From NCBI GenBank assembly GCA_016866215.1, contig VGNE01000026.1, positions 1-48,681 on the forward strand: a stretch of DNA of 48,681 nucleotides, written 5' to 3'. Of this stretch, positions 1 to 48,681 are shown one piece after another. How positions within the stretch are numbered: the stretch's first letter is position 1; the number at the start of each line of letters is the position of its first letter. The notes under the pieces are model-generated. The model saw only the letters and a list, made by a program, of their open reading frames with translations. It ran no database searches and was not told the DNA's origin. The stretch comes from Chloroflexota bacterium. Lineage in GTDB: Bacteria; Chloroflexota; Anaerolineae; Anaerolineales; Villigracilaceae. Both the position numbers and the translations under genes were made by a program.

Positions 1-2
1 GA

Positions 3-557
3 AAAATTGGGGCAGGGTTGGGCGAGCATTTGAAATATGAAAAATTGAATGAAGAGCAAAAGAAAAATTATTTTTGCCTGGATTTAAGGGAGAACATGGT
101 CGCTATTATCAATCAAAACTTTCCCGGAGCGCAGGCGATAGTTCATGATTGCCAGGAGCCATTGACTCAATTTAATGATGGTTCTTTTGACCGCATATTA
201 GCGATCCATGTTTTGGAACATTTGCCTAATTTGCCTGCAACAGTCAGCGAAATGTACAGATTGATCGATAAAAAGAAAGGCGTTTTTTCAGTGGTCATTC
301 CATGTGAGGGCAGCCTTGCCTACGGACTGGCGCGACGCGCGTCTGCTCAGAGAATATTTGAGAAACGCTACAAACAAAGCTACGATTGGTTTATTAAACG
401 GGAACACATTAATTCAGCGAATGAAATTATAGAAGAGCTTGGTAAATATTTTGAAGTTGTTCACAAAAAATTTTTCCCCTTCCCATTCCTGCCGATCCAA
501 ACTCCAAACCTGGCCATTGGGCTGACGCTAAAACCAAAGTCAAATCAACGGAACTGA
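3..557 (+). CDS. Class I SAM-dependent methyltransferase, 5' end outside window
   Basis: The reading frame is open to the left edge and already shows the SAM-binding glycine loop IGAGLGEH (nt 6-29), so the gene starts upstream and a TTG at 18 is not the start. Later come an acidic loop, a motif-IV-like FDRILAIHVLEHLPN, which is typical of class I methyltransferases, and a C-terminal segment rich in Phe and Pro. The substrate is unknown. Its place just before an NDP-sugar epimerase (12 nt gap) suggests a sugar or glycan O- or C-methyltransferase, which is an inference. The family assignment is solid; the N-terminal strand and first helix are missing from view. Confidence 0.8.
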   Translation, partial: KIGAGLGEHLKYEKLNEEQKKNYFCLDLRENMVAIINQNFPGAQAIVHDCQEPLTQFNDGSFDRILAIHVLEHLPNLPATVSEMYRLIDKKKGVFSVVIPCEGSLAYGLARRASAQRIFEKRYKQSYDWFIKREHINSANEIIEELGKYFEVVHKKFFPFPFLPIQTPNLAIGLTLKPKSNQRN

Positions 558-569
558 AAAATTAAAACC

Positions 570-1523
570 ATGAAATACTTCATCACAGGCGCGGCTGGTT
601 TTATTGCCAGCAATCTTGTCGACCGTCTCCTTGAAGGCGGTCACATTGTCGTAGGGTACGACAACTTCTCCACCGGGCAGGAGGAATTTGTAGCCTCTGC
701 CCTCAAAAATAAGAACTTTACCCTGGTGCGTGCGGATGTATTGGATTTGCCCGCCCTAACGGATGCCATGCGCGGCGCAGACTTTGTCTTTCATCTGGCT
801 GCCAATGCCGATGTCCGTTTTGGAACGGAGCATCCGCGTAAAGATTTGGAACAGAACACCATTGCCACATATAACGTTCTAGAGGCAATGCGTGCCAATG
901 ACGTTAAACGAATTGCCTTCTCATCGACAGGGTCCGTATATGGCGAAGCGAAACAGTTTCCTACGCCTGAAGATGCCGCCTTTCCCATCCAAACCTCCCT
1001 GTATGGAGCATCCAAACTGGCGGGAGAAAGTCTGATCTCCGCCTATTGCGAAGGCTTCGGGTTTCAAGGCTATATCTTCCGTTTCGTGTCCATTCTTGGA
1101 GAGCGTTACACGCACGGGCATGTATTCGACTTTTACGGGCAACTTTTGGATCACCCCAACGAATTGACCGTGCTTGGCAATGGTCGTCAGCGAAAGTCGT
1201 ACCTTTACATTCAAGATTGCATCGATGCCATGTTGACGGTCATTGAAAAGGCGCAGGAAAGGGTGAACATTTATAACCTGGGCACCGACGAATACTGCGA
1301 AGTCAACAACTCCATTAGCTGTATCTGCGAACACCTAAAGCTCGACCCGCAGAAAAATTATACTGGCAGCGAACGCGGCTGGATCGGCGATAACCCGTTC
1401 ATCTTTCTCGATACATCCAAAGTGCGCTCGCTTGGTTGGAAACCCAAACTCACCATTCAACAGGGTATCGTCAAAACTCTTGAATATTTGCAAAACAATA
1501 AATGGATTTTGGAGCGAAGATGA
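570..1523 (+). CDS. NAD-dependent epimerase/dehydratase (NDP-sugar epimerase, extended SDR)
   Basis: A 317-residue extended SDR protein. The N-terminal Rossmann motif GAAGFIASN (residues 7-15), the acidic end of strand 2 in YDNFSTG, the SSTGSVYG segment and the catalytic YGASK are all present, so the enzyme looks active. Length and motifs fit UDP-glucose/galactose 4-epimerases and related NDP-sugar epimerases or dehydratases; the exact sugar cannot be read from sequence. The gene ends in an ATGA overlap with the downstream nucleotide-sugar dehydrogenase, so the two are translationally coupled. It most likely supplies or alters an activated sugar for the glycan locus. Confidence 0.88.
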   Translation: MKYFITGAAGFIASNLVDRLLEGGHIVVGYDNFSTGQEEFVASALKNKNFTLVRADVLDLPALTDAMRGADFVFHLAANADVRFGTEHPRKDLEQNTIATYNVLEAMRANDVKRIAFSSTGSVYGEAKQFPTPEDAAFPIQTSLYGASKLAGESLISAYCEGFGFQGYIFRFVSILGERYTHGHVFDFYGQLLDHPNELTVLGNGRQRKSYLYIQDCIDAMLTVIEKAQERVNIYNLGTDEYCEVNNSISCICEHLKLDPQKNYTGSERGWIGDNPFIFLDTSKVRSLGWKPKLTIQQGIVKTLEYLQNNKWILERR

Positions 1524-2815
1524 AAGTTTGTGTTCTTGGTCTGTGGCATCTCGGCTCGGTCACTGCCGCGTGCCTCGCATCGGGTGGACACCATGTCACT
1601 GGGTTGGATTTTGATGCGCAGGTTATAGAAAACCTTAGCAAGGGACAACCTCCCTTATTCGAGCCGGGGCTTGAAGACCTTGTAAAAAAAGGTCTGGTGG
1701 AAAAGAAACTGGATTTTACGACTGACATTAAAAAGGCGGTTGCTGGAGCCAATGTGATTTGGGTAACGTATGACACGCCCGTTGATGAAGATGACCGCGC
1801 CGATGTCGATTATGTGATGGAACGCGTTGCCCGCCTCTTCCCGGAACTGGAGCCGGGTCAGCAGATTTTAGTTTCATCTCAACTGCCGGTGGGTTCGGCC
1901 CGTCGCCTCGAAACGATGCTTGCAGAAACCCGCCCCAATCTCGATGTATCCTTTTCCTGTTCGCCTGAGAATCTGCGCCTTGGAAAAGCCATTTCCGTTT
2001 TCACCGAGCCAGACCGGGTTGTTATCGGCGTTCGGAATGAAGAGAGCAAAAGAGTATTTGCTGAATTACTTTCTCCATTCACTGATCGCATTGAATGGAT
2101 GTCGGTAGAATCTGCTGAAATGACCAAACATGCCCTAAATGCCTTTCTGGCAACTTCTGTCACCTTCATCAATGAAATTGCGGTCATCTGCGAACAGGTT
2201 GGCGCGGATGCAAAGGAAGTGGAGCGCGGTTTGAAATCTGAAGCGCGCATTGGACCCAAAGCCTACCTGGGACCTGGTGGCGCTTTTGCGGGAGGGACAC
2301 TTGCACGTGATGTCGCTTTCCTGACACAACTCGGCAAACAATTTGATGTGCCAGTTCAGTTGTTTCCGGCCATTAAAGCCAGCAATGATGCTCACAAAAA
2401 TTGGGCACACCGCCGTTTGGTTCAATTGCTGGGAGATTTAAAGGGCAAGACTATTGCAGTGTGGGGTCTGACTTATAAATCCGGTACAGATACATTGCGC
2501 CGTTCGAGCGCGGTTGAACTGTGTAAATGGCTTTTGGAGCAGGGAGCAAATGTCCGCGCGCATGACCCGGTTGTGAAGAAACTACCGGACGAGCTCGGCA
2601 GAGTGCAGATTGCTACATCGGCTTTGGGTGCTGTTCAAAAGGCGGACGCGCTGGTGGTTGCTACGGAATGGCCCGATTATCGTGATATCGATATGAACGC
2701 AGTTGTCTCTGCCATGAATACACCTTACGTGCTGGATGTTAACAGATTTCTGGCAAAGAATGTTGAAGCCTTGCCTGCGATAAAATATGTGGCTGTAGGA
2801 AAAACTGTCAAATGA
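1520..2815 (+). CDS. Nucleotide-sugar dehydrogenase family protein lacking the catalytic cysteine
   Basis: About 431 residues, with the UDP-glucose/GDP-mannose dehydrogenase fold. It has an N-terminal Rossmann motif (VLGLWHLGSV), SPENLRLGKA, a central KHALNAF helix and a C-terminal domain with WGLTYKSGTD. The start at 1520 is preferred over 1502 because GGAG lies 5 nt upstream and it makes an ATGA overlap with the epimerase. In true dehydrogenases the loop reads GGxCxPKD with a thioester-forming Cys four residues before Asp. Here it reads AGGTLARD, with Thr260 in that position and Lys replaced by Arg, while Lys203, Asn207 and Asp264 remain. A full two-step oxidation to a uronic acid is therefore unlikely; single-step alcohol/aldehyde chemistry is a possibility (inference). 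Confidence 0.85.
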   Translation: MKVCVLGLWHLGSVTAACLASGGHHVTGLDFDAQVIENLSKGQPPLFEPGLEDLVKKGLVEKKLDFTTDIKKAVAGANVIWVTYDTPVDEDDRADVDYVMERVARLFPELEPGQQILVSSQLPVGSARRLETMLAETRPNLDVSFSCSPENLRLGKAISVFTEPDRVVIGVRNEESKRVFAELLSPFTDRIEWMSVESAEMTKHALNAFLATSVTFINEIAVICEQVGADAKEVERGLKSEARIGPKAYLGPGGAFAGGTLARDVAFLTQLGKQFDVPVQLFPAIKASNDAHKNWAHRRLVQLLGDLKGKTIAVWGLTYKSGTDTLRRSSAVELCKWLLEQGANVRAHDPVVKKLPDELGRVQIATSALGAVQKADALVVATEWPDYRDIDMNAVVSAMNTPYVLDVNRFLAKNVEALPAIKYVAVGKTVK

Positions 2816-3690
2816 TGAAGTGGTCGTTGGAAGGTCGCGCCGCCGTGATTACGGGCGCAAACCAGGGTTTGGGCGAAGCCATCGCTCGTGCTTATGTGGA
2901 GGCGGGGGCAAATTTATTTCTGTGCGCGCGGGATGAAGAAAAATTGCTCAACGTGCAGGAACAGCTTCGGGGTTTTTGCAAACCCGGTCAAAAGGTCGAA
3001 GTGATGCGGGCAGACGTGTCAAAGCAGGAGGATGTCGAGAGGGTCGCATCCCGCGCTTTGGAAGTATTTCCACATATCCATATTCTGATAAACAATGCCG
3101 GAGTGTATGGACCAAAGGGACGCATAGAGGATGTGAATTGGGACGAGTGGTCTCAGGCGATAGAGGTCAACCTGTTCGGTTCTATTTTGATGGCAAGTGC
3201 GTTTCTGCCTCATTTTCGCAAGAACAAGTACGGAAAGATCATTCAACTTTCGGGCGGCGGTGCCACTGCGCCATTGCCATTTATCAGCGCTTATGCAGCC
3301 TCGAAAGCTGCGATTGTGCGATTTGCTGAAACTCTTGCTGAGGAAGTAATGGAAGATGGTATCGATGTGAACTCGATTGCGCCCGGCGCACTCAACACCC
3401 GCCTTTTGGATGAAGTATTGGAGGCTGGACCCGAAAAAGTGGGCAAAATGTTTTATGAAAGATCGTTGAAGCAAAAGACCGAAGGCGGCGCTCCATTGGA
3501 ACGTGGAGCGGAATTATCCGTCTTTCTTGCATCCTCTGCCAGTGATGGCATTACCGGAAAACTTATCAGCGCAGTTTGGGACCCGTGGGATAAATTCACA
3601 GAACACATGGATGAAATGAAGAAGACAGATATATACACTTTGCGTCGCATCGTTCCGAGGGATCGCGGCATGGGTTGGGGTGACGTATGA
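2812..3690 (+). CDS. Short-chain dehydrogenase/reductase
   Basis: A 292-residue classical SDR. It shows the cofactor loop TGANQGLG (residues 16-23), the NNAG motif and the catalytic YAASK. The serine segment reads LSGGGATAP, which puts Ser 14 residues before Tyr instead of the usual 13, a variant seen in one SDR subgroup. The start overlaps the preceding stop (ATGA), and the end overlaps the next gene by the same arrangement. A C-terminal extension of about 40 residues (DPWDKFTEHMDEM and beyond) goes past the usual SDR core. The substrate is unknown; the neighbours suggest a sugar or sugar nucleotide. Confidence 0.88.
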   Translation: MMKWSLEGRAAVITGANQGLGEAIARAYVEAGANLFLCARDEEKLLNVQEQLRGFCKPGQKVEVMRADVSKQEDVERVASRALEVFPHIHILINNAGVYGPKGRIEDVNWDEWSQAIEVNLFGSILMASAFLPHFRKNKYGKIIQLSGGGATAPLPFISAYAASKAAIVRFAETLAEEVMEDGIDVNSIAPGALNTRLLDEVLEAGPEKVGKMFYERSLKQKTEGGAPLERGAELSVFLASSASDGITGKLISAVWDPWDKFTEHMDEMKKTDIYTLRRIVPRDRGMGWGDV

Positions 3691-4688
3691 CACAGGCGTT
3701 GGGTGTTGCAATTTTAGGGTGCGGGCTGATCGGACAGAAGCGCTCGAAGGCTCTGGCAAATACAAACCTCGTTGCCTGCGCGGATGTAAATGAATCGCGC
3801 GCAAAGGCGTTGGCTTCTGGCTTTCCTGATTGTGATGGAACATCTGACTGGCAGGCGGCAGTTCGACGCGACGATGTTGATATCGTAGTCGTGGCTACAA
3901 CAAACGATGCCCTTGTAGAAGCCAGCCTGGCGGCTGTCAATGCCGGAAAGCATGTATTGGTTGAAAAACCCGCTGCTCGTAATGTAAAGGAATTGGATAC
4001 CCTGATCGAGGCTGTTAACAGGAAGGGCGTTCAAGTGCGTGTGGGTTTCAATCACCGCTACCATCCCGCCCTGTTGAAGGCACACGAGTTGATGAAAGCA
4101 GGCGAGCTTGGCGAGTTGATGTTCATCCGCGGGCGTTATGGTCACGGCGGGCGTAAAGGCTATGATCGCGAATGGCGAGCAAATCCCGCTCTTTCTGGCG
4201 GTGGCGAATTGATCGATCAAGGCGTACATCTCATTGACCTTTCACGCTGGTTTTTGGGAAACTTCACCGAAGTCCAGGGCTTTGCTCATACGTATTTTTG
4301 GGATATGCCGGTGGACGATAATGGTTTTATGATCCTGAAAACTGAAAAGAAACAGACTTCTTTTTTGCATGTCAGTTGCACCGAATGGAAGAATCTATTC
4401 TCGATGGAGATTTACGGGCGCGATGCCAAACTTCACATCGAAGGTTTGGGCGGCAGTTATGGCATGGAAAAATTATCTTTCTATAAAATGCTGCCTGAAA
4501 TGGGCCCGCCTGAAACGACAATTTGGGAATACCCGCGCGGAGATAACTCGTGGAAGTTGGAGTTTGATGAGTTTCTTGAGGATATTCGACTTGGCAGGAC
4601 GCCTTCGGCGAATTTGAACGATGCCCGTGAAGCCTTGCTGGCGGTCGAAAAAATTTACAAGGATTCTGGTTATGATCATCACACGTAG
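3687..4688 (+). CDS. Gfo/Idh/MocA family NAD(P)-dependent oxidoreductase
   Basis: 333 residues. The N-terminal Rossmann fold begins with ILGCGLIGQKR, followed by the family signature VLVEKPAAR (EKP with catalytic Lys). A C-terminal alpha/beta domain contains GGGELIDQGVHLIDLSRW, where the His/Asp pair is typical of sugar-acting members. These enzymes oxidise or reduce secondary alcohols of sugars, inositols or NDP-sugars. Translation is coupled to the SDR (4-nt overlap), and the gene overlaps the downstream kinase by 17 nt. With the dehydrogenase-like gene and the SDR it forms a run of three pyridine-nucleotide enzymes directly before the heptose genes. Confidence 0.9.
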   Translation: MTQALGVAILGCGLIGQKRSKALANTNLVACADVNESRAKALASGFPDCDGTSDWQAAVRRDDVDIVVVATTNDALVEASLAAVNAGKHVLVEKPAARNVKELDTLIEAVNRKGVQVRVGFNHRYHPALLKAHELMKAGELGELMFIRGRYGHGGRKGYDREWRANPALSGGGELIDQGVHLIDLSRWFLGNFTEVQGFAHTYFWDMPVDDNGFMILKTEKKQTSFLHVSCTEWKNLFSMEIYGRDAKLHIEGLGGSYGMEKLSFYKMLPEMGPPETTIWEYPRGDNSWKLEFDEFLEDIRLGRTPSANLNDAREALLAVEKIYKDSGYDHHT

Positions 4689-5652
4689 TCCATTAAGGAT
4701 CACCCTTGGAGGTGGCGGAACGGATTTACCGTCATATTATCGCCAGCATGATGGTTTCTTGATCGCAGCCGCAATCGATAAGTATGTTTATGTTACTGTC
4801 ATGCGCCCGTTCATCCCTGGAATATTTTTGAAATATTCACAGTTGGAAAAATCTGAAAGGGTGGATGGAATTCAACATCCGATTCTGCGGGAAGCGATCC
4901 GTATGCTCGATTTCAAAACACCCCAGATCGAGATCACCACTCTGGCAGATATACCCTCTGGAACAGGGCTGGGTTCCTCAGGCAGTTTTACAACCGCGTT
5001 GTTGAAGGCATTATATACTCATCGCCGTAGGATGATCCTTCCTGATGATCTGGCGCGGCTTGCCTGCGAGATCGAACTCGAAAAATTAAAGGAACCCATC
5101 GGTAAGCAGGATCAATACATCGCTGCCTATGGCGGCATCACCTGCTTTGAGTTTAACAAAGATGATTCTGTCAACGCCTACCCATTGCAGATAGGCATTG
5201 ACACGCTCTTTGACCTTGAAGATAATCTCCTCTTGTTTTTCACCGGTTTTGCTCGCAGCGCTTCGGCCATTCTCAAGGATCAGGATAAGCGTAGCAAGGA
5301 AATGGATGAAGATATGCTCAACAATCTTCATTATGTGAAGGACCTTGGCATGCACAGCAAGCATGCACTTGTCGATGGCAAGACATCTGAATTCGGTGCC
5401 CTAATGCATGAGCATTGGGAGCATAAGCGCAAGCGTTCCAAGGGCATGAGCAACCCGCAGATCGATGAGTGGTATGAACTCGGTATGAAGAATGGTGCGT
5501 TGGGCGGAAAACTTGTCGGTGCGGGGGGAGGTGGCTTTTTGATGTTCTATGCCGAAGATCGTAACCGTTTGCGTCATTCCATGTCCAAGGCAGGTTTGGA
5601 GGAGGTCCGTTTCCGTTTTGATTTCGAAGGCTCAAAGGTGATGATCGGATGA
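4672..5652 (+). CDS. hddA: GHMP kinase, D-glycero-D-manno-heptose 7-phosphate kinase type
   Basis: About 326 residues from the ATG at 4672; the reading MIITRSPLRITLGGGGTD is the usual N-terminus of this kinase group. GHMP motif 2 is PSGTGLGSSGS (residues 95-105), and the C-terminal motif is LVGAGGGGFLMF. HddA phosphorylates D-glycero-D-manno-heptose 7-phosphate at O1 to the alpha-1,7-bisphosphate. The next genes encode exactly the partners expected (nucleotidyltransferase, SIS isomerase, HAD phosphatase), which makes the heptose assignment much stronger than sequence alone; a fucose/galactose-type GHMP kinase is the alternative. The gene ends in an ATGA-type overlap with hddC. Confidence 0.85.
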   Translation: MIITRSPLRITLGGGGTDLPSYYRQHDGFLIAAAIDKYVYVTVMRPFIPGIFLKYSQLEKSERVDGIQHPILREAIRMLDFKTPQIEITTLADIPSGTGLGSSGSFTTALLKALYTHRRRMILPDDLARLACEIELEKLKEPIGKQDQYIAAYGGITCFEFNKDDSVNAYPLQIGIDTLFDLEDNLLLFFTGFARSASAILKDQDKRSKEMDEDMLNNLHYVKDLGMHSKHALVDGKTSEFGALMHEHWEHKRKRSKGMSNPQIDEWYELGMKNGALGGKLVGAGGGGFLMFYAEDRNRLRHSMSKAGLEEVRFRFDFEGSKVMIG

Positions 5653-6374
5653 GGTTGTACCCGGTTGTTATTTTGGCGGGCGGCTTGGCAACCCGTCTGC
5701 GCCCGGCCACAGAGAAGATTCCCAAAGCGCTGGTCGAGATCGGTGGCAGCCCATTCATTTACCATCAATTGCGGTTATTACATTCACATGGAATGAGACG
5801 GGTGATTGTCTCCGCTTGGTATCGCGGCGATATGATCCGTGATTATGTAGGGAATGGGAACCGGTTCGATATGGAAGTCGAGTATGTCTTTGACGGCGAA
5901 TCTCCATTGGGTACGGGCGGTGCGATCCGCAAGGCACTTCCGTCTTTGGATTCGCCTTTCTTTGTTTTATATGGCGATTCCTACCTTCCTTGTGAGTATG
6001 CTGCCATTCAGGCGCATTTCGAGATTGGAGGCCTGCCGGCTCTGATGACGGTTTTCCGTAACTCTGGGAAATGGGACGCAAGCAATGTCGAGATGGCGGA
6101 TGGTCGAATCGCTCGTTATGACAAAAAGAATACGACGCCACGTATGGCATACATCGATTATGGACTAGGCATGTTTGCCCCCTCCGTGTTCAAGGCGTTA
6201 CGCGAAGGTCAATCCGCAGATCTGGCGGAGATTTACCAAAAACTTGTCGTAGAAAGAAATCTGTTGGCGTATGATGTGCCGGAACGATTCTATGAAATCG
6301 GTTCTTTCGAAGGATTACGTGAATTGGATGGAATCCTTACAAGGAACCCGGATCAATTTTTGAAAAAGGAGTAA
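5649..6374 (+). CDS. hddC: Sugar-1-phosphate nucleotidyltransferase, heptose guanylyltransferase type
   Basis: 241 residues of the NTP_transferase fold. The nucleotide loop is LAGGLATRLRP, followed by IPKALVEIGG, and the metal-binding region is LYGDSYL. HddC-type enzymes join D-glycero-alpha-D-manno-heptose 1-phosphate to GTP. The sequence alone does not distinguish GTP from other NTPs; the call rests on family similarity and its place between hddA and gmhA. Start ATG 5649 overlaps the hddA stop by 4 nt, and only 3 nt separate it from gmhA. Confidence 0.8.
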   Translation: MRLYPVVILAGGLATRLRPATEKIPKALVEIGGSPFIYHQLRLLHSHGMRRVIVSAWYRGDMIRDYVGNGNRFDMEVEYVFDGESPLGTGGAIRKALPSLDSPFFVLYGDSYLPCEYAAIQAHFEIGGLPALMTVFRNSGKWDASNVEMADGRIARYDKKNTTPRMAYIDYGLGMFAPSVFKALREGQSADLAEIYQKLVVERNLLAYDVPERFYEIGSFEGLRELDGILTRNPDQFLKKE

Positions 6375-6377
6375 GAC

Positions 6378-6974
6378 ATGTCGTTTATAAAAACATTTAT
6401 TGCGGAGACAGTCGAGATTTTGAACAAACTCGATGAAGCCTCTATAGAAAAAATGGCAGATGTGATCGCCGAAACGCGCGCACAGAACGGTAGATTGTTT
6501 GTGCTTGGAGTGGGAGGCAGCGCAGCAAATGCTTCTCATGCAGTCAATGATTTCCGTAAAATTGTGGGCATTGAAACATACGCGCCTACTGATAACGTCT
6601 CTGAATTAACTGCCCGCACCAATGATGAAGGTTGGGCAACTGTATTCAAAACCTGGCTGGAAGGCAGCCGACTGAACTCAAAAGATGCCATTATGGTGTT
6701 CTCAGTTGGCGGTGGAAATTTGGAAGAGAATGTCAGCCCAAATCTGGTGATGGCATTGCAATATGCTAAGAAGGTTGGCGCAAAGGTGGTCGGTATTGTA
6801 GGACGTGACGGCGGCTATACTGCCACGGTGGCAGATGCTTGTGTTATTATCCCTACAGTTCATCCGGATCATGTCACTCCTCATGCGGAGGGATTCCAGT
6901 CGGTAGTCCATCACTTATTGGTCACACATCCCAAACTGAAAGCTGCCCAGACCAAATGGGAGTCTGTCAAGTAA
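6378..6974 (+). CDS. gmhA: SIS-domain phosphosugar isomerase, sedoheptulose 7-phosphate isomerase type
   Basis: 198 residues, close to the usual GmhA length. The SIS fold is marked by VLGVGGSAANASHAVNDFRK and by FSVGGGN, with a C-terminal HAEGFQSVVHH segment that carries conserved Glu/His positions. GmhA converts sedoheptulose 7-phosphate to D-glycero-D-manno-heptose 7-phosphate, the first committed step of heptose synthesis. An AAGGAG-type ribosome site (AAAAAGGAG) lies just before the ATG. The gene overlaps gmhB by one base (TAATG). Confidence 0.86.
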   Translation: MSFIKTFIAETVEILNKLDEASIEKMADVIAETRAQNGRLFVLGVGGSAANASHAVNDFRKIVGIETYAPTDNVSELTARTNDEGWATVFKTWLEGSRLNSKDAIMVFSVGGGNLEENVSPNLVMALQYAKKVGAKVVGIVGRDGGYTATVADACVIIPTVHPDHVTPHAEGFQSVVHHLLVTHPKLKAAQTKWESVK

Positions 6975-7507
6975 TGCCTGGCAAGCCCGCAGTTTTCCTA
7001 GACCGAGACGGTGTTATCAACAGGTCTGTAGTGCGGAATGGCAAGCCTTATCCGCCTGCTTCATTGTCCGAATTGGAGATTATTCCAGATGCTGTGGTGT
7101 CCCTGAAGAAATTGGCAGAGGTTGGTTATCTGCTTATTGGTGTGACGAATCAGCCGGATGTAGCGCGTGGCACCCAGTCTCGCGAAGTGGTTGAAGCGAT
7201 CAATTCACATATCAAGGCGGAATTGCCTATTGTAGACATTTTCACCTGTTTCCATGATGGTAAAAATGATTGTGAATGCCGCAAACCCAAACCCGGATTG
7301 ATCTTGCAAGGCGCCCATGAATACAAAGTTGACCTTTCCAGGAGTTGGATGGTGGGTGACCGTTGGAAGGACATTTCAGCCGGTCAGGCTGCCGGGTTGC
7401 GGACTGTTTTTGTCGATTATCATTATAACGAGACCTATAACGGACCGACCGCCGAATTTATTATCGAAGACATATCAGTTCTCGCAGATATCATACTTAA
7501 TTCGTAA
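6974..7507 (+). CDS. gmhB: HAD-family heptose bisphosphate phosphatase
   Basis: 177 residues from the ATG at 6974, which overlaps the gmhA stop by one base. HAD motif I is FLDRDGVIN (two catalytic Asp), motif II is GVTNQ, and a Cys/His zinc knuckle CFHDGKNDCECRKPKPG follows; this knuckle is characteristic of GmhB and of histidinol-phosphatase relatives. The enzyme removes the C7 phosphate of heptose 1,7-bisphosphate before nucleotide activation. A ribosome site (AAAGAGG) for the next gene lies just after its stop, so transcription probably continues into the transaldolase. Confidence 0.87.
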   Translation: MPGKPAVFLDRDGVINRSVVRNGKPYPPASLSELEIIPDAVVSLKKLAEVGYLLIGVTNQPDVARGTQSREVVEAINSHIKAELPIVDIFTCFHDGKNDCECRKPKPGLILQGAHEYKVDLSRSWMVGDRWKDISAGQAAGLRTVFVDYHYNETYNGPTAEFIIEDISVLADIILNS

Positions 7508-7519
7508 AGAGGAAAAAAT

Positions 7520-8236
7520 ATGACCAATTTGGATAAATTAAAGATTAAGATATTTGCCGATGGGGCGGAATTAGACGGCATCCTTGAACTTTATAAGAAT
7601 AGATACATTGCAGGCTTTACTACCAATCCGACATTAATGAATAAGAGCGGCATAAAGGATTATGAGGGATTTGCGCGCAAGCTGTTGGAGCATATTCCTG
7701 ATCGCCCATTCTCGTTTGAAGTGTTTTCAGATGAATTCGATGAAATGGAGCGGCAGGCTTTGAAAATCGCATCGTGGGGAAAGAATGTATATGTGAAAAT
7801 TCCAGTGACCAACACAAGACGAGAATCTTCAGTGAATCTGGTAAAGAAACTTGCCGATGCGGGTGTGCAATTGAACGTTACAGCGTTGATGACTTTGGAA
7901 CAGGTCAGCGACATTTCGGCAGCATTGGGCAACAATGTCCCTTCTTATATTTCTGTGTTTGCCGGGCGTATTGCAGATACTGGCAGGGATCCCATGCCGC
8001 TTATGAAGCGGGCTGTCGAAATTCTCTCACCTCACAATAAACAGGAACTGATCTGGGCAAGCCCGCGCGAACTGCTCAATATCTTTCACGCAGAGGAAAT
8101 CGGTTGTCATATTATTACCGTTACTCATGACATTTTGAAAAAGCTTTCCATTGTTGGCAAGGACCTCGACGAGTACTCGCTTGATACCGTCAAGATGTTT
8201 CGCGATGACGCCGTAAAAGCAGGGTTCTCGCTTTGA
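7520..8236 (+). CDS. Transaldolase (TalC/FSA-like short form)
   Basis: 238 residues, a (beta/alpha)8 class I aldolase of the short transaldolase group. Visible landmarks are FTTNPTLM near residue 33, the Schiff-base Lys in VYVKIPVTN (about residue 93), a central TALMTLEQV and the C-terminal SPRELLNIFHAEEIGCHIITV. Transaldolases interconvert C3/C4/C6/C7 sugar phosphates, including sedoheptulose 7-phosphate, the GmhA substrate. Its position immediately after gmhB (12 nt) suggests it feeds this heptose pathway (inference). A fructose-6-phosphate aldolase activity is the alternative. Confidence 0.85.
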   Translation: MTNLDKLKIKIFADGAELDGILELYKNRYIAGFTTNPTLMNKSGIKDYEGFARKLLEHIPDRPFSFEVFSDEFDEMERQALKIASWGKNVYVKIPVTNTRRESSVNLVKKLADAGVQLNVTALMTLEQVSDISAALGNNVPSYISVFAGRIADTGRDPMPLMKRAVEILSPHNKQELIWASPRELLNIFHAEEIGCHIITVTHDILKKLSIVGKDLDEYSLDTVKMFRDDAVKAGFSL

Positions 8237-8289
8237 AATCTTTTATTAAGTTTTGGTTGGGATTTAATTCTTAAGTTGAGTATTTTGTA

Positions 8290-9279
8290 GTGTCTGAACC
8301 CCCTCTCGTCACGGTCATTATCGTTTTCTGGAACAGTGAAAAACACTTCCCTGAATGTCTGGAACGACTGGCAACCCAGACATTCAGGGATTTTGAAATT
8401 GTCGTCGTTAATAATGGGTCGGATATTCATTGGTTCGATCAATATAACATAGATGGGTTGCGCGTCCATCATCTCGAAGCCAACCTTGGCTTTGCGGTTG
8501 CCAACAACATAGGCGCGCGCCTTGTCCGCGGAAAATGGATCGCCCTGCTCAACGCGGATGCCTACCCCGAGCCGGACTGGCTGGAAAATCTCCTGAAGGC
8601 GGCGCGGGAAAATCCGCAATTCAACTTCTTCTCCTCCCGCCAACTTCAGGCGGACACTCCCGAATTATTGGACGGCGCAGGCGACGCTTATCACATCAGC
8701 GGGCTGGCGTGGCGGAATGGTTATTGCCTGCCAGCCGATTCGTGCGCGCTGGAGCAAAGGGAAGTTTTCAGTCCCTGTGCCGCCGCCGCCTTATATTCAC
8801 GGGATGATTTCATAAAGATTGGCGGTTTCGATGAAGATTACTTTTCCTATTTTGAAGATGTGGATCTGGGATTCCGCCTGGGGTTGCAGGGAAAGAAATG
8901 TCTTTATGTCCCGGAGGCAGTCGTCCACCACGTTGGGAGCGCCAGCACCGGCAAACGCAGCGACTTCTCCGTCTATTATGGCTATCGCAATTTGATCTGG
9001 ACCTTCGTCAAGGATATGCCGTCTCCGCTCCTTTGGCTGTTTCTGCCCCTTCATATCGCAGCGATGTCCTTCTTCATGGCATACCTCACCCTGCGCGGAC
9101 AGGGACGCGCGATCTGGAAGGCGGTCTTCGACGCGCTGCGCGGGCTTCCCAAAGTCATCGAAAAACGAAGGGCAATTCAAAAGGACAGAAGGATAAGATC
9201 AAGCGATTTGCTCAAGGTCATGTCCACCGGCATCCTTGAGCCGTACCGCGAATTCATGGAACGGAACAAAAACAGATGA
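8290..9279 (+). CDS. Family 2 glycosyltransferase (first copy of a duplicated pair)
   Basis: 329 residues starting with GTG. The GT-A fold is evident: VTVIIVFWNSE, then NADAYPEPDW (DxD-like metal site), FDEDYFSYFEDVDLGFRL (the ED acceptor region), and a C-terminal hydrophobic stretch LLWLFLPLHIAAMSFFMAY that probably attaches the enzyme to the membrane. It resembles rhamnosyltransferase-like enzymes of O-antigen and S-layer glycan loci. It is clearly paralogous to 15590-16594, with some long blocks nearly identical. The next gene overlaps by 4 nt. Confidence 0.87.
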   Translation: MSEPPLVTVIIVFWNSEKHFPECLERLATQTFRDFEIVVVNNGSDIHWFDQYNIDGLRVHHLEANLGFAVANNIGARLVRGKWIALLNADAYPEPDWLENLLKAARENPQFNFFSSRQLQADTPELLDGAGDAYHISGLAWRNGYCLPADSCALEQREVFSPCAAAALYSRDDFIKIGGFDEDYFSYFEDVDLGFRLGLQGKKCLYVPEAVVHHVGSASTGKRSDFSVYYGYRNLIWTFVKDMPSPLLWLFLPLHIAAMSFFMAYLTLRGQGRAIWKAVFDALRGLPKVIEKRRAIQKDRRIRSSDLLKVMSTGILEPYREFMERNKNR

Positions 9280-9866
9280 AGGACATCGGCGTTTGCATCC
9301 TCACCCGCAGTTCAAGGGATGTGATTCTCGACTGCCTCGCCTCGCTCTTCGAGCAGACCAAAGAGCTTGAAATGGATGTCGTTGTCGTGGATAACGACTC
9401 GCGCGACGACACCGTGGACCTGATCCGCCGCAACTTCCCGCAGGTGAAGTTGATTCTCAATTCTGAAAATGCCGGCTACTCCCGCGGCGTCAACCAGGGC
9501 TTGCGGACTCTCGATGCCCGTTATTACGTTTTGTTGAATCCCGATGCGGTCATCCTCGATCGCGCGCTGGAGCGGCTGGCGCGCTTCATGGATGAAAACC
9601 CGCAGGCAGGCATTTGTGGGTCCAGGGTCCTCAACCGCGACGGCAGCCTGCAATATCAATGCCGCCGCGGTGAAGCCCGCCCGGGCGAGGTCTTCTCGTA
9701 TTTTCTGGGTCTGGATCGTATGTTCCCCAACGACCCGCGCAGGAAAAGATCGCACTCTGGCGTTTGCTGGACAAAGACCTTGACCGCCCAGCCATCGCGC
9801 GTCAATTCACATTATCTATCAATGCAATTCGCGGGGCTTATGCTCACATCAGCGAAGACGAAGTAA
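9276..9866 (+). pseudogene. Truncated family 2 glycosyltransferase
   Basis: The first about 154 residues match the intact gene at 16591-17487 at roughly 90% (for example LTRSSRDVILDCL, NSENAGYSRGVNQG and FLGLDR are shared). At nt 9738, directly after FPNDPR, the match stops abruptly. The remaining about 40 codons are out-of-frame reading of an unrelated toxin-antitoxin remnant. The acceptor-binding half and membrane tail are missing, so no activity is expected. The junction is clean at the nucleotide level, which points to recombination or insertion with deletion, not gradual decay. Confidence 0.85.
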
Positions 9867-9931
9867 TGAAAGACGCGGTCAAAGCCACGCGGCAAGCGCG
9901 AAAAGCCCGCCATGCGAAAAGTCGTTCTTGA
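9739..9931 (+). pseudogene. 3' remnant of an antitoxin-like gene
   Basis: In the frame starting at 9740 an open stretch reads QEKIALWRLLDKDLDRPA and on to AKSRS, followed by a stop at 9929-9931. It overlaps the PIN-domain start at 9912, the arrangement typical of antitoxin-toxin pairs. Its own 5' end is lost at the junction with the truncated glycosyltransferase at 9738. The basic C-terminal tail (KATRQARKARHAKSR) suits an antitoxin, but the family is not recognised. Confidence 0.5.
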
Positions 9932-10220
9932 TACCAATATATTCATCAGCGGGGTGATTACGTCGGGATATTCCGCGTCCATTTTGGACGCCGCCCGCCG
10001 TGAAGAGATCAAACTGGTTACATCTGCCCATCTGCCCGAAGAATTCAGCGACGTGATTTCACGCCGTCACATTACGAAAAAATATCCCAAAGCCGCCCAG
10101 GAAGCCGAAGCCCTGAACGAAGTGAACGGGCGGCTCTCGCACAGCCTCCCCGCATGGGGAACGACATCGTTTAATCGTTTTGTACGGCAGAGAACTGTAA
10201 ATTATGATTGTGCAAGGTAG
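9912..10220 (+). pseudogene. Truncated PIN-domain toxin (VapC-like)
   Basis: It starts with MRKVVLDTNIFISGVITS, the first acidic motif of a putative-toxin PIN domain (COG1569-like), then SAHLPEEFSDVISRRHI. PIN toxins of this group run to about 135-150 residues with later Asp residues in ADxxDxxF and GD contexts. Here recognisable sequence ends near residue 75 (about nt 10138) and the rest is unrelated. At least two of the metal-binding acidic residues are therefore absent and an active RNase is unlikely. It overlaps the antitoxin remnant by 20 nt. Confidence 0.7.
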
Positions 10221-10248
10221 AGCACATTAGTTTTTTTGCAAACCATAC

Positions 10249-10277
10249 TTGACAAAAAGTATTACTTTATGTATAGT
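10249..10277 (+). promoter_or_regulatory. Sigma70-type promoter giving a leaderless start
   Basis: TTGACA (10249-10254), a 17-nt spacer and TATAGT (10272-10277) form a near-consensus promoter. Six bases (ACAACC) separate the -10 box from the ATG at 10284, so the transcription start should fall on or next to the A of the start codon. No Shine-Dalgarno sequence is available. This strongly suggests a leaderless mRNA for the downstream ATPase. Confidence 0.75.
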
Positions 10278-10283
10278 ACAACC

Positions 10284-11456
10284 ATGATAATACAAAGAGA
10301 CATTTACACTGAGATTGCGCCTGTTCTATCTTCGCCCGAAGCCATTGTCATCACGGGCATGAGGCGTGTTGGGAAAACAACGCTGCTCAAATTTATCTAT
10401 GACCAGGTTGAATCACCCAATAAGATCTACCTGGATCTGGAAAACCCACGCAACCAAACCTATTTCCAGGAAGTTGATTACGATGCCGTAAAAAATAATC
10501 TCCAATTGTCAGGCCTGCAAAAAGAAGGGCGGGCAACCGTATTTTTGGATGAAATCCAATGGGTAAAGCAGCTGCCCTCCATCGTAAAGTATTTAATGGA
10601 CACATATCAGATCAAGTTCATTTTGAGCGGTTCTTCCAGCTTTTATTTAAAAAATCAATTCTCCGAATCGCTTGCGGGAAGAAAATATATTTTCGAACTC
10701 CACCCATTGACGTTCCGCGAGTTCTTACGCATGAAACAAGCGCCTATCCCTTCCAATAGAGGAGCGTTCGATCAAACCTCCCTGGCTTTTTATCAAACCT
10801 ACAAGGCATACGTGGACGAATACTTGCAGTTTGGCGGATTCCCCGGGGTCGCGCAAAAAACGACAGAAAGCGAAAAGAAGTCCGCCCTGGATGACATCTT
10901 TATTTCGTATTATCAACTGGAAGTCCTGCAACTCAGTGATTTTCGCAAAATCCACAAAATCAGGGATTTGCTTTTTCTCTTGATGGGACGCGTAGGCTCG
11001 CGCCTGGATGTAAAAAAACTTACCAGTACTCTTGGCATCTCGCGCGAGACCGTCAACGAGTATCTTGCCTTCTTGGAAGGCACGTATTTCATCAAAATAG
11101 TGAGACCTTACACCACCAGCAAGGATGTTGAGATACGCAAAGCGGGCAAAATATACGTGTGCGATACGGGACTTGTCCGCCAATTTGCCCAGGTGGATGA
11201 AGGCGTGCTGTTCGAAAATGCCGTGTATTGGAATTTACACCAAAAAGGAGCGGTTCAATATTATCAACGAAAAAACGGCGTTGAAATTGATTTTGTCCTT
11301 AACCAGCGACAAGCGTATGAAGTAAAACTTCATCCCGTCAAGGAAGATATGAATAAATTACAGGCTTTGGGAAAAGATATCGGAATAGAGAAAACAAATA
11401 TCGTGGGGCGAGACTATGCCCCGATGCAGGAAGTTCTGTATCTCTATAATCTATGA
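10284..11456 (+). CDS. AAA+ ATPase with C-terminal DUF4143 nuclease-like domain
   Basis: 390 residues. Walker A is GMRRVGKTTLL (about residues 24-34), Walker B is VFLDEIQ (about 90-96), and the sensor strand is FILSGSSS. The C-terminal DUF4143 part contains EIDFVLNQRQAYEVKL, the core of a PD-(D/E)xK-like fold. Start 10284 is chosen because the promoter places the transcript end there; an upstream in-frame ATG at 10269 lies inside the promoter. These proteins are common accessory ATPases in bacteria and archaea with no settled function. The gene has its own promoter and is isolated between relics, which fits horizontal acquisition. Confidence 0.87.
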   Translation: MIIQRDIYTEIAPVLSSPEAIVITGMRRVGKTTLLKFIYDQVESPNKIYLDLENPRNQTYFQEVDYDAVKNNLQLSGLQKEGRATVFLDEIQWVKQLPSIVKYLMDTYQIKFILSGSSSFYLKNQFSESLAGRKYIFELHPLTFREFLRMKQAPIPSNRGAFDQTSLAFYQTYKAYVDEYLQFGGFPGVAQKTTESEKKSALDDIFISYYQLEVLQLSDFRKIHKIRDLLFLLMGRVGSRLDVKKLTSTLGISRETVNEYLAFLEGTYFIKIVRPYTTSKDVEIRKAGKIYVCDTGLVRQFAQVDEGVLFENAVYWNLHQKGAVQYYQRKNGVEIDFVLNQRQAYEVKLHPVKEDMNKLQALGKDIGIEKTNIVGRDYAPMQEVLYLYNL

Positions 11457-11463
11457 ACCCAGA

Positions 11464-11499
11464 CCTGCCCGTTGATCTTCAAGGCAGGCTTGTTATTTT
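11464..11499 (+). terminator. Possible weak terminator after the DUF4143 ATPase
   Basis: CCTGCC (11464-11469) and GGCAGG (11483-11488) can pair across a 13-nt loop, and a T-rich stretch follows. The stem is only 6 bp, so this is a weak call. Confidence 0.3.
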
Positions 11500-11548
11500 A
11501 AGTTATAGTGTTTTCTCTGTCATCTTCCATTCTGTTCCTCCGGGTGGT

Positions 11549-11620
11549 CCCTGAGCCGTGTCGAAGGGCAGGCCGCTTACCGTTACCGCGATGCCTGTCC
11601 TGAGCTGGCATCCTGTCATT
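11549..11620 (-). pseudogene. Short 3' relic of the repeat-associated gene family
   Basis: On the minus strand, in-frame codons read GIAVTVSGLPFDTAQG. This matches the C-terminal IAVTASG of the relic near 13400 and the RIAVMATD of the pseudogene ending at 14568, and it runs straight into a copy of the CCCTGAGC-type repeat (11549-11568). Only about 20 codons remain. It is one of three fragments of the same family within 4 kb. Confidence 0.45.
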
Positions 11621-11700
11621 GCTTTGCATGAGTTAAAAGTTCCGCCAGATTGTGGAGATCTGCTTGCTTATACAACAGGATTGGGGGTTCGGAGCCTCAT

Positions 11701-13110
11701 CTATTCGTCAACCATATTCTTCCAGTCATACAGGATGACATCTTTTCTATTCTTTGCAAGCTCCATCATTCGATCCGTGAAGCCTGATCGGGAGCAGAGT
11801 CCAAATAAGACTGTTTGCCCGTTCACTTCCTTCAACAGAGCCTTTGATTTCCCTTCCAGTTGTTCCAGGATATCCACCCCCAGCGGGCGCCGACTCCATT
11901 TACATTCGACCAGCATGGTGTAAATATCGTTGAGCAAAACGAGGTCAATTTCCTGGTTTGCCTGCCTGAGCAGACAGGCCTGCCACCAGCCTCCAATCTG
12001 CTTCGGTTGAAAGGGGAGTTTCCCTTTCAATCCATTCCGCCAAAAGTATTGACGGCAGACCTGTTCAAAGACGGTTGACGTGAAAGCATCCAGGTCAGGA
12101 GATATGGCTGTGTCAAATACCACCTCTTTCGCACCGCGTTCCAACTGTGAGTGATTAGGCAGGACGAACCGAAACCAGAAACGCAGGAAATTGTCTTTGA
12201 GGCGATAGACACCTCGGCGGCTCTTATGGGGTTGTGTTTCTGTGACGGGAACGACCCGCTCCACCAGATGAAGTTGTTGAAGCGTCTCCAGATAGGGAGC
12301 GATATTCTCAAAGCCCGCAGCTTGTTTTATCTCATTTTGACGGGTATTGCCCGATGCAATCGCTTGCAGCACGGCAAAGTAATTACGCGGCTCACGCAAT
12401 TCCTGTTGGAGCACAAAGCGTACCTCATCATAAAGCGCAGCACCACGCGTCAATATGCCATCAAGGATATTGGTTTGCAGCGATTGTTCAGGCTGGATGG
12501 TTTGCAGGTAAGCAGGCGTTCCCCCATACACGGCATATGCACGCAAACGATCGTCTGCACTGTAAGAAGTGAAAAACTGTTGAGCGTCCACGAATTCAAG
12601 CGGCTCCAGGAGATATTGAGCTGTACGCCGTCCATATAATGGCGCCTTATACCCTAAGACCGTTTCCTCCATCATCCCAATATAGGAACCATTTAGAATC
12701 AACATGATCTGACTGTTCTTCAATGAATGGTCCCATGTTCGCTGCAAGATGGACGATAGGGAGGGATCTGCCGCTATAAGATAAGGAAACTCATCCAGCA
12801 CTATAACCAGCCGTTCGGATTGGGCTTGTTTCGCCAGCGTATTCAGAAGGTCATCCCAGGTGTTATACACCGCGCCGACCTGCCCCGCGCCGAAGATGAC
12901 GTCATTCACGGCTTTGGATAAATTGGCGCGCAGGATCTGCTCTGGAACCTGGTCAGCCACAAAAAAGATGTGCCGCTTACCCTGGCAGAAGTGTGCCAGC
13001 AGTTCAGTTTTCCCTACTCTTCGCCTTCCATAAAGAACAAACAATTCGGCGCGGCCAGATTTGTTGTGTTTTTCGAGTAGGTCCAGTTCGGAAATACGAT
13101 TGACGAACAA
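11701..13110 (-). CDS. AAA+ ATPase with C-terminal DUF234-like nuclease domain
   Basis: 469 residues if translation starts at the TTG 13108-13110, which has AGGAGA 6 nt upstream and gives the usual beginning FVNRISELDLLE; a GTG at 13140 is open but has no ribosome site. Walker A is GRRRVGKTELL (about 28-38), Walker B is LVIVLDEFPYL (about 101-111), and the sensor strand is LILNGS. A winged-helix segment is followed by the C-terminal EIDLVLLNDIYTMLVECKW, a PD-(D/E)xK-like motif. The protein belongs to the archaeal-type ATPase group found scattered in bacteria, with function unknown. A 31-bp perfect palindrome lies 65 bp upstream and may be its operator. Confidence 0.87.
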   Translation of the reverse strand: MFVNRISELDLLEKHNKSGRAELFVLYGRRRVGKTELLAHFCQGKRHIFFVADQVPEQILRANLSKAVNDVIFGAGQVGAVYNTWDDLLNTLAKQAQSERLVIVLDEFPYLIAADPSLSSILQRTWDHSLKNSQIMLILNGSYIGMMEETVLGYKAPLYGRRTAQYLLEPLEFVDAQQFFTSYSADDRLRAYAVYGGTPAYLQTIQPEQSLQTNILDGILTRGAALYDEVRFVLQQELREPRNYFAVLQAIASGNTRQNEIKQAAGFENIAPYLETLQQLHLVERVVPVTETQPHKSRRGVYRLKDNFLRFWFRFVLPNHSQLERGAKEVVFDTAISPDLDAFTSTVFEQVCRQYFWRNGLKGKLPFQPKQIGGWWQACLLRQANQEIDLVLLNDIYTMLVECKWSRRPLGVDILEQLEGKSKALLKEVNGQTVLFGLCSRSGFTDRMMELAKNRKDVILYDWKNMVDE

Positions 13111-13174
13111 GGGATTTCTCCTATAAGACAAGCGAAGCACTACAGTCCCGCGTGTTTTTGGCGGGAGTCCTGTG

Positions 13175-13205
13175 GATAATTGTGATTATGATAATCACAA
13201 TTATC
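13175..13205. promoter_or_regulatory. 31-bp perfect palindrome upstream of the DUF234 ATPase
   Basis: GATAATTGTGATTAT, a central G, then the exact reverse complement ATAATCACAATTATC. It is AT-rich, has a two-fold axis at 13190 and lies 65 bp upstream of the TTG start. It could bind a dimeric repressor, or form a cruciform or RNA hairpin. The half-site TGTGA resembles CRP-type sites, but the spacing to TCACA is 9, not 6. Confidence 0.6.
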
Positions 13206-13298
13206 TTATCACGTTTCGATAGAGTTGTGGGCGCTTGTGAATCTTTCATTTCTGATGGCCGCAAAATCTTCCCGTGATTCTTGTCGAAAAGTTTAGTT

Positions 13299-13365
13299 AT
13301 ACCCAGCGCGGTCACAAATTGCGCTTTTTCAAAGGCGGGAAACCGCAATTTGTGACCGTGGGTAT
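13299..13365. repeat. Long inverted repeat (hairpin of about 22 bp with a 3-nt bulge)
   Basis: The left arm 13299-13323 and right arm 13344-13365 pair through ATACCCA and CGGTCACAAATTGCG, with an extra GCG in the left arm, around a 20-nt loop. It sits between the ATPase promoter region and the relic at 13386. No coding function is seen. It may be a miniature mobile element or a structured RNA element. Confidence 0.55.
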
Positions 13366-13385
13366 TATATCTATGTAGCAAGCAG

Positions 13386-13679
13386 TGGACCAGCCCCGCC
13401 CGTTGGAAACTCGGGGCTGGCCGCTCGCCGTCACCGCGATGCGTACGTTCGAGCCTTGCGGAACTGCCTGGGTCGCTGTGTACAGCCAGCGTCCGGTGTT
13501 CGGCGGTGTTTCCACTGCCGGTGGTCGAGTAGCCGTGCTCTTTGGCGTATCGAGACCCACCGCTCTTCGCGAAGCACCCTGACTGGCGAAGCCGTGTCGA
13601 AGGGCGCCGCCCTGAGCCGTGTCGAAGGGAAGTCCGCCACTGTTAATGCAAAGAGCGGCTTGCCCTTTACCTTTACGGC
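13386..13679 (-). pseudogene. Relic of the unidentified MAKVKLNP family, riddled with repeats
   Basis: The minus strand reads KVKGKPLFALTVADF, which matches the middle of the pseudogene at 14568-15165. It then passes into two CTTCGACACGGCT-type repeat copies and a hairpin of the GGTCTCGATACGCC...CTACTCGACC kind, and resumes as ETPPNTGRWLYTATQAVPQG and RIAVTASGQP, the C-terminal part of the same family. The N-terminal about 80 residues and the middle domain are missing. A CCAGCCCCG/CGGGGCTGG hairpin at the 3' end is shared with the other copy. Confidence 0.6.
13590..13629. repeat. Two adjacent copies of the CCTGAGC-TGTCGAAGGG dispersed repeat
   Basis: GCCGTGTCGAAGGGCG at 13590-13605 and CCCTGAGCCGTGTCGAAGGG at 13610-13629. 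Related copies are at 11549-11568, 14379-14397 and 14867-14890, so this element is unusually dense in the 11.5-15 kb interval. Confidence 0.7.
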
Positions 13680-13756
13680 TTGTTTGAAGGAGAGTTATCC
13701 CCATATGAAATGCGACGCGCACGCATAAGAATGTAGTAAAATAATAAGGAAACATC

Positions 13757-14026
13757 ATGCCTGAAATATCACGCTTCTTTGGCATTATCATTCGCATGTA
13801 CGTTGAGTTGGGCGCGCCACATCACCATCCGCACTTGCACGCCTATTATCAAAATGCTGTCGGTATTTATCGCATAGACCAGATAAATATGATCGAAGGA
13901 ACGCTTTCCAGAAGAGAACAAAGGCTTGTCGAGGCATGGATCGTTTTACATCAAAACGAACTATTGGAAAATTGGGAGCGGTTGCAATCCAGTGAAATGC
14001 CTTTCAAGATTGCGCCGCTCAAATAG
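13757..14026 (+). CDS. DUF4160 domain protein
   Basis: 89 residues that fit the DUF4160 family over their whole length: MPEISRFFGIIIRMY, the His-rich HHHPHLHAYY, and a C-terminal helix VEAWIVLHQNELLENWERL. An AAGGAA ribosome site lies 8 nt before the ATG, and TAAAAT at 13736-13741 could be a -10 box. DUF4160 genes are very often followed by DUF2442 genes, as here (14 nt gap). The pair behaves like a small accessory module sometimes described as toxin-antitoxin-like; no biochemical role is established. Confidence 0.85.
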   Translation: MPEISRFFGIIIRMYVELGAPHHHPHLHAYYQNAVGIYRIDQINMIEGTLSRREQRLVEAWIVLHQNELLENWERLQSSEMPFKIAPLK

Positions 14027-14040
14027 AAAGAAGGTTTGAA

Positions 14041-14337
14041 ATGGAACATAAAATTTACCGTGTCGTTTCTTTTGAGCCTGTTCGCCCATTCATATTGCAG
14101 GTAACTTTTGACGATGGCTCAAAGCAGACCATAGACTTTCGTCCCATGTTGGCGGGCGAAATCTACGGCCCATTGCAGAATGAAAAATTCTTCAACCAGG
14201 TGGAAATTGACCCCGAAGTTCATACCCTTGTCTGGCCAAATGGCGCGGACTTTGACCCTGCCACTTTACATGATTGGCCTGAGTATATAACCGAAATGAA
14301 GAAAATGGCGCAGCGGTGGGGAAAGGTCAATGTGTAG
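14041..14337 (+). CDS. DUF2442 domain protein
   Basis: 98 residues with the DUF2442 pattern: a beta-rich start (VVSFEPVRPFILQVTFDDG), DFRPMLAGEIYGPLQ, then VHTLVWPNGADFDPATLHDWPEY. The family frequently pairs with DUF4160 or RelE-like genes. It lies 14 nt after the DUF4160 gene with an AAAGAAGG ribosome site, so the two are probably one operon. Function unknown. Confidence 0.87.
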   Translation: MEHKIYRVVSFEPVRPFILQVTFDDGSKQTIDFRPMLAGEIYGPLQNEKFFNQVEIDPEVHTLVWPNGADFDPATLHDWPEYITEMKKMAQRWGKVNV

Positions 14338-14378
14338 TAGTCATGCTCTGGCGTGAATATCAATTTTCGCCGGGTGGT

Positions 14379-14397
14379 CCCTGAGCTTGTCGAAGGG
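14379..14397. repeat. Copy of the CCTGAGC-TGTCGAAGGG repeat
   Basis: CCCTGAGCTTGTCGAAGGG, preceded by CCGGGTGGT exactly as at 11540-11548. The rest of 14338-14524 shows no gene that can be supported. Confidence 0.65.
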
Positions 14398-14524
14398 CGC
14401 ATCGCCGATACAGGATGCAGATTATGCTGTTGATGAAACCTCGAAGATCACGTCACCTTTAAGATCAGGAACCGGTCTAGGCTGGTCTGCGTGAATATTT
14501 TTCCATGTTGTTGAAAGAAATAAT

Positions 14525-14553
14525 CCAGCCCTGGCCATTGGTTTCGGGGCTGG
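14525..14553 (-). terminator. Probable intrinsic terminator of the pseudogene at 14568
   Basis: CCAGCCC (14525-14531) pairs with GGGCTGG (14547-14553). Read on the minus strand, the hairpin is followed by ATTATTTCTTTC. A related hairpin follows the relic at 13386, so it probably duplicated together with the gene family. Confidence 0.5.
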
Positions 14554-14567
14554 CATTTCTTTTAGAG

Positions 14568-15165
14568 TTAGAGGGATTTCTCTTCCGACGACTCCCCTAC
14601 GCCCCCTGGCTGGTCGGTTGCCATCACTGCGATGCGCACCGTATTGCCTTGCGGGACGGCGCTGGTGGTCGTATACACCCAGCGCCCCGCCCGTTGGGTG
14701 GGGTCTCCTCAACCTCCCCGCTTTCGATCTCCTGTCCATTGGCATCGCTTACCGCCACTTGCAGGTGGGTTACCTTGAAGTCGTCATGCGCGCGCACCAC
14801 GATCGGGTCACCCGCCGCGCCGCCGTAGGCGGAAAGGTCCACCTCGTCCACCACGGGCGCGTTGAAGCCTGCCCTGAGCCTGTCGAAGGGAAGTCTGCCA
14901 CCGTTAATGCAAAGAGCGGCTTGCCCTTTGCCTTTGCGGCTCGCTCGTAAAGCGTCTTCTTTTCGGGGTCCGCCATCACCAGGCGCCCATACAGCACCGC
15001 CTGGCGGAAACGCGCCTGGTGTTCCAACTGCGCGGCGGTCGGCTGGATTCCGGAACGGTCGGGTTTGCGCCCCACGATCACTTCATCGCCGTAGCGCTTG
15101 AAGACCAGGTCGCCGACCTGTCCGCGGAACTTTTCCAGCACCGGGTTGAGTTTGACTTTTGCCAT
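14568..15165 (-). pseudogene. Frameshifted gene of an unidentified family (MAKVKLNP...)
   Basis: It begins MAKVKLNPVLEKFRGQVGD after a GGAGACAATATTCC ribosome region and is open for about 100 codons (GRKPDRSGIQPTAAQLEHQ, KPLFALTVADF). At that point a 23-bp copy of a dispersed repeat interrupts it (14867-14889). In the shifted frame the protein goes on as FNAPVVDEVDLSAYGG and DDFKVTHLQVAVSDANG, and after a second frameshift near 14695 as RWVYTTTSAVPQG and RIAVMATDQPG, ending at a TAA at 14568-14570. The intact product would be about 190 residues, with a C-terminal all-beta, Ig-like-looking segment. I do not recognise the family. Confidence 0.65.
14867..14889. repeat. 23-bp repeat inserted inside a gene
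   Basis: Removing these 23 bases (from GCCTGCCCTG to GTCGAAGG) restores GAC TTC TTC AAC on the minus strand and rejoins VADF to FNAP in frame. Both flanks carry GAA. It is a direct record of where this dispersed repeat entered. Confidence 0.7.
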
Positions 15166-15441
15166 GGAATATTGTCTCCTTTTCTGGGTTGGATGATATT
15201 ACATGCCCCCAGGGGACATGCCAACGGGCGGGTTGTGTCCGCGCATGATAAGCGCGTCCTAAGCGCATCCCAAGTGGGTCGTAAGCGCCTGGCGGCTTTT
15301 GCGGCTTGCGCGTCCAGCGGTTGAAATCAGAATATTTGTTCTAATAACGCCCTATTTTTACCCTCATTCCCGGAAAAAATCAAGGGGGAATGAGTGGTGA
15401 TTACCCACATCATTACACTGCCTGATTCGGCGGGTCGCGCA

Positions 15442-15540
15442 GCATCCTGCCTCAGCTCATAAAAGTCGGATAAATCCGACTGATTGTGACAGCCCGAAGG
15501 GCTTCCATGTGCTGAGCAGGCGGCTTTAGCCCCGCGATTC
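15442..15540 (-). repeat. About 100-bp dispersed repeat, copy 1
   Basis: The reverse complement shares GGGGCTAAAGCCGCCTGCTCAG, TGGAAGCCCTTCGGGCTG and CTGAGGCAGGA with 27473-27580 on the plus strand, in the same order. Inner palindromes (AGCCCGAAGGGCT and AGTCGGATAAATCCGACT) suggest a hairpin-rich element. The 10-bp inverted repeat around it could be its outer boundary. Confidence 0.65.
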
Positions 15541-15577
15541 CAAGTTTGTGGTAATCACCAGGGAATGACTCCCCGCT

Positions 15578-15583
15578 TATAAT
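15578..15583 (+). promoter_or_regulatory. -10 box giving a leaderless start of the GT2 gene
   Basis: TATAAT followed by six bases (AGTGGA) and the ATG at 15590, the same spacing as at 10272-10284. No good -35 box and no Shine-Dalgarno sequence are seen. Leaderless translation is inferred. Confidence 0.5.
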
Positions 15584-15589
15584 AGTGGA

Positions 15590-16594
15590 ATGCCGCCCGT
15601 CACGCTCATTTCCGTCATTGTGGTTACTTGGAATAGCGGAGAACATTTATCTCATTGTCTCTCCGCTCTTGCAAAACAAACCCGTCGCGATTTTGAAGTG
15701 ATCCTGGTGGATAATCACTCGACCGATGATTCACTGAATGGATTGGAACGGCATTGGCTCGACGACCTGCGAATGACCGTTGAACGCCTCGACTCCAACC
15801 TCGGCTTCGCCCCTGCCAACAACCTGGGCGCCCGCCTTGCCCGCGGGAAATGGATCGCCCTGCTTAACGCCGATGCCTACCCGGAACCGGATTGGCTTGA
15901 AAACCTTCTCAAAGCAGCGGAACGCAACCCGCAATATACTGCTTTTTCCTCCCGTCAAATTCAATATAATGCGCCTCATTTGCTCGACGGGTCGGGGGAT
16001 GTGTATCACATCAGCGGATTGGCGTGGCGAAACGACTACAACATGCCTGCCGGTACGTATGGACTCGAACAGAGGGAGATTTTCAGCCCCTGTGCCGCTG
16101 CCGCCATGTATCGCAGGGAAGATTTCCTTAATGTAGGTGGATTTGACGAAGATTACTTTTCCTATTTTGAGGATGTGGATCTGGGATTCCGCCTGCGGTT
16201 GCAGGGAAAGAAATGTCTTTATGTCCCGGAGGCAATCGTCCACCATGTGGGCAGCGGGAGCACGGGCAGGCGCAGTGACTTTTCAGTCTATCATGGCTAT
16301 CGCAATCTGATCTGGACTTTTTTCAAGAACATGCCGTTTCCGTTGTTCTGGCTCTTCCTTCCGCTTCATGTTGCAACCCTGTCCTTCTTTGTCCTTTATC
16401 TCACCTTTCGCGGGCAGGGCAGGGTGATTTGGAAGGCGGTCTTCGATGCCCTGCACGGCTTGCCGAAGATGATCCAAAAAAGAAAAATGATCCAAAGGAA
16501 TAGAAAGGTAAAAACAGGAGAATTGCTAAAGGCCATGTCCACAGGTGTGGTTGAACCCTATCGCGAATTTTTCCGGCGGAACCGTACAGAATGA
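15590..16594 (+). CDS. Family 2 glycosyltransferase (second copy)
   Basis: 334 residues, paralogous to 8290-9279. The GT-A landmarks match: VIVVTWNSGEH, NADAYPEPDWLENLLKAA, FSPCAAAAMY, FDEDYFSYFEDVDLGFRLRL, and a C-terminal membrane stretch near residue 255. The N-terminal 70 residues differ strongly from the first copy while the central block is almost identical, so the two genes look like partly homogenised paralogues. It probably adds a sugar to the lipid-linked glycan built by this locus. It overlaps the next gene by 4 nt. Confidence 0.88.
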   Translation: MPPVTLISVIVVTWNSGEHLSHCLSALAKQTRRDFEVILVDNHSTDDSLNGLERHWLDDLRMTVERLDSNLGFAPANNLGARLARGKWIALLNADAYPEPDWLENLLKAAERNPQYTAFSSRQIQYNAPHLLDGSGDVYHISGLAWRNDYNMPAGTYGLEQREIFSPCAAAAMYRREDFLNVGGFDEDYFSYFEDVDLGFRLRLQGKKCLYVPEAIVHHVGSGSTGRRSDFSVYHGYRNLIWTFFKNMPFPLFWLFLPLHVATLSFFVLYLTFRGQGRVIWKAVFDALHGLPKMIQKRKMIQRNRKVKTGELLKAMSTGVVEPYREFFRRNRTE

Positions 16595-17487
16595 AGGACC
16601 TCGGTGTTTGCCTGCTCACCCGCAGTTCAAGGGATGTGATTCTCGACTGCCTCACTTCGCTCTTCGAGCAGACCAAAGATCTTGGGATGGATGTCGTTGT
16701 CGTGGATAACGACTCGCGTGACGGCACCGTGGAAGAGGTCCGCCTCCGCTTCCCAACCGTGAAACTGATCCTCAATTCTGAAAATGCCGGCTACTCCCGC
16801 GGCGTCAACCAGGGCTTGCGGACTCTCGATGCCCGTTATTACGTTTTGTTGAATCCCGATGCGGTCATCCTCGACCGCGCGCTGGAGCGGCTCGCGCACT
16901 TCATGGATGAAAACCCGCAGGCAGGCATTTGCGGGCCCAGGGTCCTCAACCGCGACGGCAGCCTGCAGTATCAATGCCGCCGCGGCGAGGCGCGCCCGGG
17001 CGAGGTCTTCTCGTATTTTCTGGGTCTGGATCGTTTGTTTCCCAACGACCCGCGTTTCAACGGCTATCTCCTGCGGCATCTCGATAACGAGGCGGTCAAC
17101 GAGGTCAAAGCGGTCTCGGGCTCGTGCATGCTGGTCCGCCGCGCAGTGATCGAAGGGATCGGCTATCTGGATGAGCGTTATTTTGCCTATCAGGAGGATA
17201 CCGATTACTGCTTCCAGGCCCGCAAGGCGGGCTGGGGGGTGTATTACGTGCCGACAGCGCAGATCGTTCATTTGGGGGGCAGGGGGGGGTCGGGCGTGAA
17301 TCCGTATTTTGGGATTTATCAATGGCATCGTTCGTATTATTTGTATTACCGCAAGAACTTGGCAAGGGATTATCCGTTCTGGTTCCACCCCTTTTATTAT
17401 TTTGTCATGTTCGTCAAAATGGTTCTCAACCTGGCGGCGGTATTCTTCAGCCGCAAAAAGATCGTCGGCACACGCAAACCATCCTGA
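16591..17487 (+). CDS. Family 2 glycosyltransferase (intact partner of the truncated gene at 9276)
   Basis: 298 residues: GVCLLTRSSRDVILDCL, VVVVDNDSRDGTV, LLNPDAVI (metal-site strand), VSGSCMLVRRAVIEGIGYLDERYF and EDTDYCFQARKAGW (acceptor region), then a basic C-terminus with aromatic-rich hydrophobic stretches. It resembles rhamnosyltransferase-type GT2 enzymes (WbbL-like). It shows what the truncated copy at 9276 has lost: everything after FPNDPR. It is translationally coupled to the preceding GT2 gene. Confidence 0.9.
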   Translation: MKDLGVCLLTRSSRDVILDCLTSLFEQTKDLGMDVVVVDNDSRDGTVEEVRLRFPTVKLILNSENAGYSRGVNQGLRTLDARYYVLLNPDAVILDRALERLAHFMDENPQAGICGPRVLNRDGSLQYQCRRGEARPGEVFSYFLGLDRLFPNDPRFNGYLLRHLDNEAVNEVKAVSGSCMLVRRAVIEGIGYLDERYFAYQEDTDYCFQARKAGWGVYYVPTAQIVHLGGRGGSGVNPYFGIYQWHRSYYLYYRKNLARDYPFWFHPFYYFVMFVKMVLNLAAVFFSRKKIVGTRKPS

Positions 17488-17587
17488 AGCCTTACGGCGG
17501 GAAACGGAATAAGAATCCTTCGCGTCCCTTCGTGGATTTTTATGGATTCTGATAAACTATGAGCAGATTGCGCACCTCACTCACGAA

Positions 17588-18661
17588 ATGGATTTCATGA
17601 TCAGTCCCCTTTTTTCAATGTTGTTAAGTATCCTCGTCAGTATCGGATTCGGGCATCCCGCCATGCTTTTGGCAAGGCGCCTCGATCTCATGGATATCCC
17701 CGGCTCCGCCTCCCACAAGATCCATGCCCGTCCCACTCTGCTGGCGGGAGGGATTTTGTTGATTGCCACACTGGCTGTTATGGCGCTCCTTTTCCGTTCC
17801 TGGGTGAGCCGCGAGATATTGGTGGTGCTGGGTGGCGCTGGCGTTATCTTCCTCTTCGGCCTTTGGGATGACCGCAAAGGGCTGTCTGCCGGTCCAAAGT
17901 TAATTGGGCAATTGATCGCCTCATGCTTTTTGATCTCGTTTGGTGTGCAGGTCCATTTCATGACCGTCCTGTCTATTGCGGGGTATATATCCCCGCAGAT
18001 CGCCCAGTTGTTGAATATCCTGATTACCCTGTTATGGCTGATCGGGATTACCAATGCCCTGAACATGATAGACAGCATGGACGGCATTGTCGCCGGGCTT
18101 GGGGTAATTGCCTCCGCCTATTTTTGGGGTGCCGCTAGGCTGGCAGATCAACCCATCTTGTCGTTTTGGTCGGCAGTTTTGCTGGGGAGCAGTGTGGGGT
18201 TGTACTTCTGGAATAAAATTGCCGCCAAATTTTTTCTCGGCGATTCCGGCGCGCAGACCATTGGTTTTTTACTTGCCTCCTTCGGCATGATGTACAGCCC
18301 CCTCAACCGCAGTCCCGAATCTTCCTGGATCGTTCCCATCCTGCTGTTGGGCATCCCGATCTTTGACACAACGCTTGTTGTGTTATCCCGCCTAAAAAGA
18401 AGGCAGAAAGTGGGCAGCGGCAGGCAGGACCACACCTATCATCGCCTCATTGCCTTGGGATTTTCGCCGAACTATGCCGTCCTGGCCGTTCATATGGCAG
18501 CATTGCTGATCAGTTTGATCGCATTCCTGACCCTTTACCTGCATCCATGGATTGCATTGGTTTTCTTTTTCTTCATCATATTGTTTGGTTTCGCATTTTT
18601 GCTTTGGCTGGAACGAAAACCAACCCTGGATGACACATCCCGAGGAAACGAAGGTGCGTAG
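17588..18661 (+). CDS. WecA/TagO/MraY-type polyprenyl-phosphate phosphosugar transferase (GT4)
   Basis: 357 residues with about ten membrane segments. Signature loops are GLWDDRKGLSAGPKLIGQL, NALNMIDSMDGIVAG (catalytic Asp), FFLGDSGAQTIGFL and the cytoplasmic HTYHRL, all diagnostic of this superfamily. Such enzymes start glycan assembly by moving a sugar 1-phosphate from UDP-sugar to undecaprenyl phosphate. The WecA/TagO subtype is more likely than MraY because the gene sits in a glycan locus without cell-wall genes. There is no clear ribosome site at 17588 or at the alternative ATG 17597, so the exact start is uncertain. The stop overlaps the next gene. Confidence 0.9.
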   Translation: MDFMISPLFSMLLSILVSIGFGHPAMLLARRLDLMDIPGSASHKIHARPTLLAGGILLIATLAVMALLFRSWVSREILVVLGGAGVIFLFGLWDDRKGLSAGPKLIGQLIASCFLISFGVQVHFMTVLSIAGYISPQIAQLLNILITLLWLIGITNALNMIDSMDGIVAGLGVIASAYFWGAARLADQPILSFWSAVLLGSSVGLYFWNKIAAKFFLGDSGAQTIGFLLASFGMMYSPLNRSPESSWIVPILLLGIPIFDTTLVVLSRLKRRQKVGSGRQDHTYHRLIALGFSPNYAVLAVHMAALLISLIAFLTLYLHPWIALVFFFFIILFGFAFLLWLERKPTLDDTSRGNEGA

Positions 18662-21230
18662 GTTTGCTGTTTTTCGATTGCCCATCTATGCCGGATTCCT
18701 GACACTGGGGACATTACTCACGCTTTTTATCAGCTTGAATTCGCCCTCGGACCCGAGAAATATGGTTCTTCTGGGATATTCGCTGGAAAGGATTCTGCTG
18801 GGCGCGGGACTTTTCATGCTTGCCGCAGCGCTGCTTGCCCTGACCGTGAAACTGCTCCGGCAGCCCGAACGGTCCGGACGCCTCTGGGATGTTATTTTCA
18901 AACGCAAAGACTTCAGTAATGTCGTTTTCTGGATGACGGCAATCGTTTTTTTGCTGTGCTGGATTGCATTGTTTTTGCCTCCCTATCGGCTCGCAGGAAA
19001 CTTGTCCGGGTATGTTGCTCGTTTGTATCCTGTGATTGTCTGGCTGACAGTTGCCACCACGGTCACTATGCTGATTCTTCTCATCGAACGGAAACAGGAA
19101 TCCGTTCGTTCCATTATCCTGGAAAATAAAACAGCTCTGTGGGCCGGTTTGGTCGTCCTTGCCATCCTTGCAGTGACAGGCATTCTGATCGTCATGACCG
19201 GTATCGGCGTTCGTTACCGCGAGGATTATTGGTATGGTCCCGGCGTGCCGGTCCTGGGCTTGCAGGTGCTTTTGGCGGTGATTTTGGGTGCATGGATGCT
19301 GTGGATGGAATTCGGGCGGGGGATGGAATTTTCGCGCGGGCTGGATGCGTTCGTCTGTATCGCGATATGGGTCATTACCGCCTGGCTTTGGGCGCGCGAG
19401 CCATTGCGTCCGAATTACTTTATGCCCGATACCGCTAATAATGTCATCTACCCCTACTCCGACAGCGCCGTCTTTGATGTGCCGAGTCAATTTGCCTTGA
19501 TCGGGCAGGGACTTTTCAACGGCCAGTATTTTGACCGTCCACTCTATAGCGCCTTCCTGACCTACCTGCATGGTTTTGCAGGGCAGGATACCGCACAATT
19601 GATGACCGCGCAGGCGGTTGTGTACGCGGTCTTTCCCCTGATCATCTACCTCCTGGGCAGCGAACTGCACAGCCGCACACTCGGTGTTTCTGCTGCAACC
19701 CTGATTTCACTGCGCGGGGTGAATTCGATTGCCGCGGCCACCTGGATTGACCTTGCCAGCCCAAAGACGATGTTGACCGATTTTCCCACCGCAATTGGAA
19801 TCGCCCTTTTAATATTCTTCTTTTTGAAATGGTTCAAGGAACCCGCCGGGGCGTATTATGCGGTTTGGGCTGGCGGTATGCTTGGGTTGACGTTAATGCT
19901 TCGCACGCACGTGCTATTGTTGCTGCCGTTTTTGATAATTTACATGTTGATCAGCCAACGATTCCGCTGGAAATATTGGATGACAGGTTCGTTCTTGTTG
20001 ATTATTGGAATGGTCACCGCCACCCTGCCATGGGATATACGGAATCGATCCAATGACACCCCTATGTTCTACGTATATTATTCTCGCATTCAGATGATTC
20101 TTCGCGAGCGATATGGGATAGAAGGAGATACATTTGTTCCTTCAACCCAAACAAGGATTTCAGATGCTTCAGGGTTTCGATACACTTATGCCCGAGGTTT
20201 TAGACAACGGACAGTGAATCCCATGGCGATTGATCTTTGTGATGGTCGGGTATGTGCCACGGCCAACCACTTTTTCCATAATCTTATGACATCGGTTCTT
20301 TTCCTGCCTACCTCATTTGTGTTTGATGATTTATGGAACACGGTAAAAGAAAGCACACCATATTGGAAACAGGATTGGACAGGAGGGGGTTTTGGCGTCA
20401 ATGAAGGCATATTCCTTACTATCAACCTGGCATTAATTTCCTTGGGGATTGGGGCGGCATGGCAGCGCAACAAATTTATTGGCTTATTGCCAGCGGTCAT
20501 TTTCCTGGTTTATATCTTATCCAATGCATTAGCGTTTACATCCGGGGGGCGTTACATCACACCTGTGGATTGGATCATCTGTATCTATTATGTCCTGGGA
20601 TTAATGCAAGTTGTGCTTTGGGGATTGCGTTTTATAGGCGCCATTTCTCCCTCTGAAATTTGGCAGGCACCGGTCAAAACAGAGTTCCTCACCCGGCCTG
20701 CCGCGCAATATCTTAAGACACTAAAAACCCTTGCGCTGGTATTCATGCTTGGAGCCTTGATTCCAATCGCTGAAATGCCTTTTGAAAGACGATATCAGAC
20801 AACTTCAACAGATGCGGCACTTGCCATGTTGGAACAAGGGGGCTGGTTAAAGCAGGCCGGCCTGGTTCGGGATGATCTATCGGAATTTCTGGCTGACCCG
20901 CAGGCAAGATTAATTGTCGGAAGAATCCTTTATCCACGCTATTATTATGGGGGAGAAGGCGAACCAAAACGAAATTATCCTTATCTCCCGCTGGATTATC
21001 CACGGCTGGCATTCATAACAATAGGCCCATATGACACGGGCTTAGAAAACGTCATTATTCCCGGCGATCGGCCCAAGTTCCCTTTACATGCTGAAGATGC
21101 AGTTATTATCGGATGCAAAAACGAATTGTTTTTGGATGCGCTGGCTGTCTTTATTTTAAAAGAGCCGGAGATGATTTATTTGCGTTCCCCGCAGCCGGCC
21201 CTGCAATGTCCGCTCCCACCGCCTGATTAA
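18654..21230 (+). CDS. Large polytopic membrane glycosyltransferase (GT-C-like)
   Basis: About 858 residues if GTG 18654 is the start (GAGGA 7 nt upstream, 8-nt overlap with the previous stop); ATG 18630 is the alternative. At least a dozen hydrophobic segments span the first 700 residues. A GT-C-like extracytoplasmic loop follows TM4-5, with PYSDSAVFDVPSQFALIGQG and FDRPLYSAFLTYL, and GLTLMLRTHVLLLLPF resembles the core of ArnT/PMT-like enzymes. The last about 150 residues form a soluble domain. It is probably a lipid-linked sugar transferase acting outside the membrane, completing the glycan locus. The precise family is not certain. Confidence 0.72.
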   Translation: MRRFAVFRLPIYAGFLTLGTLLTLFISLNSPSDPRNMVLLGYSLERILLGAGLFMLAAALLALTVKLLRQPERSGRLWDVIFKRKDFSNVVFWMTAIVFLLCWIALFLPPYRLAGNLSGYVARLYPVIVWLTVATTVTMLILLIERKQESVRSIILENKTALWAGLVVLAILAVTGILIVMTGIGVRYREDYWYGPGVPVLGLQVLLAVILGAWMLWMEFGRGMEFSRGLDAFVCIAIWVITAWLWAREPLRPNYFMPDTANNVIYPYSDSAVFDVPSQFALIGQGLFNGQYFDRPLYSAFLTYLHGFAGQDTAQLMTAQAVVYAVFPLIIYLLGSELHSRTLGVSAATLISLRGVNSIAAATWIDLASPKTMLTDFPTAIGIALLIFFFLKWFKEPAGAYYAVWAGGMLGLTLMLRTHVLLLLPFLIIYMLISQRFRWKYWMTGSFLLIIGMVTATLPWDIRNRSNDTPMFYVYYSRIQMILRERYGIEGDTFVPSTQTRISDASGFRYTYARGFRQRTVNPMAIDLCDGRVCATANHFFHNLMTSVLFLPTSFVFDDLWNTVKESTPYWKQDWTGGGFGVNEGIFLTINLALISLGIGAAWQRNKFIGLLPAVIFLVYILSNALAFTSGGRYITPVDWIICIYYVLGLMQVVLWGLRFIGAISPSEIWQAPVKTEFLTRPAAQYLKTLKTLALVFMLGALIPIAEMPFERRYQTTSTDAALAMLEQGGWLKQAGLVRDDLSEFLADPQARLIVGRILYPRYYYGGEGEPKRNYPYLPLDYPRLAFITIGPYDTGLENVIIPGDRPKFPLHAEDAVIIGCKNELFLDALAVFILKEPEMIYLRSPQPALQCPLPPPD

Positions 21231-21241
21231 CTTACCTTCAT

Positions 21242-21772
21242 TCAATCAAAATGGATATTCAAATCAGAGCAATCAAAACGATTTCCGCAATTGGAGCAGT
21301 TGACTTTGCAATTCTTCTCAACCATCTCACTGCCGCAGCGATCGCAGATCCAGATTCTCTTTTCAATCCACTGGATCGGCTTGAATAAAGATGTGTTGAA
21401 ACCGCCGATATTTTCCTTCCCCAATCTTTCCACTTCATTCATTACCAATTTGGCAGTGTCTCTTAATTTCCTCACCTGAATGCCCATACAAATATCAGGC
21501 CAGTTTTTGAGCCATTTCATACTGCGTCCATACACTTTGAGTGCGCCTTCGTAGTTGCCGCGGGTGATGTGCAGATAGGTTACGGCGATTTGTAAAATCC
21601 CCCGATATAACTCGCGCACTTCGCCTTTTTCAACTTTCCAGGCTTCCTCCAACTCTTCATGAGCCTCAAAGAATTTCCCTTCATTGAATAATTTCAGTCC
21701 CTGAATCGCCTTCGCATGTAAAACGCGGTCACAACCCAATTTATTATTTCGGCCCTGATCAATACTCGCCAT
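21242..21772 (-). CDS. DUF309 protein with C-terminal zinc ribbon
   Basis: 176 residues. The N-terminal DUF309 helical domain shows GLKLFNEGKFFEAHEELEEAW and LYRGILQIAVTYLH, matching the family's H/E pattern. The last about 45 residues carry a zinc ribbon (WICDRCG then CSNCGNRFDCSDL) that is not part of usual DUF309 proteins. The function of DUF309 is unknown. GGAAGGA lies 9 nt before the ATG. It converges on the glycan locus from the other strand (11 nt between stops). Confidence 0.82.
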   Translation of the reverse strand: MASIDQGRNNKLGCDRVLHAKAIQGLKLFNEGKFFEAHEELEEAWKVEKGEVRELYRGILQIAVTYLHITRGNYEGALKVYGRSMKWLKNWPDICMGIQVRKLRDTAKLVMNEVERLGKENIGGFNTSLFKPIQWIEKRIWICDRCGSEMVEKNCKVNCSNCGNRFDCSDLNIHFD

Positions 21773-22088
21773 CGTCTTTTATCCTTCCGTTTTCTGTCTT
21801 TTATTTATACGATTTTCGTTATATCACAGGAACGCAGGCGCTATATTTTTATCAGCATCATATAAATGGAGCCTTGACTGAAAATCTCCATCTCAGATTA
21901 TACATGGCGGGATTGGGAAAACCCATTGCTGGGGGAACCCGATTTTGCGAGGAACTTGTCCATCCTCATGAGATTGGATTAGATGCAAAACCTTCCCCCC
22001 AAAATGGGAAGTCGATAAAATCAGAAAATGATCGAATTTGAGTTTAGCATCTGTCAGGCAAACCCATTAAGCGGGTAAAATAGAATCC
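21773..22088. other. Intergenic region between divergent genes, no gene seen
   Basis: The 316 bases separate a minus-strand DUF309 gene from the plus-strand sigma factor. There is no supported coding sequence. TAAAAT at 22076-22081, seven bases before the sigma factor ATG, is a plausible -10 box for a leaderless transcript; a TTGACT at 21874 may belong to another promoter. A GGG/CCC-rich stretch at 21906-21942 could fold but matches no RNA family I know. Confidence 0.4.
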
Positions 22089-22697
22089 ATGGATGAAACC
22101 GCGCTGATCAACTCCGCACAAAACGGCGATCTTGATTCCTTCAACACATTGATCCTGCACTATCAGGATTCTGTTTTTAATACAGCGGTGCATATCCTTG
22201 GGGATGACGACCTTGCACAGGACGCCGCACAGGAAGCCTTCATCTCCGCCTTTCGCAGTATCTCATCTTTTCGCGGGGGTTCTTTTAAAGCATGGATCAT
22301 GCGAACCGTTACCAACGCCTGCTATGATGAATTGCGACGACAAAAACGACGCCCCACGACCCCGCTTGAACCTGAAACCAGTGACGGCGAGGAAATAGAT
22401 TCTCCGAAATGGCTGGCAGACCCCGGCATGACTCCCGCCCAAAAATCTGAAGCCGCTGAACTCGAGCATGCCATTCAACACTGCCTGGATACCCTGCCCA
22501 CAGATTTTCGCACTGTGGTTGTGCTGACCGATATTCAAGGCATGGATTATAGCGAAGCCGCCGCTACGGCCCGCGTTCCGCTTGGCACCATCAAGAGCCG
22601 CCTCGCCCGCGCACGGCTTCGCCTGCGTGAATGCCTGCGCGGCTTCGAGGAACTTTTACCCGCTTCGTTTCGTCTTGAAGGGGAAGGCCTCCAATGA
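22089..22697 (+). CDS. ECF-family RNA polymerase sigma factor
   Basis: 202 residues. Region 2 includes DDLAQDAAQEAFISAFRSISSFRGG, with the tryptophan-containing helix FKAWIMRTVTNACYDELRRQKRR. Region 4 is LPTDFRTVVVLTDIQGMDYSEAAATARVPLGTIKSRLARARLRLR. This is a standard group 4 sigma factor. The next gene overlaps it by ATGA and encodes a membrane anti-sigma factor, so the pair forms a transmembrane signalling unit. There is no Shine-Dalgarno at the start, and TAAAAT seven bases upstream suggests a leaderless mRNA. Confidence 0.93.
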   Translation: MDETALINSAQNGDLDSFNTLILHYQDSVFNTAVHILGDDDLAQDAAQEAFISAFRSISSFRGGSFKAWIMRTVTNACYDELRRQKRRPTTPLEPETSDGEEIDSPKWLADPGMTPAQKSEAAELEHAIQHCLDTLPTDFRTVVVLTDIQGMDYSEAAATARVPLGTIKSRLARARLRLRECLRGFEELLPASFRLEGEGLQ

Positions 22698-23335
22698 AAA
22701 ATTTCCGAGAGATCGAACTGCTCTCTTCCTATCTTGATGGACAACTTAATGCATCTGAATCAACCCGGTTGGAATCCCGCCTCACTTCGGACCCTGAGCT
22801 TGCTTCTGTTTTATTTGACCTGCGCGCCGCTCGAGGCATTCTCCGCAAACTACCCGCACGCAAAGCCCCGCGCAATTTCGCGTTGACTCGCAAAATGGTC
22901 GGGTTAAAACCGCCCTTACCGCGCGCCTATCCTATCTTCCGTTTTTCAACAGCCTTCGCAACCGTTCTGCTCATGCTTTCACTTGCCGCAAATTTGGTGA
23001 TACCTCAGTTTAATTTTGCCGCATCTGCCCCACAAGCAGCGTATGGATTTGGCGGAGGCGGTGACCCTGCTTCAGCCGCGGAAGAACCATTAATGGAAAT
23101 GGCTCCTGCCGTACTGCCAACAGACGATATCACTGCCCGCCAGGGAGAACCATCTGCGGATGCAATGCAAACACTCAAAGAGGCGGGAACTGAATCAGGA
23201 TTACCGGAGCAGGCTGAGGCCAGGAATGAAGCGTTTGTTCCCGTCAACTGGCAGATCGGCTTGCTGATCATTATCCTCTTGGGCGGCTTGTTAATGTGGA
23301 TCATGCGTCAAACTGCTTCGCGCAAGTGGCGGTAA
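22694..23335 (+). CDS. Membrane anti-sigma factor
   Basis: 213 residues. The N-terminus (LLSSYLDGQLNASESTRLESRL) is the anti-sigma domain that normally binds region 2/4 of its sigma factor; a zinc-binding HxxxCxxC is not seen. A TM helix is at about residues 80-98. An Ala/Pro/Gly-rich external stretch follows, and a second TM helix is near 187-205, so both ends may lie inside the cell. It is translationally coupled to the sigma gene. Release by proteolysis is the usual mechanism, but the signal is unknown. Confidence 0.85.
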   Translation: MKNFREIELLSSYLDGQLNASESTRLESRLTSDPELASVLFDLRAARGILRKLPARKAPRNFALTRKMVGLKPPLPRAYPIFRFSTAFATVLLMLSLAANLVIPQFNFAASAPQAAYGFGGGGDPASAAEEPLMEMAPAVLPTDDITARQGEPSADAMQTLKEAGTESGLPEQAEARNEAFVPVNWQIGLLIIILLGGLLMWIMRQTASRKWR

Positions 23336-23349
23336 TCCTTTGAGTTTCA

Positions 23350-23838
23350 ATGGCTCACGATAACTTTATAAAATTCTGTCCGCGCTGCGGAGCGCAGGTT
23401 AAGTATGAAGAAAAGTTCGGCAAGCTGCGACCTGTCTGCCGGCAATGCGATTGGATCTATTTTCAAGACCCCAAAGTAGCTGCGGCTGTGCTCATTGAAG
23501 AGCAGAGCCGCGTGCTGCTTGTGCGCCGCGCCAATGAACCTTTTCGCGGGTTGTGGACTTTGCCGGCGGGATTCGTGAACGGCGGCGAGGACCCTGCCAA
23601 CGCGGCGGAACGTGAATGTTTGGAGGAAACAGGTTTGAACGTGCATGTCAAGCGGGTTTTGGAGATCATCTCCGGCCGTGAGCATGAGCGCGGCGCAGAC
23701 TTCATAATTGTCTATTTGGCTGAGGTGATCAACGGAGAATTAACCCCTGCTGATGATGCCGATGCAGTCGAATGGTTTGACCGAGACAACCTGCCGCCGC
23801 TGGCATTCAAGGCAACGCAAAAGGTTCTGTTGAAATAA
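23350..23838 (+). CDS. Nudix hydrolase with N-terminal zinc ribbon
   Basis: 162 residues. An N-terminal zinc ribbon (FCPRCGAQ then VCRQCDWI) precedes the Nudix fold. The Nudix box is complete: GFVNGGEDPANAAERECLEETGL fits G-x5-E-x7-R-E-U-x-E-E-x-G-U. The arrangement is like the NudC/NADH pyrophosphatase tail but short, and such proteins hydrolyse nucleotide diphosphate derivatives. It follows the anti-sigma gene by 14 nt, so it may share its transcript, and it ends in a strong terminator. Confidence 0.88.
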   Translation: MAHDNFIKFCPRCGAQVKYEEKFGKLRPVCRQCDWIYFQDPKVAAAVLIEEQSRVLLVRRANEPFRGLWTLPAGFVNGGEDPANAAERECLEETGLNVHVKRVLEIISGREHERGADFIIVYLAEVINGELTPADDADAVEWFDRDNLPPLAFKATQKVLLK

Positions 23839-23873
23839 AAAGACCTCAGAGTTTTCTGCTCCGAGGTCTTTTT
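23837..23873 (+). terminator. Bidirectional intrinsic terminator
   Basis: AAAAAGACCTC (23837-23847) and GAGGTCTTTTT (23863-23873) form an 11-bp stem with a 15-nt loop and a T-tract on either strand. It ends the sigma/anti-sigma/Nudix unit and can also stop minus-strand transcription. Confidence 0.85.
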
Positions 23874-23889
23874 ATTTCGGATCTGCTTT

Positions 23890-23964
23890 TTATTTCACGG
23901 TCTCATAATCCTCTGGCAGCCAGCAGCATAGCACCAACTCTCTCGCGGCTTTCACTTCATTCAT
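23890..23964 (-). pseudogene. Isolated copy of the gcvPB 3' end
   Basis: The minus strand encodes MNEVKAARELVLCCWLPEDY, then ETVK and a stop. The real gcvPB ends MDEVKAARELVLCCWLPEDY and then QNQ. About 56 of 58 nucleotides are identical to 30675-30732. There is no ribosome site and no more of gcvPB here, so this looks like a short duplicated fragment between a terminator and the response regulator gene. Confidence 0.7.
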
Positions 23965-23981
23965 GAGACCAACAATTCTTT

Positions 23982-24629
23982 CTATCCCAGCCCTGCATCC
24001 CTGGCACGGATGATGGCTTGCGCGCGGGATGCGACTTGTAATTTGTTAAAGATATTTGAGACATGGTTGCGGACAGTCTTCTGGCTGATGACCAGCGCAC
24101 CCGCGATCTCGGCATTGCCCGTCCCACGCGCCAACAGGTCAAGCACTTCGCGTTCGCGCTCGGTCAATTCGGGGAATGGATGTGGGGGCTTGGAATTAAG
24201 TTGTGCAAAGAAGTTGATCAAGCGCCGCGCGATATTTGGCCCAAATAACGCTTCGCCGCTTCCAACCGAATGGATGGCGCGCAGGATTTCGGTCTGGTCC
24301 GCCCCTTTGAGCAAATATCCGCGCGCGCCCGCGCGCATGGCAGAAAAGATCGAGTCGTCATCTTCGAACATGGTCAATACGATCACGCCGATATGCGGGC
24401 TGGATTGATAGATCTGCCGCGTCGCTTCGATCCCGTTTGTGCCTGGCATTTGAATATCCATCAAGACCACGTCAGGCTGTAGTTTCGCGGCTTTCTGAAT
24501 TGCCTCATCGCCATTTGCCGCCTCGCCTGCCACTTCCATGTCTGGTACGGATGCAAGCAGGGCGCGCAGTCCTTTGCGGAAGGGCGCGTGGTCGTCGGCG
24601 ATGAGGACGCGAATCAATTCATTCATCAT
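23982..24629 (-). CDS. NarL/LuxR-family response regulator
   Basis: 215 residues. The receiver domain has [14 protein letters not shown] (acid pocket), phospho-acceptor Asp in [10 protein letters not shown] (about residue 57), Thr in VLTMFEDD and Lys in YLLKGAD. The C-terminal GerE/LuxR helix-turn-helix is [39 protein letters not shown]. It is the partner of the histidine kinase gene just upstream on the same strand, from which it is separated by a repeat element. Target genes are unknown. Confidence 0.93.
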
Positions 24630-24646
24630 TGTTCTATCTTTATCAC

Positions 24647-24739
24647 ATGTCGTTGCGAGCGAGCGATAGCGAGCGAAGCAATCCCCGATTTAATGGGGAG
24701 ATTGCTTCGTCGTCGCTCCGCTCCTCCTCGCAACGACAT
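24647..24739. repeat. MITE/REP-like element, copy A
   Basis: 93 bp bounded by the perfect 13-bp inverted repeat ATGTCGTTGCGAG/CTCGCAACGACAT, with an inner GAAGCAATC/GATTGCTTC pair. It lies between the kinase and regulator genes of one operon. A second copy is at 33506-33593. Confidence 0.8.
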
Positions 24740-24742
24740 AAT

Positions 24743-26818
24743 TCACACATCATCCACCTCACACGGCAAACATGCAGTGATGTGAACGCCGTTGGAAGAC
24801 GATTGGATGTCGAACGTCCCGCCCAATTCGGCGGCGCGCTCGCGCATGGAGAACATGCCGACGCCGCTGTGATGTCCCTGCAAGCCGACTCCGTTGTCGC
24901 GCACGTCAATGTTCAACGTGCCGTCGAATTTCAGTTGAACATTGCACTCCGTCGCCTGCGAATGTTTGGAGGCATTGGTCAGCGCTTCGCAGACGATGCG
25001 ATAGGCAGCGACTTCAACAGCGGCGGGTAATTTGGGAAATTCACCGTCCCGCTCAATCTGTACTGATAGCCCCGAGCGGATAAGATTGTTAGCATATTCT
25101 TGAATGGCAGAGAAAAGTCCAAGCTCATCCAGCGCGGGCGGGCGCAGGTTGTAAACAAGGCGGCGGATGTCTTCGATGGCAGATTGAGTTTGGGATTTCA
25201 ATTCGCCGAGCAAGACATCGGTTTCATCAGGATTCTGTTTCAATTGATTGCGAGCCGCATCCAGCTTTAACGTCAGGCTGGCGAGGCTGGGACCGAGTCC
25301 GTCGTGCAGGTCGCGGCGCAGGCGGCGGCGTTCCTCTTCGCGGGCGGTGACAAGTCTCTCGCGCGAATGTTGCAGGTCGCGCGTCACTTGTACTGCATAT
25401 GCGGCAACACTGACCTGGCGGGCGATGTTTTGCAGGAGAGTCATTTCGTCAGCGGCGAAAGAGTCTTCGCCGCCGCGCTTGGAGGCGAGGATCATGCCGA
25501 TGGGTTGATTCCGATAATTTAACGGGAACCTCTCACAGGTCAGGTTTGAAGCGGAAGTTTGTCCATATTCTGCCGCTAAAACAAATTCAGTCCCCTCTTT
25601 GAGCATGATCGCAACGTAGGGAAGTCGCAACGCTTGAGATATGGATTCTACAATCGTCGGAAGAATGGAATCAGGCGCGATGACTGTTTCGAGTCGTTCG
25701 CCGAGTTTGGTCAGCACCGAGATTGGGTTATCACGCTCGCCATAGACGAGACGGTTGACCGCGCGTTGCAGTCGTTCGCGCAAAGGTTGGACGAGAACCG
25801 CGATCAGCCCCGTTGCGAGCAAGGATATGAAAAGGTTGCCGCTGGATTGAAAGAGTTCGCTGAATCCGCCGACGATCAAAATGTAGAGAGCGATGACGAT
25901 GGCGGTCAGCGCGCCATAGACGAGGGTGCGGCTGATGAGGATGTCAATATCCCACAGGCGATAGCGCAGGATGGCGATGGCAAAGGAAAGCGGGAGAATC
26001 ATTAGCGAGACGAACCAACCGAGTTGACTGAGAGGCGACCACCAGGGTTGCGGCGCGCCCGTTGGCAGGTTTTGGAGAACCACATATGGGATGGAGGCGA
26101 GGGTGGAAAACGCCAGCCAGATCACCAGACCATAAACAAACCATTTAGTCTGCTGGCGCTCCTGCAATGTGGAGACGCGGCGATAGCGGAAGATCTGCGC
26201 GTACACGCCGAGAGGGAAGAGGACAAAGTATCCGAGTCCGACCAGGGCGGTGAGAGGGTTCGTGAACGAGAAGAGGTCGGCTTGTGTCAGGGAAAAGCCG
26301 AGGGGAATGTAGACCAGGCTGGCAAGGACGGCATAACGCGTCCATTGCGGGACGAAGCGCCCATTGGGGAAGAGACAGAAGATGAGCATGATCGGCGTGA
26401 TGGTCAACGCCGACTGGATCGAAAAGACCAGCGAAGTAAATTCCCCAGGCTCGAACGCGCTCAAGGCTTCCAACGGTCCCGCCATGATGACACCGTAACC
26501 GAGCAGGAAAAACGAAGCGAAGACCGCCATCGCTTCGTCGCGTTTGCGCCAGAACAGAATGGCAGATAGAACGATGCAGAGCGAGGCGGTTGCGATGGAA
26601 GCCAACATGCTTGCGACTCGCATGGCTTTCACGAATGCGGGCGGGGCGTCAATGGCATCAACCTGGAAATTTGAAACGTGGCGGGCATAGCCAGGCAGGG
26701 CGGCGAGGAGGATACCGATGGCAGTGATAAACAGAATCACCCACACGACATCGGTCAACTTGCGTCGGCGGGTGGGGTGAATCGCTTTGAGATTCTCGGG
26801 GAGGGGATTGCCTGTCAT
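24743..26818 (-). CDS. Membrane sensor histidine kinase of the NarL/LiaS class with GAF domain
   Basis: 691 residues from ATG 26818. TATACT lies seven bases upstream of that ATG and there is no ribosome site; an in-frame TTG at 26857 is less likely. About eight to ten membrane helices fill residues 25-330, followed by a GAF-like domain (about 370-490). The dimerisation box is EEERRRLRRDLHDGLGPSLA (phospho-acceptor His), and the ATP-binding segment includes EALTNASKHSQ and DNGVG. Substrate or signal is unknown. It phosphorylates the response regulator downstream. Confidence 0.9.
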   Translation of the reverse strand: MTGNPLPENLKAIHPTRRRKLTDVVWVILFITAIGILLAALPGYARHVSNFQVDAIDAPPAFVKAMRVASMLASIATASLCIVLSAILFWRKRDEAMAVFASFFLLGYGVIMAGPLEALSAFEPGEFTSLVFSIQSALTITPIMLIFCLFPNGRFVPQWTRYAVLASLVYIPLGFSLTQADLFSFTNPLTALVGLGYFVLFPLGVYAQIFRYRRVSTLQERQQTKWFVYGLVIWLAFSTLASIPYVVLQNLPTGAPQPWWSPLSQLGWFVSLMILPLSFAIAILRYRLWDIDILISRTLVYGALTAIVIALYILIVGGFSELFQSSGNLFISLLATGLIAVLVQPLRERLQRAVNRLVYGERDNPISVLTKLGERLETVIAPDSILPTIVESISQALRLPYVAIMLKEGTEFVLAAEYGQTSASNLTCERFPLNYRNQPIGMILASKRGGEDSFAADEMTLLQNIARQVSVAAYAVQVTRDLQHSRERLVTAREEERRRLRRDLHDGLGPSLASLTLKLDAARNQLKQNPDETDVLLGELKSQTQSAIEDIRRLVYNLRPPALDELGLFSAIQEYANNLIRSGLSVQIERDGEFPKLPAAVEVAAYRIVCEALTNASKHSQATECNVQLKFDGTLNIDVRDNGVGLQGHHSGVGMFSMRERAAELGGTFDIQSSSNGVHITACLPCEVDDV

Positions 26819-26825
26819 CGGAGAT

Positions 26826-26831
26826 AGTATA
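26826..26831 (-). promoter_or_regulatory. -10 box for a leaderless kinase transcript
   Basis: TATACT on the minus strand, seven bases before ATG 26818. No convincing -35 is visible, so the call rests on spacing and the absence of a ribosome site. Confidence 0.4.
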
Positions 26832-26877
26832 GTCTTGTTTGGGTCTTTGAGAATCAATGCGTTTAAAAAACCTTTTT

Positions 26878-26963
26878 GAACACGGATTGCACGGATATCA
26901 CGGATAAAATCTTTTTAAAATCCGTACTTTTCCGTGCGCGAAGCGTCCGTGCAATCCGTGTTC
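26878..26963. repeat. Inverted repeat with perfect 18-bp arms
   Basis: GAACACGGATTGCACGGA (26878-26895) and its exact reverse complement (26946-26963) flank 50 bp that also contain TCCGT/ACGGA motifs. It fills the gap between the kinase start and the gene ending at 26974. It is probably a dispersed palindromic element and could act as a transcript-end hairpin. Confidence 0.7.
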
Positions 26964-26973
26964 AGACCTTTGG

Positions 26974-27438
26974 TTAAAACGGCTTGGACATCATCAGCCA
27001 CGCGATGATCGCATAACCGCCGTACCCAATCAGCGTGAGCAATACGGGATTGCTCTTCTTCAAAATTGCAAAGAGTTCTTCGTTACTTTCCGATGGCTTA
27101 GATGAAAGTTCCACTGCTTTCCTTGCCGCGCCGTAAACTCTCGAACCCCAAAAATACATCAAAGCGATGATGAGGACCAACAGGGCTATCGAGACCCAGA
27201 TCCAGCCGAATTTCCACCAGTGACCTTGAAAACCTGCGATGATCCCAAATACAATGGACGCCAGCAGAGTCAAACTCATCAGCGGGTAGGAGGCGCCCGA
27301 TAGATCGAGCAGGGCGCGAATCTTCCGCAAATCACGTTCGCGCTTCAAGGCAAACGCCATGCTAACCGATGCGCCGTGCGAGAGCAAAAATCCGAAAGTG
27401 GAAATTATGTGTAGAAAGACGATGATCCTGTAAAGCAT
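26974..27438 (-). CDS. DUF2269-like four-helix membrane protein
   Basis: 154 residues with four predicted membrane helices: IIVFLHIISTFGFLLSHGAS, LMSLTLLASIVFGIIAG, IWVSIALLVLIIALMYFWG and VLLTLIGYGGYAIIAWLMM. The His in the first helix and the RERDLRKIRALLDLS loop resemble the DUF2269 group. AAGGAG lies 8 nt before the ATG. Function unknown; it is transcribed alone from a region with repeats on both sides. Confidence 0.7.
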   Translation of the reverse strand: MLYRIIVFLHIISTFGFLLSHGASVSMAFALKRERDLRKIRALLDLSGASYPLMSLTLLASIVFGIIAGFQGHWWKFGWIWVSIALLVLIIALMYFWGSRVYGAARKAVELSSKPSESNEELFAILKKSNPVLLTLIGYGGYAIIAWLMMSKPF

Positions 27439-27472
27439 GGGTTGTTCTCCTTGTAATTCAATCCCCCGATTC

Positions 27473-27580
27473 GCGGGGCTGAAGCCGCCTGCTCAGTATA
27501 TGGAAGCCCTTCGGGCTGACTGTTGGCGCGACGAGTCGGTTTCAACCGACTTCCATGAACTGAGGCAGGACTTCAGTCCG
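27473..27580 (+). repeat. About 100-bp dispersed repeat, copy 2
   Basis: Same order of blocks as the inverted copy at 15442-15540: GCGGGGCTGAAGCCGCC, TGGAAGCCCTTCGGGCTG, AGTCGGTTTCAACCGACT and CTGAGGCAGGA. The inner palindrome GTCGG/CCGAC is preserved although its sequence differs, which suggests selection for a hairpin. Confidence 0.65.
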
Positions 27581-27631
27581 ACGGAAGCCGTTGAGCAAAA
27601 GCGCAATTTGCGCCTGTTTTCAGCATGGATA

Positions 27632-28234
27632 TTATTCTGCGCTGCTTGATAAGAGCACGTGTCCCAGCCAGATGCACCAGATGGGATACAGGATATAAGT
27701 TCCGAGCCACCCAAAAAACGCAACATAGAGGTACCACGGCATGGACTCCATGCTGTCAATTCCAGCGAATATTCCTGGAATACCGAGCAGACCGATTGCC
27801 ATGAATGCTCCTACGACAACCCCGAAAATGACCAAGTTGTGAGGCAACGCGTCACCGTGTAGTATCGCATAACAATATGCCGCCAGCCAAAAGCCGATCA
27901 GAGCATACCCGATGCCTGAATACCACCCAGCCAGCACAAAATCTGTGAAACCGAAAATGATCAGGATCGACCCGATGATGGTAAAGATCGCACCGACCAC
28001 CGCAAGAGCAAGTTGACTCATCGGCGGTGATTTGACATGCTGTTCGGCATATAACATCCACGCTAGAATCACGCTTGAGATACCAATAACGCTGTTGAAT
28101 ACATCATTGACCCTGCCAAAGGACTGATTTACTGTATACATTAAGGCGAGGAATATTACCGCAAGGATGGCTGAGGCGCCTGTGGCGATTGCGATCCAGC
28201 CAGTTGTTGTGGTTGAGAAGTTGCTTGTCGTCAT
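27632..28234 (-). CDS. Unidentified six-helix membrane protein
   Basis: 200 residues. Six hydrophobic segments are visible (for example GWIAIATGASAILAVIFLAL, LALAVVGAIFTIIGSILIIFG, NLVIFGVVVGAFMAIGLLG). I do not recognise a family. AAGGAG sits 5 nt before the ATG, and the start overlaps the stop of the VOC gene (28231), so the two form a coupled pair in which the VOC protein comes first. Confidence 0.75.
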   Translation of the reverse strand: MTTSNFSTTTTGWIAIATGASAILAVIFLALMYTVNQSFGRVNDVFNSVIGISSVILAWMLYAEQHVKSPPMSQLALAVVGAIFTIIGSILIIFGFTDFVLAGWYSGIGYALIGFWLAAYCYAILHGDALPHNLVIFGVVVGAFMAIGLLGIPGIFAGIDSMESMPWYLYVAFFGWLGTYILYPIWCIWLGHVLLSSSAE

Positions 28235-28695
28235 GGTTTCTCCTTACTGATAACAAGCCAGCGATTTGCAAAATCTCCGGCTGTGCGGAATGTCGGCTCT
28301 ACGGCAATTTGCCAGGTGATGTGATAGGGATCCAAAAATTCGAGTCTGTCTGGTTGGAATTCTTCGATCTTTATGTCAGGCGAAAGTCTTTCATGAATCG
28401 CTTTAATGTCGTCTTCGGTAGCGCTCAATCCAATTGCAAATACCTGACCTGGAGGATGAACGCCTTTGAACAGCGCCATCACAAACTTCCCTTTCCGCAG
28501 GGCAGACATACCCAAGTCCATTCCAGCGGCTTTGGCATCCTCCCATCCTTTATCGAAGGGCAGGGTGTACCACAAGCCGCCTTCTTTTTCGATCTCCCGT
28601 CCGATCAGCTCCATTTCAAAAAGGTCTTTATAGAATCTTTCGGCTTCCTGCAAGTTGGGGACAAACAGAGCGATATGGCTGACAGAACTTGTCAT
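28231..28695 (-). CDS. VOC (glyoxalase/bleomycin resistance) family protein
   Basis: 154 residues. ATG 28695 has GAAGGAG 6 nt upstream and gives MTSSVSHIALFVPNLQEAERFY, the standard VOC beginning; a TTG at 28710 is not needed. The second half has IKAIHERLSPDIKIEEF and DPYHITWQIAVE. Metal ligands of true glyoxalase I cannot all be placed, so the reaction is unknown. The gene overlaps the downstream membrane protein gene by 4 nt. Confidence 0.83.
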   Translation of the reverse strand: MTSSVSHIALFVPNLQEAERFYKDLFEMELIGREIEKEGGLWYTLPFDKGWEDAKAAGMDLGMSALRKGKFVMALFKGVHPPGQVFAIGLSATEDDIKAIHERLSPDIKIEEFQPDRLEFLDPYHITWQIAVEPTFRTAGDFANRWLVISKEKP

Positions 28696-28770
28696 CCTGA
28701 ACTCCTTCAAGGGAATGATTTCGTTAAACTACAGAAACGTAGCGCGATATTTATATCGCCTTTCTTGCGG

Positions 28771-28849
28771 GCGACATGAATCTCGCGGTACAAGATTGGT
28801 TATTGCGCGGGCAGGGCGACATGAATGTCGCGGTACAAAATTGGCTATT
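28771..28849. repeat. Two tandem 34-bp repeats, 45-bp period
   Basis: GCGACATGAAT(C/G)TCGCGGTACAA is present at 28771 and again at 28816, each followed by (G/A)ATTGG(T/C)TATT. The core CGACATGAATGTCG is nearly self-complementary. The second unit runs into the last codon of the cytochrome c gene. Confidence 0.65.
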
Positions 28850-29735
28850 CTGCTGACAATGAATTCAGGTACAACCAGATGGCTTTGAGCTGATCGTCGG
28901 TCATATTTCTGAAATCTATCCAGGGCATGAACTGAGTCAGGGGACGATTATCCGGAGTGATGCCCGTGCGGATGGTTTGGATGAACTCCGCTTCAGACCA
29001 GGAAGCCGCTTCACTGCCAGCAACAAGACCAGGCACGAACGGCGCGGCAGGGTTTGGCGGGGTTTCAACCCCAGCCAGGTCTTCCCCGTGACACATGCGG
29101 CATCCGCTGACTTCGGTCAGGTATGCGCCATATTCAGGGGTCACACCCTCCGTCGGCGCGGACGGACGCGCTGCGCCATGATCTATGTTCTCCGCTTCGA
29201 TGACATTGCCCAGTGCGCCCGCGCTGGCCAGTATTTTTCCGAGAGGCGTGAACTCAGGCTCAGGCCATTCCTTGTCCACGGGCGGAAGGGATTTGAGATA
29301 GGCGATGATGTCGCCCAGGTCGCTGTCGCTGAAATAGTAAAAGTCACTGGATGGCATGATGATCAGGGAATGCCCTTCGGGATTGACCCCGTAACGAATG
29401 GCGCGCACCCAATCGGCATCCGTGAACGTGCTTCCCACGCCGCCAATTCCTGGCGTAAGGTTGCGGGCTGGTATTTTTCCGAGCATGGGGTCATCCAAAA
29501 AGGCTGTCCCCGCAAGGTCACTGCCGTGGCAGTACATGCAATCGCCGCTCGCCACCCATTGTCTGCCGCGCTCGATGGAGGCAGGGTCGCTGGGAATGGG
29601 GATCGGATCCGCCTGTATAGAATATGTCCTGTTCAATCGAATGTTGGCGTTGATGGTAAGCCCTGCAAGGAGCAATAAAACCAATCCGAACAAAGCGCCG
29701 AGCGCAATGCCAAACCATTTAAAAAATTTACGCAT
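28845..29735 (-). CDS. Membrane-anchored dihaem cytochrome c
   Basis: 296 residues from ATG 29735 (AGGAG 7 nt upstream). An N-terminal helix (ALGALFGLVLLLLAGL, residues 11-26) acts as anchor or signal. Two c-type haem sites are seen, CMYCH (66-70) and CRMCH (212-216), each in its own cytochrome c domain with downstream Met candidates (LIIMPSS, QFMPW). The layout resembles the membrane cytochrome c subunits of alcohol/aldehyde dehydrogenases, but no such partner lies nearby. It is likely to carry electrons outside the membrane. Confidence 0.9.
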   Translation of the reverse strand: MRKFFKWFGIALGALFGLVLLLLAGLTINANIRLNRTYSIQADPIPIPSDPASIERGRQWVASGDCMYCHGSDLAGTAFLDDPMLGKIPARNLTPGIGGVGSTFTDADWVRAIRYGVNPEGHSLIIMPSSDFYYFSDSDLGDIIAYLKSLPPVDKEWPEPEFTPLGKILASAGALGNVIEAENIDHGAARPSAPTEGVTPEYGAYLTEVSGCRMCHGEDLAGVETPPNPAAPFVPGLVAGSEAASWSEAEFIQTIRTGITPDNRPLTQFMPWIDFRNMTDDQLKAIWLYLNSLSAE

Positions 29736-29823
29736 ACGAATCTCCTGTGACGATATTCGACACAATGTACTGTATGCGCTGTCCCGTTGTCATGGGGCGG
29801 ATGTCCTGATTGGGTCGGGAAAT

Positions 29824-29856
29824 AAAACAGGCATCCCAAACGGGATGCCTGTTTTT
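29824..29856 (-). terminator. Intrinsic terminator after the MNT/HEPN pair
   Basis: AAAACAGGCATCCC (29824-29837), a 4-nt loop, and GGGATGCCTGTTTT (29842-29855) make a 14-bp perfect stem with T-tracts on both strands. It is placed to stop minus-strand transcription from the HEPN gene before the cytochrome c gene. Confidence 0.85.
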
Positions 29857-29889
29857 AGAAATGGTCCAGAGTCTGATTTGCAAGACGGT

Positions 29890-30282
29890 TTACAAATGCT
29901 TCAAATAGTTCTCTATGGCTTCCACAAAATTCTTTGCATCTTGAAATGTCGCCTCGACATCCGCACGGTCTATTTCCCAGATTTCGCCATAGTCTCTTGT
30001 CTGGCGGTCTTCAAACCCAAAATGCAAGGAACGGGAAATTTCTTTGGGGAATATGCCCTTCCTGACAAATTCCTTGTCGAAGAAAGCGATGGCATGGGTA
30101 TGTTTGGAGATGACCTGTCCCTTCGATGAGGCAAGAGCCAAAACTGCATAGAACATGGCATAGTAAGAACGGTTGATGACCCCACGCCTCAAATCTTGAG
30201 CAAGCAGGGTTTCGGCTTCGAGGAGTGTTTCCCGCGCTTCATCCATTCGCTCGCGGACAATCCGACTTTTCTCATCATCCAT
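29890..30282 (-). CDS. HEPN-domain protein (toxin-like partner of MNT)
   Basis: 130 residues of the HEPN superfamily (PF05168-like): an N-terminal helix RMDEARETLLEAETLL, the characteristic NRSYYAMFYAVLAL, and a C-terminal helix ATFQDAKNFVEAIENYL. The RNase motif R-x4-6-H of active HEPN toxins is not obvious. The start codon shares one base with the stop of the upstream nucleotidyltransferase gene. Together they are a classical MNT/HEPN module, known in some cases to be toxin-antitoxin. Confidence 0.87.
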   Translation of the reverse strand: MDDEKSRIVRERMDEARETLLEAETLLAQDLRRGVINRSYYAMFYAVLALASSKGQVISKHTHAIAFFDKEFVRKGIFPKEISRSLHFGFEDRQTRDYGEIWEIDRADVEATFQDAKNFVEAIENYLKHL

Positions 30283-30587
30283 TAGACAGCAACCCCTTCT
30301 TTCCGAATGGCTTTCAAGATGGGCTGGCCTTTCAATCTCTCACCGCCGACCAGTGTTGAAATAACCACGCCCGAATCCAAACTGACCTCCCAGGCGATCT
30401 CTCGAATCTTCTTTCGCAAGGGGAGGTCCACATCGTTTGGCAACTCAATGTACAGATCAAGGTCAGAATACCTGGTTGCATCCCCGCGGGCGCGCGAACC
30501 GTAAACCACCACGCGCTGGACGGGCGTCACTTCCAGCAGGCGGCGTTTCACTTTGCGGGCAATTCGGGCGTCTTTGGTGGAAAGCAT
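30282..30587 (-). CDS. MNT-type minimal nucleotidyltransferase
   Basis: 101 residues of the polymerase-beta nucleotidyltransferase superfamily. The active-site pattern VVVYGSRARGDATRYSDLDLYIE contains GSx(3)G and the DxD. MNT proteins can add AMP to their HEPN partner and so silence it. The gene is first in the pair. TATAAT lies six bases upstream of the ATG without a ribosome site, so it is likely to be translated from a leaderless mRNA. Confidence 0.9.
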   Translation of the reverse strand: MLSTKDARIARKVKRRLLEVTPVQRVVVYGSRARGDATRYSDLDLYIELPNDVDLPLRKKIREIAWEVSLDSGVVISTLVGGERLKGQPILKAIRKEGVAV

Positions 30588-30593
30588 GTCTCA

Positions 30594-30599
30594 ATTATA
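30594..30599 (-). promoter_or_regulatory. Consensus -10 box, leaderless start of the MNT gene
   Basis: TATAAT, then TGAGAC, then the ATG at 30587 (all on the minus strand). The spacing equals that at 10272 and 15578. No good -35 is visible. Confidence 0.55.
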
Positions 30600-30605
30600 C
30601 AGCAA

Positions 30606-30640
30606 ACAAAAAGCCTCGCGGACTTTTGCCCGCGAGGCTT
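30606..30640 (-). terminator. Intrinsic terminator of the glycine cleavage operon
   Basis: On the minus strand AAGCCTCGCGG and CCGCGAGGCTT (30630-30640 with 30611-30621) form an 11-bp stem with an 8-nt loop, followed by TTTTTG. It lies 21 nt after the gcvPB stop and just before the MNT promoter. Confidence 0.88.
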
Positions 30641-30660
30641 CACTGATCACCGATTACTGA

Positions 30661-32145
30661 TTACTGGTTTTGGTAATCCTCTGGCAGCCAGCAGCAGAGC
30701 ACCAACTCTCTCGCGGCTTTCACTTCATCCATTCTGCCGAAGGGGGTGATGTGCGGCGCATCGTGGAGCAGCTCAGGCTGGGACTTGGCTTCTTCCGCGA
30801 TCTTGATCAAGGCGTCGGCGAAACGATCCAAGGTATCCTTGTTTTCGGTCTCGGTCGGTTCGATCATCAAGGCTTCGTGGACGATGAGCGGGAAGTAGTT
30901 TGTGGGTGGGTGGAAGTTGTAGTCCATCAGGCGTTTGGCGATGTCGAGCGCGCGGACATCGCTACCCGCGAATTGACCTTCCGCCACGAATTCATGCATG
31001 CAGATACGGTCATACGGAATGGTGTATGTGCCGCGCAAGCGGGCTTGTAAATAGTTGGCATTGAGAACAGCAAATTGCGAAATCGCTTTCAATCCATCCA
31101 GTCCGTGCATGGCGATGTAGGTATAAGCGCGGACGAGTCCGCCGCCGAAATGACCGTGGAAGGCTTTCATGCGTCCGATCGTTTGCTTCGGCGTGACGAA
31201 TCCATAAAGCGGAGGAATTTCATCTTCGCCGTCTTCAAGGATGCCGACCAAAGGAGATGGGAGGAAATCAACTAAACGTTCGCTGACACCAACCGGACCA
31301 GAGCCAGGTCCGCCGCCGCCATGCGGGACGGAGAAGGTCTTGTGCAGGTTGAAGTGCATCACGTCAAAGCCGAGGTCGCCGGGGCGGACGATACCGAGCA
31401 GCGCGTTTAAGTTTGCGCCATCGCCATACATCAGACCGCCGCACTTATGCACCAACTCAATTACTTTTTCAATGTTCTCGTCGAACATGCCAAGTGTATT
31501 TGGATTGGTGAGCATCATGCCGACGACTGTATCGTCACATGCGGCTGCGAGGGCTTTGAGGTCAACGTTACCGCGCGCGTCCGACGGGATGGTGACAACG
31601 CTGAATCCCAACATGCCGGCCGAGGCGGGGTTCGTGCCATGCGCGGCATCGGGGATGAGCATCTTGGTGCGTTTGCTGTCGTTGCGTGATTTGTGATACG
31701 CAGCCATCATGAGCACGCCGGTGAATTCTCCGTGCGCGCCAGCGGCAGGTTGAAGAGTCATACCTGCGAATCCGCTGATCTCTTTCAGCCATTCCTGCAA
31801 TTCATACATCAGGACAAGATTGCCTTGCACGGTCTCGATCGGCTGTAATGGATGTGTGTAAAGGAAGCCGGGCAATCGGCAGGTGTCTTCATTGATCTTC
31901 GGGTTGTATTTCATGGTGCATGAACCCAAAGGATAGAAGCCATCGTCCACACTGTAGTTGAATTTGCTGAGCTTCATATAGTGGCGGACAACATCCACTT
32001 CGGCGAGTTCGGGCAGGGGCAGATCGGAGCGGAGTAAATTTTTGTTTGGCAGATCAGAATGGGGGACGTCTGATGCGGGCATCGTGACGCCGATTCTACC
32101 CGGGGAGGAAAGTTCAAAGATGGTAGGTTCAAGAATGGTAGCCAT
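30661..32145 (-). CDS. gcvPB: Glycine dehydrogenase (decarboxylating) subunit 2
   Basis: 494 residues, the usual length for the C-terminal half of a split P-protein. The PLP lysine lies in MHFNLHKTFSVPHGGGGPG; other landmarks are the N-terminal LGSCTMKYNPK, the LQPAAGAHGE loop and IPDAAHGTNPASA. With GcvPA it forms the PLP-dependent P-protein that decarboxylates glycine and passes the aminomethyl group to lipoyl-GcvH. It overlaps gcvPA by one base (TAATG) with AGGAG upstream. Last gene of the operon. Confidence 0.96.
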   Translation of the reverse strand: MATILEPTIFELSSPGRIGVTMPASDVPHSDLPNKNLLRSDLPLPELAEVDVVRHYMKLSKFNYSVDDGFYPLGSCTMKYNPKINEDTCRLPGFLYTHPLQPIETVQGNLVLMYELQEWLKEISGFAGMTLQPAAGAHGEFTGVLMMAAYHKSRNDSKRTKMLIPDAAHGTNPASAGMLGFSVVTIPSDARGNVDLKALAAACDDTVVGMMLTNPNTLGMFDENIEKVIELVHKCGGLMYGDGANLNALLGIVRPGDLGFDVMHFNLHKTFSVPHGGGGPGSGPVGVSERLVDFLPSPLVGILEDGEDEIPPLYGFVTPKQTIGRMKAFHGHFGGGLVRAYTYIAMHGLDGLKAISQFAVLNANYLQARLRGTYTIPYDRICMHEFVAEGQFAGSDVRALDIAKRLMDYNFHPPTNYFPLIVHEALMIEPTETENKDTLDRFADALIKIAEEAKSQPELLHDAPHITPFGRMDEVKAARELVLCCWLPEDYQNQ

Positions 32146-33494
32146 TATTCCATCTCCTTTAAAACTTCCACGAGTGTGTCAATTTCCTGTTTGCTGTTCA
32201 TTTCGGTGAATGCCATGAGGATGTGATTCTTGAGCGCGGGATAATCCTTGCCGAGATCGTATCCGCCGAGAATGCCGTTCGCAAGCAAATATTCGTTGAC
32301 TTCGCTGGCAGGTTTCGGACAGCACAAAACGAATTCATGGAAAAACGGTTCACTGAAGCACAGACCGAAACCGTCAATCTTGCTGAGCTCGCTGGCGGCG
32401 TAATGCGCTTTTTGATAGCAAAGATTCGCAACTTGCTGCAAGCCAGTCTTGCCAAGCGTGGACATGTAAACCGCCGATGCAAGCGCAAGCAACCCTTGAT
32501 TGGTGCAGATGTTGGATGTGGCGCGTTCGCGTTTGATGTGTTGTTCGCGCGCGGTGAGAGTTAACACATACGCACGCTGTCCACGATTATCAACGGTTTC
32601 ACCGATCAGGCGTCCAGCCATTTTGTGAACGTATGATTTTTTTGTGGTGAAGAATCCGAGATACGGTCCGCCATACCATAGCGGAATGCCGAACGGCTGC
32701 GCTTCGCCCACGACAATATCCGCACCCATTTCTGCGGGAGTCTTGAGCATGAGCAGCGCAGTGGGATTTGCAACGATGCAGACCAGCGCGCCTTTTGCAT
32801 GAGCGTCTTCAATGAGTTTTGTGTAATCGTGGATGCGTCCGAAGAAATCGGGATACTGCACGACGACGAGCATCGTGTTTTCGTCAACCAGCGACATCAC
32901 CGCTTCGGGTCCGGCTTCGGGGTCAATGGATACGTCGTCCCCGACTTCTTCCAGTCCCATGCCTTGAGAGTATGTGCGAATGACTTCGCGATACTGGGGA
33001 TGCACGGTGGGGGACATGACAACTTTTTTGCGTTTGCCGCGGAATTGCGCATACGCGAGGCTCACGGCTTCGGCTGTGGCAGTCGCGCCGTCATAGTGCG
33101 AGGCGTTTGAAACTTCCATGCCTGTCAGGTTGGTCATCAGAGATTGATATTCAAAGATGGCCTGCAATGTGCCTTGTGAAATCTCTGGCTGATAAGGCGT
33201 GTAGGCTGTATAGAATTCGCCGCGGCGAAGGATATGGTCAACCACCGATGGAATGTAATGGTTGTATGCGCCCGCGCCGAGGAAGGAGATCATATGCTCG
33301 CGCACATTTTCGTTTGTATTTGCCATTTCACTCAATAGTGAAGCAGCTTCCATTTCGGTTAACGCGGGGGGCAGGTCAAGTTCGGGAAAGCGATGTTTTT
33401 TTGGAACGGCGTCGAAGAGATCGTCAAGTGTTTTTACGCCGACCGTTTTGAGCATCGCATCCCGTTCGTTGGGGGAAATCGGGATATAGGTCAT
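32145..33494 (-). CDS. gcvPA: Glycine dehydrogenase (decarboxylating) subunit 1
   Basis: 449 residues, normal for the N-terminal half of a split P-protein. It reads MTYIPISPNERDAML, FLGAGAYNHYIPSVVDHILRR, YTPYQPEISQGTLQAIFEYQ and VANPTALLMLKTPAEMGADI, all typical of GcvPA. GGAG is 8 nt before the ATG. A MITE-like element separates it from gcvH upstream. No gcvT (T-protein) is in the window, so it must be encoded elsewhere. Confidence 0.96.
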   Translation of the reverse strand: MTYIPISPNERDAMLKTVGVKTLDDLFDAVPKKHRFPELDLPPALTEMEAASLLSEMANTNENVREHMISFLGAGAYNHYIPSVVDHILRRGEFYTAYTPYQPEISQGTLQAIFEYQSLMTNLTGMEVSNASHYDGATATAEAVSLAYAQFRGKRKKVVMSPTVHPQYREVIRTYSQGMGLEEVGDDVSIDPEAGPEAVMSLVDENTMLVVVQYPDFFGRIHDYTKLIEDAHAKGALVCIVANPTALLMLKTPAEMGADIVVGEAQPFGIPLWYGGPYLGFFTTKKSYVHKMAGRLIGETVDNRGQRAYVLTLTAREQHIKRERATSNICTNQGLLALASAVYMSTLGKTGLQQVANLCYQKAHYAASELSKIDGFGLCFSEPFFHEFVLCCPKPASEVNEYLLANGILGGYDLGKDYPALKNHILMAFTEMNSKQEIDTLVEVLKEME

Positions 33495-33505
33495 TATTAG
33501 TCTCC

Positions 33506-33593
33506 ATGTCGTTGCGAGGAGGGTGTTCTTCCCGACGAAGCAATCTCATATTGAACAGGAGATTGCTTCGGGCTAGCGCCCTCGCAACGACAT
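33506..33593. repeat. MITE/REP-like element, copy B
   Basis: 88 bp with the same 13-bp terminal inverted repeat ATGTCGTTGCGAG as the copy at 24647, and the inner GAAGCAATC/GATTGCTTC pair. It sits exactly between gcvH and gcvPA. As with copy A, it lies between two genes of an operon without breaking either. Confidence 0.8.
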
Positions 33594-33599
33594 ATAAAA

Positions 33600-33977
33600 T
33601 TAGTGCGCTCTTCCTGCGCAATACTTTTCGTATTCAGCGGCATCCATCACATCGCCGGCAACACCGCCCGCAACTTTGATCATCCAGCCTTCGCCGTAGG
33701 GATCGGAATTGAGGGTTTCGGGTTTGTCCGAAAGTCCTTTATTTACGGCGCTGACTTTTCCGGCGGCGGATGCATAAATTTCAGCAGAGGCCTTCACCGA
33801 TTCAACGGAAGCGATGGCCTTTCCTACTGTCACATCTTCGCCTTCTTCGACGAGAAGCTCAACGAAGACGATATCTGAGAGTTGTCCCTGGGCGTAGTCG
33901 GTGATGCCCATTGCCCCGCTGGATGGGTCGAACCATTCATCGGATTTTGTGTACTTGAGGTTGGATGGTACGTTCAT
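33600..33977 (-). CDS. gcvH: Glycine cleavage system H protein
   Basis: 125 residues. The lipoyl-attachment Lys is in ASVESVKASAEIYA; the N-terminus KYTKSDEWFDP and GITDYAQGQLSDIVFVELL are standard. It shuttles the aminomethyl group between P-, T- and L-proteins. AGGAG lies 9 nt before the ATG. It is the first gene after the glycine riboswitch, so riboswitch control acts directly on it and the two gcvP genes. Confidence 0.96.
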   Translation of the reverse strand: MNVPSNLKYTKSDEWFDPSSGAMGITDYAQGQLSDIVFVELLVEEGEDVTVGKAIASVESVKASAEIYASAAGKVSAVNKGLSDKPETLNSDPYGEGWMIKVAGGVAGDVMDAAEYEKYCAGRAH

Positions 33978-34013
33978 TGTTTTATTTCTCCTGTTGTTGG
34001 ATATTGGCGAATC

Positions 34014-34047
34014 AAAAAAGGACGTGCGGTTATAGTATCGCGCGTCC
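34014..34047 (-). terminator. Riboswitch expression-platform terminator
   Basis: On the minus strand GGACGCGCG pairs with CGCACGTCC (one C-A mismatch, 10-nt loop) and is followed by TTTTTT. The 5' arm begins where the closing stem of the second glycine aptamer ends (CAGAGGAC), so ligand binding and terminator formation probably compete. Confidence 0.75.
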
Positions 34048-34316
34048 TCTGTAATGGAACCTGAGAGATTAGTTGGGAAGTTCTGTGGTTATTTAGTTGT
34101 GTAGTTCTGTAGTTGACTGTCACACTACCTAAACTACTGAACTATCGAACTACCTAACTAACCAACTTTACACCGTCGGTGTCTCGATATAAATTGAGAC
34201 TTTCCAGAGTTTTAAGCGGATGCAGGGTCCTTTTGCCTGAGAGATTCGTCTGGTATCGCCTTTCGCCAGATTTGCACCTTCGGCGTCCCGCGAGTACGCG
34301 GGATCTCTTCCCTGTG
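34045..34316 (-). ncRNA. Tandem glycine riboswitch
   Basis: Two glycine aptamers follow each other on the minus strand. Aptamer 1 (34316-34222) has P1 CAGGG/CCCTG and the core AAGAGA, CGCCGAAGGTGCAAA and TCTCTCAGGCAAAAGGAC. After a short linker, aptamer 2 (34210-34045) has P1 CTCTG/CAGAG and the core ACACCGACGGTGTAAA and TCTCTCAGG. The conserved CACCGA-GG-GCAAA and CUCUCAGG blocks are diagnostic. The P3 arm of aptamer 2 is expanded by about 90 nt of TAGTT-like repeats. Placed before gcvH with a terminator, it probably switches glycine breakdown on when glycine is high. Confidence 0.92.
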
Positions 34317-34336
34317 ATCCGTTATTTTGTACTTCC

Positions 34337-34365
34337 ATTTTATGGGCGAGGGGAATGAGAGTCAA
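34337..34365 (-). promoter_or_regulatory. Sigma70-type promoter of the gcv operon
   Basis: On the minus strand TTGACT (34365-34360), a 17-nt spacer and TAAAAT (34342-34337). The transcript would begin near 34330, just ahead of the first aptamer. Confidence 0.75.
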
Positions 34366-34456
34366 GGGTCAAACATCCTGTTTTTGCAATTTGTGCGGCA
34401 CTCTGTAATATAGCAATCCTCGACTTTGGCTGTTTAGTGGAGGGGCTTGAAAAAGG

Positions 34457-34510
34457 AAAGCCTTCTGAGTAAAGTTTTGGTTGAGAGACCAAACTTGCAC
34501 AGGAGGCTTT
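34457..34510 (+). promoter_or_regulatory. Hairpin sequestering the transposase ribosome binding site
   Basis: AAAGCCTTCTG (34457-34467) pairs with CAGGAGGCTTT (34500-34510) with one G-T wobble, and the loop contains a second stem (GTTTTGGT/ACCAAAC). The ribosome site AGGAGG (34501-34506) is inside the stem and the ATG is 2 nt after it. Such hairpins limit transposase translation from outside transcripts. Confidence 0.6.
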
Positions 34511-34511
34511 C

Positions 34512-34910
34512 ATGATTAAGGATAGCACACAGCCGGTCCTATTACAAAAGTTATTTGAACTGTTGGAAGTACATCGAAGTGCCTTTGGGCAGGAGCGAGT
34601 GTATTGGCGAGTAGTGGGGATGGTGTTGGGAGAGATCTTCAATTTTGGGAGGCATACAGTGACGCAGGGCTTGATGGCCTTGGGGATCATCGATGGGGAT
34701 TGGAGTGGCTGGTATCGGTTGTTTAGCAAAGGGCGATATGACGAGCAGAAAGCAGCGGACATATTGATAAGGGAAACACTTGAGCGTACGAGGCTGGAAG
34801 AACCCTATGTGACGGGAACGGATGGGGTCCAAATCCCGAGGAGCAGTTTGAGAATGCCGGGCACGAGTTGGCTGAAAGCACCGACAGCGTCAGCGACGAT
34901 GCTGTCGTGA
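34512..34910 (+). pseudogene. N-terminal fragment of a DDE transposase
   Basis: 132 codons. The first about 118 (LLQKLFELLEVHRSAF, RHTVTQGLMALGI, DWSGWYRLFSKGRYDEQ, VTGTDGVQIPRSS, MPGTSWLKAP) match the beginning of a known bacterial transposase group, including the first catalytic Asp in GTDG. After GTSWLKAP the frame enters unrelated sequence and stops. The rest of the catalytic domain is absent. It keeps its own ribosome site with the hairpin described separately. Confidence 0.75.
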
Positions 34911-35326
34911 AAGATATGGTAGCGCAGCAAATCGAACAAACTTTGCTTTCCTGTGCAGCCGATGGAGCATATGACAAACGCAAGGTCTATGATGTGCTCA
35001 ATGCACATTCGCCCGAAGTTGAGATTTTGATCCCGCCCCGTAAGAACGCACATATCTGGCAACACGGCAACGCCAAGGAAGAACGTCTCAAGCGAGATGA
35101 AAACCTGCGTTATATTCGCAAGCACGGACGACCGCAGTGGAAGGAAGATTCAGCCTACCACATCCGTTCTTTGGCAGAAACCATCGTGTTTCGATTGAAA
35201 ACCATCTTCGGAGACAAACTCTCTGCTCGCTTGATTGAAACACAGACGACACAAGCCTTAATTCGTTGTACTGCCCTCAACAGAATGACTCACTTGGGTT
35301 TGCCCCAAGCCTGCAAGGTTGCCTAA
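34868..35326 (+). pseudogene. C-terminal fragment of an IS5-family transposase
   Basis: About 152 codons: LAESTDSVSDDAVV, the second catalytic Asp region ADGAYDKRKVYD, IPPRKNAHIWQHG, then AYHIRSLAETIVFRLKTIFG (catalytic Glu) and TALNRMTHLGLP. This is the DDE C-terminal half of an IS5-type enzyme without its N-terminal DNA-binding half. It overlaps the other transposase fragment in a different frame around GAGTTGGCTGAAAGCACC, a stretch that fits both families. Confidence 0.75.
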
Positions 35327-35392
35327 CTACCTGAGACCGATAGATGGATTACGCCCGTTTCTCGATTTATGCACCAAAGCCATTGCGAATTG

Positions 35393-35761
35393 TTATTTTT
35401 TTTGTGACTGGAAATACATCAACGCAAGGATGATGATCCAGACGGTCATGCGGATGGTCATCGCCATGATGCTGTCCGTTGCCACCACATCGCGGTAGGC
35501 GGTTTGGATGACAAGCATGACCAACGTGTGGACGCCGAAGGTGGCAATCGCGATGGGCATGGCGAGCCTGTGATTCATCCAGAGGAGAATCGCAGTGACG
35601 AACACGGTCAGGATGCCGACGGTGTAGTTGTAGCCGGGAAGCCAGTTGATGACGTAATAGTCAGGCAGTTTGCCGAGCAGGACTTGTCCGCCCGCGAAGA
35701 CAGCCATCGCGCCGATGATGAAGGCGAGGATGGCGGCGATTTTGTTGAGGGAGGCGTTCAT
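35393..35761 (-). CDS. Small four-helix membrane protein (paralogue 1)
   Basis: 122 residues with four membrane segments, including IAAILAFIIGAMAVFAGGQVLLG, WLPGYNYTVGILTVFVTAILLW, ATFGVHTLVMLVIQ and MTVWIIILALMYFQ. It aligns over its whole length with the next gene (35853-36209): shared LPxYN, TFGxHT and FR/YRxxVAT positions. AAGGAAAG precedes the ATG. No named family recognised. Confidence 0.72.
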   Translation of the reverse strand: MNASLNKIAAILAFIIGAMAVFAGGQVLLGKLPDYYVINWLPGYNYTVGILTVFVTAILLWMNHRLAMPIAIATFGVHTLVMLVIQTAYRDVVATDSIMAMTIRMTVWIIILALMYFQSQKK

Positions 35762-35852
35762 GTTTCTTTCCTTTCGTACTTGTCCGACGCTAGAGAGCGT
35801 CTCTTACGCGATCTCTAGCGTGTCCATCGGCGTAAGAGAACGCCGACTACGC

Positions 35853-36209
35853 TTAGCGTCGGAACCACAATAGCGCGAGGATGACGATCCAGACAATCAC
35901 GCGAAATGCCATGGCGCCGATGCTTTGGGTTGCGACCTGTCCGCGGAAAACGGTCAGCAGGAGCAAGAGGACGATGGTGTGAATGCCGAAGGTCACGATG
36001 GATGCGGTCAGCGCGTAGCGGCTGTTGACCCAGAGCAGGACGGCGGGGATGAGGGTCAACAAGCCGAACACGAAGTTGTAGACGGGGAGCCACGAAAGTA
36101 TAGAGTAGCCAGGTCGCCATCCGCGTATGACCATTCCGCCCGCGACGATGGACATCGCGCCGACGAGGAAGGCGAGGATGGAGGGGAGTTTGGTTAGGAT
36201 TGCGCTCAT
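35853..36209 (-). CDS. Small four-helix membrane protein (paralogue 2)
   Basis: 118 residues, a tandem paralogue of 35393-35761 with the same four-helix layout (ILAFLVGAMSIVAGGMVI, LPVYNFVFGLLTLIPAVLLW, VTFGIHTIVLLLLLTVF, VIVWIVILALLWF). AAAAGGAG lies 8 nt before the ATG, and the ATG overlaps the stop of a DUF1858-like relic. Function unknown. Confidence 0.72.
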   Translation of the reverse strand: MSAILTKLPSILAFLVGAMSIVAGGMVIRGWRPGYSILSWLPVYNFVFGLLTLIPAVLLWVNSRYALTASIVTFGIHTIVLLLLLTVFRGQVATQSIGAMAFRVIVWIVILALLWFRR

Positions 36210-36312
36210 GCTTCGCTCCTTTTTGCGATGGTCTGCTTATGTATTTGCAGGAATTCGTCCGGCGGCACGCGATGGATGCGCGCCGCCCATTCGCCCGTCA
36301 CCCCTTTGACGA
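36206..36312 (-). pseudogene. 3' relic of a DUF1858-like gene
   Basis: The minus strand reads VTGEWAARIHRVPPDEFLQI, then HKQTIAKRSEA and a stop. The first part matches VTVEWAARIHRVPLAEFLDI in the intact gene at 42691-42915. The N-terminal 40 residues are missing; the frame runs out into the end of the DUF2892 gene. A GTG at 36301 could start a 31-residue peptide, but a relic is more likely. Confidence 0.6.
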
Positions 36313-36314
36313 CT

Positions 36315-36548
36315 TTACTTGCCCGCCAGTTTTTTGCGCGCTTCCACACCCTTGAGCGGATAGCCCAGCGCGAAGCCGATCAGGCAGAAGTCGAACACGC
36401 CGCCAGAGAGGGGAACCAGTCCCACGATGGACATGACCGTGCCGACCGTCCCCTGCACAACGAACAAACCGACGCTCATGATGATGAGTCCCAGCATGAC
36501 GCGAACGGCGCGACCCGCATTACTGGTCATGAATTTTACGAATTGCAT
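36315..36548 (-). CDS. DUF2892 (YgaP-type transmembrane) protein
   Basis: 77 residues: MQFVKFMTSNAGRAVRVMLG followed by two membrane helices with a glycine-rich turn (VGLVPLSGGVFDFCLIGFALG). This is the DUF2892/YgaP membrane domain, found alone or attached to rhodanese domains. AAGGAG lies 6 nt before the ATG. Function unknown; in E. coli YgaP the domain anchors a sulfur-transfer enzyme. Confidence 0.83.
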   Translation of the reverse strand: MQFVKFMTSNAGRAVRVMLGLIIMSVGLFVVQGTVGTVMSIVGLVPLSGGVFDFCLIGFALGYPLKGVEARKKLAGK

Positions 36549-36617
36549 TTTAATCTCCTTTGTTTATCTTGTATCCGATTGTTGGCAACAAGCATAATGG
36601 ACAAGCGTCTTATTGAT

Positions 36618-36633
36618 GCCGACTTAAGTCGGC
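36618..36633. repeat. 16-bp perfect palindrome
   Basis: GCCGACTTAAGTCGGC in the gap between the PAP2-like gene and the DUF2892 gene. It could serve as a weak transcript-end hairpin, but there is no strong T-tract. Confidence 0.4.
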
Positions 36634-36673
36634 TTTCGTCACAGGCTTTCGCTAATGCGGAATACATCAGGCA

Positions 36674-37285
36674 TCAAAACGCGAGCGCCAGAACAATCAA
36701 CGTAACAGACGCGCCCACGATACCGCCAGCCCACACCTGCGCCCAATTGTGCCGCTTGCGGTAGACCCGCGCCCAGCCGATGAGGGGAAGCGCCAGAAAA
36801 GCCAGCGCCCAAACGAGACCAAACATCCAGGTCAGGAAAGCCGCGAAGCCTGCCACGCCGCCTGCATGCAGGCTGATCTTCCAGAAGGAGGAGATGGTCA
36901 TCATCGTGACGCCCAACGCCACGTAGATCAGCAACAATGTTGAAAGTGATGCGGGGGCATTCAGCGCCCGCAGGAGAAAGAATCCCAGCAGGTTGCCGAC
37001 CAGGTTGACGGCGATGAAGGGGGCGCGCTCCTCGCGGCGCGGCAGGTCGAATCCACTGACCCAGCCAAATTTGCGTCCCAAGGCGATGTAAGTCAAGGGA
37101 ACACCGTCTGCGAAGAGGAGGGCAAGCGCACTCCAGCCCAGTGCGGGCAGGAGCACGCCAGTCTCGGACAGCGCCGCGCCGAGGAATATCGGCACAGCCA
37201 GCACGGAACTATCCAGCAGGATGGAAAGCCAGCGCGACAACCTGTCTTTCCATCCTGTCAGAGATTGAGATTGTGCTTCATTCAT
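36674..37285 (-). CDS. PAP2-like membrane protein
   Basis: About 203 residues from ATG 37285, which overlaps the end of the permease gene. Five to six membrane helices are present. The C-terminal half carries a PAP2-like pattern: SLHAGG and WARVYRKRHNWAQVWAGG. The usual KxxxxxxRP motif is not evident, and the final motif has Gln-Val where active phosphatases have an Asp, so phosphatase activity is doubtful. It is related to phosphatidic acid phosphatase-like proteins. Confidence 0.6.
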   Translation of the reverse strand: MNEAQSQSLTGWKDRLSRWLSILLDSSVLAVPIFLGAALSETGVLLPALGWSALALLFADGVPLTYIALGRKFGWVSGFDLPRREERAPFIAVNLVGNLLGFFLLRALNAPASLSTLLLIYVALGVTMMTISSFWKISLHAGGVAGFAAFLTWMFGLVWALAFLALPLIGWARVYRKRHNWAQVWAGGIVGASVTLIVLALAF

Positions 37286-38537
37286 AGCGCAATGCTTCAA
37301 TCGGTCTCAGACTCGCGGCGTGGTTGGCGGGGTAAATGCCGAAGAACAAGCCCACAACCACCGAGAAACTCACCGCCAATATGATCGATTGCGAGGTGAC
37401 GATGGCGCTGGTCACCCCTGAGGCGTTTACCAGCATGGCAATGCCCACGCCCAGCCCAATGCCGATGGCGCCGCCTGCAAGGCTCAAGATGATCGCCTCC
37501 AGCAGGAACTGGGTCAGGATATCCACTTTACGCGCGCCCATGGCTTTTCGCAGACCGATCTCGCGCGTGCGTTCCGTCACCGAGACCAGCATGATGTTCA
37601 TGATGCCGATCCCGCCGACCAGCAGGCTGATGGCGGCAATCGCGCCCAAAAAGACGACCAGAATATTGGTGACCTGCGTGAGGGTTGCCAGCAAATCAGC
37701 CTGGCTGACAACGCTGAAGTCGCCTTCTTCGTCCGCGTTGAAACCGTGCCGCCGCAGAAGCAGCGCATTGATCTGGTCGGTAATCTCATCCACGCGCTCT
37801 TCATCTGCAACCACAACATTAACCGATGTAACAATAGACTCTCCCTGTGCGTTACGACCATCGAAGATTTTGGTCTGCGCGGTGGTGATGGGGACGAGGA
37901 TGGCATTGTCCGGATCGCTGAAGCGTGAACCACCTTGGGGTGACAGTATCCCCACCACGGTCAGCGAGATGCGTCCGCCCTCGGCGCCGGGAATCGAGAT
38001 TTTAATTTTTTGTCCGATCGGATCGAATCCACCAAACAAGTCACGCGCCGCGTCGCTTCCCAACACGGCCACGGTCCCCCGTCCGCTCACATCGCTTTCG
38101 CTGATGAAACGGCCGCGAGCAATTTCCAATCCAAAGGCTGAAAGATATTCGGTGTTGACGCCGGTGACTTTGGTGTTGATGTTGGCGGAACCGAAAATCA
38201 CCTGCGTTTGCATGGTGAACTCCGGGGCAACGATGGCGGCATCCGGCACGTTGCGCGGGTCGGCGATGGCTTGCGCGTCCGCGTACGTCAGGCTGGCGGC
38301 GCTTCCGCTGGGGCTTTGCACCCCGCCGAATTGATACGCGCCCGGCGCGACGAAGAGCAGGTTGGAACCGGCCCCGGAAATCGAACCGGTAATGCTGGCC
38401 TGTACGCCCTGTCCGATGGAAAGCAAGGCAATGACGGCCGCCACGCCGATGATGACTCCCAGCATGGTCAGCCCGGCGCGCAACTTGTTGGCGTTCAAGC
38501 CATTCCACGCCGTAATTAGACTTTCAAGCCAGTCCAT
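37278..38537 (-). CDS. MacB/FtsX-type ABC transporter permease
   Basis: 419 residues. One helix near the N-terminus (LRAGLTMLGVIIGVAAVIALLSIG) is followed by a large external MacB domain (about 45-270) and three C-terminal helices with GGIGIMNIMLVSVTERTREIGLRKAMGAR, the classic FtsX/MacB signature. It starts one base before the end of the ATPase gene (TAATG overlap). Together with that ATPase and the adaptor it builds a MacAB-like export or signalling complex. The substrate is unknown. Confidence 0.92.
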   Translation of the reverse strand: MDWLESLITAWNGLNANKLRAGLTMLGVIIGVAAVIALLSIGQGVQASITGSISGAGSNLLFVAPGAYQFGGVQSPSGSAASLTYADAQAIADPRNVPDAAIVAPEFTMQTQVIFGSANINTKVTGVNTEYLSAFGLEIARGRFISESDVSGRGTVAVLGSDAARDLFGGFDPIGQKIKISIPGAEGGRISLTVVGILSPQGGSRFSDPDNAILVPITTAQTKIFDGRNAQGESIVTSVNVVVADEERVDEITDQINALLLRRHGFNADEEGDFSVVSQADLLATLTQVTNILVVFLGAIAAISLLVGGIGIMNIMLVSVTERTREIGLRKAMGARKVDILTQFLLEAIILSLAGGAIGIGLGVGIAMLVNASGVTSAIVTSQSIILAVSFSVVVGLFFGIYPANHAASLRPIEALRYE

Positions 38538-39259
38538 TATGCGACTCCTTGTTGTTGGCTGGGCGTTACAGAGGCGGTCTGTGATTCTGCAACAAGCCCA
38601 TCCTGCATGTAAATGGTGCGCTGTGCCTGCGATGCAACCCTGGGGTCGTGGGTGACCATTACCACAGTCAGCCCCTGTTCGCGGTGCAGGCGGTGGAAGA
38701 TTTCCATCACCTCCGCGCCGGATTTGGAATCCAGGTTGCCCGTCGGTTCGTCGGCCAGCAAAATGGACGGTTGTTGCGCCAGGGCGCGGGCAATCGCCGT
38801 GCGCTGTTGCTGTCCGCCGGAGAGTTCGGTGGGAAGATGACGCATGCGATCTCCCAGTCCAACCATCCCCAGCATTTCGCGGGCGCGTTTGGCGCGTTCC
38901 CCGCGCGGCAGGCGTTTCTCGCCGCGTTGGTATTGCAAAGGCAACATTACTTGTTGGAGCGCATCCACGCGCGACAACAGGTTAAAACTTTGAAAGACAA
39001 ATCCGATCTCGCGGTTGCGGACGGAGGCGAGTTGACTATCGTCCATGCCGCTCACTTCGACGCCGTTCAGCCAGTACGCGCCAGAGGTCGGGGAATCCAG
39101 ACAGCCGATAATGTGCATCAACGTGGATTTGCCCGAGCCGGACGGGCCGGTAATCGCCACCCATTCGCCCCTGGCAATCTCAAGTGAGACGCCGTCCAGC
39201 GCGCGAACTTCCGCATCGCCCATCCCGTACACTTTAGTCATGTTTTGAATGGAGATCAT
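38537..39259 (-). CDS. MacB/LolD-type ABC transporter ATPase
   Basis: 240 residues from ATG 39259 (GGAGGG 6 nt upstream). Walker A is GPSGSGKST (about 38-46), Q-loop is FVFQSFNL, signature is LSGGQQQRTAIARAL, Walker B is SILLADEPTGNLD and the H-loop is VMVTHD. It belongs to the LolD/MacB/FtsE-type group. The start lies next to the adaptor stop (TGAGATG), so the three exporter genes are translationally linked. Confidence 0.94.
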   Translation of the reverse strand: MISIQNMTKVYGMGDAEVRALDGVSLEIARGEWVAITGPSGSGKSTLMHIIGCLDSPTSGAYWLNGVEVSGMDDSQLASVRNREIGFVFQSFNLLSRVDALQQVMLPLQYQRGEKRLPRGERAKRAREMLGMVGLGDRMRHLPTELSGGQQQRTAIARALAQQPSILLADEPTGNLDSKSGAEVMEIFHRLHREQGLTVVMVTHDPRVASQAQRTIYMQDGLVAESQTASVTPSQQQGVA

Positions 39260-39260
39260 C

Positions 39261-40313
39261 TCATTGCCCTCCGCCAAACATCGGACTGCTCATCACCTCG
39301 GAATCCTGGACAGGGTTGGCATAGACCGTCACAACATCCCCTTCGTTGAGGCCGCTTAGGATTTCTACCTGGGTATCGGTGATCAATCCCAACGTGACCG
39401 CCACGCGCTCCGCTTCGCGCCCGGAAGCGGTCACCCGCGTCACGTACGCCTGACCGCCTTCGGTCTCGACGGCGCGGAATGGGACAAACAGGGTATTCTC
39501 CCGTTTTTCAATCGTAACAATTATGTTGACGGTCATTCCGGGGCGGATCGAAAGGTCGGTGGGATCCAGGCGGACCGTCACAGGATAGAGCACTACGCCG
39601 GATTGCACATCTGCCGAAGATGAAATTTTAATTATTTCGCCGCTCAATTCCGCGCCGGGGAAGGCGTCCGCTGTGACGGAAACCGGGGTGCGCATCGCGA
39701 TACGCGCCACATCGGTCTCGTCCACGTTGACCTCGACATCCAGACTCGAGAGATCGCTCAGGGTCAAGACTGTCTGGCTGTTCCCTGCCATTTCACCGGG
39801 CTCAACCAACAATGCCGTGACAACGCCGCTGAAAGGAGCGACCAGTGTGACCTGCTCCAGCCGCCATTCCGCTTGTTGCAGGGAAATTTGCGCCTGTTCC
39901 AGTTTGGCTTTGGCCTTTTTCACCGGCTCATCCTCTTCCCAGTAATCATCCCGCGCGTCGGAAAGATCATACTCCGCGATGGATACTGAGAGGCGCGCCT
40001 GTTCCACCTGCCACTCCAGATCTTTTGTGTCGAGGCGCAGGAGAGTCTGCCCTGCCTCCACCCGCCCTCCCTCGGTTACGAGCGTCTCTGTCACCCGGCC
40101 GCCGGAGGAAAACGCCAATCCGATCTCAACGCGCGGCACAATACTACCGGAGACATCCACTGTCACAGACAGGTCTCCGCGTTGAACGACCGCGGTCTCG
40201 GTCGCGGGCGCTTCTGCCGCCGCTCTTTTGGCGGAAATTTGCCGGTAAGCCATAAAGCCAAGCGCGGCGATGATGATCACCACAGAAAGGGTCAAAACTG
40301 ATTTCTTGTTCAT
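39261..40313 (-). CDS. MacA/HlyD-type membrane fusion protein
   Basis: 350 residues. One N-terminal helix (SVLTLSVVIIIAALGFMAY) is followed by a lipoyl/biotinyl-like domain (VTETLVTEGGRVEAGQTLLRLD and FSGVVTALLVEPGEMAG), separated by a helical hairpin of about 45 residues (LSVSIAEYDLSDA to QQAEWRLEQ), and a C-terminal beta domain (LNEGDVVTVYANP). The short coiled coil is typical of organisms without an outer-membrane TolC partner, though that is only suggestive. It is first in the exporter block. Confidence 0.9.
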   Translation of the reverse strand: MNKKSVLTLSVVIIIAALGFMAYRQISAKRAAAEAPATETAVVQRGDLSVTVDVSGSIVPRVEIGLAFSSGGRVTETLVTEGGRVEAGQTLLRLDTKDLEWQVEQARLSVSIAEYDLSDARDDYWEEDEPVKKAKAKLEQAQISLQQAEWRLEQVTLVAPFSGVVTALLVEPGEMAGNSQTVLTLSDLSSLDVEVNVDETDVARIAMRTPVSVTADAFPGAELSGEIIKISSSADVQSGVVLYPVTVRLDPTDLSIRPGMTVNIIVTIEKRENTLFVPFRAVETEGGQAYVTRVTASGREAERVAVTLGLITDTQVEILSGLNEGDVVTVYANPVQDSEVMSSPMFGGGQ

Positions 40314-40367
40314 GAGATTTTTTCCTATGTATTAATGTTTTTTGCATCTGGATGGGAAACGGGATGG

Positions 40368-40955
40368 TCACTTCTTCAGATACGTTTCAGGGGATTTGGC
40401 GAACGCGCGCTGGCAGGACGGCGCGCAGAAGTAATAGGCGCGGGCTTCGTGAACATGTTGCAGGGACGTTTTGGGATCCACCTTCATGTCGCAGACCGGG
40501 TCGGTTTCCATCTGCGCGGCCGCGCCCTGTTGCACGAGACGCACGAGGGCAAACATCGAAACGAGGTAGATGGCGCCGATCAAAACATTGGTGACGGTGA
40601 TCGCCCAGCCGTTGTAAAGATATTGCAACATCACGCCGAGCATGGCACCCATCATGCCGCCCATCGCGCCGCCCATGCCGCCGTCCATCATGCCCATCAG
40701 GCCGCCGACGCGCCCGAAGATAATTCCGAAAGCCAGGCCGACGATCACGCCGACCAGGTTGCTGACGAACATGTCGGTCGCCGCGCCGATGAAATAACCG
40801 ACAGCGATACCCGTCATCATGCCCTGCGTCATGCCGATCATCATGCCGAGCATTTCGGTCACGCTCGACTTGTAACGCGCGAGATATATCCCCACGCCCG
40901 CGCTAACCAGCATGACGACAATGCTCGCGATGAATGCAGTTGTAAGATTTAACAT
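40368..40955 (-). CDS. Glycine/methionine-rich membrane protein with C-terminal YHS domain
   Basis: 195 residues from ATG 40955 (AGGAG 6 nt upstream). The first 140 are membrane segments with many Gly and Met (GMMIGMTQGMMTG, GGLMGMMDGGMGGAMGGMMG). The C-terminus is a YHS domain: DPVCDMKVDPKTS and YYFCAPSCQRAFAKSPETYL, with the Cys residues that bind metals such as copper. Clustered Met and the YHS domain suggest a role in copper handling (inference). It directly follows a YtkA-like lipoprotein gene. Confidence 0.82.
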   Translation of the reverse strand: MLNLTTAFIASIVVMLVSAGVGIYLARYKSSVTEMLGMMIGMTQGMMTGIAVGYFIGAATDMFVSNLVGVIVGLAFGIIFGRVGGLMGMMDGGMGGAMGGMMGAMLGVMLQYLYNGWAITVTNVLIGAIYLVSMFALVRLVQQGAAAQMETDPVCDMKVDPKTSLQHVHEARAYYFCAPSCQRAFAKSPETYLKK

Positions 40956-40977
40956 TTTTTCTCCTGTTGCAAGCGAA

Positions 40978-41448
40978 TTACCACGCCACCATGAAATCAA
41001 ATCGGACGGTGGTTAACTGCCCCGCGCGCTCGATGCCGACGATCACGCGCCAGGGACCGGGCATGAGGAAATGGATTTCAGCGCTATAACGCCCTTCGCC
41101 CAATGATGAAGCGGCGGTTACATTTCTGCCGTGACTCATATTGGTCATGTCAATGTCGAAGGAAATCGTCGCGTCGGTGATCGGCTGGCCATTGGAATCA
41201 GTGACAAGCGCTTCGAGAGTGTTATCGCCGCGGGAGGGCGGGTTGGGATCGCTGAAGATCCACACCAGCAGGTCGCCGCTTTGTTTCCCGCCCAACGCAG
41301 GGACTTGATTCGCGGCAGGATCCTGCGCGGTTGAATCAGCGGAGGCGAAGGTTGGGATGGGCGTCGGCTGTTCCACCGACGGAGTCGACATCATGCCGCA
41401 CGAGGCGAGCAGTAATGCCATGAGCGTCAAAATCAGTTTGTTGGTCAT
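40978..41448 (-). CDS. YtkA/FixH-like lipoprotein
   Basis: 156 residues from ATG 41448 (AAGGAAA upstream). A lipobox LLASCG follows a hydrophobic signal (LILTLMALLLASC). A Ser/Thr/Pro linker leads to a beta-sandwich with LEALVTDSNGQPITDATISF, DMTNMSHGR, GRYSAEIHFLMPGPWRVIVGI, the pattern of YtkA-like domains. Met/His positions (MTNMSH, FLMPGPW) may bind copper. It starts 11 nt after the end of the haem-copper-like gene and precedes the YHS gene. Confidence 0.82.
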   Translation of the reverse strand: MTNKLILTLMALLLASCGMMSTPSVEQPTPIPTFASADSTAQDPAANQVPALGGKQSGDLLVWIFSDPNPPSRGDNTLEALVTDSNGQPITDATISFDIDMTNMSHGRNVTAASSLGEGRYSAEIHFLMPGPWRVIVGIERAGQLTTVRFDFMVAW

Positions 41449-41459
41449 CGTAATTTTCC

Positions 41460-42689
41460 TTAAGGCGTTCTTTCTTCCAAACTCACAGCCTGAGATTCCT
41501 CTACTTTTTGCATACCGGAACGCAGGCTTCCCCACAGCGAGATCAAAATCGGGAGCCCGGAGACGATCCAAAAACCATACGCCAGCGCGCGCGAAACCGG
41601 TTCCACATCCGGGAAGAACAGACTGACCCAGAATAGAATCCCTCCGAGATGCACGGTGACGAGGCTCAACCACGTCCCGCCCAAACGCGCGGGCTTATTT
41701 GGCTCGAAGAAGCGTGTGAACAGATATGGAACCAGGGCGTAGCCAAATTGCAGGATCCAGCCAAAGATCAGGATCGGCCCGCCACTACTGGAAACTTCCT
41801 GCACGGGGAAATCGGTTGCGCTGGCGACGATCAGCGGCGCGACCACCACAGGGATGAAGAACCAGACATAGGATGTGAGTAAATGTAACATGCCGAGCGT
41901 CCAGGCGCGGCGGTCACCAAGCAATGGTTTGATCACAATGACAAGCAAAAGTATGCTTCCGAGTGTGTGCAGGATCAAACCAACGACGGTAAATATACTG
42001 ACGTTCAGCCACGGCCCGGAGATCAACCCCAATGCGCCCAGCGCCATTGACCAATAGATCCACGGAATACTACGCGGCCAGGCCAACGGACGATTTGCGA
42101 ACGAGGGGTACAAGTCCACCAGTAGCCCAGCCAGGACGATTGCGGCGAAGCCCCACAGGTTGGTATGGACGTGGACTTCGATGGGGGAGGCGATGTGTAA
42201 GACTTCGCTCCATCCCAGCCAAAGCCCTGTGCCGACCAAACCACCGAGTATCAGATAGCCCAGCCCGGTGATGTAGAACTTGCGTCCTTCGATGCCAGCA
42301 TTTTTTGAAGAGGCTTGCGCGGGGCGCAGGTCAATCAGTTGCTTGATGAGCAGGACGGTGGCAATGCCCACCAGCGTACCACCTGTGACGATGAGCGCGC
42401 GCGTGATGGTGGGAATACCGATCAATAAAAGCACCAGTCCCACGTTCAGGCTCAACCAGATGTCCCAGCGCATTTTGGGGCGCGGCAAACCGCGCAGGGT
42501 TGTCACTAGGATGGGGGCAAGTCCAAACGTAATTTCAGATAAAGCGCCGAGAGTGACCAAATGCACTCTCAGCCATTTCAGGCTTCCGAACAATGGGATG
42601 ATCTCCAGCCCTGTCAAAATCGAAGCCAATGCGGCCAACGCGACTAGGGAAAGGTACAGGAGTGACATGAGGAAGTATGGATGAGGCAT
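41460..42689 (-). CDS. 12-TM haem-copper-oxidase-like membrane protein (paralogue A)
   Basis: 409 residues from ATG 42689 (AGGAGG 7 nt upstream). About twelve membrane helices are present. Conserved His residues lie in RVHLVTLG (H43), EVHVHTNLWGF (H173, H175), LILHTLG (H241) and MLHLLTSYVW (H269). The HxHxNxxG motif and topology resemble subunit I of cbb3/NOR-type haem-copper proteins and NnrS-like proteins, but the full set of six ligands is not assured. It shares MRWDIWLSLNVG and all these His positions with the gene at 42918. Probably haem-binding; function unproven. Confidence 0.7.
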   Translation of the reverse strand: MPHPYFLMSLLYLSLVALAALASILTGLEIIPLFGSLKWLRVHLVTLGALSEITFGLAPILVTTLRGLPRPKMRWDIWLSLNVGLVLLLIGIPTITRALIVTGGTLVGIATVLLIKQLIDLRPAQASSKNAGIEGRKFYITGLGYLILGGLVGTGLWLGWSEVLHIASPIEVHVHTNLWGFAAIVLAGLLVDLYPSFANRPLAWPRSIPWIYWSMALGALGLISGPWLNVSIFTVVGLILHTLGSILLLVIVIKPLLGDRRAWTLGMLHLLTSYVWFFIPVVVAPLIVASATDFPVQEVSSSGGPILIFGWILQFGYALVPYLFTRFFEPNKPARLGGTWLSLVTVHLGGILFWVSLFFPDVEPVSRALAYGFWIVSGLPILISLWGSLRSGMQKVEESQAVSLEERTP

Positions 42690-42690
42690 G

Positions 42691-42915
42691 TCAGCCTCCT
42701 TGTTTCTTCGCGGTTGCCTGGTGCAGAATATCGAGAAATTCTGCAAGTGGTACACGATGGATGCGCGCCGCCCATTCGACCGTCACTGCTTTTGCGGCAA
42801 GCATTCGCAAGGAATATCGTCCCACACGTTTGATGCCAAACACTTCCATTACATCGGCGATATCGCCATATTCTTCAAGGATGGCGGATACGCGTGTATC
42901 TTTTGTAATTTCCAT
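42691..42915 (-). CDS. DUF1858-like small protein without cysteines
   Basis: 74 residues: MEITKDTRVSAILEEYGDIADVM, then EVFGIKRVGRYSLRMLAAKAVTVEWAARIHRVPLAEFL. The first half matches DUF1858, a domain seen with ScdA-type and other redox proteins, which usually has a CxxC after the FG. Here that site reads FGIKRVGR and there is no Cys at all. It lies between the two haem-copper-like genes with gaps of 2 and 1 nt, so it is certainly in the same transcript. Confidence 0.78.
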   Translation of the reverse strand: MEITKDTRVSAILEEYGDIADVMEVFGIKRVGRYSLRMLAAKAVTVEWAARIHRVPLAEFLDILHQATAKKQGG

Positions 42916-42917
42916 GA

Positions 42918-44096
42918 TTACGACGCTTCGATCTTCTGCAAACCAGTCCGCGCGATTTCAGCGAGCTCTTTCAATGGATGGATCAAGGCGATGGCATACA
43001 ACGCGAATCCGATTCCATAGAGAACGCCTCTGGCTGGGACGATGAAGATGCTTGCCCACACAAACAGACTCCCCGCTGTTGCCCCCGCCAGACTCACCCA
43101 ATTGCCGCCAAGTTGCGAATTCTCTTCCTTGAGGAAGAATCGGCGGGCAATGTATGGGATGAGGGCAATGCCAAATTGCAGCACCCAACCATAGATCAAG
43201 GCTTGAGGCGCAATGGATTCGATCGATCCGCCTTCAAGGTATCCAAGCAAAATAAATGGTGCAACCAGGATCGGCGCGGTAATCCATGTGTAGGAGGAAA
43301 CTAAATGCCATGCGCCTGCGCTGTTTAATTTTCCACTGGCTTTGAAGGCTTGGATGGTCAACACGATCAGCCAGATTGTTGAACTCAGGTGCAGAATCAA
43401 ACCTGAAACGGTGGGAGGCAAACTGCCACCGAGCCATGGACCCAACACGAGACCGAACGCCCCGAGAGTCATGCCCCAAAAAATAATCGAAACATTTTTT
43501 GTTGAGCTGAGCGGACGACCCGTGATCATCGGAACAAAATCCACAAGCAAGCCTGCGAAGACAAGCGACATGAAGCCCCATGAGTTGGCATGGATGTGCG
43601 CTTCAAGCGGAATTTTGATGTACAGCGTGTCGCTCCAATTGAGGTATATGCCTGTGCCGATGATGATGCCCACGAGCAAATAGAACATGCCTGTGATGTA
43701 AAACTTGAGGCTTTCAGGCGCATCACCGCCGCGTACATTCCATAATTGAATTAATAGCAATGTCGCAGAAATGAAAATAAGTGTGCCGCCTGTAAAGATC
43801 ATCGGGTGATTCATTCCTGCAAACCCAGCCACGAGCGCAACGAAGCCAACATTGAGGGTCAGCCAAATATCCCAGCGCATGGCAGGACGTGACTTTTTGG
43901 AAAGCGACGCAACCAGCAAAGGCAGTAACCCGAAGATCACTTGAGAGAGAATCCCAAGCGTGATGAAATGTACGCGAACCCAACGCAACGCGGGAAACGC
44001 GCTAACGAGATTGATGCTAACCAATGAAGCATCTGTCGCGGCAAGTAATGCCACGAATGTGAAAAGTAAAGTTGTGAGTAAATATGGAATGGGCAT
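42918..44096 (-). CDS. 12-TM haem-copper-oxidase-like membrane protein (paralogue B)
   Basis: 392 residues from ATG 44096 (AAGGAG about 10 nt upstream). It is paralogous to 41460-42689 along its length, with the same His positions: RVHFITLG (H43), EAHIHANSWGF (H167, H169), LILHLSST (H236) and AWHLVSSYTW (H264). PAMRWDIWLTLNVG is also shared. Paralogue A's additional His in VTVHLGG is absent here. It lies 14 nt after the cytochrome b561 gene, suggesting electron exchange between the two (inference). Confidence 0.7.
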   Translation of the reverse strand: MPIPYLLTTLLFTFVALLAATDASLVSINLVSAFPALRWVRVHFITLGILSQVIFGLLPLLVASLSKKSRPAMRWDIWLTLNVGFVALVAGFAGMNHPMIFTGGTLIFISATLLLIQLWNVRGGDAPESLKFYITGMFYLLVGIIIGTGIYLNWSDTLYIKIPLEAHIHANSWGFMSLVFAGLLVDFVPMITGRPLSSTKNVSIIFWGMTLGAFGLVLGPWLGGSLPPTVSGLILHLSSTIWLIVLTIQAFKASGKLNSAGAWHLVSSYTWITAPILVAPFILLGYLEGGSIESIAPQALIYGWVLQFGIALIPYIARRFFLKEENSQLGGNWVSLAGATAGSLFVWASIFIVPARGVLYGIGFALYAIALIHPLKELAEIARTGLQKIEAS

Positions 44097-44110
44097 TTTA
44101 TTATTCTCCT

Positions 44111-44641
44111 TCATTTTCCATACCACATGCGCGCGAGAAGATTATCCTTGAGCGCGAGTTGATGATAGAACGCCGCACCGACATGCAACAACACAAGCAA
44201 AAATAGCGCAGGCGCGATGAAGCCGTGTAACATACGCGCGGCAAAGTCATAAAAATCTGTGGGCAGAATTCCTGAGCCGCCAAAGACGATTGAGGGAAGC
44301 CCTGCCTGTATCGAAAGCGACATGCCGCTGACCGCCATCAAAAAGACCAACAGGTACAGGGCGTAATGCACGAACTTGCCGAACCCGTCGATGAAGGCAT
44401 TTCCTGTTGAGGCGTAGGCGGGACGCGGGACTTTCATCCGTGTGGTGAAGCGGACGATGATCACGAGCAGCATGGTGACGCCCAACATCATGTGAATCCG
44501 AAGCGGCGCGATCTCGCTTGCGTCGTTCGGAAGGAGGCTGGAATATTTACCGAAGATGAACGCCGCGAAGACGAGAGCAACGGTCAGCCAGTGCAAAGTA
44601 ACTTGCAAGGGATGGTAACGCTTAGGCGAATTTTGAGTCAT
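44111..44641 (-). CDS. Cytochrome b561 family protein
   Basis: 176 residues with four membrane helices. Haem-ligand His candidates lie in RYHPLQVTLHWLTV (H10, H17), LRIHMMLG, FVHYALY and LHGFIAPALFLLVLLHVGAAFYHQ, matching the bacterial cytochrome b561 pattern. Such proteins carry two haems b and pass electrons from quinol or ascorbate-like donors. The gene starts 3 nt after the cupin stop with AAGGAG upstream. Confidence 0.9.
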   Translation of the reverse strand: MTQNSPKRYHPLQVTLHWLTVALVFAAFIFGKYSSLLPNDASEIAPLRIHMMLGVTMLLVIIVRFTTRMKVPRPAYASTGNAFIDGFGKFVHYALYLLVFLMAVSGMSLSIQAGLPSIVFGGSGILPTDFYDFAARMLHGFIAPALFLLVLLHVGAAFYHQLALKDNLLARMWYGK

Positions 44642-44644
44642 CGC

Positions 44645-44968
44645 TTATTTCTCTCCTTTCGAGCCAAGAAATACAACGCGTGTCTTCGCGTTCATACCGC
44701 GCTTCACGCCGCTCGGCACAACAATGGTCACGCCAGGTTTGATCTCGAAGGCTTCGTCGCCAACGGTCATCAAGCCAGCGCCTTGGAGAAAATGGTACAT
44801 CGCCGCCTCGCCGGGATGCGCGGGGATTTGTCCGCCTGCCTCCAGCCCGACGACCAGCGCCTTGAACTGCGACGTGTCAATTAAGAATTGCGGCTTGGGG
44901 CCCTCTGATGAAAAGACAGCCTTTGCTTTTGTATCTGTAAAATAGATTTGTGTAGTTGCGTCAGACAT
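44645..44968 (-). CDS. Cupin-domain protein
   Basis: 107 residues of one beta-barrel cupin: LEAGGQIPAHPGEAAMYHFLQGAG (metal His/Glu region) and EIKPGVTIVVPSGVKRGMNA. The first gene of the long minus-strand run that ends near 36315. AGGAG is 6 nt before the ATG. The start region lies in a perfect 10-bp inverted repeat, so translation may be controlled. The ligand is unknown. Confidence 0.87.
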   Translation of the reverse strand: MSDATTQIYFTDTKAKAVFSSEGPKPQFLIDTSQFKALVVGLEAGGQIPAHPGEAAMYHFLQGAGLMTVGDEAFEIKPGVTIVVPSGVKRGMNAKTRVVFLGSKGEK

Positions 44969-44993
44969 ATTGTCTCCTTTTGGATATGTCTGA
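44961..44993 (-). promoter_or_regulatory. Inverted repeat enclosing the cupin translation start
   Basis: TCAGACATAT and ATATGTCTGA are perfect 10-bp arms (44993-44984 and 44970-44961 on the minus strand). The ribosome site AGGAG is in the 13-nt loop and the ATG is inside the second arm. It may act as an RNA hairpin or as a dimer-binding operator. Confidence 0.55.
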
Positions 44994-45051
44994 CTTTATC
45001 TCTTTCCCCCGCTTCCCGCCCCGACTTTTGTCGGGTTTTTGATCCCAGTTA

Positions 45052-45735
45052 TTATTTGCCCTGAATCATTGCCCGCTCCGCCAAACCTGCACGATCCAAA
45101 ATGCGAATTTGATGTTTATCCATTTCGATCAACCCCGCCTTCGTCAACTCGCGGATGACGCGGCTCAACACATCTGGCACAGTGCCGAGGTGCGACGCCA
45201 TTTCCGTTTGAGTTGTCCAGCGGCGACGTTCGATCACATCTCCTTCGGCTTGTTCTAATAAAAATTTTGCAAACCGCGCCTCCACCGTCCGCAGGGATAA
45301 ATCTGCTGTCAACGCCACAAGGCTGATGAAACGGTCTGCCATGCTTTCCATGATCTGCAACACCGTACGTGGATGTGCCAATAAAACATCTTCCAATGCC
45401 TGACGCGGCAGTAACCAAATCCCTGATTCTTCCAAGACAATTGCAGTGGCAGGATTTGCGCGCTTGGCAAATACCCCGATCTCGTTGAATATTTCGCCTG
45501 CACCCAGAAAGCGCAAGACCTGCTCGCGTCCATCTGGGGAGGTCTTCAACACTTTTAATGAACCGTACTGGAGATAATACAAATTAGTTTCCGTATCCCC
45601 TTCCCAAAACACAACAGCATCAGGCGCGAACACTTTCCACACCGCGCTCTTTGCCAGTGTAGCCAGAGTCTCGTGGTCGAGTCCACGCAGGAATTCGAAG
45701 GTTTGTAAGCGTTTGAGGAGGATATCAGTTTGCAT
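45052..45735 (-). CDS. Crp/Fnr-family transcription regulator
   Basis: 227 residues. A cyclic-nucleotide-binding-type beta-roll (FLRGLDHETLATLAKSAVW, FWEGDTETNLYYLQYGSLKV) leads through a long helix to a winged HTH (TTQTEMASHLGTVPDVLSRVIRELTKAGLI). There are no N-terminal Cys residues for an FeS cluster, so it is not classical Fnr; it resembles Dnr/NnrR-type or haem/cAMP-type members. It lies 83 bp upstream of the cupin gene, facing the same way, and is the natural candidate regulator of the redox gene run. Confidence 0.92.
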   Translation of the reverse strand: MQTDILLKRLQTFEFLRGLDHETLATLAKSAVWKVFAPDAVVFWEGDTETNLYYLQYGSLKVLKTSPDGREQVLRFLGAGEIFNEIGVFAKRANPATAIVLEESGIWLLPRQALEDVLLAHPRTVLQIMESMADRFISLVALTADLSLRTVEARFAKFLLEQAEGDVIERRRWTTQTEMASHLGTVPDVLSRVIRELTKAGLIEMDKHQIRILDRAGLAERAMIQGK

Positions 45736-45752
45736 GGTCTTCCAAGTTTAGC

Positions 45753-45768
45753 ATGAATATCAATTCAT
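45753..45768. promoter_or_regulatory. Possible operator upstream of the Crp/Fnr gene
   Basis: ATGAAT-ATCA-ATTCAT is a perfect 6-4-6 inverted repeat 18 bp before the start codon. Position suggests autoregulation; the sequence does not match the standard FNR or CRP consensus. Confidence 0.35.
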
Positions 45769-45827
45769 TTTGTCAGCGCAATGCAAACTGCTTAATCTGT
45801 TTATGGCACTTTTTGACGAATAAAAAA

Positions 45828-46742
45828 TTAACGGTTATTCAAATGATCTGATTGGCGAAAAAATTTTAGAGGCCCAAGTTTTTCAAAACTTCCTTTTTGC
45901 AGAGCGCCATCCCGATATATGGGAAAAGTTTGTCCTGAGTCACGCAGTTGTTTGAGAGTTTGCGCCAAACCCAGTGTGCCATATTCGCGCGAACGTGTGG
46001 TGTGGTCCAGATCAATCAACTCGGTCATAAATGTTTGATTGGTGGATGCTTCCTGCAATACGCGTCCATCAGGATTAATGATGGTGGAACGCCCGCCGCC
46101 CCATGTGCCAATTCCATTTACACTCACAAAATAACATTGATTGAACATGGCATTCGCGCGCGCCATCACCAGTTCCAGTTCGCGATCTGAAGTGGGTGTA
46201 AGTGTGGGTTGAATAATTACTTCCGCGCCCATCCATGCCAGGGTGCGCGCCACCTCTGGAAACCACATATCATAACAAATACATAAACCAAATCGTCCCA
46301 CATCTGGAATATCAAATACACAAAATTCACTTCCAGCCGACGTGCCCGCTTCATAGGGAAGCCACGGAAACATCTTGCGATATTTCGCAATGATTTCCCC
46401 TTGCGATGAAATGACAATGGAAGTGTTATACATTTTGTCGCCATCACGTTCCCACATGGAACCCGGCACAAGCCATTGATGGGTTTTTCGCGCCAGCGCA
46501 CATAAACGCTCAGTAAGCGGACCTGGTATCGTCTCTGAATTTTTCAGATACCAATCCTTATCTTCAGGCGTAACAAACTGAACCAGCCCCGGCACGATCA
46601 ATTCATGGAACACGACCATGTTCACCCAGGGCAAACCTTTTGCGATATTCAACGCAACGTCAGACATCTTATCTATCGTCCCATTCGCGTCAAAGGGCGA
46701 GACCGACATTTGCACACCTGCGATTCCAAACGACCGAGTCAT
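45828..46742 (-). CDS. Carbon-nitrogen hydrolase (nitrilase superfamily, amidase-like)
   Basis: 304 residues from ATG 46742 (GAGGAG 7 nt upstream), which suits the family better than the longer frame to 46781. The Glu-Lys-Cys triad is visible: FHELIVPG, KYRKMFPWLPYEAG and GLCICYDMWFPE. Members hydrolyse amides or nitriles to acids plus ammonia. It lies 10 nt after oppF, so amide-containing compounds brought in by the transporter may be its substrates (inference). Confidence 0.9.
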   Translation of the reverse strand: MTRSFGIAGVQMSVSPFDANGTIDKMSDVALNIAKGLPWVNMVVFHELIVPGLVQFVTPEDKDWYLKNSETIPGPLTERLCALARKTHQWLVPGSMWERDGDKMYNTSIVISSQGEIIAKYRKMFPWLPYEAGTSAGSEFCVFDIPDVGRFGLCICYDMWFPEVARTLAWMGAEVIIQPTLTPTSDRELELVMARANAMFNQCYFVSVNGIGTWGGGRSTIINPDGRVLQEASTNQTFMTELIDLDHTTRSREYGTLGLAQTLKQLRDSGQTFPIYRDGALQKGSFEKLGPLKFFRQSDHLNNR

Positions 46743-46752
46743 AAATGGCTCC

Positions 46753-47742
46753 TCATACCTCAACAAAATGACAGGCGACAAAGCGCCCGCTTCGTACTTG
46801 ATTGAAAACTGGTTCTGTTTCCTGACAGATTCCCTGCGCTATGGGACAGCGCGTATGGAATCGGCAGCCCGAAGGAGGATCGACCGGGCTGGGGACATTT
46901 CCCTCCAGCACCGTTAATTCATGCTTCACAATATCCACAACTGGCAATGGAATCGCGCCAAACAATGCTTTTGTGTAAGGATGTAATGGAGCGTTGTACA
47001 CATCCTCTGATGAACCAAGTTCCACCAGTTTCCCCAAATACATCACGCCGATGCGGTCACTAATATGCTGGACAACATTGAGGTCATGCGAGATAAACAC
47101 ATACGTTAAATTATTCTCTCGCTGCAAGTCTTGCAATAAATTAATGATCTGTGCCTGCACCGAAACATCCAGCGCGGAAGTTGGCTCATCCAACACAAGC
47201 AAGCGCGGATTAACCGCCAACGCACGTGCAATCGCTACACGTTGACACTGTCCGCCAGATAATTCATGCGGAAAGCGATCCAGATGTTGTTCGCCGAGAC
47301 CGACCTGCTCCAGCAATTGAAGCGCACGCGCGCGGACTTCGCTTTTTGGCACAATCTTATGCGTGAGCAATGGCTCAGAAAGTGCAGCCACAATTTTCAA
47401 ACGCGGGCTCAAAGATGAAAGCGGATTTTGAAAGACAATTTGCATTTCACGACGGATCTGCCGCATTTCATTACGAGAAAAAGATGTGATCTCGCGTTCA
47501 TCAAAAACAACCTTTCCATCTGTCGGTTCGATCAAACGCATCAACATTCTTCCAAGAGTTGTCTTGCCACAGCCTGATTCGCCTACCAAGCCCAGCACTT
47601 CGCCAGTGAACACTTCAAGGCTCACTCCATCCACGGCATAAACAAAACGTGGCGCGGAGCGATTGAGATGCGAAAGTAATCCGCTGGAGAGCGAAAAATG
47701 TTTCTTGAGATTTTGAGCAGTAAGCAAAGGTTGGATAGTCAT
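46753..47742 (-). CDS. oppF: Oligopeptide/dipeptide ABC transporter ATPase, OppF/DppF type
   Basis: 329 residues. Walker A is GESGCGKTTLGRML (about 54-67), Q-loop is IVFQNPLSSLSPR, signature is LSGGQCQRVAIARAL, Walker B is LLVLDEPTSALDVS and the H-loop is VFISHDL. The C-terminal oligopeptide-type extension (GCRFHTRCPIAQGICQ) is present. It is complete and normally works as a heterodimer with OppD, whose gene just upstream is damaged. Confidence 0.93.
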   Translation of the reverse strand: MTIQPLLTAQNLKKHFSLSSGLLSHLNRSAPRFVYAVDGVSLEVFTGEVLGLVGESGCGKTTLGRMLMRLIEPTDGKVVFDEREITSFSRNEMRQIRREMQIVFQNPLSSLSPRLKIVAALSEPLLTHKIVPKSEVRARALQLLEQVGLGEQHLDRFPHELSGGQCQRVAIARALAVNPRLLVLDEPTSALDVSVQAQIINLLQDLQRENNLTYVFISHDLNVVQHISDRIGVMYLGKLVELGSSEDVYNAPLHPYTKALFGAIPLPVVDIVKHELTVLEGNVPSPVDPPSGCRFHTRCPIAQGICQETEPVFNQVRSGRFVACHFVEV

Positions 47743-47748
47743 AAAGAA

Positions 47749-48558
47749 TTAAGACCCGGCGGGCAAGAAGCATGCGCTTTCATGTGATTCGCCCACAGAC
47801 TTCAAGGGAGGCTTTTCAATCAAACAACGATCAAATACATTGGCACAACGCGGCGCAAATGGACACCCAATAACTGCACCCGGGTTGGATGGCACCGTAC
47901 CGGAAATAGCCGTCATTCTTTGTCCACGTGAACCGGGGCGCGGGATGGCGGCTAATAATCCCTTGCTGTATGGATGATGCGGTTTTTCATACACAAAATA
48001 AGTTGGAGAAATTTCAGCAACACTGCCAGCGTATAACACAGCCATGCGGTCGCAAGCCTGCGCCACAATACCAAGGTTATGAGTAATCAAAATGATTGAC
48101 AGATCAAATTTCTTCTGCAGGTCGCGCAAAAGATTTAAAATTTGCGCTTGAATTGTGACATCCAACGCAGTGGTCGGTTCGTCCGCGATCAATAAGGATG
48201 GGCGGCAAGCCAGCGCCATTGCGATCATCACGCGTTGCTGCTGTCCGCCTGAGAGTTGATGTGGATAGGAAGTCATTGCACGTTTTACATCCGGCAAACC
48301 AACCGCGTCGAGGCTTTCTTCTGCTTGAGTCTGAGCCGCCTTTTTATCGAGTTTCAAGTGTTGACGCACCACTCGTGTGATCTGTTCACCCACCGTAAAG
48401 ACAGGGTTGAGCGATGAAGTAGGATCCTGAAAGATCATCGAAATCCGTCCGCCGCGGACAGTGTTCATTTCAGGTTCAGAAAGCTCAAGCAAATTATTCC
48501 CCTCGAACATGACCTCCCCGCGCACCGTTGCAGACTTGGGCAGCAACTGTAAAATAGA
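47749..48558 (-). pseudogene. oppD: OppD/DppD-type ABC ATPase, N-terminus lost
   Basis: About 268 codons match OppD from SILQLLPKSATVRGEVMFEG onward: FQDPTSSLNPVFTVG, signature LSGGQQQRVMIAMAL, Walker B LLIADEPTTALDVT, H-loop ITHN, and the Cys-rich tail. The normal first 60-70 residues, including Walker A (GESGSGKS), are missing. Homology ends at about 48556-48558, right where a transposase promoter and gene begin on the other strand. Without Walker A the protein cannot bind ATP properly. The break is best explained by an IS insertion. Confidence 0.85.
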
Positions 48559-48582
48559 CTTTATCGGAAATAGGGTTATGAT
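48555..48582 (+). promoter_or_regulatory. Promoter with leaderless start for the transposase
   Basis: TAGACT (48555-48560), a 16-nt spacer and TATGAT (48577-48582), followed by six bases (AGGCGA) and the ATG at 48589. The spacing again predicts transcription start at the start codon. Confidence 0.5.
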
Positions 48583-48588
48583 AGGCGA

Positions 48589-48681
48589 ATGCTGACATAC
48601 GATGAACTCAAAGAAAGCCCGAGGAAATTTGTTTCGTTCACCAGTCTGACACCCGACGAATTTGATTTGCTTCTACCAGCC
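48589..48681 (+). CDS. Transposase N-terminus (3' end outside window)
   Basis: The 31 visible codons read MLTYDELKESPRKF, VSFTSLTPDEFDLLLPA, the typical N-terminal helix-turn-helix lead of a DDE transposase group (HTH_Tnp_4/DDE_Tnp_4-like, IS4/IS5 relatives). It continues past the window. Its start is only about 30 bp from the point where oppD homology ends, so the left end of the element must be in that short interval. Confidence 0.75.
   Translation, partial: MLTYDELKESPRKFVSFTSLTPDEFDLLLPA

Follow-up and report, generated by a model that had tools for sequence, protein, structure and literature searches.

The window, a 48,681-nucleotide stretch of DNA from a Chloroflexota bacterium, carries a gene cluster that encodes two members, A and B, of a so far uncharacterised family of membrane proteins. 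With about even confidence, we read the part centred on A as a Crp/Fnr-controlled operon for nitric oxide (NO) or nitrite stress, in which A is an NnrS-like membrane haem protein that would receive electrons through cytochrome b561. This reading draws on the fold of A, the conservation and helix placement of its histidines, its kinship to NnrS, the synteny of its locus and the operator of its operon; from these we infer the haem, the role of NO as signal or substrate and the electron path.

Organization of the gene cluster

The cluster comprises eight genes, all real and all on the minus strand, where the sequence-only reading had placed them. First comes a Cys-less Crp/Fnr-family regulator with Pfam cNMP_binding and HTH_Crp_2 domains and the recognition helix VPDVLSR (45052..45735), followed by a small cupin of 107 aa (44645..44968; PF07883, Cupin_2, with a start and RBS) and a cytochrome b561-type membrane electron carrier (44111..44641; PF01292, E 1.2e-22). 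Next are A (42918..44096), a DUF1858 protein (42691..42915; PF08984, E 4e-10), B (41460..42689), a YtkA-like lipoprotein (40978..41448; PF13115, E 3.8e-13) and a Met-rich membrane protein with a C-terminal YHS domain (40368..40955; PF04945, E 9.1e-8). On this strand the upper coordinate of each gene is its likely start. The short gaps proposed earlier are borne out at 1–22 nt downstream of the cupin, and starts and gaps are compatible with a single operon. The DUF1858 protein was also correctly described as Cys-less, its sequence containing zero Cys.

Three further genes come next on the same strand: a putative HlyD-type periplasmic adaptor (39261..40313), a putative MacB-type ABC ATPase (38537..39259) and a putative MacB-type permease (37278..38537), the type names being our reading. 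The adaptor gene follows the YHS gene after a 54-nt gap, and the set recurs after YHS in two other loci (L049, L050). The operon thus probably extends into this HlyD-MacB exporter.

Across the A/B family, the usual order is Crp/Fnr, cupin, (b561), A, (DUF1858), and a few genomes add a cd1 nitrite reductase. The earlier statement that no cytochrome c is nearby is true of these window genes but not of the family, as the retrieved stretch contains a cytochrome c gene in 21/80 related loci.

A conserved operator between regulator and cupin

Inside the 83-nt gap between the regulator and cupin genes lies a conserved operator, CCGACAAAAGTCGG (45021..45034, minus strand, exact match in the window), a 5-4-5 palindrome found twice in the draft genome (3.74 Mb). 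Of 48 intergenic regions examined, 46 contain its core and, in 40 of these 46, its centre lies 29 bp before a -10-like TAnnnT hexamer, so that by sequence it stands at class II activator spacing upstream of the cupin. The operator is present in 47/55 genomes with the family versus 5/95 without it, and Crp/Fnr orthologues retain the VPDVLSR helix with the operator downstream. These conserved features support a regulated operon. The combination of a regulator without the FNR cysteines and an FNR-like 5-4-5 box, CCGAC-N4-GTCGG, is a trait of the DNR/NnrR/HcpR type, and DNR, NnrR and HcpR have been described as Cys-less (PMC1274295). By binding CCGACAAAAGTCGG, the regulator probably activates a cupin-b561-A-DUF1858 transcript in class II mode, and the signal it responds to is probably NO or something related.

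It is highly improbable that the palindrome is an intrinsic terminator rather than an operator. On the plus strand it does show a 6-bp stem followed by TTTTT, which a scan called as a terminator, but shuffles yield a mean of 1.1 such sites, so one is expected. Moreover, the Crp strand has no T run after the palindrome, the AAAA loop hardly varies whereas Caldilineaceae-labelled loci lose outer pairs of the stem, and the distance to the -10-like hexamer is fixed.

An oxidase fold with a different set of histidines

In the haem-copper superfamily, a His on transmembrane helix 6 (TM6) and a His-His pair on TM7 form the copper/iron B site, and an HxH on TM10 serves two haems; TM7 is the copper helix and TM10 the haem helix of oxidase subunit I. 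In fold comparison, an AlphaFold2 model of A (pLDDT 87.9, pTM 0.89) aligns over nearly its full length with cbb3 oxidase subunit I, at Z 32.2 (384 residues), and with NorB, at Z 30.9 (374 residues). The predicted model of A thus has the 12-TM subunit I fold of the superfamily, a finding that concerns A only, as the single-sequence model of B (pLDDT 51.8) was too poor and was left unused.

The description of these proteins as haem-copper-like therefore stands for the fold of A and fails for the canonical binuclear site. Both TM7 (199–221) and TM10 (289–321) lack His, so A has neither a CuB/FeB-type site on the former nor the haem HxH on the latter, which rules out a canonical oxidase identity. 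Other residues on these helices are conserved: P220-W221 of TM7 in 49/49 aligned family members and A296-P297-Q298 of TM10 in 47–48/49, the latter motif being absent in B. The five shared His noted earlier prove to be a family feature, with H43 (on TM2), H167 and H169 (both on TM6) and H264 each found in 49/49 aligned members and H236 in 45/49, Phe replacing it in L146, L148, L150 and L152. One bis-His b haem would most likely sit between H43 and H167, and H169, perhaps with H236, could coordinate a second haem or a metal.

Sequence searches place A at a distance from the oxidases. The family has no match by sequence among solved structures, and at a threshold of E 1 PF00115 picks up five of 49 members (best E 4.3e-5; L221 at 21.5 bits). 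A true terminal reductase of NO or O2 with a re-sited active centre is a distinctly unlikely identity for A. The best fold matches, cbb3 and NorB, and the conservation of E165, H167, H169, H236 and E293 favour it. Weighing against it are the His-free TM7 and TM10, a PF00115 score for window A of 12 bits (cut-off 34.8) and an operon that encodes neither NorC nor a CuA subunit. A fused cytochrome c domain as in cNOR/qNOR is likewise missing there, and A has no space for a soluble domain.

Kinship to NnrS

NnrS is an NO-stress protein. By profile comparison it is the closest named family to A: hhalign aligns the A family with NnrS at 95.3% (E 2.2e-8, 183 columns), a homology that upholds the NO link suggested in the sequence-only reading. 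Published work presents NnrS as a haem-copper membrane protein whose genes NO-responsive regulators control (PMC1274295). Window A has no match to Pfam NnrS at E 10, nor has any of the 19 A1 members at E 1; at that same threshold PF05940 matches nine of the 49 family members. The distant member L219 (G208) reaches 35.8 bits against a cut-off of 28 (E 8e-9), and five further members score 16.9–22.4 bits against the same cut-off. DUF1858-NnrS fusions occur in L056, L062 and L066, and the DUF1858 protein would be a partner of A in the same manner. The plasmids searched for NnrS gave no match.

The alignments raise the question of repeat order. In the Pfam matches, TM5-12 of A fall on TM1-8 of NnrS, which hints at a circular permutation. 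Of six family members with such a match, none keeps the NnrS order of the three 4-TM repeats: in five, TM5-12 align with NnrS 8–246, and in one (L013) TM1-8 align with 134–360. With a doubled profile, hhalign places repeat 1 of A on repeat 3 of NnrS and repeat 2 on repeat 1 (76.6 versus 54.8 for the same order), a register preferred in 39/40 subsamples and in 30/40 with the His motifs masked. COX1 matches of L221 and window A likewise align TM5-9 with the beginning of COX1. Against permutation, a better-scoring COX1 match of window A (E 0.096) begins at COX1 144, a different offset; all three NnrS repeats align best to repeat 2 of A; repeat 3 of A prefers none of the NnrS repeats; A versus CcoN favours yet another offset (32.0 versus 18.2); and L229 has a weak reverse match, in the same order by our reckoning. 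An alignment of NnrS with oxidases gave no settled repeat register. Because the repeats resemble one another, the difference in order may have a cause other than permutation.

We put somewhat less than even confidence in a broader proposal, namely that the A/B family represents a lineage of the haem-copper fold that has undergone circular permutation, with TM5-12 equivalent to TM1-8 of NnrS and oxidases and TM1-4 their last repeat moved in front, and that a 140-aa AHVHGN neighbour corresponds to one repeat of this fold standing alone, a surviving trace of the fold's assembly. With the last repeat in front, one haem would therefore be held between TM2 and TM6. H43 and H167 would then be the oxidase low-spin haem site (the TM10 and TM2 His) in a new chain order, TM2 replacing oxidase TM10 with R41-x-H43, a single His. 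In this permuted register the helices standing for the copper site, TM10-TM11 of A, also lack His.

B belongs to a separate module

A and B are 42% identical and share the same five His, while B lacks the E293-Q298 motif of A, forms its own clade in the tree and in other loci is part of a distinct YtkA-YHS module. They are thus old paralogues from separate modules. The suggestion that A and B form one complex finds little support, given this separate history of B and that, of the 51 genomes carrying an A-type gene, 44 lack a second, 40–50% identical copy. Adjacent family pairs in L153 and on G085:C201 speak for pairing; despite these, neither co-occurrence nor the tree lends much support to an obligate heterodimer.

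Copper supply by the YtkA and YHS proteins is a plausible candidate role. That the operon handles copper or haem (their supply, export or assembly) instead of NO is very unlikely. The YtkA, YHS (Met-rich membrane protein) and HlyD-MacB genes do accompany B in the window, in L049 (with B last) and in L050, with a partial set in L047 and L048, but the set travels with B, not A, and YtkA and YHS occur together in 1/80 named loci. B, YtkA, YHS and HlyD-MacB would constitute a second module, which includes another member of the A/B family and in the window is joined to the operon.

Nitrite and NO gene context

Genes for cd1 nitrite reductase lie between the Crp and cupin genes in L038, L039/L113 and L094, which strengthens the earlier nitrite/NO link for some genomes only. 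By counts that ignore kinship, A or B is present in 21/32 relatives with full-length cd1 versus 33/117 without, and 33 of 54 family-bearing relatives lack full-length cd1. In the bacterium's own genome we found no cd1 and no NirK above cut-off, and C13 already carries an eNOR-like oxidase. For these reasons A would be redundant in NO disposal or would act on NO from outside.

Alternatively, A could be a transmembrane electron carrier or redox sensor with a bis-His haem that links quinol, b561 and cytochrome c and performs no gas chemistry. The b561 and cytochrome c neighbours fit such a role, as do the absence of His from TM7, TM10 and TM11 and a low-spin type His pair that may remain in A. 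The NnrS kinship and cd1 neighbours point to NO instead, and we consider a pure carrier unlikely. In the NO-stress operon that we favour, electrons would pass from quinol through b561 (and cytochrome c where present) to A, which would bind NO and probably reduce or otherwise dispose of it.

This is probably a self-contained Chloroflexota membrane redox unit with its own regulation, in which an oxidase-folded main protein has swapped the usual copper and haem anchors for a different set and acts in NO handling. A family with the oxidase/NO-reductase fold, changed metal anchors and perhaps a changed repeat order bears on the origin of respiratory enzymes. Chloroflexota are common in sludge and groundwater, and a family with its own regulator and operator bears on NO handlers in denitrifying communities. 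The operator offers a direct handle for expression tests.

Comparison with known systems

Among characterised proteins, CcoN, subunit I of cbb3 oxidase, shares the entire 12-TM fold with A, and the TM6 HIH of A resembles the TM10 HVH of CcoN; A differs in its His-free TM7 and TM10, in 12% identity and in an operon without CcoO or CcoP. NorB of the cytochrome c NO reductase is similarly alike in fold, whereas A lacks the FeB His set.

C1-C2-NirS and eNOR of Anaerolineales belong to the same bacterial group, and some cd1 genes lie inside the A operon, yet A is neither of the two (PMC8756737). The main text of that paper contains neither NnrS nor cupin.

The Bradyrhizobium nnrS-nnrR-DUF1858 arrangement likewise combines a Crp/Fnr regulator with NnrS and a DUF1858 gene (bsl7085), which adjoins nnrR and belongs to the NnrR regulon, nnrS being divergent to nnrR (PMC6710368). 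Its boxes are TTG-N8-CAA, versus CCGAC-N4-GTCGG in the window operon, and the word cupin is absent from the main text of that source.

NnrS itself (PF05940) differs from A in that window A falls below its cut-off and the repeat order is not the same in Pfam and profile alignments. The two nevertheless have in common an HxH and a single His in corresponding repeats, as well as a DUF1858 partner, and one member of the A family scores above the NnrS cut-off.

Operon layout and distribution

The eight operon genes run on the minus strand from 45735 to 40368, each with a plausible start, in the order Crp/Fnr regulator, cupin, cytochrome b561, A (42918..44096), DUF1858, B (41460..42689), YtkA and YHS. 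The closely spaced gene row proposed in the sequence-only reading was borne out, with inter-gene distances of 1–22 nt from the cupin onward. Genes for an HlyD-type adaptor, a MacB ATPase and a MacB permease continue after the eight genes to 37278. Elsewhere in the source genome, a 3.74 Mb draft, contig C95 (L177:1-2678) carries a second Crp-operator-cupin-b561 copy in which Crp lies in two frames; a cut gene, named VIT1 for its resemblance, follows, and A is absent up to the contig end.

A scan of named genomes identified 121 relatives, and among the best 80 of these, 79 are Chloroflexota by title; the remaining one, titled Burkholderiaceae, is probably misbinned. A or B is present in 55 of 150 family genomes, and an A-profile scan at E 0.001 was positive in 22 of 301 phylum genomes, 8 of them through weak partial matches, some to NnrS-type proteins. 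Across the 80 named loci, many of which end early at contig ends, tblastn placed a cupin (68), Crp (63), b561 (30) and DUF1858 (23) on the same strand within 4 kb, and a cytochrome c gene occurs in the stretch of 21. The search for descriptions of the A/B family, limited to open-licence literature, found none.

B, YtkA and YHS form a module of their own (L047-L050). In one genome (G031, L049) the A and B modules lie ~10 kb apart, and five B members form a clade separate from A in the tree (support 1.0). In the window an A module and a B module are joined. Two A/B-family members adjoin each other at L153:9998-12505 and on contig C201 of genome G085. In the B-type modules of three loci (L046, L051 and L049), DUF1858 is preceded by a Crp belonging to the module, a ferredoxin-like gene and a gene for an M50-CBS protease; in SURF MAG 71, PMC8756737 places a gene of the S2P-M50 type close to a NirS.

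A conserved operator upstream of the cupin

The palindrome CCGACAAAAGTCGG sits in the intergenic region that follows the Crp stop and precedes the cupin start. We compared 48 intergenic regions, comprising the window and the 47 of the 80 loci in which Crp and cupin lie 20-400 nt apart. Of these, 46 contain the operator core and 32 the exact 14-mer. Class II activator sites lie near -41.5, and in 40 of the 46 regions a TAnnnT hexamer lies 29 bp downstream of the operator centre, which gives the operator the geometry of such a site.

The source genome contains two operator copies, the second at the C95 copy with the split Crp. Across 150 genomes, the exact box was found in 47 of 55 with the A/B family versus 5 of 95 without, and 54 of 69 boxes have an A or B gene no more than 4 kb away. 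Within the 80 loci, the core lies no more than 400 nt downstream of 49 of 77 Crp-like genes, and downstream of 36 of the 39 whose identity to the window's Crp is 67% or more. In this group of 39, all 37 genes for which the recognition helix was listed keep VPDVLSR with no more than one change. A terminator scan called the operator sequence as a terminator on the opposite strand, which we think is a coincidence.

At L032 and L033 (about 9100-11700), Crp and cupin are separated by a GAF-HD gene with the Crp 3' end plus operator on each flank, resembling the outcome of a duplicating insertion. Within the window, CCGACTTAAGTCGG (36619-36632), which lies downstream of the MacB permease at a distance of about 650 nt, is a perfect palindrome with 2 mismatches to the operator.

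Association with nitrite reductase

Full-length cd1 nitrite reductase genes adjoin A in four genomes (G008, G112, G063 and G132), two of which (G112 and G063) share spacing and score and may be one lineage. In G132 (L094), a box lies ahead of both cd1 and the cupin. Over the 80 named loci, cd1 occurs in the stretch of 4 and inside the operon in 2. Among 149 relatives, with partial cd1 matches left out, the A/B family is found in 21 of 32 with full-length cd1 versus 33 of 117 without (Fisher p 1.6e-4, uncorrected for kinship). The source genome itself contains no cd1 and no accepted NirK. It encodes two PF00115 proteins that exceed the cut-off, one of which, an oxidase-type subunit with GHPAQQ on contig C13 (L174), is likely an eNOR; by our reading with Table A4 of PMC8756737, a Gln at this position would be the eNOR mark.

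A subunit I fold with a non-canonical histidine set

The window's A has no accepted family in Pfam or NCBIfam. A structure model built on an alignment of 49 family members (pLDDT 87.9, pTM 0.89) is confident and contains 12 TM helices by our count. The top eight Foldseek rows were cbb3 subunit I and NO reductases, and a second structural comparison gave Z 32.2 over 384 residues at 3.3 Å for cbb3 subunit I and Z 30.9 over 374 residues at 3.5 Å for NorB. A thus shares the fold of subunit I. The complete set of His in A is 43, 97, 167, 169, 236, 264 and 373, with H43 on TM2, H167/H169 on TM6, H236 on TM8 and H264 where TM9 begins; no His lies on TM7, TM10 or TM11. In CcoN, H257-H258 form the copper pair, and H345 and H347 on TM10 are the haem ligands. 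Lacking His on TM7 and TM10, A cannot hold a canonical centre. The earlier description of A as haem-copper-like stands for the fold and falls for the centre.

A 140-aa, four-helix-sized protein with an invariant AHVHGN (L035:7391-7819) has homologues at L083, L084, L094, L096, L114, L138 and L148, lies beside A-operon genes in 7/80 loci and has no Pfam match. Its profile matched A TM5-8 (61.5%, E 7.8e-5), TM1-4 weakly (18%) and the seven remaining repeats tested at <1%, and it may represent a single free-standing repeat of the haem-copper fold. A 729-aa protein retrieved with the A profile (L222:955-3141, genome G421) matches COX1 over three stretches (E 6e-28), carries several SHAHMN/SHAQMN-type motifs, and looks like a multi-repeat haem-copper-type protein.

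Relationship to NnrS and the oxidases

At E 0.001, the NnrS model PF05940 matched in 28 of 301 phylum genomes, with 19 above the cut-off and none in the source genome. Two matches are A-family genes, in G054 (under the cut-off) and G208 (over it). Rescanned alone, the G208 member scored 35.8 bits against a cut-off of 28, and five further members scored 16.9-22.4 bits. At E 1 or better, NnrS matched 9 and COX1 5 of the 49 aligned members; the 19 members of the A1 set gave no NnrS match. Profile-profile comparison of A with NnrS gave 95.3%. The NnrS HxH aligns with H167-x-H169 and the lone His of the last NnrS repeat with H43; among the NnrS positions aligned to these A residues, H74 and H356 are shared by all 14 sequences compared. 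Three NnrS-type proteins, chosen for their fused look (L056, L062 and L066), begin with a DUF1858/ScdA_N-like domain and have DUF1858 itself towards the C-terminus. By analogy with this fusion, the product of the DUF1858 gene adjoining A would be a natural partner.

The haem-copper fold is three 4-TM repeats (r1-r3). The A TM5-8 repeat found its best NnrS partner in repeat 1 and TM1-4 in repeat 3. Against a doubled NnrS profile, A aligned best over the junction (76.6 versus 54.8), whereas in a control, cbb3 versus aa3-type, the unshifted repeat order scored best (122.8 versus 24.8). In five of six members matching the Pfam NnrS model, TM5-12 fell on NnrS 8-246, and in the sixth TM1-8 fell on 134-360, so that none of the six matched in the same repeat order. 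The A family could be a circular permutation of the NnrS-type repeat order, a reading to which we give slightly less than even weight. HMMER repeat models agree with it for r1 (11/14) and r2 (9/14), whereas in the reverse direction every NnrS repeat favours r2, r3 favoured no NnrS repeat, and A versus CcoN gives yet another offset, all of which argue against it. A symmetric ancestor's motif could alternatively have been kept in different repeats, the permutation being only apparent. A genuine permutation would still leave the CuB and high-spin haem anchors of A missing. It would equate H43 with the TM10 low-spin haem His of oxidases and H167 with their TM2 His, and the two residues would thus explain one bis-His haem.
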